In this document: positions 1 to 41,953 of the stretch, piece by piece
How positions within the stretch are numbered: position 1 is the first letter of the stretch
Layout: each line of letters opens with the position of its first letter
From: Dongia mobilis
GTDB lineage: Bacteria; Pseudomonadota; Alphaproteobacteria; Dongiales; Dongiaceae
DNA: 41,953 nt
Assembly (NCBI RefSeq): GCF_945906275.1
Contig: NZ_CAMDRA010000008.1
Span: forward strand, 1 to 41,953
Reading direction: 5' to 3'
Notes under the pieces: generated by a model
The model's database searches: none
Told to the model about the DNA's origin: nothing
What the model saw: the letters and a program-made list of their open reading frames with translations, nothing else
Program-made: the position numbers and the translations under genes

Positions 1-972
1 ATGATCTCGAAGAACACCGGCCCCAGCAAGGTCGTGGTGAATATCTGGATCAGGATACGTGGGTCGTTATTTTCCGTGCTGCCATCGATCAGCAGGCCGC
101 GTGACTGCAGGGCGCCGACATCCTCGCCATGACCGGGCAGGCGCTCCGCCAGCATGTCGTAATAGGTCCCCGGCGGGGCCTTCATGAAGGGCACGCCATT
201 CTGGCGCAGGCGATCCACCGTGCCATAGATGTCATCGGTCGACAGCGCGATGTGCTGGATGCCTTCGCCGTTGAAGCGCATCAGGAACTCCTCGATCTGC
301 CCGGTCTCCTTCGAGGCCTCTTCATTGAGCGGAATGCGAATGCGACCATCGGGTGCCGACATGGCCTTGGAATGAAGACCGGTATATTCGCCTTTGATGT
401 CGAAATAACCGGACCTGCCGGAAGTTGAACAGGCGCTCGTAATAGCTGGCCCAGAAACCCATGCGCCCCTTATAGACATTGTGGGTCAGATGATCGATGT
501 CGGTAAGTCCGAGACCCACCGGCTGCCGCTCGTCACTGACATAGCGGAAGTCGATGTCATAAATGCTGGCGCCTGGCGCATAGCGATCGATGAGATAGAT
601 AGGCGCGCCGCCAATGCCCTTGATGGCCGGCAGTTTCAGCTCCATGGGTCCGGGCGCTATGTCGATCGGCTGGGCGCCTCGCTGGAGCAATTCGGCGTAG
701 GCGTGATGGGCGTCTGCCACGCGGAACGCCATGCCGCAGGCGGCAGGGCCGTGTTCCTCGGCGAAATAGTGGGCGAGGCTGGTTTTTTCCTGGTTGAGGA
801 TGAAGTTGATCCCGCCCTGGCGATAGAGCTGGACGTTCTTCGACCGGTGCTGTGCCACAAGGGCAAAACCAAGACTGCGGAAGATCTGGTCGAGCTGTCC
901 AGGATCCGGGGCCGCGAACTCGACGAACTCAAAGCCGTCGAGGCCGATAGGGTTGTCACCATCGCCGTCCAT
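1..972 (-). pseudogene. hppD: 4-hydroxyphenylpyruvate dioxygenase, frameshifted and cut by the window edge
   Basis: This enzyme converts 4-hydroxyphenylpyruvate to homogentisate in tyrosine catabolism, using Fe(II) and O2. The N-terminal part, read from the ATG at 972, is typical through [12 protein letters not shown] and holds the first iron ligand, His161 in IDHLTHNV. At about 403-408 the frame changes. One base too many turns the expected [17 protein letters not shown] into an unrelated tail that soon stops. The correct frame then runs without a stop to base 1, with [23 protein letters not shown] (second His ligand) and GPVFFEI (Glu ligand). Both halves keep their ligands and look unmutated, so the break is either very recent or a one-base consensus error in the AATAACC stretch. 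The last roughly 30 codons lie outside the window. It is divergent from the IclR gene, and a palindrome lies between them. The family call is secure; functional status is open. Confidence 0.88.
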
Positions 973-1052
973 GCGCGCTCTCCCTGCATATCGACCGTCT
1001 CTACAACACCGTCCATGAAGCTAGGATCCGATCGCAGCCGGGCCTAGACAGT

Positions 1053-1071
1053 TGTGTCACCTGGTGAAACA
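1053..1071. promoter_or_regulatory. Palindromic operator candidate between hppD and the IclR gene
   Basis: This 19-bp imperfect inverted repeat reads TGTgTCACC-T-GGTGAaACA, with 8 of 9 base pairs matching around a central T. It sits in the 108-bp divergent spacer, 10 bp before the IclR ATG and about 80 bp before hppD. IclR-family regulators commonly bind short palindromes beside their own gene, so autoregulation plus control of hppD is a reasonable inference. The symmetry is seen directly; the binding is not. Confidence 0.5.
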
Positions 1072-1080
1072 CTATTCCCC

Positions 1081-1890
1081 ATGATCAAGACCAATCGCAG
1101 CCTTGAGCGGGGGTTGCTGCTGCTCGATATCCTGACGCGCCGCGGTCCCAACTCCCTGGCGACGCTGGCTCGCCATGCAGAATTGCCCAAGGCCACCGCC
1201 TATCGGTTGCTGCTGACGCTGGTCGAGCAAGGCTGGATCTATCGTCGCCACAATGATGGGCGCTATGTACCGACCTTGCCAAGCCCGATGGCCGCTGCCC
1301 AACCAGCCCTGGGGGCCGCCGTGGCGCGATTGGCGTTGCCGCATCTGGTGGCGCTCAGCGAAGCCACGGGTCTCGCGGCCGATCTCACATGGGTGATCGA
1401 AGACGGTGTGCTCGAGGTGATCGAATCGACCCGCCAACCGGGCGCTGGCCATGTCGATCCAAAGGTTGCGGGCTTTCGCCCCTCTTTGGCCTTTTCCGCT
1501 CCTGGCCGCGCCTTGCTGGCTGCCAGCAGCGATGACGTTGCCGCACGGCATCTGCAACATCTGATGCGGACCGATTCCCCCGCCGAGCGCCACGCCCTCA
1601 CCAGCGGACAATTGGCATCGGAGATTCTCGCCACCCGACAGCGCGGCTATGGTGTGCGCGCGCGGGGCTACTGGCCGGATTCCTCCGACTATGGCGCCGA
1701 ACCGATGGACATCGCCGTGGCGCTCGCGATCAAGGGCCACGCTTTGGGCTGTCTCAGTCTGGTCTGGCCGTCTGCAGAGCACACCGCATCCGAGATGGCA
1801 GGGCGTCATCTGGTTGACATGAGAGGATCGGCCAGGAAGATTGCCAGCAGTGTGGCCAAGCTTGAATTACCCTCGCTCAAATTGGCCTGA
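1081..1890 (+). CDS. IclR-family transcriptional regulator
   Basis: This DNA-binding regulator of about 269 aa has an N-terminal winged helix-turn-helix (residues about 5-65). It includes SLERGLLLLDIL and the recognition-helix region LPKATAYRLLLTLVEQGW. A C-terminal IclR effector-binding domain follows, with the typical ALGAAVARLALPHLVALSE and FSAPGRALLAASS segments. The ATG at 1081 is preferred over an in-frame GTG at 1054, because that GTG lies inside the palindrome proposed as operator and lacks a better ribosome site. The divergent neighbour is the 4-hydroxyphenylpyruvate dioxygenase gene, so the likely target is tyrosine/homogentisate catabolism and the effector an aromatic intermediate. 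The target is inferred from position; the family is clear from sequence. Confidence 0.9.
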   Translation: MIKTNRSLERGLLLLDILTRRGPNSLATLARHAELPKATAYRLLLTLVEQGWIYRRHNDGRYVPTLPSPMAAAQPALGAAVARLALPHLVALSEATGLAADLTWVIEDGVLEVIESTRQPGAGHVDPKVAGFRPSLAFSAPGRALLAASSDDVAARHLQHLMRTDSPAERHALTSGQLASEILATRQRGYGVRARGYWPDSSDYGAEPMDIAVALAIKGHALGCLSLVWPSAEHTASEMAGRHLVDMRGSARKIASSVAKLELPSLKLA

Positions 1891-2069
1891 CCGCCCAGGG
1901 GCGCTGCGGCGTGAAATCCAGACGGAAAAGATTGTCTTCCTAGGTGCATTGCCACCTGCGGGGCCAGCCGGCAATGCGATTGCCATAAACCATTTCCTAA
2001 CCATCTTGCTTCAGTCTGGGGGCGACCGAGATCCGCTGCATGTGCGGGGGACTCAGGAAAGGTTTCAGA

Positions 2070-2402
2070 ATGCAGGTCCAGAATGCCCAGTCGCTGCCGC
2101 GGCTGACTCTCAAGAACATGCATGTAATGGTCGATCGCAAGGTGCATCCGATCATCAACATGAACATCCAGGACGTTCTGATCGGCGGCATGCCCGATTG
2201 GATGGCAGTCGGCCAGCGCGTGGAATTCTCTTTTGTCATCACGCTGAAGGAATGGGAGCGCAGCTTGCCCACCTACGGCGTGGTGCTGAAGAATGACGCC
2301 TCCGGGCTCGATGTGCGCTACACGCCGCCGACGCCGAGTTGGCGCAATATTCTGATGAAGCTGGTCACCGACGAAGCCCGCGCGGCGCCCGCAAAGAAAT
2401 AA
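2070..2402 (+). CDS. Small PilZ-like protein of unknown function
   Basis: This 110-aa soluble protein starts at the ATG at 2070, behind a good ribosome site (AGGAAAGG, 7 bases upstream). The middle reads INMNIQDVLIGGM, then WMAVGQRVEFSFVITL, then YGVVLKNDASGLDVRYTPP. This strand pattern resembles a PilZ beta-barrel. However, the c-di-GMP-binding RxxxR motif is missing, and the usual (D/N)xSxxG signature is reduced to DVLIGG, with Leu for Ser. If it is a PilZ fold it is probably a non-binding or protein-interaction variant. It converges directly on moaE, the two stop codons being adjacent. The fold assignment is tentative; that it is a real gene is supported by the RBS and coding character. 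Confidence 0.65.
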   Translation: MQVQNAQSLPRLTLKNMHVMVDRKVHPIINMNIQDVLIGGMPDWMAVGQRVEFSFVITLKEWERSLPTYGVVLKNDASGLDVRYTPPTPSWRNILMKLVTDEARAAPAKK

Positions 2403-2876
2403 TCAATCCGATCTCGTCTCGGCCGCCCACTTCGCGGCGGCTTCATCGTCACTGTCCTTGGCAGCGACCCAGCGCTGTTCGCTGCCATCGTCCTCCAGCT
2501 TCCAGAACGGCGCCTTGGTCTTGAGCCAATCGATCAGGAAGGCGCAGGACGACAAGGCTGCCTCCCGATGTGCCGAGGCCGTTGCCACCAGCACAATCCG
2601 GTCCCCGGGCATCAACCGGCCGAAGCGATGGATGATGAGGCAGGCATCAAGGGGCCAGCGCTCCATGGCTTCCCGCGCGATGGCGCTAAGCTGCTTCTCG
2701 GTCATGCCGGGATAATGCTCCAGCGTCATGCTGGACGCCGTGGCCATGGGGCCAGCGATGTCACGCACCAACCCCGTGAAGCTCGCGATCCCACCAATCT
2801 GGGTGTTTCCGGCGGAGAGCGCCGCAAGCTCGGCGCTGATATCGAAATCCTCCGACTGCACCTTGATCGAGATCAT
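2403..2876 (-). CDS. moaE: Molybdopterin synthase catalytic (large) subunit MoaE
   Basis: MoaE transfers sulfur from thiocarboxylated MoaD to precursor Z (cyclic pyranopterin monophosphate), making molybdopterin in molybdenum cofactor synthesis. The 157-aa product has GGIASFTGLVRD near the N-terminus, LEHYPGMTE, the IIHRFGRLMPGD turn, SAHREAALSSCAFLIDWLK and the active-site KAPFWKLED. Lys119 and Lys126 fall at the same positions as the catalytic lysines of E. coli MoaE. The gene starts 4 bp after moaD ends, in an operon transcribed PAS_5 -> moaD -> moaE. Its length is normal and all expected residues are present. Confidence 0.95.
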   Translation of the reverse strand: MISIKVQSEDFDISAELAALSAGNTQIGGIASFTGLVRDIAGPMATASSMTLEHYPGMTEKQLSAIAREAMERWPLDACLIIHRFGRLMPGDRIVLVATASAHREAALSSCAFLIDWLKTKAPFWKLEDDGSEQRWVAAKDSDDEAAAKWAAETRSD

Positions 2877-2880
2877 GGCA

Positions 2881-3132
2881 TCAACCGCCGGTTACCGGTG
2901 GAAACAAGGCCACTTCATCGCCTGGCTGCAGGGCATGATCCGCTGCGACATATTCCTGGTTGACGGCAACCTTGACCACGCTGCGTTCCTTCAGCGCAGC
3001 AGCGTAATTCCCGCCACGCGAAGCCAGCCAGTCGAGCAATTGCCCGACATTGCGCACGTCGGGCGGTAAGGTCACTTGTTCTTCGGCCATGCCGATCTTG
3101 GCGCGGATCCAGGCAAAATAAAGCAGCTTCAT
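2881..3132 (-). CDS. moaD: Molybdopterin synthase sulfur carrier (small) subunit MoaD
   Basis: This ubiquitin-like protein of 83 aa ends in the Gly-Gly tail (PPVTGG) that MoeB adenylates and a sulfurtransferase thiocarboxylates, so that it can donate sulfur to MoaE. The fold markers are MKLLYFAWIRAKIG at the start, NVGQLLDWLA in the helix, and VAVNQEYV followed by LQPGDEVALFPPV in the C-terminal strands. The start ATG overlaps the stop of the upstream PAS_5 gene (ATGA), so translation is probably coupled. moaE follows after 4 bp. Confidence 0.95.
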   Translation of the reverse strand: MKLLYFAWIRAKIGMAEEQVTLPPDVRNVGQLLDWLASRGGNYAAALKERSVVKVAVNQEYVAADHALQPGDEVALFPPVTGG

Positions 3133-3701
3133 GAGCCATCATTTAGGACGGCTTGCGGCGCGCGTCCAGTTTCTTCCGCGCTCAGCCACAATTCGCGAAA
3201 ATGGTCCGGCTGGCCGGCGATGAACTCATAATAGGCCAGCAACAACAGGTGCGATACGCGCTCCCGGTCATCGGAAAGGGGCAGCCCGACGCGCCGTACG
3301 CGTCGCGACAGGCGCGGCTGGATATGGGCCGAAGCATCGAGAAAATGACCCTCTCCCTGATCCACCATGCGGTTGAGCGAGGCGAGAATACGCCCGGAAT
3401 GTTGGCCCCAATCGAGATTCTCGAGATATTCGCCGGCCAGGCTGCGACCGTAGATGCGTTCAACCTGGGTACCCGCCAGGCGCACGCGCAGGCGCGTCGT
3501 GTCACTGCTTAGCGGCCGACGATCCACTTCAATGATCCAGATGTTGGGAAGCAGCATCGGGATGTCGCTGGGATCGATATCGGTCCGGGCCGCCCAGCGA
3601 TTCTCCCCGCGCTTGCCGGCGATATAGCTCAGCAGCCGGCCAAAGCGTGGATCGGCGTGCAATCCCGCAATGTCCATGATCTCCGGCAGTGTAGCTGGCA
3701 A
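3129..3701 (-). CDS. PAS_5-family domain protein
   Basis: This is a 190-aa soluble protein with the alphaproteobacterial PAS_5 layout: an N-terminal helix (HADPRFGRLLSYIAGKR), the DIDPSDIPMLLPNIWIIEVD strand region, RLRVRLAGTQVERIYGRSLAGEYLENL, and a C-terminal strand with RRVGLPLSDDRERVSHLLLL. These proteins consist of little more than a PAS-like sensory fold, and their ligand and partner are generally unknown. It is the first gene of an operon with moaD and moaE and overlaps moaD by 4 bp, which is unusual company. A second member lies at 26032-26541 and shares DIDPGDIRDLLPNI and the middle strands. The start at 3701 is accepted because it is the first codon before the conserved helix. Confidence 0.8.
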   Translation of the reverse strand: MPATLPEIMDIAGLHADPRFGRLLSYIAGKRGENRWAARTDIDPSDIPMLLPNIWIIEVDRRPLSSDTTRLRVRLAGTQVERIYGRSLAGEYLENLDWGQHSGRILASLNRMVDQGEGHFLDASAHIQPRLSRRVRRVGLPLSDDRERVSHLLLLAYYEFIAGQPDHFRELWLSAEETGRAPQAVLNDGS

Positions 3702-3771
3702 GATGCCTCCGGCGCCGCTAGGATGGATTGATTCCGAAACTGCGGCACAGGAAGATCAGAGGTCGCCTCGC

Positions 3772-4119
3772 ATGCCAATTGATGTTTATCATAATCCGAA
3801 TTGCAGCACGTCGCGCAAGGTGCTTGGCTGGCTGTGTGAAAAGGGCCACCAACCGCGCGTGATTGAATACCTAAAGACGCCGCCCAACGCTGCCGACCTG
3901 AAGAAGATACTGAAGGCGATGAGTGCCGCTCCGCAGGATATTGTGCGGCGCAAAGGCGACGCCTATGAAGCGCTTGGCAATGTCGCCGCCATGGACCCAG
4001 ACGTCCTGCTTGCGCGAATGGCAGCCGAACCCGTCCTCATAGAACGCCCGATCGTCGTCAACGGCAGCCGTGCGGTGCTTTGCCGTCCGGCCGAGAGAGT
4101 CTGGGAGGTGGTGGATTAG
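3772..4119 (+). CDS. arsC: ArsC-family arsenate reductase (glutaredoxin type)
   Basis: This 115-aa thioredoxin-fold protein has the ArsC motif HNPNCSTSRK, with the catalytic Cys at residue 11. The arginines expected to bind the oxyanion are also present: R59/R60 in IVRRKGD, R92 in ERPIVV and R105 in LCRPAERV. The family reduces arsenate to arsenite with glutathione/glutaredoxin. Some close relatives (YffB/Spx-like) have other roles, but the conserved arginine set favours true ArsC. The ATG at 3772 is chosen because the conserved MPIDVYHNPNCSTSR begins there; an AGAGG-like site lies upstream. No arsR, arsB or acr3 gene is adjacent, so this is a stand-alone copy. Its 3' end overlaps the convergent hypothetical gene by 4 bp. 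Confidence 0.87.
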   Translation: MPIDVYHNPNCSTSRKVLGWLCEKGHQPRVIEYLKTPPNAADLKKILKAMSAAPQDIVRRKGDAYEALGNVAAMDPDVLLARMAAEPVLIERPIVVNGSRAVLCRPAERVWEVVD

Positions 4120-4520
4120 GCGACACGCTGTGTCGATGTTCCCCGATCGGGGAGCAGGAAGACGCGCCGCGCCAAGGGGTTTGCCAGGCGCTCTGGCGTG
4201 TAGTGGGCGGCAAGCGGCTGGCCGGTTATGAGGTCACCATTCTGCCCCTCAAAGCTCGGCCAATCGGCCGCCTCAACCATGCTGGCCATGCGCTCGTTGA
4301 TCAACGTCATGAAAGCAACGGTTATGGTCTCGTGATACAATTCCGCTTTGCCGATGCTGGCGGCAAAGGCCATGATCGTCCGGCGCATGGCGCCGAGCGC
4401 TTCGGCGTAATCGTGGCGCTTGAGATAGAGAAAGCCGGCGCGCACATGTGCTGCGTGCGTGAAATCGGCGGCCGGAAGCCGGCAACTCTCCAGCGCGGCG
4501 AGGAAGTCGTCATCGCTCAT
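4116..4520 (-). CDS. Conserved hypothetical protein
   Basis: I recognise no characterised family here. The 134-aa protein is soluble and mostly helical, with no signal peptide. Its conserved-looking core is FTHAAHVRAGFLYLKRHDYAEALGAM followed by AELYHETITVAFMTLINERM. The histidines in THAAHVR and YHETIT could bind a metal, but that is speculation. The ATG overlaps the stop of the upstream ribbon-helix-helix gene (ATGA), so the two are almost certainly co-translated. It is convergent with arsC, with a 4-bp overlap. A toxin role was considered because of the small DNA-binding partner, but no toxin motif is visible. Confidence 0.75.
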   Translation of the reverse strand: MSDDDFLAALESCRLPAADFTHAAHVRAGFLYLKRHDYAEALGAMRRTIMAFAASIGKAELYHETITVAFMTLINERMASMVEAADWPSFEGQNGDLITGQPLAAHYTPERLANPLARRVFLLPDRGTSTQRVA

Positions 4521-4780
4521 CTTTCGTCTCCAGCCGAGACACGCTCCTGGAGGTGGTGGCTCGCCTCCGCCGTCAGCGTCAGGTCATAGATTTTCTTGAG
4601 GTCAGCAATCTGCCTTACGGTCTCCGGCCCGAAGGCGCACTTTCCCTCAAAGGCGTGCAGCGTCATGCCCTCAATCAGGTCGCCGAGCGAGATATCCTTC
4701 AACTCGGCCACCGCCTTCAGAACCTTCAGCAACCGCTTCTCCAGCCGCACCCCGGTCTGAACACGTTCGATGGTTTCCAT
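4517..4780 (-). CDS. Ribbon-helix-helix-like small protein, probable regulator
   Basis: This is an 87-aa protein. Residues about 8-45 (QTGVRLEKRLLKVLKAVAEL, then KDISLGDLIEGMTLHAFEG) have the strand-helix-helix pattern of ribbon-helix-helix DNA-binding proteins: an alternating strand VRLEK, then two helices with a turn at KDIS. The C-terminal helix DLKKIYDLTLTAEASHHLQERV has no known function. It is first in a two-gene operon with the hypothetical at 4116-4520. A perfect 7-bp inverted repeat (TTGGTAC-TTAT-GTACCAA) lies 22-39 bp upstream of its ATG, a natural spot for autoregulation. The fold call is from pattern only. Confidence 0.65.
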   Translation of the reverse strand: METIERVQTGVRLEKRLLKVLKAVAELKDISLGDLIEGMTLHAFEGKCAFGPETVRQIADLKKIYDLTLTAEASHHLQERVSAGDER

Positions 4781-4801
4781 GCTGACGCTTCATATTTGAT
4801 A

Positions 4802-4819
4802 TTGGTACTTATGTACCAA
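4802..4819. repeat. Inverted repeat, operator candidate
   Basis: TTGGTAC (4802-4808) and GTACCAA (4813-4819) are perfect reverse complements around TTAT. The repeat lies just upstream of the ribbon-helix-helix gene start at 4780. Ribbon-helix-helix dimers typically bind such short repeats, so autoregulation is plausible. Confidence 0.5.
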
Positions 4820-4862
4820 AGTAACATCTCTGCTAAAAAAATTTTTATAGTTGTATATATAA

Positions 4863-4874
4863 TACATTAATGTA
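4863..4874. repeat. 12-bp perfect palindrome
   Basis: TACATTAATGTA is its own reverse complement and sits 36 bp upstream of the ATG at 4910. It shares the TAC...GTA half-sites of the repeat at 4802-4819 and may be a second site for the same regulator. Confidence 0.4.
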
Positions 4875-4909
4875 CTTTAAGGCGTATAGAACAAACAGGG
4901 AATTTGGCC

Positions 4910-5689
4910 ATGAAGCGTGCGCTGCGTTGCCTGCTCATCGCTCTTACGATCTGCGCCGCGCATCTAGGGTGCCGCGCGCCGGCCCGCGCGGACCTTCTCG
5001 ACAAGCATTACGAAGGTGTCTGGCTGGTTGAGGCCTTCACCTTCGATAACAACACAGCGTTCAGTCACTGCACCATGAGTGCGAGCTATGACGATGGCGC
5101 GTCGCTGATCTTCTATCTCGACAACGAGTTCTATTGGGGCATCCGGCTTGTCGGCGAAAGCTGGCGGCTCAAATCAGGCGATGAATATGACGTCAAATTG
5201 ACCGTCGATGACGCGAAGCCAACGCGTCTTGTCGCAGAGGTGTCCGACACCCGATGGGTTCATATCTCGGTCAAGGGCAATGATCGCTTGTTCGACCAGC
5301 TTCGTGCCGGCCACATGCTCTATATCGAAACGTCTGCCCAGTTGCTTTCTTTCAACCTGCAAGGGACATCGCGCGCCTTGCTGGCGCTGTTCGATTGCGT
5401 GGACCGGCGCGTGCGGACGGCCTCCCGCACCAATCCGTTCGAGCCGGCAAGCACCCTTGAGGATTCGGGGCAGGATCATGGGGGAAACGCCGACTATCAG
5501 GCCGAGGCCAACGACATGACGAACAGGCTGCTGCAGCGGTCAGGTATCGCTGGTTTCCAGATCAAGGCCGGTGTGGACGAGATCGCCGGATTCTCCACGA
5601 TCTGGCGCAACGGGAAGGGCATCGTCGGCGCCTTATTGTCGTCCCCGAAGGCGGTCGAGAAGCCGCCGAAGAGTCGCTGGCGATCATGA
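4910..5689 (+). CDS. Secreted conserved protein, N-terminal part of a frameshifted gene
   Basis: This part begins with a Sec signal peptide (MKRALRCLLIALTICAAHLG, cleavage likely after APARA). It is followed by a domain with YEGVWLVEAFTFD, FSHCTMSASYDDGASLIF, ESWRLKSGDEYDVKLTVD, LRAGHMLYIETS and LLSFNLQGTSRALLALFDCV. The two cysteines at either end of this domain suggest a disulfide. This resembles a family of periplasmic proteins of unknown function that I associate with Alphaproteobacteria. The ATG at 4910 is preferred to an in-frame TTG at 4904 and has ACAGGGA upstream. The frame ends at 5689, but the natural continuation is in another frame: after WRNGKGIVGA (about 5632) the next frame gives LIVVPEGGREAAEESL and runs to 5949. 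One base is missing near 5630-5634. The rejoined protein would be about 346 aa. Confidence 0.7.
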   Translation: MKRALRCLLIALTICAAHLGCRAPARADLLDKHYEGVWLVEAFTFDNNTAFSHCTMSASYDDGASLIFYLDNEFYWGIRLVGESWRLKSGDEYDVKLTVDDAKPTRLVAEVSDTRWVHISVKGNDRLFDQLRAGHMLYIETSAQLLSFNLQGTSRALLALFDCVDRRVRTASRTNPFEPASTLEDSGQDHGGNADYQAEANDMTNRLLQRSGIAGFQIKAGVDEIAGFSTIWRNGKGIVGALLSSPKAVEKPPKSRWRS

Positions 5690-5949
5690 TGCAGGGCTCG
5701 GGCGAGGATTGTGCGGGAAGGTTCGTCAGCAATCTGGATGCGTCAGTACGAATGCATGGTTCCTACATGCCACGCGCTTACTCCGGTTGCAGCGATGGCA
5801 GCAAATCGATCATGAAGTATCTGTTTGCCTTCCAAAGAAGGCAGGGCGGCTATTATTTATTTTACACGGCAACCGTCCCCGGCGGACCAGCCAGCACGGC
5901 TGCCGAAATGGATGAGCGGATTCGTGAGGCCGCTTACCAGACCCAATAG
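5686..5949 (+). CDS. C-terminal part of the frameshifted secreted protein
   Basis: This is the 3' portion of the gene starting at 4910, read one frame over. Its frame is open from about 5632 (LIVVPEGGREAAEESLAIM), so the ATG at 5686 is probably not a real start but an internal Met. It continues with GEDCAGRFVSNLD, MPRAYSGCSDGSK, MKYLFAFQRRQGGYYLFYTA and ends at 5949. Two cysteines again suggest an extracytoplasmic fold. Coding character and the seamless join at residue level argue that this was one gene recently, or still is one if the missing base is an error. Confidence 0.55.
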   Translation: MMQGSGEDCAGRFVSNLDASVRMHGSYMPRAYSGCSDGSKSIMKYLFAFQRRQGGYYLFYTATVPGGPASTAAEMDERIREAAYQTQ

Positions 5950-5956
5950 CGCCATC

Positions 5957-6718
5957 TTAGCGGATGACCAACCCGCCATCGACATGGAGGATCTGGCCGG
6001 TCATGTAGCGTGCGGCGGGCGAACAGAGGAAGGCTGCCGTCGCAGCGACGTCGCTGGGACTGCCCAATTCACCCATTGGAATGCGCGCCTTCAGGCGCTG
6101 CCATTCCTCCGGCGACAAGGTTTGCTCGCCACTCTCCTTGTCCTTGGCGATGAGACCCGGGGCGATGGCGTTGACAGTGACGCCATCGGGAGCCAGTTGC
6201 AGGGCCAGTGACTTCACCATGGTCTCGAGCGCTGCCTTGGCCGCAGCCGAGGCCGGGAAGTTGAGATAGCCTGGCAGAAAGAGGTGTGCGTTGTGGGTCG
6301 AGATGGCGACGACGCGGCCGCGGGGGCCGGCGGCTCTTAGATGTGGCAAGGCAGCGCTGGTGAGGGCGAAGAATCCGCCGGCAATGACGGCATAGGCATG
6401 ATCGAGCTCATCCCGCGTCAACATGCCGATCAAGGGCCGCAGGGGGAAACCCGCATTGCTCACCAGGATCTCCAGGCCTCCGAAGGCCGCGACCGCGGCC
6501 TCGACCAGGCGCGAGCCGGTGGCGGCGTCAGCAAGATCTCCCAGCGCCAGGACAGTGCGGCTACCCCGTGCTTCGACCTCGGCCGCGATCGACTCAAGGC
6601 CAGCGCGATTGCTCTTGGTGTGGAGCAGCATTTGGCGACCCGGTCCCGCCAGGGCCTGCGCCGTGGCGGCACCGATTCCGGACCCCGCGCCCGTGATCAG
6701 AATTGATGTGGATGTCAC
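5957..6718 (-). CDS. SDR-family protein lacking the catalytic Tyr
   Basis: This 253-aa Rossmann-fold protein of the short-chain dehydrogenase family starts at a GTG at 6718 behind a strong GGGAGGGGCG site. The cofactor site TGAGSGIG is at the N-terminus, followed by DLADAATG, VSNAG (NAG motif) and VAISTHNAH with the catalytic Ser. The active-site helix reads NFPASAAAKAALETMVKSLA. The Lys is present, but the residue four before it, which is Tyr in the YxxxK motif, is Ser. The C-terminus (PGLIAKDK, ARYMTGQILHVDGGL) is normal. Without the proton-donating Tyr it may be a poor oxidoreductase, use another residue, or have a binding role. FabG-like names should be avoided. The stop is 7 bp past the convergent secreted-protein gene. 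Confidence 0.87.
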   Translation of the reverse strand: MTSTSILITGAGSGIGAATAQALAGPGRQMLLHTKSNRAGLESIAAEVEARGSRTVLALGDLADAATGSRLVEAAVAAFGGLEILVSNAGFPLRPLIGMLTRDELDHAYAVIAGGFFALTSAALPHLRAAGPRGRVVAISTHNAHLFLPGYLNFPASAAAKAALETMVKSLALQLAPDGVTVNAIAPGLIAKDKESGEQTLSPEEWQRLKARIPMGELGSPSDVAATAAFLCSPAARYMTGQILHVDGGLVIR

Positions 6719-6787
6719 TTCGCCCCTCCCTCAGCCAGACGGCGAAGCTCGCATGGCAGCGGCATCGCGGCAAGTGCGTGAGGTCGT

Positions 6788-7999
6788 TCAGCGGACCTTG
6801 GGCAGTGTCAGGCTTATCGTTGTCCCGACATTGGGGGTCGATTGGATGTTGAGTGTACCGCCATGCAGTTCCACCAGCGACGCAACGATCGGCAGGCCGA
6901 GACCGGTGCCGACCTGGGCATAGGGGCTTTCGGTTGCCACCTGGCCAAAGGGCTGCATCGCAATCTTGATCTGGTCCGGCGTCATGCCAATGCCGGAATC
7001 GGCGATGTCGATGACGATACTGGCCTGCTCCTGGTGGGCGGTGATCATCACCATGCCGCCGGCCAAGGTGAACTTGATGGCATTGCTGACGACATTCATG
7101 ACCATCTGCCGCAGTCGGCGACGATCGGCCACCAGCGACAAGGGTGAACGGCCAAGATCGACGACCAGCTGCACGCCACGTTTTTCAGCCATCGGTGTCA
7201 TCAGCTGCACCGAACCGTGGATCAGCTCCTTGAGCTCGATCGGCTCCAGGGTCAGCTGCAACTCGCCGGCCTCCACCTTCGATAGGTCGAGAATATCGTT
7301 GATCAGCGCCAGCAGATGGGCACCGGCCTCATGGATGTTCTTGGCGTAATCCTCATAGCGGTCGACACCCTCAGGCCCGAAGACCTGTTCGGCGATGACC
7401 TCGGAGAAGCCCAGGATGGCGTTCAAGGGCGAACGCAGCTCATGACTCATGCGAGCGAGGAAGTCGCTCTTGGCCCGGCTGGCGGTGATGGCGACCTGGC
7501 GCTGGTTCTTGAGCTCGCGATTGAGCTGCGCGGTCGCCGCCGCCTGCGTGCGCAACTGCTCGGTCGCCTGCGCCAACTGCACCTCGCGCGCCTTCTGCGC
7601 GGAGATGTCGACAATCGATGCGAACACAACGTCATCGCCGTTGAAATCCGTGACTTGTCCCGAAAGCAGCCCCCAGAACCGTCGACCTTGATAGGTCACG
7701 AACTCGATTTCCAGGTTGGTGGCCTCTCCATCTTGCTGCAATCGCCGGATCAGCTCAGACCGTGCCAGCGGGTCCGCATAGTAGTTCTCTGTCGGGCGGG
7801 TCTGGTTGTTGTCTTCAGGCAGTTCGAACAGTCGCCGGGCCGCGACATTGGCATAGACAATCTCGGGCCTGGCGAGATGCGTGATCACGACCGGCGTTGT
7901 CACGACGTCAAACAGAACCAGTCCCTCAGTCGACAGGGATGCTCCCTGTCGCGGAAAGGCACTGCGCGGTCGCAAATTCGGATCGTTCGTGTTGGGCAA
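6788..7999 (-). CDS. Soluble PAS-domain sensor histidine kinase
   Basis: This 403-aa kinase has no membrane segment. An N-terminal PAS domain (about residues 25-135, ending FASIVDISAQKAREVQ) is followed by a short coiled coil rich in Gln/Ala. HisKA follows, with the phospho-acceptor His186 in FLARMSHELRSPLNAILGF, then HATPase_c with the N box NVVSNAIKF, G1 DSGIGM and G2 GTGLGLPIV. It probably senses a cytoplasmic signal. The start is a TTG at 7999 with GGCGGAG 6 bases upstream; no ATG gives a complete PAS domain. No response regulator is adjacent, so it is an orphan kinase. It is divergent from the cobalamin riboswitch operon, and a palindrome (8098-8122) lies between them. Confidence 0.9.
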   Translation of the reverse strand: MPNTNDPNLRPRSAFPRQGASLSTEGLVLFDVVTTPVVITHLARPEIVYANVAARRLFELPEDNNQTRPTENYYADPLARSELIRRLQQDGEATNLEIEFVTYQGRRFWGLLSGQVTDFNGDDVVFASIVDISAQKAREVQLAQATEQLRTQAAATAQLNRELKNQRQVAITASRAKSDFLARMSHELRSPLNAILGFSEVIAEQVFGPEGVDRYEDYAKNIHEAGAHLLALINDILDLSKVEAGELQLTLEPIELKELIHGSVQLMTPMAEKRGVQLVVDLGRSPLSLVADRRRLRQMVMNVVSNAIKFTLAGGMVMITAHQEQASIVIDIADSGIGMTPDQIKIAMQPFGQVATESPYAQVGTGLGLPIVASLVELHGGTLNIQSTPNVGTTISLTLPKVR

Positions 8000-8058
8000 G
8001 TTTTCTCCGCCCGCCGTTGATGGTTGCTGCCAAAACCAGATAGATAGTGTGAGTGAGA

Positions 8059-8087
8059 TTGACAGCAGGTAAATAAGATCGGGTAAA
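8059..8087 (+). promoter_or_regulatory. Possible promoter for the cobU leader
   Basis: A consensus -35 box TTGACA (8059-8064) is followed after 17 bp by GGTAAA, which matches only part of the -10 consensus. If used, transcription would start near 8095 and give a leader of about 340 bases containing the riboswitch. The -35 is good and the -10 weak, so this is only a candidate. Confidence 0.25.
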
Positions 8088-8097
8088 CATTATGACA

Positions 8098-8122
8098 GTA
8101 GATCACACTATAGTGTAACTAC
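8098..8122. repeat. Interrupted palindrome upstream of the riboswitch
   Basis: The core ACACTATAGTGT (8105-8116) is a perfect 12-bp palindrome, flanked by GTAG (8098-8101) and CTAC (8119-8122), which also pair. It lies in the divergent spacer between the histidine kinase and the cobalamin operon and could be an operator for either. No protein can be assigned. Confidence 0.4.
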
Positions 8123-8199
8123 TCGATTATTCCATTTTGACGGGCCCGGTTTGATAGCGTCCGCGGGGCAAAACCTTGCTGGCAATGCCGCATGGCTTT

Positions 8200-8392
8200 G
8201 GCTAGGTTGACGCCCGATCGCAGTGAGGGAAGCCGGTCAACCGTGGCGACACAGTGATTCCGGCGCTGCCCCCGCAACTGTAGGACCGTTGTCTCAATAT
8301 TGGGTTGGGGCACCATGGGTTAGGGCCACTGGCTGGCGACAGCTGGGAAGGCGACCCGATGGATCGGTCGAGCCAGGAAACCTCGGCGATCG
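8200..8392 (+). ncRNA. Cobalamin riboswitch
   Basis: Conserved elements occur in the right order: GGTTGAC (8205-8211), GAGGGAAGCCGGT (8225-8237), the invariant core GCGCTGCCCCCGCAACTGT (8263-8281), GCCACTG (8325-8331), GGGAAGGC (8345-8352) and the B12 box GAGCCAGGAAACCTCGG (8370-8386). CGATCG at 8215-8220 and 8387-8392 may pair to close the structure. Adenosylcobalamin binding normally lowers expression of the downstream genes, here cobU-cobW-cobN-cobO-cobQ. Just after the aptamer, ACCTC (8409-8413) can pair with GAGGT (8419-8423) around the ribosome site, which points to control of translation rather than termination; no U-tract terminator is visible. The ends are approximate. Confidence 0.93.
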
Positions 8393-8408
8393 TTCGATTT
8401 CGGCAACG

Positions 8409-8423
8409 ACCTCGGAGGGAGGT
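8409..8423 (+). promoter_or_regulatory. Hairpin enclosing the cobU ribosome binding site
   Basis: ACCTC (8409-8413) and GAGGT (8419-8423) form a 5-bp stem with loop GGAGG. The GGAGGGAGG Shine-Dalgarno tract for cobU is therefore held in the loop and stem. It starts 17 bases after the riboswitch and probably forms when cobalamin is bound. The pairing is visible; the switching mechanism is inferred. Confidence 0.5.
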
Positions 8424-8433
8424 GCGCGTCATC

Positions 8434-8994
8434 TTGTCTACGCAACCCTTGTTGGGCACCGGCCTATCCGGTTTGATCACCCCGCTCCCCGCCATCACCC
8501 TGGTGCTGGGCGGCGCGCGTTCGGGCAAAAGCCGCTATGCGGAAGAGCTGCTCGACCGCCATACCGGGGCCCGCACCTATCTCGCCACCGCCGAGATCCG
8601 CGACGCCGAAATGGCCGAGCGGGTGAAGCTGCATCGTGACCGGCGCGATCCCGATTGGCGCCTCGTCGAGGAGCCGCTGGCCCTCGCCCAGACATTGGTG
8701 TCGGAAACAGAGAAGGGCGCGGCGGTCCTGGTGGATTGCCTGACACTCTGGCTGACCAATGTGATGCTGGCGGAGCGCGATGTGGTGGCGGAATGCACCG
8801 CCCTCGAACAGGCGCTCGGCCAATGCGGCGGACCGATCATCTTCGTCGCCAATGAAGTGGGCCTCGGTATCGTGCCCGACAACAAACTGGCGCGTGATTT
8901 CCGCGACCATGCCGGGCGGCTCAACCAGCGCCTGGCGGCCCGCGCTGATCATGTGCTGTTCGTGGCGGCTGGCCTGCCGCTCATTCTGAAATAA
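8434..8994 (+). CDS. cobU: Adenosylcobinamide kinase / adenosylcobinamide-phosphate guanylyltransferase
   Basis: This bifunctional enzyme (CobU in Salmonella, CobP in Pseudomonas) phosphorylates adenosylcobinamide and then adds GMP from GTP, preparing the lower-loop attachment. The 186-aa product carries the P-loop LVLGGARSGKSRYAEELL, the TYLATAEIRDAEMAERV segment, HRDRRDPDWRLVEEP with the guanylylated-His region, VDCLTLWLTN, and FVANEVGLGIVPDNKLARDFRD. A TTG at 8434 is chosen as the start: it follows the GGAGGGAGG tract by about 11 bases, and no ATG or GTG in frame is better placed. A TTG at 8473 would give a shorter protein with a weaker site. It is first in the riboswitch operon; cobW follows after 36 bp. 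Confidence 0.93.
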   Translation: MSTQPLLGTGLSGLITPLPAITLVLGGARSGKSRYAEELLDRHTGARTYLATAEIRDAEMAERVKLHRDRRDPDWRLVEEPLALAQTLVSETEKGAAVLVDCLTLWLTNVMLAERDVVAECTALEQALGQCGGPIIFVANEVGLGIVPDNKLARDFRDHAGRLNQRLAARADHVLFVAAGLPLILK

Positions 8995-9030
8995 CGACGC
9001 GAACGCGCGTCAGCCGATTAAGGAAACATC

Positions 9031-10101
9031 ATGTCAATCACAACAGCAAAGACCGGTGGCAAAATTCCCGCCACCATCGTCACCGGGTTCCTGGGTGCTG
9101 GCAAGACCAGCCTCATCCAGCATCTCCTGAAGAATGCCGGCGGCAAGCGTCTGGCACTCATCATCAACGAGTTTGGCGAGCTCGGCGTCGATGGCGAAAT
9201 CGTGAAGGGCTGCAAGATCGAAGGCTGCCCGGAGGAGAACATTGTCGAATTGGCCAATGGCTGTATCTGCTGCACGGTGGCCGACGATTTCCTGCCCACC
9301 ATCAAGGCGCTGCTCGACCGCCCCAACGCACCCGATCACATCATCATCGAAACCTCCGGCCTCGCTTTGCCCAAGCCGCTGGTGAAGGCCTTCAACTGGC
9401 CGGAAATCCGCACCCGCGTCACCGTCGACGGCGTCATCGCCGTGGTCGATGGTCCGGCGGTGGCGGCGGGTCGCTTTGCCGACAACCCGGCAGCGGTCGA
9501 CAACCAGCGGAAGATGGATGACGGGCTCGATCATGACAGCCCCTTGGCCGAACTGTTCGAAGACCAGATCAATTGCGCCGATCTCATCATCGTCAACAAG
9601 GCCGACCAGATGTCCGGGGCCGAGCATGAATCGGCGCAAGCCCATATCATCAAGGAATTGCAGCGCCCGGCGAAGATGATCACCGCGCGCTTCGGCGAGG
9701 TAGACCCCCGCGTGCTGCTGGGGTTGGATGCCGCCGCCGAAGATGATCTTGCGGCGCGCCATTCGCATCACGAACTGGAAGGCGAGGATCACAATCACGA
9801 CGATTTCGAAAGCTTCCACATCGACATCGCCGAGTTGGCGGCGCCGCAGGACCTGCTGGCAAAACTCGGCCCCGTGATCGAACAGCATGACATCCTGCGC
9901 GTGAAGGGCTTCCTCGCGGTGGCCGGCAAGGACATGCGCCTGGTGCTGCAAGGCGTCGGCAACCGCCTGCAGCATTATTACGACCGTGCCTGGGAAGCGT
10001 CGGAAGGCCGCCGCGGCCAGATCGTCATCATCGGCCTGCATGGTCTCGACCGCGCCGCCATCACGGCAGCTCTCTCAACGCCGCTCGGCAAAGCCGCCTG
10101 A
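9031..10101 (+). CDS. cobW: CobW, COG0523 GTPase of cobalamin synthesis
   Basis: This 356-aa G3E-family GTPase is thought to deliver cobalt to the CobNST chelatase. It shows Walker A GFLGAGKTSLIQHLL, the metal-binding CICC within ANGCICCTVADDF, a Walker B/switch region IIIETSGLALPKPL, and the guanine-binding NKAD. A His/Asp/Glu-rich loop, HSHHELEGEDHNHDDF, could store or present metal. The C-terminal CobW_C domain includes ILRVKGFLAVAGKDMRLVLQGVG. It lies between cobU and cobN, only 3 bp from cobN, which is the classical aerobic-pathway arrangement. Start ATG 9031 has AAGGAAAC upstream. Distinction from ZinT/YeiR-type relatives rests on this context. Confidence 0.95.
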   Translation: MSITTAKTGGKIPATIVTGFLGAGKTSLIQHLLKNAGGKRLALIINEFGELGVDGEIVKGCKIEGCPEENIVELANGCICCTVADDFLPTIKALLDRPNAPDHIIIETSGLALPKPLVKAFNWPEIRTRVTVDGVIAVVDGPAVAAGRFADNPAAVDNQRKMDDGLDHDSPLAELFEDQINCADLIIVNKADQMSGAEHESAQAHIIKELQRPAKMITARFGEVDPRVLLGLDAAAEDDLAARHSHHELEGEDHNHDDFESFHIDIAELAAPQDLLAKLGPVIEQHDILRVKGFLAVAGKDMRLVLQGVGNRLQHYYDRAWEASEGRRGQIVIIGLHGLDRAAITAALSTPLGKAA

Positions 10102-10104
10102 TCC

Positions 10105-13100
10105 ATGCATCTCCTCGCCGCCAAACCAGGAACCATCAGCGACGGCGGCGAGGCCGTAGATCTCGGCCAGTCACCGGCCGAGATCGTGGTGCTGAGTGCG
10201 GCCGATACGGAGCTGGCGGCGCTCGCTGCGGCGCATGCGGCGTTGCCCGAACCCAAGCCGACCTTGCGTCTCGTCAACCTGCTGCAGCTGCAGCACAACA
10301 TGTCGGTCGATCTCTATCTTGACCAGGTGATTGCCGACCCCAGATCGCCCGCCAGGCTGGTGATCCTGCGTCTCATCGGCGGCGAACGCTATTGGCCCTA
10401 CGGCGTCGAGCAATTGGCGGCGATCACCGCCGCCCATCATATCCAGTTCGCCTGTCTATCGGGCGACGATCAGCCCGACAGCGAATTGTCGCGCCGCTCA
10501 ACCATAGATGACGAAGCAGCCCACCGCCTGTGGCAGTTCCAGGTCCATGGTGGCCAAAGCAATGCCGAAGAATTTCTGAACTATGCCGCCAGTCTCATCG
10601 GCTATGACACGGTCTGGCAGGAACCACGGCCCTTGCTGCGCGCCGGCCTCTATTGGCCGGGCGCCTCGGTGCTCAGTCTTACCGATCTCACGCCGCATTG
10701 GCAGGAAGGCGCACCGGTCGCCGGCATTGTCTTCTACCGGGCCCTCCTGCAGGCGGGCACGCTGGCGCCGATCGATGCCCTGATCAAAGCCTTGGCCGCG
10801 CGCGGCCTCAACCCGCTGCCGATCTTCGTCAACTCCTTGAAGGAAGCGGTGGCGGCCGATCTCATCCGCGCGCTTTACGCCGAGGCGTCGCCCGACATCA
10901 CCCTCAACTGCACCGGCTTTGCCATCTCGCAGCCGGGTGCGGTTAATTTCTCGACGCCGTTCGACGGCGCCGATCATCCCGTGCTGCAGGTCATGCTGTC
11001 GAGCGAAAGCGAGGCGCAATGGCAAACCAGCCTGCGCGGCCTCAGCCCGCGCGATCTCGCCATGCAGGTGGCGCTGCCGGAACTGGATGGTCGCATCATC
11101 ACCCGTGCCATCTCCTGGAAATCGGCAGCGCGCTATGACGAGGCGACGCAATGCACCATCGTGGCGCCGCAGCCGGTCGCGGACCGCGTGGACTTCACTG
11201 CCGATCTCGCCGCCAATTGGGTGAAACTGCGCCGGACAACTGCGCCCGACCGGCACGTGGCCCTGATCCTCGCCAATTATCCCAACCGCGATGGCCGCAT
11301 CGGCAATGGTGTCGGCCTCGACACGCCAGCCGGCACGATCGAAGTGCTGCGTGCGATGCAGGGCGCTGACTATGGAGTCGCCGATATACCACAGGACGGC
11401 GAGCAGTTGATGAACCGGCTGCTGGCGCGGCCTGCCGGTGCCTTCCGATTGGAGGGCGCCGATTACGCCGACTTCTTCAGCACCCTGCCGGCCGCGATGC
11501 AGGCCGCAGTCATCACGCGCTGGGGTGCGCCGAAGGACGACCTGCTCTACAGCAACGGCGCCTTCGATCTGCCGCTGATGTCACTGGGCCAGGTCGTGAT
11601 CGGCATTCAGCCGGCGCGCGGTTACAACGTTGATCCCACGACCAGCTATCACGATCCCGACCTCGTTCCGCCGCATGGCTACTTCGCCTTCTACGCGTTC
11701 CTGCGGCGGCAATTCGGCGCGCATGTGATCGTGCATATGGGCAAGCATGGCAATCTCGAATGGCTGCCGGGGAAGTCGCTGGCGCTCTCGGCGGATTGTT
11801 ATCCCGAGGCGATCTTCGGCCCTCTGCCGCATCTCTATCCCTTCATCGTCAATGATCCCGGCGAAGGCGCGCAGGCCAAGCGCCGCGCCCAAGCCGTCAT
11901 CATCGATCACATGACGCCGCCGCTCACCCGTGCCGAAAGCTACGGCCCGCTGCGCGATCTCGAACGCCTGGTCGATGAATATTTCGAGGCGAGCCAGGTC
12001 GACCCTAGGCGGTGCCTCGATCTCAAACGACAGATCCTGGATCTCGCCATGTCCAGCGGCCTTGCCGCCGATTGCGGCGTGCTGCCGACCGACGATACCG
12101 ATGCGGCCCTCGCCAAGCTCGACAATCATCTCTGCGAGTTGAAAGAGGCGCAGATCCGCGACGGCCTGCACATCTTCGGGAAGGCGCCGGAAGGTGCCAT
12201 GCTCGACGAATTGCTGGTGGCCTTGACGCGCCTGCCGCGCGGCAAGGGCGAGGGCCGCAGCCAATCATTGATCCGCGCCCTCGCCGCAGACCTTGACCTC
12301 GGCCTCGATTTCGATCCGCTGAACACGAAGCTGGGCGACCCGTGGAGCGGCCCCAAGCCCGCCGCCTTGCAGAAGATCAGCGACGATTCGTGGCGCCTGC
12401 ACGGCGACACGGTCGAGCGGCTGGAAATCCTGGCACTGGGTCTTGTCTCCGGAGCCCACGTCATTTCGGCCGACTGGCCGCGCACCCGCGATGTGCTGAG
12501 CTTCATCGACGAAGATCTGCGGCCCCGCGTCGCCGGCTGTGGCCCGGCCGAGATCAACGCCATCCTGCGCGGCCTCGATGGCCGCTTCATCGCCCCCGGC
12601 CCCTCCGGCGCACCGACCCGCGGTCGCCTTGATGTGCTGCCCACGGGCCGCAATTTCTATTCGGTCGACACGCGTTCCGTGCCGACGCCGACCGCCTGGG
12701 CGCTGGGCTGGCAATCAGCGTTGCTGGTGCTTGACCGCCACCGCCAGGAACACGGTGCCTGGCCCAAGGCCATCGTGCTCTCCGCCTGGGGCACCGCCAA
12801 TATGCGCACGGGGGGTGACGACATCGCCCAGGCCTTGGCGCTGATGGGTGTGAAGCCGACCTGGGATCCCGGCGGATCTGGTCGCGTCGCCGGTTTCGAA
12901 ATCCTGCCGCTCTCGGTGCTCGATCGGCCGCGTGTCGACGTTACCCTGCGAGTCTCCGGTTTCTTCCGCGATGCCTTCCCGGCACAGATCGACCTTTTCG
13001 ATTCCGCCGCGCGCGACGTCGCAGCCCTCGACGAGCCGGACCATCTCAATCCCCTGGTTGCCCGCGTGCGGAGCGAACGCCAATCCTTGATGGCCGACGG

Positions 13101-13842
13101 CATGTCCGATATCGACGCCACGCGCCGCGCTGGCTACCGCGTGTTCGGCTCGAAGCCGGGGGCCTATGGCGCCGGACTGCAGTCGCTCATCGACGAAAAG
13201 GGCTGGACCGAAACCGGTGATCTCGCGCGCGCCTATCTCGCCTGGGGCGGCTATGCCTATGGCCAGGGCTCCAGCGGCGAAGCGCAGCAGCAGTTGTTTG
13301 CGCAGCGTCTCACGGGCGTCGAGGCGGTCTTGCATAACCAGGACAATGCCGAGCACGACATTCTCGACAGCGACAATTACTACCAGTTCGAAGGTGGCCT
13401 CGCCGCTACCATCAAACACCTCACGGGCAAGCGCGCCGTGGTTTGGCACAACGACCATTCGCGGCCCGAGGCGCCCAAGGTGCGGGCGCTGGACGAAGAG
13501 ATCGCCCGCATCGTCCGCGCCCGCGTCGTCAATCCGAAATGGATCAGCGGCATCATGCGCCACGGCTATAAGGGCGGCTTCGAACTTGCCGCGACGGTCG
13601 ATTATCTGTTCGCCTTTGCCGCCACCGCGGATTGCGTGGCGGATCATCATTTCGACGCGGTCTTCGACGCCTATCTGGTCGATGACGAGGTCCGCGCCTT
13701 TCTCGAGCGGCACAATCCGGCGGCCCTCAAGGATATCGCCGACCGGCTGTTGGAGGCGCAGACGCGCGGCCTGTGGCAGGCAAAATCAAACTCGGCCGGC
13801 ATGCAGCTGCATGCCTGGGCGAAAGGGAGTGAAGCAGCATGA
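10105..13842 (+). CDS. cobN: Cobaltochelatase large subunit CobN
   Basis: CobN is the porphyrinoid-binding subunit of the ATP-dependent CobNST complex, which inserts Co(II) into hydrogenobyrinic acid a,c-diamide. The 1245-aa length is normal. Recognisable segments include LILANYPNRDGRIGNGVGLD, HVIVHMGKHGNLEWLPGKS, HLYPFIVNDPGEGAQAKRR, YEATIKHLTG-type text near YYQFEGGLAATIKHLTG, and PKWISGIMRHGYKGGFELAA close to the C-terminus. These are shared with magnesium chelatase H subunits, but the operon with cobW and cobO identifies CobN. The ATPase partners CobS and CobT are not in the window; they commonly sit elsewhere in Alphaproteobacteria. It overlaps cobO by 4 bp (ATGA). Confidence 0.97.
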   Translation: MHLLAAKPGTISDGGEAVDLGQSPAEIVVLSAADTELAALAAAHAALPEPKPTLRLVNLLQLQHNMSVDLYLDQVIADPRSPARLVILRLIGGERYWPYGVEQLAAITAAHHIQFACLSGDDQPDSELSRRSTIDDEAAHRLWQFQVHGGQSNAEEFLNYAASLIGYDTVWQEPRPLLRAGLYWPGASVLSLTDLTPHWQEGAPVAGIVFYRALLQAGTLAPIDALIKALAARGLNPLPIFVNSLKEAVAADLIRALYAEASPDITLNCTGFAISQPGAVNFSTPFDGADHPVLQVMLSSESEAQWQTSLRGLSPRDLAMQVALPELDGRIITRAISWKSAARYDEATQCTIVAPQPVADRVDFTADLAANWVKLRRTTAPDRHVALILANYPNRDGRIGNGVGLDTPAGTIEVLRAMQGADYGVADIPQDGEQLMNRLLARPAGAFRLEGADYADFFSTLPAAMQAAVITRWGAPKDDLLYSNGAFDLPLMSLGQVVIGIQPARGYNVDPTTSYHDPDLVPPHGYFAFYAFLRRQFGAHVIVHMGKHGNLEWLPGKSLALSADCYPEAIFGPLPHLYPFIVNDPGEGAQAKRRAQAVIIDHMTPPLTRAESYGPLRDLERLVDEYFEASQVDPRRCLDLKRQILDLAMSSGLAADCGVLPTDDTDAALAKLDNHLCELKEAQIRDGLHIFGKAPEGAMLDELLVALTRLPRGKGEGRSQSLIRALAADLDLGLDFDPLNTKLGDPWSGPKPAALQKISDDSWRLHGDTVERLEILALGLVSGAHVISADWPRTRDVLSFIDEDLRPRVAGCGPAEINAILRGLDGRFIAPGPSGAPTRGRLDVLPTGRNFYSVDTRSVPTPTAWALGWQSALLVLDRHRQEHGAWPKAIVLSAWGTANMRTGGDDIAQALALMGVKPTWDPGGSGRVAGFEILPLSVLDRPRVDVTLRVSGFFRDAFPAQIDLFDSAARDVAALDEPDHLNPLVARVRSERQSLMADGMSDIDATRRAGYRVFGSKPGAYGAGLQSLIDEKGWTETGDLARAYLAWGGYAYGQGSSGEAQQQLFAQRLTGVEAVLHNQDNAEHDILDSDNYYQFEGGLAATIKHLTGKRAVVWHNDHSRPEAPKVRALDEEIARIVRARVVNPKWISGIMRHGYKGGFELAATVDYLFAFAATADCVADHHFDAVFDAYLVDDEVRAFLERHNPAALKDIADRLLEAQTRGLWQAKSNSAGMQLHAWAKGSEAA

Positions 13843-14459
13843 CCGAGCAACTTGAGACCGACGATTCAAACCAGCGCGCCAATGAAAAGGCTGCCCGCCG
13901 CAAGGAAGCCCGCGACCGCATGATGGCAGAGAAGACCCGCGAGAAGGGCCTCATCATCGTCAACACCGGCAAGGGCAAGGGCAAATCCACCGCCGCCTTC
14001 GGCATGGTCATGCGCTGCATCGGCCATGGCATGAAGGTGGGCGTCATCCAGTTCATCAAGGGGAAATGGGATACCGGCGAACGCACAGTCCTTGAACGCT
14101 TCCCGGACCAGATCGAGATCAAGGCTCTCGGCGAAGGTTTCACCTGGGAAACCCAGGACCGCGCCCGCGACATCGCCTTCGCCCGCGCCGCCTGGGAAGA
14201 AGGCAAACGCATGATGCTTGATCCCAGCTTCCAGTTCGTTCTGATGGACGAGATCAACATTGCGCTCCGCTACGACTACCTCCCGATCGAGGAGGTGGTC
14301 GAGTTCCTCAAAAACAAGCGGCCTGACCTTCATGTCTGCGTCACCGGGCGCAACGCCAAGGAAGAGATCATCGCCATCGCCGACCTGGTGACCGAGATGG
14401 AAATGATCAAACACCCGTTCCGCGATGGGGTGAAGGCGCAGGCCGGGATTGAGTTCTAG
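13839..14459 (+). CDS. cobO: Cob(I)yrinic acid a,c-diamide adenosyltransferase
   Basis: This 206-aa CobO/BtuR/CobA-type corrinoid adenosyltransferase transfers the adenosyl group of ATP to Co(I). The P-loop is NTGKGKGKSTAAFGMVMRC (about residues 42-60), followed by VIQFIKGKWDTGER, LGEGFTWETQDRARD, VLMDEINIALRYDYLPIEEV and CVTGRNAKEEIIAIADLVTEM. The charged N-terminal 35 residues (NEKAARRKEARDRMMAEKTR) are typical of the family and may cap the active site. Translation is probably coupled to cobN through an ATGA overlap, and cobQ follows after 3 bp. The symbol cobO avoids confusion with the SUMT gene cobA at 21179. Confidence 0.96.
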   Translation: MTEQLETDDSNQRANEKAARRKEARDRMMAEKTREKGLIIVNTGKGKGKSTAAFGMVMRCIGHGMKVGVIQFIKGKWDTGERTVLERFPDQIEIKALGEGFTWETQDRARDIAFARAAWEEGKRMMLDPSFQFVLMDEINIALRYDYLPIEEVVEFLKNKRPDLHVCVTGRNAKEEIIAIADLVTEMEMIKHPFRDGVKAQAGIEF

Positions 14460-14462
14460 TCT

Positions 14463-15926
14463 GTGAAAACTGCCCCCACCCTCATGTTCCAGGGCACCGG
14501 CTCCGACGTCGGCAAATCGATGATCGTCGCGGGCCTCGCCCGTGCCTTCACCAATCGCGGTCTCAAGGTGCGGCCGTTCAAGCCACAGAACATGTCGAAC
14601 AACGCCGCCGTCACCGCCGATGGCGGGGAGATCGGCCGCGCCCAGGCGCTCCAGGCGCGAGCAGCCCGGGTGGCAAGCTCGGTGCATATGAACCCGGTAC
14701 TCCTGAAACCGCAAAGCGATGTCGGCTCCCAGGTCATCGTACAGGGCAGGATCTTCGGCAACGCCAAGGCCGCCGATTATCACCGGCTGAAGCCGCAATT
14801 GCTGCATTCCGTTCTCGACAGCTACCGGCATCTGGCGGATGAAGCTGATCTGGTCCTGGTCGAAGGGGCAGGATCACCCGCCGAAATCAATCTCCGCGCC
14901 GGCGACATCGCCAATATGGGCTTTGCCGAGGCGGCCGACATTCCCGTGGTGCTGGTGGGCGACATCGACCGCGGCGGCGTCATCGCCAGCATCGTCGGTA
15001 CCCTGCAATTGCTGGCACCGGCAGAGGCTGCGCGCATCAAGGGTTTTCTCATCAACAAATTCCGCGGCGATCCCGCGCTCTTTGCCGACGGCATGAAACT
15101 GATAGCCGACAGGACCGGCCTTGCAGCTCTTGGCCTGATACCCTGGTTCGCCGGTGCCGACCGCCTGCCACCGGAAGATGCCGTGGCGCTCGACAGCTAC
15201 CGAGTCAACACCAAGGCGCCGATCAAGATCGTGGTGCCGCAATTGCCGCGGATCTCGAATTTCGACGATCTCGACCCCTTGCGTGCCGAACCCGATGTCA
15301 GCGTCGAGCTCGTGCGGCCGGGCCGCGCTTTGCCTGGCGACGCCGATCTCATCCTGCTGCCGGGCTCGAAGGCCACCATCGCCGATCTACGCGCCCTCTA
15401 TGACACCGGCTGGGATATCGACATTCGCGCTCATCACCGCCGCGGCGGTGCCGTCCTCGGCCTGTGCGGCGGTTATCAGATGCTGGGCAAGCGCGTCGAG
15501 GATCCCGGCGGCATCGAGGGGCCCAAGGGTGGCATCGATGGCCTGGGCCTGCTCGATATCGTCACGACCCTCACCGCCGATAAATCCCTCATCGAGGTTC
15601 GCGCCCGCGCCGCCGGTCACGACATTCACGGCTATGAAATGCATGTGGGCGTCAGCGAAGGTGCCGATTGCGCGCGGCCGTTCCTCACCATCGGCAACCG
15701 CCCGGACGGCGCGGTTTCAGCGGATGAACGCGTCATGGGCTGCTACGTTCACGGCCTCTTCGCCGCAGATGCCTTCCGCCACGCGTTCCTTTCCGGGCTG
15801 CGCCCGCGAGCGGAAACCGGCATCGCCTATGAGCAGGGCGTCGAACAGGCCCTCGATGATCTGGCAGCGCATCTTGAGCGCCATGCGAATCTCGATGCCA
15901 TGCTGAAGATTGCAGGTCAAAAATGA
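14463..15926 (+). CDS. cobQ: Cobyric acid synthase
   Basis: This 487-aa glutamine-dependent amidotransferase converts adenosylcobyrinic acid a,c-diamide to adenosylcobyric acid by four amidations. The N-terminal ATPase domain has [20 protein letters not shown], the [11 protein letters not shown] motif, and [14 protein letters not shown]. The C-terminal triad-type glutaminase domain has [15 protein letters not shown] (catalytic Cys) and [14 protein letters not shown] (His). The start is a GTG at 14463, with the conserved [18 protein letters not shown] immediately after it. It is last in the riboswitch operon. A large nested palindrome begins at its stop codon and probably separates it from the convergent cobD. 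Confidence 0.96.
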
Positions 15927-16046
15927 TCGTCATCCTCCGCGAAAGCGGAGGACCCACGAGTTGCTTTCTTCAGTCGCAAACGAACTCGTGGGTGGTCCGC
16001 CCCAGCCGACGAATGTCGGCCTTCGCCGACGGCGGACCATGACGAT
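15926..16046. repeat. Nested palindromic element between cobQ and cobD
   Basis: This 121-bp stretch is almost entirely made of inverted repeats. Outer arms are ATCGTCAT (15926-15933) and ATGACGAT (16039-16046). Inside are CCTCCGC-GAAA-GCGGAGG (15934-15951); ACCCACGAGTT (15952-15962) pairing with AACTCGTGGGT (15983-15993); and GGTCCGCC (15994-16001) pairing with GGCGGACC (16031-16038). The last pair encloses GCCGAC-GAAT-GTCGGC (16005-16020), which can alternatively pair onward with GCCGAC at 16025-16030. The RNA or single strand would fold into a multi-arm cloverleaf. It fills the gap between convergent genes and may act as a bidirectional terminator. The style matches dispersed palindromic repeats of alphaproteobacterial genomes, but no second copy is in this window. 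Confidence 0.8.
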
Positions 16047-17018
16047 TTAGGTAAGAGCTATGGCGAGGACACCGGCCCCCAAAACTGCACAAGCCCGCCA
16101 GTAAAGCCGCAGCGACTGCCGGATGTCGGCTGCGGTCAATTGCCAGCGCCCGCCATCGTTCATCCACGGGTCCGACACCAGCCTGCCGTGATAGCTGCGC
16201 GGGCCAGCGATGGCAAAGCCCAGCGCACCCGCCATCGCGGCCTCCGGCCAGCCGGAATTGGGCGATTTGTGGCGTGCCGCATCGCGGCGCACGGCGCGGA
16301 TCGCCGCGCGCGGGCTGGCGCAACGCAGGACCACTGCCGCCAGCACCAGCAGCACTGCCGACAGCCTTGAGGCTGGCAGGTTCACCACATCATCCAGCCG
16401 CGCCGCCGCCCAGCCGAAGGCCTGGTGCCGCGGCGTCTTGTGGCCGATCATGCTGTCCATCGTGTTGATGACCTTGTAGGCCAGCATGCCGGGCAGGCCG
16501 AGGACGAGTCCCCAGAAGATCGACGCCACGATGCCGTCGGAAAAATTCTCGGCGAGGCTTTCGATGGCGGCACGAGACACGCCACCCGAATCCAGCGCCT
16601 CCGGATCGCGCCCGACGATGCGCGCCACCGCGATGCGGCCGCCTTCCAGGCCGGAAAGTTCCATGGCCTTGGCGACATCCGCGACGTGCACGTAAAGGCT
16701 CTGCTGGGCGATGAGCGTCGACATGGCAAGCCCCAGCCATAGCAGCCCCAGCGGCAAGGCAAGCAACGCCGCCTGGATCGCCCAGCCCAGCCCCAGGGCG
16801 GCAAGCACCAGCACCGCCGTTACGGCAATACCGCGCTGCTTGCGCCGGGCCTCCCCGTCGCTCTCCCGGTTGAACCGGCGGTCGACCCATGCGATGACAG
16901 CACCGATGAGCACGATCGGGTGGGCCATGCGGCGATAGAGCCAGAACGGCTCGCCGAGCGCGGCGTCGGCCAGCACGGCGATGAGGAGGGCGGCAGGATG
17001 CAGAAGTTCGTCGGACAT
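16047..17018 (-). CDS. cobD: Adenosylcobinamide-phosphate synthase (CobD/CbiB)
   Basis: This 323-aa integral membrane protein attaches (R)-1-amino-2-propanol or its phosphate to the f side chain of adenosylcobyric acid, giving adenosylcobinamide (phosphate). Hallmarks are AVLADAALGEPFWLYRRMAHPIV near the N-terminus, SLAENFSDGIVASIFW, LPGMLAYKVINTMDSMIGHK, FGWAAARLDDVVNLPASR, and SGWPEAAMAGALGFAIAGP with the W/PEAAMAGAL motif. Hydrophobic spans lie near residues 62-105, 165-182, 218-236 and 300-322. The gene is convergent with cobQ and divergent from the GFA-family gene. The name follows Pseudomonas CobD, not the Salmonella threonine-phosphate decarboxylase of the same symbol. Its stop is at the right edge of the nested palindrome. 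Confidence 0.96.
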   Translation of the reverse strand: MSDELLHPAALLIAVLADAALGEPFWLYRRMAHPIVLIGAVIAWVDRRFNRESDGEARRKQRGIAVTAVLVLAALGLGWAIQAALLALPLGLLWLGLAMSTLIAQQSLYVHVADVAKAMELSGLEGGRIAVARIVGRDPEALDSGGVSRAAIESLAENFSDGIVASIFWGLVLGLPGMLAYKVINTMDSMIGHKTPRHQAFGWAAARLDDVVNLPASRLSAVLLVLAAVVLRCASPRAAIRAVRRDAARHKSPNSGWPEAAMAGALGFAIAGPRSYHGRLVSDPWMNDGGRWQLTAADIRQSLRLYWRACAVLGAGVLAIALT

Positions 17019-17110
17019 ATGACCGCGATCCTGCCGATTGGCGCGCCTGCGTCAAGCGCGCCGGCGTCGCCGACGGCCGATTTTGCGCCATGGACGCAGG
17101 AGGGACTTTA

Positions 17111-17506
17111 ATGATCCGGCATGAAGGTGGCTGCCTGTGCAGCGCGGTCCGCTTCGAGGCGCTGGGCGCACCCCGCTCGGTCTTCCATTGTCATTGCTTC
17201 TCCTGCCGCCGGCAGACGGGTGCCGCCGTGGCGAGTTTTGCGGCCTTCAAGGTCAGCGACGCCTTCCGCTGGACAAAGGGGACGCCAGCCGCCTATGCCT
17301 CCTCACCCGGCGTCACCAGAAGGTTCTGCGCGCACTGCGGCACCCCGCTCAGCTACGAGGCCGAGAAGTATGAAGACGAGATTCATCTCAGCATCGGCTG
17401 CTTCGATCGTGCCGGCGATCTCGTCCCCGTGGCGCACTGGCATGTCGAGGAAAAGCTGCCCTGGTTCGAGACGGCCGATGATCTGCCGCGCCAGCGCGGC
17501 GACTAG
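17111..17506 (+). CDS. GFA-family (CENP-V/GFA zinc-binding) protein
   Basis: This 131-aa zinc protein has the family cysteine pattern: HEGGCLCSAVRFEA, FHCHCFSCRRQTGAA and RRFCAHCGTPLSYE. The two zinc sites are a structural CxC...CxxC set and a CxxC pair. Members are often labelled glutathione-dependent formaldehyde-activating enzymes, but that activity is doubtful for most, so no reaction is assigned. The start is the ATG at 17111, with an excellent AGGAGG 8-9 bases upstream; an in-frame ATG at 17090 lacks such a site. It leads an operon with cobE, cobM and an MFS gene, an odd partner for cobalamin genes. It may only contribute the promoter. Confidence 0.88.
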   Translation: MIRHEGGCLCSAVRFEALGAPRSVFHCHCFSCRRQTGAAVASFAAFKVSDAFRWTKGTPAAYASSPGVTRRFCAHCGTPLSYEAEKYEDEIHLSIGCFDRAGDLVPVAHWHVEEKLPWFETADDLPRQRGD

Positions 17507-17515
17507 GTGAAACCA

Positions 17516-17914
17516 ATGACCGCCACGCATTGCCTGGGAATTGGCCATGAGACGGACGCCGAATTCGCGGCCGCCCTGGCCCTGGTGCAGCAATGCTGCC
17601 GGCAGGCCGGGCTTGGCGCGCATGAGATCGCGATGATCGGCTCGCTGGAGGCCAAGGCGACAGGAGATATCGTCGCTGGCCTCGCCCGCCATTTCGGCTG
17701 GCCGGCGCAATATTTCACGGCAGCGACACTTGAAGCCGAGACGCCGCGCCTGCTCAATCCATCCGACGCGGTCTTTCGCGCCGTCGGCTGCCATGGGGTG
17801 GCGGAAGGCGCCGCGCTGGCGGCGGCCGGGCCACATGCAAGCCTGGTCATTCCCAAGACATCGAAAGCCGGAGTCACCTGCGCCATTGCGAGGCGCGGGG
17901 GCGATGGGCGATAA
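17516..17914 (+). CDS. cobE: CobE / CbiG C-terminal-type cobalamin biosynthesis protein
   Basis: This 132-aa protein corresponds to CobE of aerobic bacteria, homologous to the C-terminal domain of CbiG. It opens with HCLGIGHETDAEFAAALALV and carries IAMIGSLEAKATGDIVAGLA, DAVFRAVGCHGVAEGAALAAAG and LVIPKTSKAGVTCAIARR. The GVAEGAAL segment and the K...TCAIAR ending are family marks. Its exact role is poorly defined; it accompanies precorrin methylation and ring contraction. The ATG at 17516 has AGGTGA 8 bases upstream and is chosen over the GTG at 17507. Its stop TAA is directly followed by the cobM ATG. Confidence 0.85.
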   Translation: MTATHCLGIGHETDAEFAAALALVQQCCRQAGLGAHEIAMIGSLEAKATGDIVAGLARHFGWPAQYFTAATLEAETPRLLNPSDAVFRAVGCHGVAEGAALAAAGPHASLVIPKTSKAGVTCAIARRGGDGR

Positions 17915-18679
17915 ATGATCATGAGCATCGTTCATTTCATCGGCGCCGGCCCGGGCGACCCCGACCTCATCACCGTCAAGGGCAGGCGCCTCATCGAACA
18001 GGCCCCGGTGGTTCTCTATGCCGGTTCGCTCGTGCCACAGGGCATCGTCGATCTGGCGCGGGCCGATGCCCGTGTCATCGACACGGCACCCCTTCATCTC
18101 GACGAGATCGTCGCCGAGATGGAACGCGCCCACGCGGCCGGCCAGGACGTGGCGCGGGTCCATTCCGGCGACCCTTCCATCTACGGTGCCATCGGCGAGC
18201 AGATGCGAAGGCTCGATGCGCTGGCCATCCCCTATGATATCGTTCCGGGCGTGCCGGCCTTTGCCGCCGCCGCCGCCCTGTTGAAGACCGAACTCACTTT
18301 GCCCGGCATCAGCCAGAGCATCGTGATCACGCGCGTGCAGGGTTCTGCTTCGCCGATGCCGCCGCGCGAGGATCTGGCGACACTGGGCGCGGCCGGCGCC
18401 ACCTTGGCCCTCCATCTTTCGGTCAAGAGCCTCGCAAAAGCCGTGCGCGAATTGACGCCGCATTACGGCGCCGATTGTCCGGTGGTGATTGTCTATCGCG
18501 CTTCCTGGCCGGATGAGGCCGTGGTCCGCGGAACTCTCGCCGATATCGAAGCCACGCTGGTCGGCTCCGATATTGCCCGCACCGCACTCATCCTGGTCGG
18601 TCGTGTCTTCGGTGCCGGCGACTTCAAGGACAGCCAGCTCTATAACGCCAGCCACCAACACCTGCACCGGCCGGCCTGA
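17915..18679 (+). CDS. cobM: Precorrin-4 C11-methyltransferase
   Basis: This 254-aa SAM-dependent tetrapyrrole methylase methylates precorrin-4 at C-11. The N-terminal glycine loop is VHFIGAGPGDPDLITVKG, followed by VLYAGSLVP, VHSGDPSIYGAIGEQMRRLD, DIVPGVPAFAAAAALLKTEL and PGISQSIVITRVQG; the last segments are typical of CobM/CbiF. The start is the ATG at 17915, abutting the cobE stop; another ATG at 17921 is equally possible. It lies in an operon GFA-cobE-cobM-MFS, with the transporter ATG 5 bp after its stop. No riboswitch is visible in front of this operon. Confidence 0.95.
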   Translation: MIMSIVHFIGAGPGDPDLITVKGRRLIEQAPVVLYAGSLVPQGIVDLARADARVIDTAPLHLDEIVAEMERAHAAGQDVARVHSGDPSIYGAIGEQMRRLDALAIPYDIVPGVPAFAAAAALLKTELTLPGISQSIVITRVQGSASPMPPREDLATLGAAGATLALHLSVKSLAKAVRELTPHYGADCPVVIVYRASWPDEAVVRGTLADIEATLVGSDIARTALILVGRVFGAGDFKDSQLYNASHQHLHRPA

Positions 18680-18684
18680 CGCCG

Positions 18685-19935
18685 ATGCCGGGCCGTGGCG
18701 ATGGGCGTTCGATCTGGCGACAGGCAGATTTCCGCAACCTCATCGCGGCCCTCGGCATTTCGCAACTGGGCGCCAGGCTGGCGCGCGAAGCATTGCCGCT
18801 GACCGCCGTCCTCGTGCTGGGCGCTGGTCCCCTGGCCATGAGCGGACTGACCGCGGCAAGCGCCTTGCCGACCTTGCTGATGGCGCTCCATGCTGGTGCG
18901 TTTCTCGACCGTGTGCGGCGCCGCCCGGCGATGATCCTTGCGGACCTGCTGCGCTTCCTGCTGCTGCTGTCTGTCCCCGTGGCTGCCTTCCTCGATCTGC
19001 TCAGCATCGGCCAATTGTGCGTTGTCGCATTCTGCGTTTCCGCGGCGACCCTCGCCTTCGACATTGCCGATCAGGCCTATCTGCCGGGCCTGGTCGGGCA
19101 GGACCGCATCCTGCACGCCAATGCGGCCAAGGAGGCGACCGATGCGACGACGGAGATCGTCGGCCCGCCATTGGGCGGCGTCCTGGTGCAGACGATCGGC
19201 GGGCCGCTCACGATCCTGCTCGATGCGGTGAGCTATCTGTTTTCGGCCCTGTTCCTGTGGCGCATCGGTATGGGTGAGCCACGGCCGGCACCGCTGCCGA
19301 CGCCGAACCTGCGGCGTGAGATCGGCGACGGGCTGCGCGTGATGTGGCGCGATTCGGTGCTCCGTCCGCTGCTCTATGCGCGCTTCGTCCGGACTTTTTT
19401 CGGCGGCATGCTGGGACCGCTCTATGTGCTCTATCTGGTGAGCGATCTCAAATTGTCGCCGGCCATGCTGGGCATCGTTGTTGCGGTGGGCGGCGCTGCC
19501 AGTCTTGTCGGCGCTGCCGCCGTGCCTCGCCTGGCAAAGGTCCTGCCGGTCGGCCCCGGCCTCATCCTTGCTTTTGCCGTCAAGACTCTCGGGCTCGCCT
19601 GCATTCCCCTCGCCGGCAGCCTGGGCGGCGTTGCGCCATTTCTGATCATACCGCTTCTGTTGGCGCAGCAGATCCTGGCCGATGGCAGCACCGGTCATTT
19701 CGCTGTGGTCGAGCGCAGCTTGCGCCAGCGGCGCGTCCCGCCCGACCTACTGGGCCGTGCCGGCGCCACGACCCGCCTCGTCAACGATGGGCCGATCCCC
19801 TTCGCTGCCTTGCTGGGCGGCGTCATCGCCGAGCATTACGGAATCACCACTGTGATGTGGCTTGCCGTCGCCGGCTATGCGCTGTCCCCCATCGTGACGT
19901 TCTTTTCTGGTGTCAGACGGGTCCGCGACATCTGA
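18685..19935 (+). CDS. MFS transporter in the cobM operon
   Basis: This 416-aa major facilitator has about 12 hydrophobic spans. It resembles the EntS/MFS_3-type exporter group, with QLGARLAREALPLTAVLVLG in TM1, ALPTLLMALHAGAFLDRVRRRPAM at the loop 2-3 signature, NAAKEATDATTEIVGPPLGG mid-protein, and GRAGATTRLVNDGPIPFAALLGG in the C-terminal half. The ATG is 5 bp from the cobM stop, so it is surely co-transcribed with cobM. That suggests a cobalamin-related or metal-related substrate, but nothing in the sequence identifies it. It is convergent with cbiD, with about 50 bp between. Confidence 0.87.
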   Translation: MPGRGDGRSIWRQADFRNLIAALGISQLGARLAREALPLTAVLVLGAGPLAMSGLTAASALPTLLMALHAGAFLDRVRRRPAMILADLLRFLLLLSVPVAAFLDLLSIGQLCVVAFCVSAATLAFDIADQAYLPGLVGQDRILHANAAKEATDATTEIVGPPLGGVLVQTIGGPLTILLDAVSYLFSALFLWRIGMGEPRPAPLPTPNLRREIGDGLRVMWRDSVLRPLLYARFVRTFFGGMLGPLYVLYLVSDLKLSPAMLGIVVAVGGAASLVGAAAVPRLAKVLPVGPGLILAFAVKTLGLACIPLAGSLGGVAPFLIIPLLLAQQILADGSTGHFAVVERSLRQRRVPPDLLGRAGATTRLVNDGPIPFAALLGGVIAEHYGITTVMWLAVAGYALSPIVTFFSGVRRVRDI

Positions 19936-19987
19936 CTGGCCCTGGCGCGAGCCGTCAGGCGAGCATTGAGAGTGGCGACCAAAATCG

Positions 19988-21109
19988 TCAGCGCGGCCTG
20001 AATCCAGCTTCACCCACCAGTTGGCCCTTGCGGTCGAAGACCAGCAATTCGATGTCGACCTGGTGATCTGATTCGGCAAGGGCTACCTCGCGTGCCGACC
20101 GGGCGATGTCGTTGCCAATTGGTATGCCGGCCTGGGTGCACAATTCCAGCGCCTCCATCGCCGTGTTGCCGCCCCGGACTCGCTCGGCCAGTTCGGCGCT
20201 GCCGCCCAGCGCCGTGGCGCGCGCGGCAAGGCGCGCGAGATCCACCTGGCTGCGCCCGGAATGAAGATCGAGATGGCCTTCGGCAAGCTTCGCCATCTTG
20301 GCAAAACCACCAGCGAGTGTCAGGCGCTGGATCGGATGATGGCGCAGATATTTCAACACGCCGCCGGCAAAATCGCCCATGTCGATGAAGGCAAATTCTG
20401 GCAGGCTGTGCATCTTCGCCACCGCTGCTTCCGTGGTCGAGCCGGTGCAGGCGGCGGCATGGTTGAGGCCGGCGGCACGGATCACATCGATGCCGCGATG
20501 AATGGAAGCAATCCAGGCGGCGCAGGAAAAGGGATGCACGATGCCCGTGGTGCCGAGGATCGAAATGCCGCCGACGATGCCGAGGCGCGGATTCCAGGTC
20601 TGCTTGGCGATCTCCGCGCCGCCGATGACGGAGATGGTGACCTCGGCATCCGGATGCGTGTCGTATGCGGCGGCCACCTCCGCCAGCACGGCGGTCATCA
20701 TGGCGCGCGGGGCGGGATTGATGGCTGGTTCGCCGGGGGGAATCGGCAGACCAGCTTTGGTCACGGTGCCGACACCCTCTCCAGCCTTGAACACGGTGCC
20801 GGATCCGGGTGCCAAACGACGCACACATGCCTGGATATGGGCGCCATGGGTCACATCCGGGTCATCACCGGCGTCTTTTATGATGCCAACCGACGCAAAA
20901 CCGCCCTCCAAGACCGGTTCAAGGAGTGGAAAGGTCGGCTTTTCACCCTTCGGCAGCGTTATTGTCACTGAATCGGCGAATTTTCCGGTCAGAATAGCCG
21001 AAAATGCCGCCTTTGTGGCGGCCGTGGCGCAGCAACCTGTGGTCCAGCCCCGCCGCAATTCACCTTCAGGCCGCCGGGCATTGCCGGATATCGTCTTTTT
21101 GTCGCTCAT
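19988..21109 (-). CDS. cbiD: Cobalt-precorrin-5B C1-methyltransferase CbiD
   Basis: This 373-aa protein has the family start RRGWTTGCCATAATKAAFSA and the segments VGTVTKAGLPIPPGEPAINP, RLGIVGGISILGTTGIVHPF, HAAACTGSTTEAAVAK, LTLAGGFAKMAKLAEGHLDLHS and GGNTAMEALELC. CbiD belongs to the early-cobalt pathway, where it methylates C-1 of cobalt-precorrin-5B. In several Alphaproteobacteria that insert cobalt late it appears to stand in for CobF. Here it coexists with CobN, CobW and CobE, and no cobF is in the window, which fits that substitution. It is divergent from cobA with a 69-bp spacer and convergent with the MFS gene. Confidence 0.95.
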   Translation of the reverse strand: MSDKKTISGNARRPEGELRRGWTTGCCATAATKAAFSAILTGKFADSVTITLPKGEKPTFPLLEPVLEGGFASVGIIKDAGDDPDVTHGAHIQACVRRLAPGSGTVFKAGEGVGTVTKAGLPIPPGEPAINPAPRAMMTAVLAEVAAAYDTHPDAEVTISVIGGAEIAKQTWNPRLGIVGGISILGTTGIVHPFSCAAWIASIHRGIDVIRAAGLNHAAACTGSTTEAAVAKMHSLPEFAFIDMGDFAGGVLKYLRHHPIQRLTLAGGFAKMAKLAEGHLDLHSGRSQVDLARLAARATALGGSAELAERVRGGNTAMEALELCTQAGIPIGNDIARSAREVALAESDHQVDIELLVFDRKGQLVGEAGFRPR

Positions 21110-21178
21110 GACGCTATTTTATGGGGCGATGTCTTTTGCTGGCTAGTGCGGCCGTGATACTGCGCTAATTTAGCATCC

Positions 21179-22018
21179 ATGAATAAGCTATTCGCGACAT
21201 TGCCCGATCTGGAGCCGGGCTGGGTCTGGTTGACCGGCGCCGGTCCCGGCGATCCGGGTCTTCTGACCATGCTTGCCGTCAAGGCACTGAGCATGGCGGA
21301 TGTCATCGTCTATGACGCACTGGTCGACAAATCCATTCTCGATCTCGCCCGTCCCGGCGCCTTGCTCGAATATGCCGGCAAGCGCGGTGGCAAGCCGTCG
21401 GCGAAACAGCCCGACATTTCGTTGCGCCTCGTCCAACTGGCGCGCGAGGGCAAGCGCGTGCTGCGCCTCAAGGGCGGCGACCCCTTCGTCTTCGGCCGCG
21501 GCGGTGAAGAAGCGCTGACCCTGGTCGATCACGGCATTCCCTTCCGCATTGTGCCCGGCATTTCCGCCGGCATCGGTGGCCTTGCTTACGCCGGCATTCC
21601 GGTCACCCATCGCGACTGCAACGCGGCCGTGGCTTTTGTCACCGGCCATGACGCCACCGGCGAGATTCCGGATTCGGTCGATTGGGCGTCACTTGCCAAG
21701 GGCGCCCCGGTGATCGTGCTCTACATGGCCCTGAAGCATATCGAGCGCATTGCCGAACGGCTGATCGCGGGTGGCCGTCTTGCCAGCGAGCCGGTCGCCG
21801 TCATTGCCAAGGCGACGACGGCCGAGCAACGCGTGATCGAGACCACTCTGTCGCGCGCGGCCATTGACGTTGCCGAAGCCGGCATCGAACCACCGGCCAT
21901 GGTGGTGGTGGGCGAAGTCGTGCGCCTGCGCGCCGCCATGGATTGGCTGGGTGCGCTGGATGGCAAACGCCTGGTATCGGACCCGCTCGGCCAGCGCCAG
22001 CGCGACCGGACCGGCTAA
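21179..22018 (+). CDS. cobA: Uroporphyrinogen-III C-methyltransferase (SUMT)
   Basis: This 279-aa SAM-dependent enzyme methylates uroporphyrinogen III at C-2 and C-7, giving precorrin-2, the entry to cobalamin and siroheme. Motifs: VWLTGAGPGDPGLLTMLAVK, DVIVYDALVD, the RLKGGDPFVFGRGGEEA box, FRIVPGISAGIGGLAYAGIP and PVTHRDCNAAVAFVTGH. No CysG-type N-terminal dehydrogenase/chelatase domain is present, so it is a monofunctional SUMT. A short C-terminal extension (LGQRQRDRTG) carries no domain. It is followed after 9 bp by cobB, and the cobA-cobB operon is divergent from cbiD. Confidence 0.96.
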   Translation: MNKLFATLPDLEPGWVWLTGAGPGDPGLLTMLAVKALSMADVIVYDALVDKSILDLARPGALLEYAGKRGGKPSAKQPDISLRLVQLAREGKRVLRLKGGDPFVFGRGGEEALTLVDHGIPFRIVPGISAGIGGLAYAGIPVTHRDCNAAVAFVTGHDATGEIPDSVDWASLAKGAPVIVLYMALKHIERIAERLIAGGRLASEPVAVIAKATTAEQRVIETTLSRAAIDVAEAGIEPPAMVVVGEVVRLRAAMDWLGALDGKRLVSDPLGQRQRDRTG

Positions 22019-22027
22019 GGCACGAAC

Positions 22028-23350
22028 TTGGCCAGTGGCCTCATCATTGCCGCCCCATCTTCGGGCAGCGGCAAGACCGTCACGACCCTGAGCCTGCTCT
22101 CCTTGCTGAAGGCCAAGGGTGTGGCGGTGGCGAGTTGCAAGGCCGGCCCCGACTATATCGATCCCGAGTTCCACGCCGCGGCAACGGGACTGCCCTGCTT
22201 CAATCTCGACATCTGGGCCATGCGCCGGCCATCGCTCGATGCGCTGCTGGCCCACCAGGCGGCGCGCGCCGACCTCATCATTGCCGAAGGCGTCATGGGT
22301 CTGTTCGACGGCATCCCGGGAAAGGATGGGCGCAGCAACGGCTCGAGTGCCGAGCTTGCCAATCATCTCGGCCTGCCGATCCTGCTCGTGCTCAATGCCA
22401 AGGGCCAGGGTGCGACCGCGGGTGCCATTCTTGAAGGGCTGATGCGCTACGACCCGCGGCTCAAATTCGCCGGCGTGGTGTTCAATCATGTCGGCGGTCC
22501 GGTGCACCGCGAGATATTGAGCGAGGCGGCCGGCGCTGCGGGCATCAAGGTGCTGGGTTTCCTGCCGCATGTCGAGGCGCTCAAGGTGCCGGAGCGGCAT
22601 CTCGGCCTCGTCCAGGCACGCGAGCATCAGGGTCTGGCTGGTTTCTACGCCACGGCACGGGCAAGCTTCGCCAAGGCCTTTGACCTCGACGGCATCCTGG
22701 CAGCAGCCGGGCCAATCACCTCGCCTGCCACGCCATTCACACCACTGGTGCCGCCGTTGGGGCAGCGCATCGCCATCGCCGACGATGTGGCCTTCGCCTT
22801 TTCATACCCGTTCCAACGTGAAGCCTGGGCAGCGGCGGGGGCCGAGATACTGCCCTTCTCGCCGCTCGCCGACGAGGCGCCGGATGGATCGGCCGATGCC
22901 GTCTATCTGCCTGGCGGCTACCCGGAACTCCATGCCGACCGCCTCGCCGCCAACGGCAAATTCATGGTCGGCCTGCGCGCGGCAGCAGCGCGCGGTGCCT
23001 TCGTCTATGGCGAATGCGGCGGCTACATGACCTTGGGCACCGGCATCACCGATGCCAAGGGGCAACGCCATGCCATGGCCGGGCTGCTGCCGGTTGAGAC
23101 CAGCTTTGCCGCCAGGAAGCTGCATCTCGGTTATCGGCAGGTAAGTCTGTCGAGTGCTTCGCCGCTGGGTGCCGCCGGAGCGGGCTACCGCGGGCACGAG
23201 TTTCACTATGCGACGATCCTCTCGGAAGGGGCGGGCGAGCCACTCTTCAAGGCGGCTGACTCGCGCGGCCAGGATCTGGGCTGCCTTGGTCGCCGTGCTG
23301 GCAGCGTGATGGGGTCGTTCATCCACCTCATTGACCGCATGGCGGATTGA
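22028..23350 (+). CDS. cobB: Cobyrinate / hydrogenobyrinate a,c-diamide synthase
   Basis: This 440-aa glutamine amidotransferase amidates the a and c acetate side chains before cobalt insertion. The N-terminal ATPase domain begins IIAAPSSGSGKTVTTLSLLS and includes CKAGPDYIDPEFH and IIAEGVMGLFDG. The C-terminal glutaminase domain has VYLPGGYPELHADRLA, YGECGGYMTLG (nucleophile Cys) and YRGHEFHYAT (His). The start is a TTG at 22028: an in-frame stop lies 12 bp upstream, no other start codon precedes the P-loop, and TAAGG is 7 bases before it. Given CobN in this genome, hydrogenobyrinic acid is the likely substrate. Confidence 0.96.
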   Translation: MASGLIIAAPSSGSGKTVTTLSLLSLLKAKGVAVASCKAGPDYIDPEFHAAATGLPCFNLDIWAMRRPSLDALLAHQAARADLIIAEGVMGLFDGIPGKDGRSNGSSAELANHLGLPILLVLNAKGQGATAGAILEGLMRYDPRLKFAGVVFNHVGGPVHREILSEAAGAAGIKVLGFLPHVEALKVPERHLGLVQAREHQGLAGFYATARASFAKAFDLDGILAAAGPITSPATPFTPLVPPLGQRIAIADDVAFAFSYPFQREAWAAAGAEILPFSPLADEAPDGSADAVYLPGGYPELHADRLAANGKFMVGLRAAAARGAFVYGECGGYMTLGTGITDAKGQRHAMAGLLPVETSFAARKLHLGYRQVSLSSASPLGAAGAGYRGHEFHYATILSEGAGEPLFKAADSRGQDLGCLGRRAGSVMGSFIHLIDRMAD

Positions 23351-23389
23351 ACCGCTTGCCAAGGGTCGGCAGTTTCATGCACCTTGAGT

Positions 23390-23407
23390 GTCTCAGTTGA
23401 TTGAGAC
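23390..23407 (+). terminator. Weak hairpin after cobB
   Basis: GTCTCA (23390-23395) and TGAGAC (23402-23407) are perfect complements around a 6-base loop, 40 bp after the cobB stop. No T-run follows, so it would be at best a Rho-independent terminator of poor quality, or an operator for hupE. Confidence 0.3.
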
Positions 23408-23495
23408 GCGACGCGACCAATAAACGCGCTGTCAGGGATAAGGCGCCCGCGGATCTGTCACGAGGCAACCATCATCCGTTTGCCGAGGACATATC

Positions 23496-24080
23496 ATGAC
23501 CAGGACCCTGACCCGCCTCGCGGCAATTGCCGCGCTCATCTTGCTTGCAACCCCCGCTTTCGCCCATACCGGGCTGCACGGTAGCGGTCTTGCCGCCGGC
23601 TTCGCCCATCCTTTCAGCGGACTTGATCATCTGTTGGCCATGGCCGGCATCGGCGTCTGGGCCGCGCAACTGGGCGGCCGCAATCTGTGGCTGGTGCCCA
23701 TCGCTTTTGTCGGCATGATGCTGCTGGGCGCGCTGCTGGCCCTGATCGCGGTTCCGTTGCCGCAGGTCGAACTCGGCATCGCGGGCTCGGTCCTGGCGGT
23801 TGGCCTGCTGGTGGGCTTTGGCGCCAGACTGCCAAGCGCCGCGGCTGCGGCGCTGGCGGCCCTCATGGCTCTCTGTCACGGCCATGCCCATGGCAGTGAA
23901 ATTCCGGCAATGATGTCGGCCTGGGGTTATGGCGCCGGCTTCGTGCTGGCCACCGGTCTGCTCCATGTTGCGGGACTGGGGATCGGTTTGCTTTCGTTCC
24001 GATACGCCCGACCCGCGTTACTGACATTTGCCGGCCTGGGAACGGCGCTGGTTGGTGGCGCACTGGTCGCGGGCTTCTGA
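23496..24080 (+). CDS. HupE/UreJ-family metal permease, probable cobalt or nickel importer
   Basis: This 194-aa membrane protein has an N-terminal signal (MTRTLTRLAAIAALILLATP, cleaved after AFA) and about six hydrophobic spans. The family marks are both present: HPFSGLDHLLAMAGIGVWAA, holding the HPxxGxDH metal motif, and LCHGHAHGSEIP, holding the HGHAHG motif. HupE/UreJ proteins import Ni(II) or Co(II). Next to cobB and with no hydrogenase or urease genes nearby, cobalt supply for CobN is the likelier role. No cobalamin riboswitch is recognisable in its 145-bp leader. Metal specificity cannot be read from the sequence. Confidence 0.9.
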   Translation: MTRTLTRLAAIAALILLATPAFAHTGLHGSGLAAGFAHPFSGLDHLLAMAGIGVWAAQLGGRNLWLVPIAFVGMMLLGALLALIAVPLPQVELGIAGSVLAVGLLVGFGARLPSAAAAALAALMALCHGHAHGSEIPAMMSAWGYGAGFVLATGLLHVAGLGIGLLSFRYARPALLTFAGLGTALVGGALVAGF

Positions 24081-24221
24081 ACCCCCGCTGCAATGCGGCT
24101 ATCCGCCCATCGCGGTGCGGATGGCCGCCATGCAAAGGCGTGCGTCGCTTCGCCCGGGACAATTGCTATGATGCAGCGGTCAGGTAAATCAGAACCGCGA
24201 TAAAGCGATCATTCCCTTCTC

Positions 24222-25427
24222 ATGCGTACCGTAGCCCTCGCTGCCCGGCCCCCTCTGGGTCGACCCCCTTGGCACGCCCCCGTGACGCGCCCGGGTCCGG
24301 TATTGTTTGCTACATTGTTCACCCTCGATTCCATCGCCCGCGCCATCATCGCGCCGGTCATTCCGCTGGAAGCACTGCATCTCTTAGGGTCCGCGCGCAA
24401 TGTCAGCGTGGCGGTGACGGTGGCCGGCATTGACGGCGTCTGCATGTCCCTGGTACTGCCGACCATCATCCATCGCTGGCGGCCGCGGGCGAGCTATCTG
24501 CTGGCAATCGCCCTGCTCGGCATCGCCTCGCTGATGATGGCGTCGCAGACCCTGACCGGCTTTGGTCTCGGCTGGATGTTGCGGGCGATGGCGGCCGCTG
24601 GTCTACTCGGCCTTCTCAACATCTATATCGCCGGCTTCATCGAGAAGCGCGACCTTGCCAAGTCGGAGCCGCTGCGCACCTTCTTCTCGGCGACAGCCTG
24701 GGTCGGCGGGCCGTTTCTCGGCATCCGGCTCTATGAATGGTCGCCGATCCTCCCCTTCCTGGTCTCGATCGCCGCGGCAATTATCCTGTTCATCTATTTC
24801 CGCGCTCTCAACCTGCAGGCGCCGTCACCGTCCCTTAGTGGAACCAGCTTCACCCCGTTGCGCAACATCAGCCGGTTCTTCGTGCAGAAGCGTCTGGTGC
24901 TGGCCTGGGTACTCAATTTCGGTCGCGAGATGTGGTGGGTGACCCTGTTCACCTATGCGCCGATCTATCTGGTGCAGGCCGGCAAGCCCAATGTCGAGGC
25001 CGGCGATCTCATCTCCTCCTGCACGGCCTTGCTGTTCGTCAGCCTGTTCCTCGGCTGGCTGGGTCGTCGCATCGGCCTCAGGCGATTCATTGCCGGTGCC
25101 TTCATCTGGGTGTCGGCCGCCACCTTTGCTGTGGTCTGGTTCAGCGATGATCCGGATCTGGTCAGCCACCTGCTGATCGTCTCGGCCGTGGGCGCCGTCT
25201 CGCTCGATTCAGTCTGCGTCGTCACGTTCCTGCGCGCCGTGCGTGGCTGGGAGCGGCCGCAGATGACCATGGTCTTCAGCATCTACCGGGACGCCGCGGC
25301 CCTCATACCTCCCGCCATCTTCGCCCTGTTGCTGAGTTTCTTTCCACTGCCCGTGGTGTTCCTGGTGAACGCGACCTTTGCCTTGTTCTGCGGCCTGCTG
25401 GCCCTCAAACTGCCGCGCGGCCTCTAG
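24222..25427 (+). CDS. MFS transporter
   Basis: This 401-aa major facilitator has about 12 membrane spans, including PVLFATLFTLDSIARAIIAP (TM1), VAVTVAGIDGVCMSLVLPTI, WMLRAMAAAGLLGLLNIYIAGF and AALIPPAIFALLLSFFPLPVV. A basic stretch, HRWRPRAS, forms the loop after TM2. I recognise no substrate-specific signature. It follows hupE by about 140 bp with no clear operon link, and its stop overlaps the convergent ASCH gene by 4 bp. It does not closely resemble the MFS protein at 18685. Confidence 0.85.
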   Translation: MRTVALAARPPLGRPPWHAPVTRPGPVLFATLFTLDSIARAIIAPVIPLEALHLLGSARNVSVAVTVAGIDGVCMSLVLPTIIHRWRPRASYLLAIALLGIASLMMASQTLTGFGLGWMLRAMAAAGLLGLLNIYIAGFIEKRDLAKSEPLRTFFSATAWVGGPFLGIRLYEWSPILPFLVSIAAAIILFIYFRALNLQAPSPSLSGTSFTPLRNISRFFVQKRLVLAWVLNFGREMWWVTLFTYAPIYLVQAGKPNVEAGDLISSCTALLFVSLFLGWLGRRIGLRRFIAGAFIWVSAATFAVVWFSDDPDLVSHLLIVSAVGAVSLDSVCVVTFLRAVRGWERPQMTMVFSIYRDAAALIPPAIFALLLSFFPLPVVFLVNATFALFCGLLALKLPRGL

Positions 25428-25909
25428 GAAGGGAGCGGATAGAGCAACTCGAAGCGCTCGCACACGACCAGCATGTCCGGCTGCCATACCAGGCCCAGCC
25501 GCGCACAGCTCCTGCGGAAGAACCGCTCATGGGCATCCTGCCAATAAGCGAGGCTGCCATCGCCTTCGCCTTCCACGGCGGCGAATTCCGCATCGACTTC
25601 CTGGTATGGCAGTACGTCGACGCGGGTCGAACGTAGGACCATCAGCGGCTTTCCCTGAAAATCCGTGACCAGACTGAGGCCGCCGACCTTCGGCAGGGGC
25701 AGGCCTTCGGCTTCCATTTCCGCCAGCAAGGCTGTGGTCGCCCGCTTGGGCCCGCTCAGCACGAGTTCGGCCAAAGCGGCGGCCAGTTCCGGGCTATCGC
25801 CGAAGAACCAGATGTCCGAAGGCTTGTCGGGCGGAAGGGTCTGGACCCCGCGCCGAGCTATGATCCAGAACTCATCCAGGTCCGCGGTCCGCGGTTCAAT
25901 CAAACTCAT
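25424..25909 (-). CDS. ASCH domain protein
   Basis: This 161-aa protein has the ASCH/PUA-like signature: DIWFFGDSPELAAALAELVL, SGPKRATTALLAEMEAEGLP, KVGGLSLVTDFQGKPLMVLR, FAAVEGEGDGSLAYWQDAHE and RFFRRSC. The SGPKRATT turn and EGEGD motif are diagnostic. ASCH domains bind RNA or nucleosides; some bacterial members hydrolyse modified cytidines, so a nucleoside-handling function is possible but unproven. The ATG at 25909 (MSLIEPRTADLDEFW) with GGATGAG upstream is preferred over a TTG at 25927. It converges on the MFS gene. Confidence 0.85.
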   Translation of the reverse strand: MSLIEPRTADLDEFWIIARRGVQTLPPDKPSDIWFFGDSPELAAALAELVLSGPKRATTALLAEMEAEGLPLPKVGGLSLVTDFQGKPLMVLRSTRVDVLPYQEVDAEFAAVEGEGDGSLAYWQDAHERFFRRSCARLGLVWQPDMLVVCERFELLYPLPS

Positions 25910-26031
25910 GTTCGGTAGCTCATCCAAGTGCCGGGAGTGGACTATGCCAGAATGTCAGACCATCACCAGTGGCGATCGTGTTATTCTTCACACACAAATG
26001 CCTGTGCCGAAGGATGGCCGACCGATGAACG

Positions 26032-26541
26032 GTGGAAGCTCAAAAGGTGAGTGAGCCATTTCCGGATTTTTCGCTGACTAGCGACTTCATAACGTCTGAC
26101 CCTATCCAGCGCCTGTTTTCCTATTGGTTGTCCCGCCGCGGGCAACGGCATGTCCCTTTGCGCACGGATATCGATCCGGGGGATATTCGTGATTTGCTTC
26201 CCAACATCGTCATGGTCGATATCGAAGCCCCCTTTCGCGTGCGTTACCGCCTGGTCGGCACCAAGGTAGTGGACTTCAATCGGCTCGATTTTACCGGCAG
26301 ATATCTCGATGAACTGCGCTGGGACGTCGATGGGCGCTATACGCGTGCCTATCGACTGCTGGCTGAGGCCCGCCAGCCGACATTTGGCATTGATGCCTGG
26401 CCCCTGGCGGGTTCCATGACCGGGCGTAGCGAAGTCGTGATGCTGCCTTTGTCGACCGATGGCGAGCGTGTCGATCGCTGCTTGTCGATGGAGGATTTCA
26501 TGTTCTCCGAGCATGAGATGTCACATCACAGGCCCGGCTAA
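26032..26541 (+). CDS. PAS_5-family domain protein, second copy
   Basis: This protein of about 169 aa has the same layout as the protein at 3129-3701: a helix with SDPIQRLFSYWLSRRGQRH, then RTDIDPGDIRDLLPNIVMVD, FRVRYRLVGTKVVDFN, FTGRYLDELRWD and SEVVMLPLSTDGERVDRCLS. It is a single PAS-like sensory fold with unknown ligand. The start is a GTG at 26032, limited by an in-frame stop just before it; a GTG at 26047 with GGAAG upstream is an alternative, and no ATG is available. It converges on phhB with 10 bp between. Confidence 0.8.
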   Translation: MEAQKVSEPFPDFSLTSDFITSDPIQRLFSYWLSRRGQRHVPLRTDIDPGDIRDLLPNIVMVDIEAPFRVRYRLVGTKVVDFNRLDFTGRYLDELRWDVDGRYTRAYRLLAEARQPTFGIDAWPLAGSMTGRSEVVMLPLSTDGERVDRCLSMEDFMFSEHEMSHHRPG

Positions 26542-26551
26542 GCGCAGCCAT

Positions 26552-26842
26552 TTAAGCAACCAGTTTGTCGATATCCTGGGCGAGCCTGACATCCCGCGCA
26601 CTCAATCCCTTGCAGTCATGGGTGATGAGCGTGATCTCGACGCGGTTGTAGACATTCGACCATTCGGGATGATGATCCTGCGCCTCGGCCAGCAGAGCGA
26701 CCTTGCTCATGAAACCCCAGGCCTCGATGAAATTCTTGAAGCGGAAACTGCGCTGGATGGCATCCTTCCACTCGGCTGTTTGCCAGCCGGGCAAGCCCGC
26801 GAGGGCATCTCTGCGTTCAGTCTCCGTCAGCTTCGCAATCAT
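26552..26842 (-). CDS. phhB: 4a-hydroxytetrahydrobiopterin dehydratase
   Basis: This 96-aa pterin-4a-carbinolamine dehydratase regenerates the pterin cofactor of phenylalanine hydroxylase. The signature is complete: [20 protein letters not shown] followed by [13 protein letters not shown]. The N-terminal [20 protein letters not shown] is also typical. Start ATG at 26842. No phhA is adjacent. Many bacteria keep a stand-alone copy that also serves in molybdopterin or folate-related chemistry, so the phenylalanine link is only a possibility. It would feed the same tyrosine route as the dioxygenase at the left edge of the window. Confidence 0.94.
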
Positions 26843-26862
26843 GTCAGCGTTCCCGATAATGT

Positions 26863-27471
26863 TCAGCGGATGAGCGGCGCCAGGTATTGCGGAATGCTCT
26901 TCTCAAGACGCTGGTTGAGGTCCTTCATCGCCGCATCGAGCAGGTTGAACAGCATGGCCTCGCGCTGGTTGAGCGTCATGTTCTCCGGCACGGTCTGCGA
27001 GCGCGTGACCGTTTCCGTGACGGTGCCGGATTTGCCGCTGATCGGGTTGCCGGCATCGAGGCGCACGGTGATGGCAAGGTCGTAGCGGTCCGACTGTTCC
27101 GTCTTGAGAGCCGCGCCGATGCCGCTTGAGCGGGGCAGGGGCACGCGCACGGCTCGAGCCTGCACCACAGTATAGGTGGCCTGGCCGCGCTCGCCAGCCG
27201 CCTGCAGCCGCTCGCGCGCCCAATCCGCCACGAGGGTCTCAGGCGCCTCCGGGTAGTCGCCGGCGTTGTCGTCGGGGTGGTCGGCGCTGCGATATTCCGA
27301 CTGGATCTCGATCTGGGCGACATCCAGCCGGATCGGCGCCAGATGCTGGAAGGTGATCTCGGGGAAACGCTGCCGCTGGGGCGGCGTATCGCAGGCAGCG
27401 ACGCTGAGCGACACGAGTGCGCCCACCAGCAGAAGACCGATCTGGCGCGGAATGGTGGATCGAACAGTCAT
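26863..27471 (-). CDS. Predicted lipoprotein of unknown function
   Basis: This 202-aa protein begins at the ATG at 27471 with a lipoprotein signal ([17 protein letters not shown], lipid-anchored Cys27). The mature part has [66 protein letters not shown] and [20 protein letters not shown], ending with [20 protein letters not shown]. This layout resembles outer-membrane lipoproteins of the LptE/DUF3313 style, but no firm family can be given. The next gene, phhB, starts 20 bp beyond its stop. Its promoter side faces a 37-bp perfect palindrome 124 bp upstream. Upstream in-frame codons beyond 27471 are not used, because they would bury the signal peptide. Confidence 0.8.
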
Positions 27472-27594
27472 GGCGGGTGGCAACTCGTCTGCAATGGTCG
27501 GGTGACCGCCTGCAGAACCTGATTCATCCGGCAGGGTTCCGCAGCGGTGGAATGCGACCCTGCCAGCGACGATTGGCGGGGGCAAGAGCAGTAG

Positions 27595-27631
27595 TTGAAT
27601 GCAATTGCAAATCATTTGCAATTGCATTCAA
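27595..27631. promoter_or_regulatory. 37-bp perfect palindrome, operator candidate
   Basis: The arms TTGAATGCAATTGCAAAT (27595-27612) and ATTTGCAATTGCATTCAA (27614-27631) are exact reverse complements around a single C. The core GCAAAT-C-ATTTGC and the inner GCAATTGC units recur, so several overlapping dimer sites are possible. It lies in the 214-bp divergent spacer between the lipoprotein (start 27471) and the unknown gene at 27686. The core resembles Fur/Mur-type sites of Alphaproteobacteria, from memory of their general pattern only. It is AT-rich, has no terminator context, and is most likely a two-way operator. Confidence 0.65.
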
Positions 27632-27685
27632 GCTTATCTAAGATACGCGGCAGGGGGTAAATCTCATCAGCCACAAGGATCCCGT

Positions 27686-28228
27686 ATGGCCGCCAACGAC
27701 AATGCCTGCACAGATCGCACGGACCGCCTGCTGGCCGAGGATGCCAGCGAGACCTTTATCGAATCGCTCCCCTTCGCCAGCCAGTTCGCGATCTGGGCGG
27801 CCCGCAGCTGGGTGACCGCTCTCAAGCTCGATCAGCCCTTCGAAGCGGTGAGCGGCGATACATTCCGCCGGCTGGACCTGATGCCTGCCCAGGCGGCGCT
27901 CGATGGCTTCTTTCGCGTGGTCGCCAGTTCCGCAACTCAGCTGATCGATATTCGCTGCATGAAATGCCGCTATGCCAGCGCCGACGAGATGACCTTCCAT
28001 CAGGCCCTCTCGGTTGCCCAGCAGGGTGATGCCTTTGCCGCCTACCATGTCCTGCGCAATTGGCTGCCGCCGGCCGCCGCGCGACTTGCCTTCACATCCC
28101 TGGCGACGCTCGCCAACCAGTTGGCACGGGTCGACCTGCGCCTGGCGCCCCGGGGCGCATCCGGGCCCCAGCTCGCCAAGCGGGACTTCCCGGATGCGCG
28201 GACAATGCCGTCGCTGGCACTGCATTAA
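27686..28228 (+). CDS. Hypothetical protein next to the 37-bp palindrome
   Basis: I recognise no family. The 180-aa protein is soluble and helical, without signal peptide. It starts at the ATG at 27686 with AAGGA 6 bases upstream. Visible segments are FIESLPFASQFAIWAARSWV, FRRLDLMPAQAALDGFFRVV, SSATQLIDIRCMKCRYASAD (with a CxxC pair), and HQALSVAQQGDAFAAYHVL followed by NWLPPAAARLAFTSLATLAN. The CxxC could bind metal or be redox-active. Its promoter carries the palindrome at 27595-27631, 54 bp upstream of the start, so it is probably controlled by that regulator, possibly in response to metal. It is not obviously connected with the kinase downstream. Confidence 0.75.
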   Translation: MAANDNACTDRTDRLLAEDASETFIESLPFASQFAIWAARSWVTALKLDQPFEAVSGDTFRRLDLMPAQAALDGFFRVVASSATQLIDIRCMKCRYASADEMTFHQALSVAQQGDAFAAYHVLRNWLPPAAARLAFTSLATLANQLARVDLRLAPRGASGPQLAKRDFPDARTMPSLALH

Positions 28229-28433
28229 GCTCACTGACGGGATTCTTCTCCCAACGAGATATCGCAATGGATCTAATATGTTAGCAATCACTTAACCTTG
28301 TACCGACTGGCGTCGAGTCACATGATCACGATATGTCAGTCAGGGCCCTTACGATCGCGTCTCGCCGTCAAGCTTTCGAGGCTGGCCGTACTGCTCTCCA
28401 TGTCGTGCAGTATGGGCAGTGGCGGCTGCCATC

Positions 28434-30257
28434 ATGATGCAGATTGTCGAGCATGCGTCGCAGCCCACGGTCCCGGCAAAGCCGGACCCCGCTGGTGCTG
28501 ATGGACGAAAGCGACCCGCCGGTCGAACCTCGCCCCTGCTGATCGTCATTCCACTGACGATTCTGCTGGTGGGCAGTCTCGCCAGCTACGCGGTCTATCG
28601 CGAGTTGCTGCACCGGGCCGAAGACTCGTGGCGTGAAGCGGCGCAGAACCAGACCGAGCGTCTTGATGATGCGTTTGCCGACGCGCTCCGCGCAACCCAA
28701 GTGCCATTGCGAGCTGTCACCGGCCTGTTCCTGGGATCGGAGACCGTGACCAGGACCGAGTTCGAGCGTGCTATCGCGGCCCTTACCCGAAATGACCTGG
28801 CGCCCAGCGATATTTCCATCGCCCATCTCCTCTCCGATGAAGGTGGCGACTATCATATGCCCTTTGGTATCGGTCTCGAACGCTATGGCAGTGTCAGCCG
28901 GGATCCGGTTACCTGGTCTGGCCTCGGAGCCGCGGCGGCGACGGCGGCGCAGCGACCGCAACATCTGCTGCTATCGCCCCAGCCGGTGTTCGAAGACGAT
29001 ATCGGTCCGCGCTTTGCCCTGGTGGTTGCCCTTGACGCAAGCGACAAGCCGCCATTGCTGGTGGCGCCCCTCAATCTCGAGGAAATCCTGGCGACCTTTG
29101 TCGCGACCAAAGTGCCGCCCGGCCTTCATCTGAATGTTTCCCATGGTGGCTTGATCGAAGGTGACCTCTATCCGATCGCCTACCGCCCGCTGCCGGCCGA
29201 ATCCGGTTTCAACATGTTTGACCAGTTCCAGGTCGCGGCGATGCAGACTTTGAGCTCCCGCATCGTCTATGCAGGTGTGGAGTGGCAGCTTACCTGGGCG
29301 GTGGCGGCGACTTATCAGGGGGGCCCGAATCGCAATCTGGCCAATTCGGTGCTCATCGGCGGGCTCTGCTTCTCGGTCCTCTGCGCGCTGCTGTTTCTCC
29401 TCGCGCGCCACGAGATCAAGCGCGAGCGCGCACTATCGGCGACCGCCAAGCAAGCGGCAGACATGTTCCGCCGGCACATGATGCAGCTATCTCTCGCGCG
29501 CGATGCGGCCGAACAGGCCAATCGCGCCAAGTCGCAGTTCCTGGCCAACATGAGTCACGAGCTCCGTACACCTCTGAATGCCATCATCGGCTTCTCCGAC
29601 ATGATGAAGCTTGGCATCGGTGGCCGGCTCGAGAACGAGCAGCATCTGGAATGCGTCAAGCATATCAGCGACAGCGGCACGCTGCTGTTCAAGCTCATCG
29701 ATCAGCTGTTCGACACGGCGAAGATCGAAAGCGGCCAGGTCGAACTCTCGGAAGAACTGCACGATCCCGCTGTCCTGGCGCGTGAGGCGATCGCACTGGT
29801 GCAACCGGCAGCCAATACCAAGCAGATCCGCCTTTCACTGGAAGTCGGCCCGGACCTGCCGGCCTGGCTGGTCGACTATCGCGCGGCATTACAGATTCTC
29901 AATAATCTCCTCACCAATGCGGTGAAGTTCTCCGGCCGCGACAAGGTTGTCGAAACGCGTCTGCAGCGCGTGGCGGATGGCGGCCTCATCATCGCGATCA
30001 CCGATCATGGTCCCGGCATCGCCCCTGAAATCCTGCCTCGCATTTTCGATCGCTTTTCGCGCGGTGATCCGATGGTCACCGGCAAGGAGGAGGGCCTGGG
30101 GCTCGGCCTCTGGATCGTGCGCAACTTGGTCGAGATGCATCGCGGCGGCATCAGAGTGGAAAGCGTGGTGGGGCAGGGCACCACCATTCGGATGATCTTC
30201 CCGCCCCCGTCCGGAGCCCAGGGGGGACTGGATCCGGCAACCATTCCGGCCGACTGA
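28434..30257 (+). CDS. Membrane sensor histidine kinase with CHASE-type domain
   Basis: This protein has about 607 aa. It has two membrane spans (about residues 35-56, LLIVIPLTILLVGSLASYAV, and about 304-324, SVLIGGLCFSVLCALLFLLA). They flank a periplasmic sensor whose start, PLRAVTGLFLGSETVTRTEF, is typical of CHASE domains. After a coiled coil comes HisKA with the phospho-acceptor His375 in FLANMSHELRTPLNAIIGF. HATPase_c follows, with NNLLTNAVKFS, DHGPGIAPEI and GLGLGLWIVRNL. The ATG at 28434 is preferred over a GTG at 28419; the ATG at 28437 is also possible. There is no receiver domain or adjacent response regulator. The signal is external but unknown. Confidence 0.9.
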   Translation: MMQIVEHASQPTVPAKPDPAGADGRKRPAGRTSPLLIVIPLTILLVGSLASYAVYRELLHRAEDSWREAAQNQTERLDDAFADALRATQVPLRAVTGLFLGSETVTRTEFERAIAALTRNDLAPSDISIAHLLSDEGGDYHMPFGIGLERYGSVSRDPVTWSGLGAAAATAAQRPQHLLLSPQPVFEDDIGPRFALVVALDASDKPPLLVAPLNLEEILATFVATKVPPGLHLNVSHGGLIEGDLYPIAYRPLPAESGFNMFDQFQVAAMQTLSSRIVYAGVEWQLTWAVAATYQGGPNRNLANSVLIGGLCFSVLCALLFLLARHEIKRERALSATAKQAADMFRRHMMQLSLARDAAEQANRAKSQFLANMSHELRTPLNAIIGFSDMMKLGIGGRLENEQHLECVKHISDSGTLLFKLIDQLFDTAKIESGQVELSEELHDPAVLAREAIALVQPAANTKQIRLSLEVGPDLPAWLVDYRAALQILNNLLTNAVKFSGRDKVVETRLQRVADGGLIIAITDHGPGIAPEILPRIFDRFSRGDPMVTGKEEGLGLGLWIVRNLVEMHRGGIRVESVVGQGTTIRMIFPPPSGAQGGLDPATIPAD

Positions 30258-30266
30258 CGCGGGAGT

Positions 30267-30283
30267 CCGGACCTCGGATCCGG
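30267..30283. terminator. Short hairpin between convergent kinase and hslO genes
   Basis: CCGGA (30267-30271) pairs with TCCGG (30279-30283) in the 42-bp convergent gap. The stem is short and no T-run follows on either strand, so terminator function is only possible. Confidence 0.25.
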
Positions 30284-30299
30284 CATTCGACAATCCGGT

Positions 30300-31283
30300 T
30301 CAGGCGCTCGGTGTCACGTCGCTCAGTGCAAAGCGATACTCGCTGTTGCAGAATTCACAAGTTACCACCAGCGCGCCATCGATAGCGAGATCCTGGAGTT
30401 CGTCCGCAGCCAGGGATCTGAGGACATTTTCGACGCGGTCGCGCGAGCATCGGCACTGCGCCTTGAGGTCGTGCCCACTGAACACGCGCACGCCGTCTTC
30501 GTGGAACAGGCGATAAAGCAGGTCGTGCATGCCGGTATCCGGCCCCAGCAACTCCTTGTCCTGGGCGCTGGCCATCAGCACGACGGCACGGCGCCACGCA
30601 TCTTCGGCCTCTTCGGTGCCGGCATCGAAGGAATCCTCGTTGCGGCCATGCCAGTCATGGGGCGTCGAGCCGTCCGGCGTCCAACCACCTTGCGACGAGC
30701 CCTGCATCGGCAGGCGCTGCAGCATGATGGCGCCGGCGCGCCAGCCGCCTGCGTGATGCTCGACCGCCAGCTTGAAGGCCGCCTGTAGCTGTTCCGATTG
30801 GCGGAAATAATGATGGATGCATTCGACCAGGCTGGTGCCTTCCAGTTCAACGATGCCCTGATAGCGTTCGGCATGCTCGCCCTGGTCGACCGTAAAGGCG
30901 AGATAACCGCCCCCGGTGAGGCGCATGAGGCTGGCCGAGGCAGCCGGAATGGCCAAAACAGCCTTCTCGTCGAACTGGGCATAGCCGCGCACATTACCGG
31001 CCGACGTGACGTCCGCGACCAGCACCTTGACTGCGCCGTTGCCCTTGGCCTGCAGGGTGAAGACCCCCTCATACTTCAACGTCGCCGCGAGTATGGCCGC
31101 CAATGCCATCATCTCGGTGAGGAGATGCGCCACCGGTTCCGGATAGGCGTGCTTGGCAATGATCTCGCTCGCCACCTGGTCGATGCGGATCAATCGGCCA
31201 CGAACACCATGGCCTTCGATCTGGAACGGTTGGACGAAATCGCCGGCAGGTGGGACTTGGACGGTTGCTTCCATGGACGTCAT
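30300..31283 (-). CDS. hslO: Redox-regulated chaperone Hsp33
   Basis: Hsp33 is a cytoplasmic holdase that zinc release and disulfide formation activate under oxidative stress. The 327-aa product has the N-terminal fold (VRGRLIRIDQVASEIIAKH, LLTEMMALAAILAATLKYEG, GNGAVKVLVADVTSAGNVRG) and the C-terminal zinc switch with four cysteines: QCRCSRDRVENVLRS and VVTCEFCNSEYRF (CxC...CxxC). It runs to MTSMEATVQVPPAGDF at its start. The ATG at 31283 is 1 bp from the argF stop and so is the third gene of argD-argF-hslO. An upstream codon at 31328 would overlap argF and is rejected. All cysteines are present. Confidence 0.93.
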   Translation of the reverse strand: MTSMEATVQVPPAGDFVQPFQIEGHGVRGRLIRIDQVASEIIAKHAYPEPVAHLLTEMMALAAILAATLKYEGVFTLQAKGNGAVKVLVADVTSAGNVRGYAQFDEKAVLAIPAASASLMRLTGGGYLAFTVDQGEHAERYQGIVELEGTSLVECIHHYFRQSEQLQAAFKLAVEHHAGGWRAGAIMLQRLPMQGSSQGGWTPDGSTPHDWHGRNEDSFDAGTEEAEDAWRRAVVLMASAQDKELLGPDTGMHDLLYRLFHEDGVRVFSGHDLKAQCRCSRDRVENVLRSLAADELQDLAIDGALVVTCEFCNSEYRFALSDVTPSA

Positions 31284-31284
31284 A

Positions 31285-32211
31285 TTAAAGCAGACCGAGG
31301 CACCAATAAAGAATCCCCTGCTGGGCATGCAATCGGTTCTCGGCCTCGTCCCAGACCACTGATTGCGGACCGTCGATCACGGCGGCGGTCATTTCATCGC
31401 CGCGATGGGCCGGCAGACAATGCATGAAGATGGCGTCGGATTTCGCCAGCTTCATCAGCTTCTCGTCGACCTGGAAACGGCGCAGCTGCTCGGTGCGATC
31501 GAAGGAATCGGCATCGCCCATCGAGACCCAGGTATCGGTCACGATGCAATCGGCGCCCTTCACCGCTTCCTGCGGGTTGTCGGAGATCCTGACCTTGCCG
31601 TTCTGCTCATGGGCCCAGTTGATGACGTCGCGGGGTGGTGCAAGGTTGGCAGGGCAGGCGATGTTGAGCTCGAAATCAAAGCGGACCGCCGCATGGATCC
31701 AGCTGGTCGCCATGTTGTTGCCGTCGCCCGACCAGGTAACGCGCTTGCCCTTGATGGGCCCGCGATGCTCCTCGAAGGTCATCACGTCGGCCATCAGCTG
31801 GCAGGGATGGGTGCGGTCAGTGAGGCCGTTGATCACCGGCACCGTGGCATGTTCCGCCAGTTCCATCAGCTTCTGCTCGCGCGTGGTACGAACCATGATG
31901 CAATCGACATAGCGCGACAGCACGCGGGCGGTGTCAGCCACGGTTTCTCCGCGACCGAGTTGCGAGCTCTCGCGCTCCAGCACGACAACCTCGCCGCCCA
32001 GCCGCTTCATGCCGATCTCGAACGAAACACGGGTGCGGGTCGAGGGTTTCTCGAAGATCATGGCCAGCGCCTTGCCGGCGAAGGGCTTCGCGTTGCCGTC
32101 CGGAAAATTCTTCGCCTTGACGGCTTTCGACGTATCGATGATGCGCCGCAGATCGGCCCCTGACATGATGTCGAGGTCGAGGAAATGCTTTGGTGTCGTG
32201 GATTTGGTCAT
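31285..32211 (-). CDS. argF: Ornithine carbamoyltransferase
   Basis: This 308-aa anabolic enzyme condenses carbamoyl phosphate with ornithine to citrulline in arginine synthesis. Signature segments: [20 protein letters not shown] (carbamoyl phosphate site STRTR), [18 protein letters not shown] (HPCQ), [27 protein letters not shown] (the SMG ornithine loop) and [13 protein letters not shown] (HCLPAHRG). Nothing is missing. It lies 2 bp after argD, as commonly seen in Alphaproteobacteria, and 1 bp before hslO, so the three are one transcript from the promoter at 33469-33497. Catabolic ArcB is unlikely, given the argD neighbour. Confidence 0.96.
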
Positions 32212-32213
32212 TT

Positions 32214-33407
32214 TCAGGCAGCCTTGGCTTGGGCCGCGACGGCGGCCAGCATGTCGATGGCGGAATCAATCTCCGCGGCGGTGACGATGAGCGGCGGCAA
32301 CAGGCGGATGGTGTTGTCGGCGGCACCCACGGTCAGCAGACCGACGCCGCGCAGGCTTTCCACCATCTCCGTATTGACCACACCGTTCGCGCATTTGAGG
32401 CCGCGCATCAGACCCTTGCCGCGCTTGGCCTCGAATGCGCCCGGGAATCGTCGCAGCAGCTCGTCGATGTGCGCATCGAGATGGGCGCTGACCTTGTTCA
32501 CCGCCGGCAGGAAATCCTCGGCGAGGATGATGTCGAGCACGGCATTGCCGACGGCCATGGCGAGCGGGTTGCCGCCGAAGGTGGTGCCGTGGGAACCCGG
32601 ACCGAAGGCGGCTGCGACCTTGTTGCTGGCAAGGCACACACCCATCGGGAAGCCGCCGCCGATGCCCTTGGCGGTGGCGACGATATCCGGGCTGACGCCG
32701 GCCCATTCATGGGCAAAGAACTTGCCGGTCCGCCCGACGCCCGACTGCACTTCGTCGAACATCAGTAGGAGGCCGAATTCGTCGCACACCTTGCGCAGCC
32801 CTTGCAGGAAGTCGATATCGGCGGCGCGCATGCCGCCTTCGCCCTGCACCGGCTCGATCATGATGGCGGCGGTTTCCGGACCGACCTTGGCACGCACTTC
32901 GTTGAGGTTATTGAAGGCGCAATGATCGAATCCGTCCACCACCGGGGCATAACCCTTGAGGTATTTCTCATTGCCCGCGGCGGCCAGGGTGGAGAGGGTG
33001 CGGCCGTGGAACGAGCCTTCGAAGGCGATGACGCGGTACCGCGCCGGATCGCCGAAATCGTCCTGGTATTTGCGGATGAGCTTCAGGCCGCACTCGATCG
33101 CCTCGGCGCCGGAATTGGCAAAAAAGGCCTGGTCGGCGAAAGTGGCGGCCGTCAGGCGCTCGGCCAGACGCGTCTGCCCCGGTACTTGGTAGAGGTTCGA
33201 GGTGTGCCACAGCTTCTGCGCCTGATCGACGAGTGCCTTCACAAGATGCGGATGGCTGTGGCCCAGCGCCGTCACCGCGATGCCGCTCGCAAAATCGAGG
33301 AAGCGTCGGCCGTCCGCCGTGAACAGATAGGCACCTTCACCGCGCTCGAAGGCGAGTTCGGAACGGGCATAGGTCTGCATCAGGCTGGAAGGCTTCTGGG
33401 CGGTCAT
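32214..33407 (-). CDS. argD: Acetylornithine aminotransferase
   Basis: This 397-aa class-III PLP aminotransferase converts N-acetylglutamate semialdehyde to N-acetylornithine, and often also acts in lysine synthesis. Recognised parts: [99 protein letters not shown] and [19 protein letters not shown], with the PLP-binding Lys in TAKGIGG. It is first in the argD-argF-hslO operon. The start ATG is at 33407, about 60 bp after the promoter. Its length and motifs are regular. Confidence 0.96.
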
Positions 33408-33468
33408 TTTAGGGCCTCAATGGGTGAAAATCGCTGCTTGATGGTGAAATCGACGCCGGAAACGGGCG

Positions 33469-33497
33469 ACTATCGGGAGATGCCCCCCGACTGTCAA
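33469..33497 (-). promoter_or_regulatory. Sigma-70-type promoter of argD-argF-hslO
   Basis: On the minus strand, TTGACA (33492-33497, perfect -35) is followed after exactly 17 bp by GATAGT (33469-33474, 4 of 6 matches to TATAAT). The expected transcription start is near 33462, leaving a 5' leader of about 55 bases before the argD ATG. I see no attenuator or clear ArgR box in that leader. Confidence 0.65.
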
Positions 33498-33525
33498 CCG
33501 CAGCCATCAATTTGGGGCGGATTGG

Positions 33526-34341
33526 TCAGGGTTTCAGGCGGTAGCCGCGTCGGAACCAGGCATGGGCCAGGGTAAAGAGGCCGGCATTCACCAGAAGGAG
33601 CACCACGGCGCCGACCCAGGGGTTGGATGAGCCGGTGCCGGTCATGCCGAAGCGGAAGCCGTCGATGATGTAGAAGACCGGGTTGAGGCGCACCAGTTCC
33701 TGCGCCAGCGTCGGCAGGTTCTCGACCCGATAGAACAGGCCCGACAGGAAGGAGAGCGGCAGCAGCAGGAAGGTGTGGACGGCGGCGTAGGAATCCCATT
33801 TTTCCGCCCAGATGCCGACCAGGATGCCAATGAGCCCATGCATCATGGCACCCATGATGGCGAAGAACACCAGCGCCACCGGCTGCACCAGACTGAGCTC
33901 GGCAAAGAACAGGGTGATGAGGGCCACGGCAAGGCCCACCGCGAAACCGGCAAGACAGGCGCCGGCGAGATAGCCGCACACGCGCTCGATCGAGGACAGG
34001 GGCGCCATCAGCAGGTCGGCCATGACCCGTTCATGCTTGTCGAAGATGAACGAGCCACAGGCATTCTCGAACGCCTTCTCGCAGGCGACGAAGATGATGA
34101 GACCGGGGGCGATGAAGTCGAGCAGATCCGCATTGCTGCCATTGTCCCCGCCGACCGTGCGGATCGCCAGATGGAAGACGGCGAGATAGAGCAGGCTGGA
34201 AACCACCGGGCCGAGGATCTGGTAATTGTAATCCTTGAGGCCTCGGCTGGTCTCGCGCCGCGTCAGCGTGAACAGGCCCAGCCAATTGACCGCGCCGAAG
34301 CGCCGCAACCGGCCGCTATGGGTCGGGATGGCCGGCATCAT
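33526..34341 (-). CDS. ABC-2 type transporter permease
   Basis: This 271-aa membrane protein has six hydrophobic spans and the ABC-2 layout: an N-terminal LTRRETSRGLKDYNYQILGP; LDFIAPGLIIFVACEKAFEN; the amphipathic FDKHERVMADLLMAPLSSIE, matching the nucleotide-binding-protein contact region; and RLNPVFYIIDGFRFGMTG near the end. It overlaps its upstream paralogue by 4 bp (34338-34341). Two permeases in tandem suggest a heterodimeric exporter, but no ATPase gene lies next to them in this window. The substrate cannot be inferred. A promoter for argD begins just beyond its 3' end. Confidence 0.88.
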   Translation of the reverse strand: MMPAIPTHSGRLRRFGAVNWLGLFTLTRRETSRGLKDYNYQILGPVVSSLLYLAVFHLAIRTVGGDNGSNADLLDFIAPGLIIFVACEKAFENACGSFIFDKHERVMADLLMAPLSSIERVCGYLAGACLAGFAVGLAVALITLFFAELSLVQPVALVFFAIMGAMMHGLIGILVGIWAEKWDSYAAVHTFLLLPLSFLSGLFYRVENLPTLAQELVRLNPVFYIIDGFRFGMTGTGSSNPWVGAVVLLLVNAGLFTLAHAWFRRGYRLKP

Positions 34342-35135
34342 GCCTTCAACCGGCTGCCGCGTTCAAAGCTCAGATAATTGGCGAGCAGCAAGGCTGCGTT
34401 GACAGTAGTGAGCGCCAGGGCGCCCAGCAGCAGCGATCCGTCGGCATGGCCGATGAAGCCATAGCGGAAGCCGTCGATCATGTAGAAGAACGGGTTGAGA
34501 TGGGCGAGGATCTGTCCGAACTCGGGCAGGCGCGCCGTCGAGTAGAAGGTGCCGGACAGGAATGCCAGTGGTGTGATGATGAAGTTCGTCACTGCCGCCA
34601 TATGGTCGAATTTCTCGGCATAGATTCCGGCGATGATGCCAAGCTGCGCCAGCATCAGGCTGGCCATGACGCCGTAGAACAGCAGGGGCAGCAGATGACT
34701 GACCTGCAGTGGTACGAACAGCCAGATGGCGGCAGCGGTCGCGACGCCAACCACCAAGCCACGAGTGAGGCCACCCAGGGCGAGGCCCAGCGTGATCTCC
34801 AGTGCCGACAAAGGCGGCATCAGTAGGTCGACGATATTGCCCTGGATCTTGGCGATCATCAGCGAGGAGGAGGCGTTGGCAAAGGCGTTCTGCGTCATCG
34901 CCATCATGATGAGGCCGGGCGCCAGGAATTCCATGTAGGGGACACCACCCACCAGTTCGACCGAATGTCCCATGGCCAGTACGAAGATCGCCAGGAACAG
35001 CAGGGTCGTCACCATCGGCGCCAGCACGGTCTGCGTGCCCACGGCCAGGAATCGGCGCACCTCCTTGCGATAGAGGGTCCAGAGGGCGATCCAGTTGACG
35101 GCGCCGTAGCGGCGTGGCGTAAGGGTGGGAGTCAT
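34338..35135 (-). CDS. ABC-2 type transporter permease, tandem partner
   Basis: This 265-aa membrane protein is clearly related to the one at 33526-34341. It has YRKEVRRFLAVGTQTVLAPM, YMEFLAPGLIMMAMTQNAFA, SSSLMIAKIQGNIVDLLMPP, GIIAGIYAEKFDHMAAVTNF and AHLNPFFYMIDGFRYGFIGH. Both proteins end with the LNPxFYxIDGFRxG motif. The gene starts 63 bp after the SDR gene stop and overlaps the second permease (ATGA). The ATPase is missing here, either encoded elsewhere or lost. The two copies differ enough to be a stable heterodimer rather than a recent duplication. Confidence 0.88.
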   Translation of the reverse strand: MTPTLTPRRYGAVNWIALWTLYRKEVRRFLAVGTQTVLAPMVTTLLFLAIFVLAMGHSVELVGGVPYMEFLAPGLIMMAMTQNAFANASSSLMIAKIQGNIVDLLMPPLSALEITLGLALGGLTRGLVVGVATAAAIWLFVPLQVSHLLPLLFYGVMASLMLAQLGIIAGIYAEKFDHMAAVTNFIITPLAFLSGTFYSTARLPEFGQILAHLNPFFYMIDGFRYGFIGHADGSLLLGALALTTVNAALLLANYLSFERGSRLKA

Positions 35136-35198
35136 GATGGCGTGAAGGTAAGGTGGTGTGCCGGCCTGCGCAAATGCGTTCTCTGCAAGGGGCCCGTG

Positions 35199-35942
35199 CT
35201 ACTGCGCCTTCACCACATCGCCGTTGCCGTTGAAGGCGGCAGTTGCCAGTTCGATGAACTTGTCCATGATTTCGTCCGGCGACTTCAGGCTCTGCGGATC
35301 TTCGCCGGGATAGGCCTTGGCGCGCATGCGGGTGCGGGTGCGGCCGGGGTCGATCATGTTGGCGCGCACCTTGGTCTGCTGGATTTCCTGGGCATAGATG
35401 CCGACCATCATCTCCAGCGCCGCCTTGGAAATGGCATAGGTTCCCCAATAGGCCCGGGGCCCGCGCGCGGCGCCCGAGGTGAGAAAGATGGCCCGCCCGG
35501 CATCGGATTGCCGCAGCAACGGATCCAGCGAGCGCAGCAGTCGCCAGTTGGCCGTGAGGTTGATGTCGATGACTTCCTGGAATTCCTTGGGCGAGATATG
35601 CCCCAGCGGCGACAGCGTGCCAAGGATACCGGCATTCCCGACCAGCACATCAAGCTTGCCGAAGCGCTCATAGAGTGCTGCGCCCAGCCGGTCGATCGCG
35701 TCGAAATCCTTGAGGTCGAAGGGGACGAGCAGGCTGGTCCTGCCGCTGATGCTGCGGATCTCGTCATCGAGCTCCTCAAGACCGCCGGTGGTGCGGGCGG
35801 TGAGGATCAGCTCGGCACCTTCTTTGGCATAGGCTCTTGCGATGGCGGCACCGATGCCGCGCGAGGCGCCGGTCACAAGGGCAATCCGGCCCGCAAGCCT
35901 TTCACCGGCAAGTTTGCCGGTTGTCACAGCCGACGCGGTCAT
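35199..35942 (-). CDS. SDR-family oxidoreductase
   Basis: This 247-aa short-chain dehydrogenase is of the YciK-like subgroup. Cofactor motif VTGASRGIGAAIARAYAKEG, then VPFDLKDFDAIDRLGAAL and LVGNAGILGTLSPLGHISP (NAG motif). The catalytic Ser is in IFLTSGAARGP, and Tyr/Lys are in YWGTYAISKAALEMMVGIYA (YxxxK intact). The C-terminus has RANMIDPGRTRTRMRAKAYP. In contrast to the SDR at 5957, all catalytic residues are present. It lies 3 bp after purF in the alr-to-permease transcript. Substrate unknown. Confidence 0.9.
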   Translation of the reverse strand: MTASAVTTGKLAGERLAGRIALVTGASRGIGAAIARAYAKEGAELILTARTTGGLEELDDEIRSISGRTSLLVPFDLKDFDAIDRLGAALYERFGKLDVLVGNAGILGTLSPLGHISPKEFQEVIDINLTANWRLLRSLDPLLRQSDAGRAIFLTSGAARGPRAYWGTYAISKAALEMMVGIYAQEIQQTKVRANMIDPGRTRTRMRAKAYPGEDPQSLKSPDEIMDKFIELATAAFNGNGDVVKAQ

Positions 35943-35945
35943 GGC

Positions 35946-37409
35946 TTACGCGCTCTTTTCGGCGAGCAGCGAAAGCTGCGTGATGTTCTCGTTGCTCTGG
36001 TCGGTAAGCTCGGTCGGATAGTCGCCGGTGAAGCAGGCATCGCAATATTGCGGCGATTTGCTGTCGCGGCCTTCAGTGTGGCCCATGGCGCGGTAAAGGC
36101 CATCCAGGGAAATGAAGGCGAGCGAATCGCAGCCGATGAAGTCGGCCATCTCCTGGACGCTCATGCGGGCCGCCAGCAGCTTGCTGCGTTCCGGCGTATC
36201 GATCCCGTAGAAGCAGGAATAGGAGGTGGGCGGGCTGGAGATGCGCATATGCACCTCGGTGGCGCCGGCCTGGCGCATCATCTCGACGATCTTTTTCGAG
36301 GTGGTGCCGCGCACGATCGAATCATCGACCAGGATAATGCGCTTGCCATTGACCTTGGCGCGGTTGGCATTGTGCTTCAGCTTGACGCCGAGATGGCGGA
36401 TCTGGTCGGTCGGCTCGATGAAGGTGCGACCGACATAGTGATTGCGGATGATGCCGTATTCGAACGGAATGCCGGACCCTTCGGCATAACCCAATGCCGC
36501 CGGCACGCCGGAATCCGGCACCGGAATGACGACATCGGCATCCACACCGGCTTCCTTGGCGAGTTCCGCGCCGATGCGCTTACGTGCATCATAGACGCTG
36601 ACACCTTCCATGACGGAATCGGGCCGGGCGAAATAGATATATTCGAACACGCAGAAGCGATGCTTGGTGGGCGAGAAGGGACGCAGCGAGGTGACGCCGT
36701 TCTTGTCCAGGATCACCATTTCGCCGGCTTCGACATCGCGGATGTAATCGGCGCTCATGATGTCGAGGGCGCAGGTTTCCGAGGCGAGGATGTAGCCGTC
36801 GCCGAGCTTGCCCAGCACCATGGGCCGAACACCCAGCGGATCGCGCACGCCGATCACCATGTCCTTGGCGATGGCGACGATCGAATAGGCGCCTTCGACC
36901 TGGTGGAGCGCATTGATCAGACGGTCGACCACATTGCCGCGCAGATGCGTCGCCATCAGATGCGGAATGACTTCGGTGTCGGAGGAAGCCTGGAAGATCG
37001 AGCCGCGCTTCACCATCTCGCGCCGGATGGCCGCGGCATTGGTGAGGTTGCCGTTATGGCCGATGGCGATGCCGCCGAAAGCGAGTTCGGCGAAGAAGGG
37101 CTGCACGTTGCGCAATGCCGTCTCGCCGGTGGTGGAATAGCGCACATGGCCGATGGCGGCACGGCCCTTCAGGCGGCCGACCACGTCATGATGCGAAAAG
37201 TTGTCGGCGACATGGCCCATCGCGCGGTGGGCGTGGAAATCCTCGCCGTCATGGGAGACGATGCCAGCTGCTTCCTGGCCGCGATGCTGGAGCGCATGCA
37301 GGCCGAGGACGGTGCGGGTGGAGGCTTCTTCGACACCAAAGATGCCGATAATGCCGCACTCCTCCTTCAATTTGTCGTCATCGAAGGGATTGGTCGTGAG
37401 CATCGGCAT
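35946..37409 (-). CDS. purF: Amidophosphoribosyltransferase
   Basis: This is the first committed enzyme of purine synthesis, making 5-phosphoribosylamine from PRPP and glutamine. The 487-aa product has an N-terminal propeptide of about 17 residues that is removed to expose the nucleophile Cys18 in EECGIIGIFG. The class-II glutaminase domain includes HALQHRGQEAAGIVSHDG, GHVRYSTTGE and FGGIAIGHNGNLTNA. The C-terminal phosphoribosyltransferase domain has the PRPP loop RIILVDDSIVRGTTSKKIVE and YSCFYGIDTPERSKLLAA. cvpA precedes it by 19 bp and an SDR follows after 3 bp. Starts at 37409 and 37403 are both possible. Confidence 0.97.
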   Translation of the reverse strand: MPMLTTNPFDDDKLKEECGIIGIFGVEEASTRTVLGLHALQHRGQEAAGIVSHDGEDFHAHRAMGHVADNFSHHDVVGRLKGRAAIGHVRYSTTGETALRNVQPFFAELAFGGIAIGHNGNLTNAAAIRREMVKRGSIFQASSDTEVIPHLMATHLRGNVVDRLINALHQVEGAYSIVAIAKDMVIGVRDPLGVRPMVLGKLGDGYILASETCALDIMSADYIRDVEAGEMVILDKNGVTSLRPFSPTKHRFCVFEYIYFARPDSVMEGVSVYDARKRIGAELAKEAGVDADVVIPVPDSGVPAALGYAEGSGIPFEYGIIRNHYVGRTFIEPTDQIRHLGVKLKHNANRAKVNGKRIILVDDSIVRGTTSKKIVEMMRQAGATEVHMRISSPPTSYSCFYGIDTPERSKLLAARMSVQEMADFIGCDSLAFISLDGLYRAMGHTEGRDSKSPQYCDACFTGDYPTELTDQSNENITQLSLLAEKSA

Positions 37410-37428
37410 TTACCTTTTTCCGGCCGGG

Positions 37429-38154
37429 CTATTCGGAACCCTGGATGAGTCGGTTTAGGTCGTTGCGTTCGGCGTCCTTATACCCCGATCCGTCGCCTTG
37501 TCCACCCGGTTCTTGGCCGCCAGCACCTTCGTTTGTGCTGCTTGGCTCTGTGCCGGTTGCATTGGTGCCATTCGTATTCGACAAATCGGGCGTAATCGTC
37601 TGCAGGGCATTGCCGATCTGCTGCCCCTGTTCGACCGCTTTCAGGCTCTCATTGATCGCATCCTCGCCGGTCTTCAGGATGTCGTCCGGCAGCAGGGACA
37701 GGATGAAGGCGGCGCCCCGCTCGACCGCCGGCAGGCTCCGCGCTTCGTTCATCATATCTGGGCGCTCGGCCGCATTCGGCAGGGCCCAGGCCATCAGGAT
37801 ATAGGCCGCGCAGACCACCACAGACCCGCGCACAAGGCCAAAGACCAGGCCCAGCGACCGGTCGAGCGCGCCCAGGCCGTTGCCGCGCACCTGCGCCGAA
37901 ATCCAATGGTTGAGCATGCCGCAGAGGACCAATGTCACAACGAAGATGCCGATACCGGCCGCGATATCCGCCAGCAGCGGCTCCGCGATGTATTGCCGCA
38001 TCAGGGTCCGGCCCGGGGCGAAGAAGGCCACGGTCGCAATGACGGCGCCGATCCAGCCCAGGATCGAGAGCATCTCCTTGATGAAGCCACGCGAAAAAGC
38101 GAGCAGCGTGGAGAGGCCGATGACGCCGAGGATGATGAGGTCGAGGAAATTCAC
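37429..38154 (-). CDS. cvpA: CvpA family membrane protein
   Basis: This 241-aa inner-membrane protein is named for colicin V production. Its N-terminal 160 residues contain four hydrophobic spans (LDLIILGVIGLSTLLAFSRG, SILGWIGAVIATVAFFAPG, IAAGIGIFVVTLVLCGML and FGLVRGSVVVCAAYILMAWA) and the LGALDRSLGLVFGLVRG family motif. The C-terminal tail of about 60 residues is low-complexity (SNTNGTNATGTEPSSTNEGA, GGQEPGGQGDGSG) and probably disordered. cvpA next to purF is widely conserved in Proteobacteria, and here it overlaps radA by 4 bp. Its molecular role is not established. Confidence 0.93.
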   Translation of the reverse strand: MNFLDLIILGVIGLSTLLAFSRGFIKEMLSILGWIGAVIATVAFFAPGRTLMRQYIAEPLLADIAAGIGIFVVTLVLCGMLNHWISAQVRGNGLGALDRSLGLVFGLVRGSVVVCAAYILMAWALPNAAERPDMMNEARSLPAVERGAAFILSLLPDDILKTGEDAINESLKAVEQGQQIGNALQTITPDLSNTNGTNATGTEPSSTNEGAGGQEPGGQGDGSGYKDAERNDLNRLIQGSE

Positions 38155-39632
38155 CGCGGCCCTTCCTTTGTTGAAGACCTGTCTCCTGCGCGCTGCTGCC
38201 GGCTGGCGTCCACCGTCGCCTGCAGCGCGTTCGAGCGGACCTCATTATAGAGCCAATCGATCATTTCTTGGAGATGCCCGATTTCAATGAGTTCCAGCCC
38301 TTCGACCTTCAGCTTCTTGCCGCTGGGCTGACTGAGGCGCTTGGGCAGGATCGCGCGCTTGAAGCCGAGCTTGGCGGCTTCCTTGAGGCGCGTTTCGGCC
38401 TGGGTCACCATGCGCACTTCGCCCGACAAGCCGATCTCGCCGAAGGCGATGAGGTCGGAGGGCACCGGCCGATCGGAGAGCGAGGAGATGAGCGCCAGCG
38501 CCACCGAGAGGTCGGCTGCCGGTTCCGTGATGCGGAGGCCACCGGCGATGTTGAGATAGACTTCGCTGCCGGCAAGCCCCAGGCCGCAGCGGGTTTCGAG
38601 GACAGCCAGCGTCATGGCAAGCCGCGCACTGTCCCAGCCGACCACGGCGCGGCGCGGGGTGGCGAGCGGCGAGGGCGAGACCAGGGCCTGCACCTCCACC
38701 AGCACCGGCCGCGTACCCTCGATGCCGGCAAAGACCGAGACCCCGGAAATATTGCCGTGGCGTTCAGCCAGGAACAGCGCCGATGGATTGGGCACTTCGG
38801 CAAGGCCCCGATCGGTCATCTCGAACACGCCGATCTCATTGGCCGGCCCGAAGCGGTTCTTGACGGAGCGCAGGATGCGGAAATGATGGCCGCGCTCGCC
38901 TTCGAAATAGAGCACGGTATCGACCATGTGCTCCAGCACGCGGGGGCCGGCGATCTGGCCTTCCTTGGTCACGTGGCCGACCAGCAGCAGGGTGAAGCCG
39001 CGCGATTTCGCGAGACGGATGAGTTCGGCCGAACAGGTGCGCACCTGCGCCACGGTACCGGGCGCCGAATCGAGACTGTCGAGATAAAGCGTCTGGATGG
39101 AATCGATGACCACAACCTGCGGCGCATCCGGCCGGTCGAGGCTCGCCATGATGTCGCGCAGGGATGTGGCGGCGGCAAGCTCGGTGGTGATATCGGCAGG
39201 TTTGTGTCCGTCGGGTCCGAGGCCCAGGCGGCGCGCCCGAAGCTGCACCTGTTCCACGGCCTCTTCACCGGAAATATAGGCGACGCGGACGCTGCGCAGC
39301 ATGGTGGCTACCTGCAGCATCAGGGTCGATTTGCCGATGCCCGGGTCGCCGCCGATCAGCACGGCCGAGCCGCGCACCAGGCCGCCGCCGGTGACGCGGT
39401 CGAATTCCGCCATGCCGGTCGGGCGGCGGATGGTCTGCGGCACGTCGCCGTCGAGCGCCACGAATGTGACCCCCTTGCCGCGTTTGCCGGAAAGGCCCTT
39501 CGGCACGTCGCCGCCGCCAACGGGCTCCTCGACGATCGAGTTCCAGGCGCCGCACGCCTCGCACTTGCCGGCCCATTTCGGGAAAGCGGAGCCGCAGGAT
39601 TGGCAGACATAATTGCGCAGGGCCTTAGCCAT
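38151..39632 (-). CDS. radA: DNA repair protein RadA
   Basis: This 493-aa RecA-like branch-migration helicase acts in recombinational repair. In order: a C4 zinc finger YVCQSCGSAFPKWAGKCEAC; Walker A LIGGDPGIGKSTLMLQVATM; VVVIDSIQTLYLDSLDSAPG; the RadA-specific KNRFG in ILRSVKNRFGPANEIGVFEM; and a C-terminal Lon-protease-like domain (EVYLNIAGGLRITEPAADLS, DLIAFGEIGLSGEVRMV). The ATG at 39632 is used rather than the GTG directly before it. It overlaps cvpA by 4 bp and lies 9 bp from mlaF, part of the long minus-strand operon. Confidence 0.96.
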   Translation of the reverse strand: MAKALRNYVCQSCGSAFPKWAGKCEACGAWNSIVEEPVGGGDVPKGLSGKRGKGVTFVALDGDVPQTIRRPTGMAEFDRVTGGGLVRGSAVLIGGDPGIGKSTLMLQVATMLRSVRVAYISGEEAVEQVQLRARRLGLGPDGHKPADITTELAAATSLRDIMASLDRPDAPQVVVIDSIQTLYLDSLDSAPGTVAQVRTCSAELIRLAKSRGFTLLLVGHVTKEGQIAGPRVLEHMVDTVLYFEGERGHHFRILRSVKNRFGPANEIGVFEMTDRGLAEVPNPSALFLAERHGNISGVSVFAGIEGTRPVLVEVQALVSPSPLATPRRAVVGWDSARLAMTLAVLETRCGLGLAGSEVYLNIAGGLRITEPAADLSVALALISSLSDRPVPSDLIAFGEIGLSGEVRMVTQAETRLKEAAKLGFKRAILPKRLSQPSGKKLKVEGLELIEIGHLQEMIDWLYNEVRSNALQATVDASRQQRAGDRSSTKEGPR

Positions 39633-39641
39633 CACGCCGCC

Positions 39642-40415
39642 TCAAAGCGGCCGGACAGGCATGCGGATCGGGCCTTCGGCACGGCCTTGCACGAACTGGT
39701 CGACGAAATCATTGCCGCAGCGATCGATCTCCCTGGCGTCGCCCGACCAGATGATGCGGCCTTCATAGATCATGGCGGCCCGGTCGGCGATGGCGCGTAG
39801 CGAATGCATGTCGTGCGTGATGGAGAGCGCCGTGGCACCAAGCGATTTCACGCATTTGACGATCAGCTCGTTGATCACCTGCGCCATGATCGGGTCAAGC
39901 CCGGTGGTCGGCTCGTCGAAGAAGATGATCTCGGGTTCCGCGGCGATGGCGCGGGCAAGGGCCACGCGCTTCTGCATGCCGCCGGAAAGTTCGGAGGGCA
40001 CCAGTTCGCCTACCTCCGGTCCGAGGCCGACGGCGGCGAGTTTCCGCAGAGCCACCTCCTTGGCGGCCTTCCGGTTCATGCCGCGGCCGGCGATCAGGCC
40101 GAACCCGACATTCTCCCAGACCGGCAGACTGTCGAACAGGGCAGCTCCCTGGAACAGCATGCCGAATTTGCGCATGATCTCTTCGCGCTTGGCGGCCGGA
40201 ATGCCGACGGTCTCTTCGCCGTCGATCTCGATCGAGCCGGCATCGGGCTCGACCAACCCCAGGATGCATTTGATCAGCACCGACTTGCCGGAACCGGAAC
40301 CGCCGATCACCACCAGCGACTGCCCGCGCGGCACATCGAGGTCGACGCCGTTCAGCACCTGCTTGGGCCCGAACGCCTTCTTCAAACCGCGCACCTTGAT
40401 CTTGAGATCGCTCAT
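39642..40415 (-). CDS. mlaF: MlaF-type phospholipid transport ATPase
   Basis: This 257-aa ABC ATPase powers the MlaFEDB complex, which moves phospholipids between inner and outer membrane to keep outer-membrane asymmetry. Walker A LVVIGGSGSGKSVLIKCILG; Q-loop FGMLFQGAALFDSLPVWENV; signature SELSGGMQKRVALARAIAAE; Walker B EIIFFDEPTTGLDPIM; H-loop ITHDMHSL. It overlaps mlaE by 4 bp. MlaD, MlaC and MlaB genes are not in the window; they would be expected elsewhere. Direction of lipid movement is not settled by sequence. Confidence 0.92.
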   Translation of the reverse strand: MSDLKIKVRGLKKAFGPKQVLNGVDLDVPRGQSLVVIGGSGSGKSVLIKCILGLVEPDAGSIEIDGEETVGIPAAKREEIMRKFGMLFQGAALFDSLPVWENVGFGLIAGRGMNRKAAKEVALRKLAAVGLGPEVGELVPSELSGGMQKRVALARAIAAEPEIIFFDEPTTGLDPIMAQVINELIVKCVKSLGATALSITHDMHSLRAIADRAAMIYEGRIIWSGDAREIDRCGNDFVDQFVQGRAEGPIRMPVRPL

Positions 40416-41191
40416 CGGCTGAAGAAAATCCCGGTGATGATGAAGTTGGCGGCGAGAATCAGGATCGAGGCGCCGACCACCGCATCGGTGGTGGCCTTGC
40501 CGACACCTTGCGCACCGCCCCGCGATTCGAAGCCGTTATAGGTGCCCATGAGCGCCACGATGAAACCGAACGCCGCCGCCTTGACCAGGCCGGAGACGAT
40601 GTCGATCGTCTCGACGAAATCCACCGTGTTCTTCAAATAGATCGAAGGGCTGAAATCGAGCTTGAACACGCTCACCAGGTAACCGCCGAACACGCCGATG
40701 ATGTCGGCGATACCGACCAGGACCGGCAGCATCAGGACGGCGGCGATCAGCCGTGGCGCGATGAGGTATTTGAACGGGTTGGTCGAAAGCGTGCGCAGGG
40801 CGTCGATCTGTTCGGTGACGCGCATGGTGCCGATCTCGGCTGCCATCGCGGCACCGACGCGTCCGGCCAGCATCAGGCCGGCCAGCACGGGCCCCAGTTC
40901 GCGTGTCAGTGAAATGACCACCACATAGGGGATGGTGGATTCGGCGTTGAGCCGCGACACGGCGACATAGGTCTGCAGCACCAGCACCATGCCGGTGAAG
41001 ATTGCCGTCATGCCGATCACCGGCAACGAATAATAGCCGATCTCGATCATCTGCTTGAAGATGAGGCGCGGATAGAAAGGGGGTGTTACGCAATGCAGCA
41101 CGGCACGAAGGGTGAAGAGTGCCAGGCGGCCGATTGCTTCGAGGCTGCTGAGAAAGGTGCGGCCGATGGGTTGCAGGACCGGCACGCTCAT
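40412..41191 (-). CDS. mlaE: MlaE-type permease
   Basis: This 259-aa membrane protein is the permease partner of MlaF. It shows the MlaE family segments IEIGYYSLPVIGMTAIFTGM, VLVLQTYVAVSRL, ELGPVLAGLMLAGRVGAAMA, AEIGTMRVTEQIDALRTLS, PRLIAAVLMLPVLVGIADII and TYNGFESRGGAQGVGKATTD, with five or six membrane spans. It overlaps mlaF and alr by 4 bp at either end, so it is firmly inside the alr-mlaE-mlaF-radA operon. No interruptions are seen. Confidence 0.93.
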   Translation of the reverse strand: MSVPVLQPIGRTFLSSLEAIGRLALFTLRAVLHCVTPPFYPRLIFKQMIEIGYYSLPVIGMTAIFTGMVLVLQTYVAVSRLNAESTIPYVVVISLTRELGPVLAGLMLAGRVGAAMAAEIGTMRVTEQIDALRTLSTNPFKYLIAPRLIAAVLMLPVLVGIADIIGVFGGYLVSVFKLDFSPSIYLKNTVDFVETIDIVSGLVKAAAFGFIVALMGTYNGFESRGGAQGVGKATTDAVVGASILILAANFIITGIFFSR

Positions 41192-41953
41192 CCTCCGGCA
41201 CCTGCATAGCGGCGCTGGAACCGCGTGCCGAGATTGGTCAGGATTTCATAGCCGATGGTACCGGCATCGCGCGCCATATCGTCGACCGATTGGTCGGGGC
41301 CGATCAGATCGACGGTCATGCCGGGCTGACAGGAAGTCTGGGGTAAATGTCCGACATCCACCGTGATTAGATCCATCGAGATGCGCCCCACGATCGGGGC
41401 CCGCTGGCCGGCCACAAAGACCGATCCCCGATTACCCAGCGACCTGAATATCCCGTCTGCATATCCGACCCCGATTGTGGCCAGCACGGACGGCCACCGA
41501 ACTTGATGCGAGGCACCATAACCAACGGTCATATTCAAGTCAACCTCGCGTAATTGCAGGATTTTTGCCTGCAAACGCAAAGCCGGCTTCAACGGATTCC
41601 GAGCGCCCATGACCGGGTTGATGCCATAGAGCGCGGCCCCTGGCCGGGCGAGATCGAAATGATAATCGGCGCCCAGGAAAATGCTCGACGAGGCCGCCAG
41701 CGAGAAGAGCGGTCTGGTCCGGCCGGGCAGCTTGAGATTGACGGCAATATCGCGGAAGCGATCGAGCTGAGCCCGGTTGGCCGGATGCTCCGGATCATAG
41801 GCGCAGGCGAGATGGCTCATCACCAGAGCGATATCGAGACCGTCCAGCAGATGCGGGTCGCCGATCAGCCGCAGCGCCTCCTCCCGCCCAAGGCCGAGGC
41901 GGTTGAGCCCGGTGTCGAATTGCAGGCCGGCCGGGCGCGATGTGGTGGCGCGG
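41188..41953 (-). CDS. alr: Alanine racemase, N-terminus beyond the window
   Basis: The last roughly 254 codons of a PLP-dependent alanine racemase, which makes D-alanine for peptidoglycan. The visible part starts inside the barrel: LQFDTGLNRLGLGREEALRL (substrate/cofactor strand), VMSHLACAYDPEHPANRAQL, SLAASSSIFLGADYHFDLAR, PGAALYGINPV, MTVGYGASHQVR with the second catalytic Tyr, IGVGYADGIFR and VGRISMDLITVDVG with the SMD substrate motif. The catalytic Lys lies in the missing N-terminal part. It overlaps mlaE by 4 bp. The downstream order mlaE-mlaF-radA-cvpA-purF looks like a core alphaproteobacterial block. Confidence 0.94.
   Translation of the reverse strand, partial: RATTSRPAGLQFDTGLNRLGLGREEALRLIGDPHLLDGLDIALVMSHLACAYDPEHPANRAQLDRFRDIAVNLKLPGRTRPLFSLAASSSIFLGADYHFDLARPGAALYGINPVMGARNPLKPALRLQAKILQLREVDLNMTVGYGASHQVRWPSVLATIGVGYADGIFRSLGNRGSVFVAGQRAPIVGRISMDLITVDVGHLPQTSCQPGMTVDLIGPDQSVDDMARDAGTIGYEILTNLGTRFQRRYAGAGG

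Follow-up and report, generated by a model that had tools for sequence, protein, structure and literature searches.

The window, meaning the whole stretch of 41,953 nucleotides analysed here, is judged with a probability of roughly 0.85 to contain a compact, repressing cobalamin riboswitch that controls the translation of cobU and probably of the four genes behind it as well, control of translation being the likeliest mode. A covariance search of the whole window, run at gathering scores, identified a single RNA match, to RF00174, at positions 8226-8383 of the forward strand (69.5 bits against a gathering score of 31.5, E 2.9e-15). This bore out the proposal of a cobalamin riboswitch made in an earlier sequence-only reading; from its sequence the element is a real cobalamin riboswitch of an ordinary kind, for which binding of cobalamin is predicted. 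The following parts of the aptamer were identified:

8215-8392, forward strand: compact cobalamin aptamer from P1 to P1' (the RF00174 match plus the covarying P1)
8215-8221, forward strand: 5' strand of P1, CGATCGC, pairing with 8386-8392
8232-8264, forward strand: P3 hairpin by the RF00174 alignment (stem 8232-8236/8260-8264, 23-nucleotide loop 8237-8259)
8269-8274, forward strand: C-rich loop L5, CCCCCG, the proposed partner of L13, invariant in 17 of 17 family members
8371-8383, forward strand: B12 box AGCCAGGAAACCT, read from the sequence and lying within the RF00174 match
8386-8392, forward strand: 3' strand of P1, GCGATCG, pairing with 8215-8221

The main comparison set consisted of the 17 genomes returned by a search of the family, including the window's own genome of 3.72 Mb (a search of the order returned the same number, G000-G016). 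Each of these was found to have an RF00174 match, with a copy scoring 47.7-92.8 bits situated directly before cobU. Two wider sets were used in addition. The first was picked by motif and holds 96 distinct sequences including those of the family, 71 of them before cobU and 25 not. The second was assembled independently of the motif, by a cobU protein search in 153 genomes of the class, 70 of which gave a match; 69 loci were read, the weak cobU match of G155 not being among them, and 18 of these 69 had a riboswitch upstream in the same direction (of 24 RF00174 matches, 6 were excluded for a position behind cobU or an opposite orientation).

The match in the window spans model positions 45-169 of 189, with the P2 hairpin and the full-length 5' domain (model positions 1-44) absent from it. 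Between P1 and the AGG of P2 there are only 4 nucleotides (AGTG), and this lack of a P2 hairpin agrees with a truncated match of lower score. We take the 5' domain to be optional for membership of RF00174, because the cut-off was passed without it and several relatives of the same layout were aligned over positions 1-189. The C-rich L5, a feature of membership, is present within TGCCCCCGCA (8267-8276). The P1 helix falls outside the match and yet covaries in the relatives, in which the same place is occupied by different letters (GTTCGC/GCGAAC, CCAAGC/GCTTGG, GTCCGT/ACGGAC, ATCCGT/ACGGAT, CGTTCGT/ACGAACG and TGGCTGAG/CTCAGCCG); in G002, G003, G005, G015 and G001 the helix has fewer pairs or is not clearly defined, in a comparison that left out G012. 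The P3 pairs have probabilities of about 0.96 in the secondary-structure ensemble, and the P3-like loop is, as had been claimed, longer than usual, with a length that differs widely among family members. The folding energy of the region is ordinary (z -0.10).

Four further copies of RF00174 in this genome (L001-L004) have the aptamer core and a CCCCCG L5 in common with that of the window. They differ from the window copy in matching the model at full length (1-189) with 119.8-137.4 bits, the window copy scoring lower because P1 and P2 of the model do not align. The motif CCTCGGnGGGAGG, which in the window forms part of the hairpin described below, is missing from these four fetched loci.

Downstream of the riboswitch, five genes were found on one strand:

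8434-8994, forward strand: cobU, TTG start placed by alignment with relatives (NF004469, 205.7 bits)
9031-10101, forward strand: cobW (TIGR02475, 541.2 bits)
10105-13842, forward strand: cobN (TIGR02257, 1606.9 bits)
13839-14459, forward strand: cobO, cob(I)yrinic acid a,c-diamide adenosyltransferase (TIGR00708, 227.8 bits)
14463-15926, forward strand: cobQ, GTG start (NF001989, 634 bits)

The gaps between them are 36, 3, -4 and 3 bases, and from five co-directional genes with such short gaps we infer one operon; the run of five genes noted earlier was thus recovered as cobU-cobW-cobN-cobO-cobQ, a context that fits the control of a B12 gene. The TTG at 8434, previously picked as the best start codon, shares an alignment column with the ATG of G006, G003, G002 and G005, which supports this choice at the level of sequence. 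The nearest start codon at 9-15 nucleotides behind GGGAGG is ATG in 14 of the 17 family members (one of which, L051, also has a TTG at 6 nucleotides), TTG in two (the window and G007) and GTG in one.

Between the aptamer and cobU, a short hairpin covers the ribosome site:

8409-8423, forward strand: P13 hairpin, stem ACCT/AGGT (8409-8412/8420-8423), loop L13 CGGAGGG (8413-8419)
8414-8422, forward strand: Shine-Dalgarno region GGAGGGAGG, wholly within L13/P13 and 11 nucleotides before the TTG at 8434

In the sequence, ACCTC (8409-8413) and GAGGT (8419-8423) enclose GGAGGGAGG, and in the ligand-free secondary-structure ensemble this hairpin has a probability of about 0.79 (0.60 for the outermost A-T pair). 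The motif CCTCGGnGGGAGG was found in all 17 family genomes. Among the 96 motif-selected sequences, which bear on the flanks and not on the motif by which they were chosen, and in which related sequences are counted separately, the pair flanking CCTCGGnGGGAGG is a standard one in 84, where independence of the two sides would give 46.5 (T-A in 42, C-G in 17, G-T in 8, A-T in 7, G-C in 6 and T-G in 4). The next pair outward is standard in 60 of the 96 against 43.4 expected, and the third to sixth pairs outward show no excess over expectation in this set. Flanking pairs above expectation argue for a real stem, which in the window is ACCT/AGGT. The earlier claim of a hairpin over the ribosome site is therefore upheld by its presence in the sequence, its retention in all 17 genomes and the covariation of its flank.

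Among the 18 cobU riboswitches that were not picked by motif, 10 have CCTCGGnGGGAGG (3 of these in the window's genus), 5 have CCTCGGGnGGAGG (with T in four and C in one) and 3 have neither (L200, L217 and L243). The downstream part of these last three, being without both forms of the element, represents a different expression platform. A B12 box with CCTCGGnGGGAGG but no CobU motif within about 300 nucleotides downstream was observed at L084, L085, L100, L104, L113, L119, L135, L141, L148, L150 and L153, and the records of this pattern include Xanthobacter, Hansschlegelia and Methylopila. The B12 box and CCTCGGnGGGAGG were also matched in four records titled Lachnospiraceae (two), Clostridiaceae and Bacillota (L080, L103, L118, L149), which are counted within the 96 and may be due to chance, contamination or convergence.

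The hairpin had previously been read as a plain trap for the ribosome site. The hairpin stands, but that reading overlooked the complementarity of its loop to L5 of the aptamer: read from the sequence, L13 (CGGAGGG) can form six pairs with L5 (CCCCCG), leaving one bulged nucleotide, A8416. By analogy, P13/L13 would be the known docking loop of cobalamin riboswitches, and a kissing loop is the likely mechanism. The L5-L13 pairing is supported by complementarity and by the invariance of L5 rather than by covariation, which is absent because L5 hardly varies. According to excerpts of PMC2258182, adenosylcobalamin riboswitches usually depend on a pseudoknot that a C-rich loop forms, in response to the ligand, with a sequence beyond the core. 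For the metE riboswitch of Priestia megaterium, the functional kissing pairs are described in parts of PMC10653944 as CCG of L5 with CGG of L13; L13 in the window begins with the same letters, CGG. Published mutagenesis links the bulge of the kissing helix to ligand dependence, an imperfect helix making docking dependent on the ligand.

The position of the single unpaired nucleotide was compared across the class. A search that required CCTCGG and GGAGG downstream of a B12 box gave 38 matches in 37 of 387 class genomes (six matches from the window's genus), and the two free loop positions between CCTCGG and GGAGG contain exactly one G in all 38 (AG in 16, CG in 4, TG in 1, GT in 8, GC in 6 and GA in 3). 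With the spacing also left free, 31 places were found in 30 of 289 genomes, 29 of them of the kind with one G and one non-G; both departures (G344, CCTCGGCGGAGG; G328, CCTCGGGGAGGAGG) keep one non-G in the G run, and the uninterrupted CCTCGGGGGAGG was not found at any of the 31, the two sets being defined by motif and not by the presence of cobU at each place. GG at NN of CCTCGGNNGGAGG was likewise found in none of the 38 matches and at none of 107 distinct fetched places. For background, 198 occurrences of GGNNGGAGG without a preceding CCTC were counted in the fetched DNA: exactly one of the NN letters is G in 64 of these, both are G in 9, and neither is G in 125. On these figures GG would be expected in about 1.7 of 38, so its absence alone is not significant, and the idea that L13 avoids an unbroken row of Gs was rejected as an explanation, GG being rare anyway. 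What stands out is that no case has two non-G letters, the state of 125 of the 198 background occurrences. A single unpaired nucleotide, together with the published role of the bulge, suggests selection for an imperfect kissing helix. In a tree of 83 CobU proteins, at least 9 changes in the position of the non-G and at least 19 in the dinucleotide were counted, by a quick method with a simple model and in a set rich in the first type, as the earlier loci had been fetched by that motif. Among the papers listed in literature searches, none was recognised by its title or the start of its abstract as dealing with the CCTCGG(nG or Gn)GGAGG element.

It is conceivable that CCTCGGnGGGAGG is only a strong Shine-Dalgarno sequence with its complement, that the match to L5 is incidental and that control is exerted via P1 and an unseen alternative pairing. 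The hairpin folds unaided, a Shine-Dalgarno sequence yields G-rich loops in any case, and L5-L13 is without covariation, all of which would fit. This explanation is nevertheless improbable, as the single G at the free loop positions in every one of the 38 matches departs from the background of GGNNGGAGG, and the published mechanism, so far as the excerpts describe it, requires an L13 loop. The one ensemble computed showed no antisequestor by which the ribosome site could be released in the absence of ligand. The helix TGACGC/GCGTCA, with which the minimum-energy fold closes over the start codon, was dropped, since its inner pairs, judged by eye, are present only in the window and G006.

In the proposed mechanism, the RNA would begin at P1, with transcription from about 8214-8216. 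On filling of the aptamer by cobalamin, L5 (8269-8274) would dock with L13 (8413-8419) through the pairs 8274-8413, 8273-8414, 8272-8415, 8271-8417, 8270-8418 and 8269-8419, with A8416 bulged. Docking would lock P13 (ACCT/AGGT), leaving the whole Shine-Dalgarno region either paired or enclosed. Without ligand, docking would be weak, and the 30S subunit could open the short P13 and initiate at TTG 8434. The scheme is a prediction with respect to ligand binding, docking, the transcript start and the repression of cobU and the downstream genes. Against it, folding alone already forms the hairpin to about 0.79 without ligand, and the ligand may add little or much to repression.

Action of the switch on transcription, by termination or through Rho, in place of translation has precedent in that some cobalamin riboswitches attenuate transcription, according to parts of PMC10653944, and dependence on Rho would be invisible in sequence. 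Such action is very unlikely here, however: no intrinsic-terminator-like site was found on the forward strand at 8000-9100, and P13 covers the Shine-Dalgarno sequence and ends 10 nucleotides ahead of the start codon.

The proposed start of the RNA at P1 follows from two promoter-like elements upstream of the aptamer:

8179-8184, forward strand: -35-like CTGGCA, with a conserved core TGG at 8180-8182
8203-8208, forward strand: -10-like TAGGTT, whose pattern TAnnnT is conserved in the family and beyond

In all 17 family members, TAnnnT precedes the AGGGAA of the aptamer by 20-25 nucleotides (shuffle mean 0.38, maximum 3), and in 16 of the 17 TGG lies exactly 20 nucleotides upstream of TAnnnT (dinucleotide shuffles, mean 0.02, maximum 2). 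Among 60 motif-selected cobU riboswitches outside the family, TAnnnT at 20-26 nucleotides was found in 43 (shuffle mean 3.7, maximum 9) and the TGG part in 15 (mean 1.2, maximum 6); the pattern and distances were chosen after the family alignment and a distance histogram, and kin were counted separately, so that all these shuffle figures make the case look somewhat stronger than it is. The family hexamers are TAGGTT, TAGTTT, TAACGT, TAGCGT, TAGTCT, TAGCTT, TATGGT and TATTTT, with T1, A2 and T6 invariant in 17 of 17. A consensus scan called no sigma-70-type promoter, because the hexamers agree poorly with the E. coli consensus; the two elements were recognised by their conservation. The pattern of conservation is that of a promoter, and a -10 box is probably situated at 8203-8208. 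As transcription begins 6-8 bases past a -10 box, it would set in at about 8214-8216, where P1 has its first base, and the RNA therefore probably begins at P1. In many alphaproteobacterial cobU riboswitches, a -10-like TAnnnT is likewise seen 20-26 nucleotides before AGGGAA, an arrangement by which the RNA would start with P1. Further upstream of the riboswitch promoter, a perfect palindrome of 12 bp, ACACTATAGTGT, was observed at 8105-8116; the six loci of the genus that were compared lack it, and it may be a regulator site or due to chance.

The upstream TAGGTT might instead be an RNA element of the aptamer, either extending P1 outward or pairing with the 3' flank, with no -10 box involved. 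The genus sequence GTTGnCG could pair with CGGCAAC (8401-8407) at 6 of 7 positions in the window and at all seven in G003 and G005, and in G007 and G002 the helix would include a wobble; the middle position is A-G and unpaired in the window, with G-G in G006, T-G in G007 and G002 and C-G in G003 and G005. In addition, TGACGC (8208-8213) can pair with GCGTCA (8426-8431) in the minimum-energy fold of the window. Neither partner is kept across the genus, however (TGACGC/GCGTCA was judged by eye), the middle letters of the hexamer change while its three invariant letters do not, as in a -10 element, and the TGG stands at a fixed distance upstream, so that an RNA role for TAGGTT is rather unlikely. 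The outer P1 extension GTTGnCG/CGGCAAC (8206-8212/8401-8407) was dropped as a candidate, its ensemble probability being 0 and its 5' strand overlapping the -10-like element.

The -10 reading of TAGGTT bears on an extra helix that had been proposed between GGTTGAC (8205-8211) and GTCAACC (8236-8242). The two strands are letter-for-letter complementary, as stated, but as a feature the helix did not hold: it is at the level of chance, is not conserved and overlaps the promoter-like element. At least one 7-bp match was obtained in 77.6% of 500 mononucleotide shuffles of 8200-8440, and the 2 such matches observed there (the other being P1) compare with a shuffled mean of 2.09. G007, the nearest relative (97% identical), has GGTTGTC and GTCAGCT at these places, a combination that gives one mismatch and two wobbles, and CAACC is missing from the P3 loops of the five other genus members. 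On the -10 reading, GGTTGAC is promoter DNA and would therefore be unable to pair in RNA; it is probably not transcribed. The helix was rejected as chance-level, broken in G007 and overlapping the -10-like element.

A plain hairpin trapping the ribosome site, combined with this extra helix from the 5' flank to the P3 loop, accordingly has very little to recommend it as an account of the whole. The seven letters are complementary, GGTTG is found in 6 of 7 genus members, and helices of 7-8 pairs (G-U allowed) from the 5' flank to the loop can be drawn in other registers in G007 and G003, although these are what chance allows. Against this stand the frequency of matches in shuffled sequence, the mismatch in G007 and the loops of the other five members; the conserved GGTTG is explained by the -10-like TAnnnT, a pattern in which the middle letters differ from genus to genus. 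The ensemble probability of the helix (0.02-0.03) says little, as the program allows no pseudoknot and the helix crosses P3. Overall, the observation made in the sequence-only reading was partly confirmed and its interpretation is partly supported.

With the riboswitch read as a compact element repressing translation through P13, comparison can be made with known systems. E. coli btuB and env8 (RF00174, with L5-L13) have in common with the window the B12 box, L5, the core helices and P13 over the ribosome site, according to excerpts on env8 in PMC10907184 and PMC10653944, and from this likeness repression of B12 genes would be expected here too. By the same descriptions the window is set apart by its compact 5' side, with P1 at the inferred transcript start and no P2 hairpin. 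The riboswitches of P. megaterium metE and Alkalihalobacillus halodurans cobT likewise have an L5-L13 kissing loop (parts of PMC10653944), and metE shares the CCG/CGG core of the contact with the window (same excerpts). As portrayed there (PMC10653944), metE and cobT act via transcription terminators, whereas the search of the window for an intrinsic terminator was negative and its P13 contains the Shine-Dalgarno sequence.

The compact form is common to the family and to many other alphaproteobacterial cobU genes, and is a known kind of riboswitch with modest new comparative detail. It may, as a tentative proposal on which we would not yet insist, represent a distinct compact sub-type among alphaproteobacterial cobU riboswitches, with its start at P1, a near-invariant 13-nucleotide CCTCGG(nG or Gn)GGAGG element serving as Shine-Dalgarno sequence, P13 and L13 at once, and one unpaired nucleotide of the kissing helix at either of two neighbouring places. 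If true, the -10-like element would mark the likely 5' end of the compact aptamer sub-type, and the near-fixed Shine-Dalgarno/P13/L13 sequence across many genera would be a natural data set for the tuning of ligand dependence by an unpaired nucleotide. The sub-type would then be an evolutionary signature of the rule derived from mutagenesis, by which an imperfect kissing helix leads to ligand-dependent docking.
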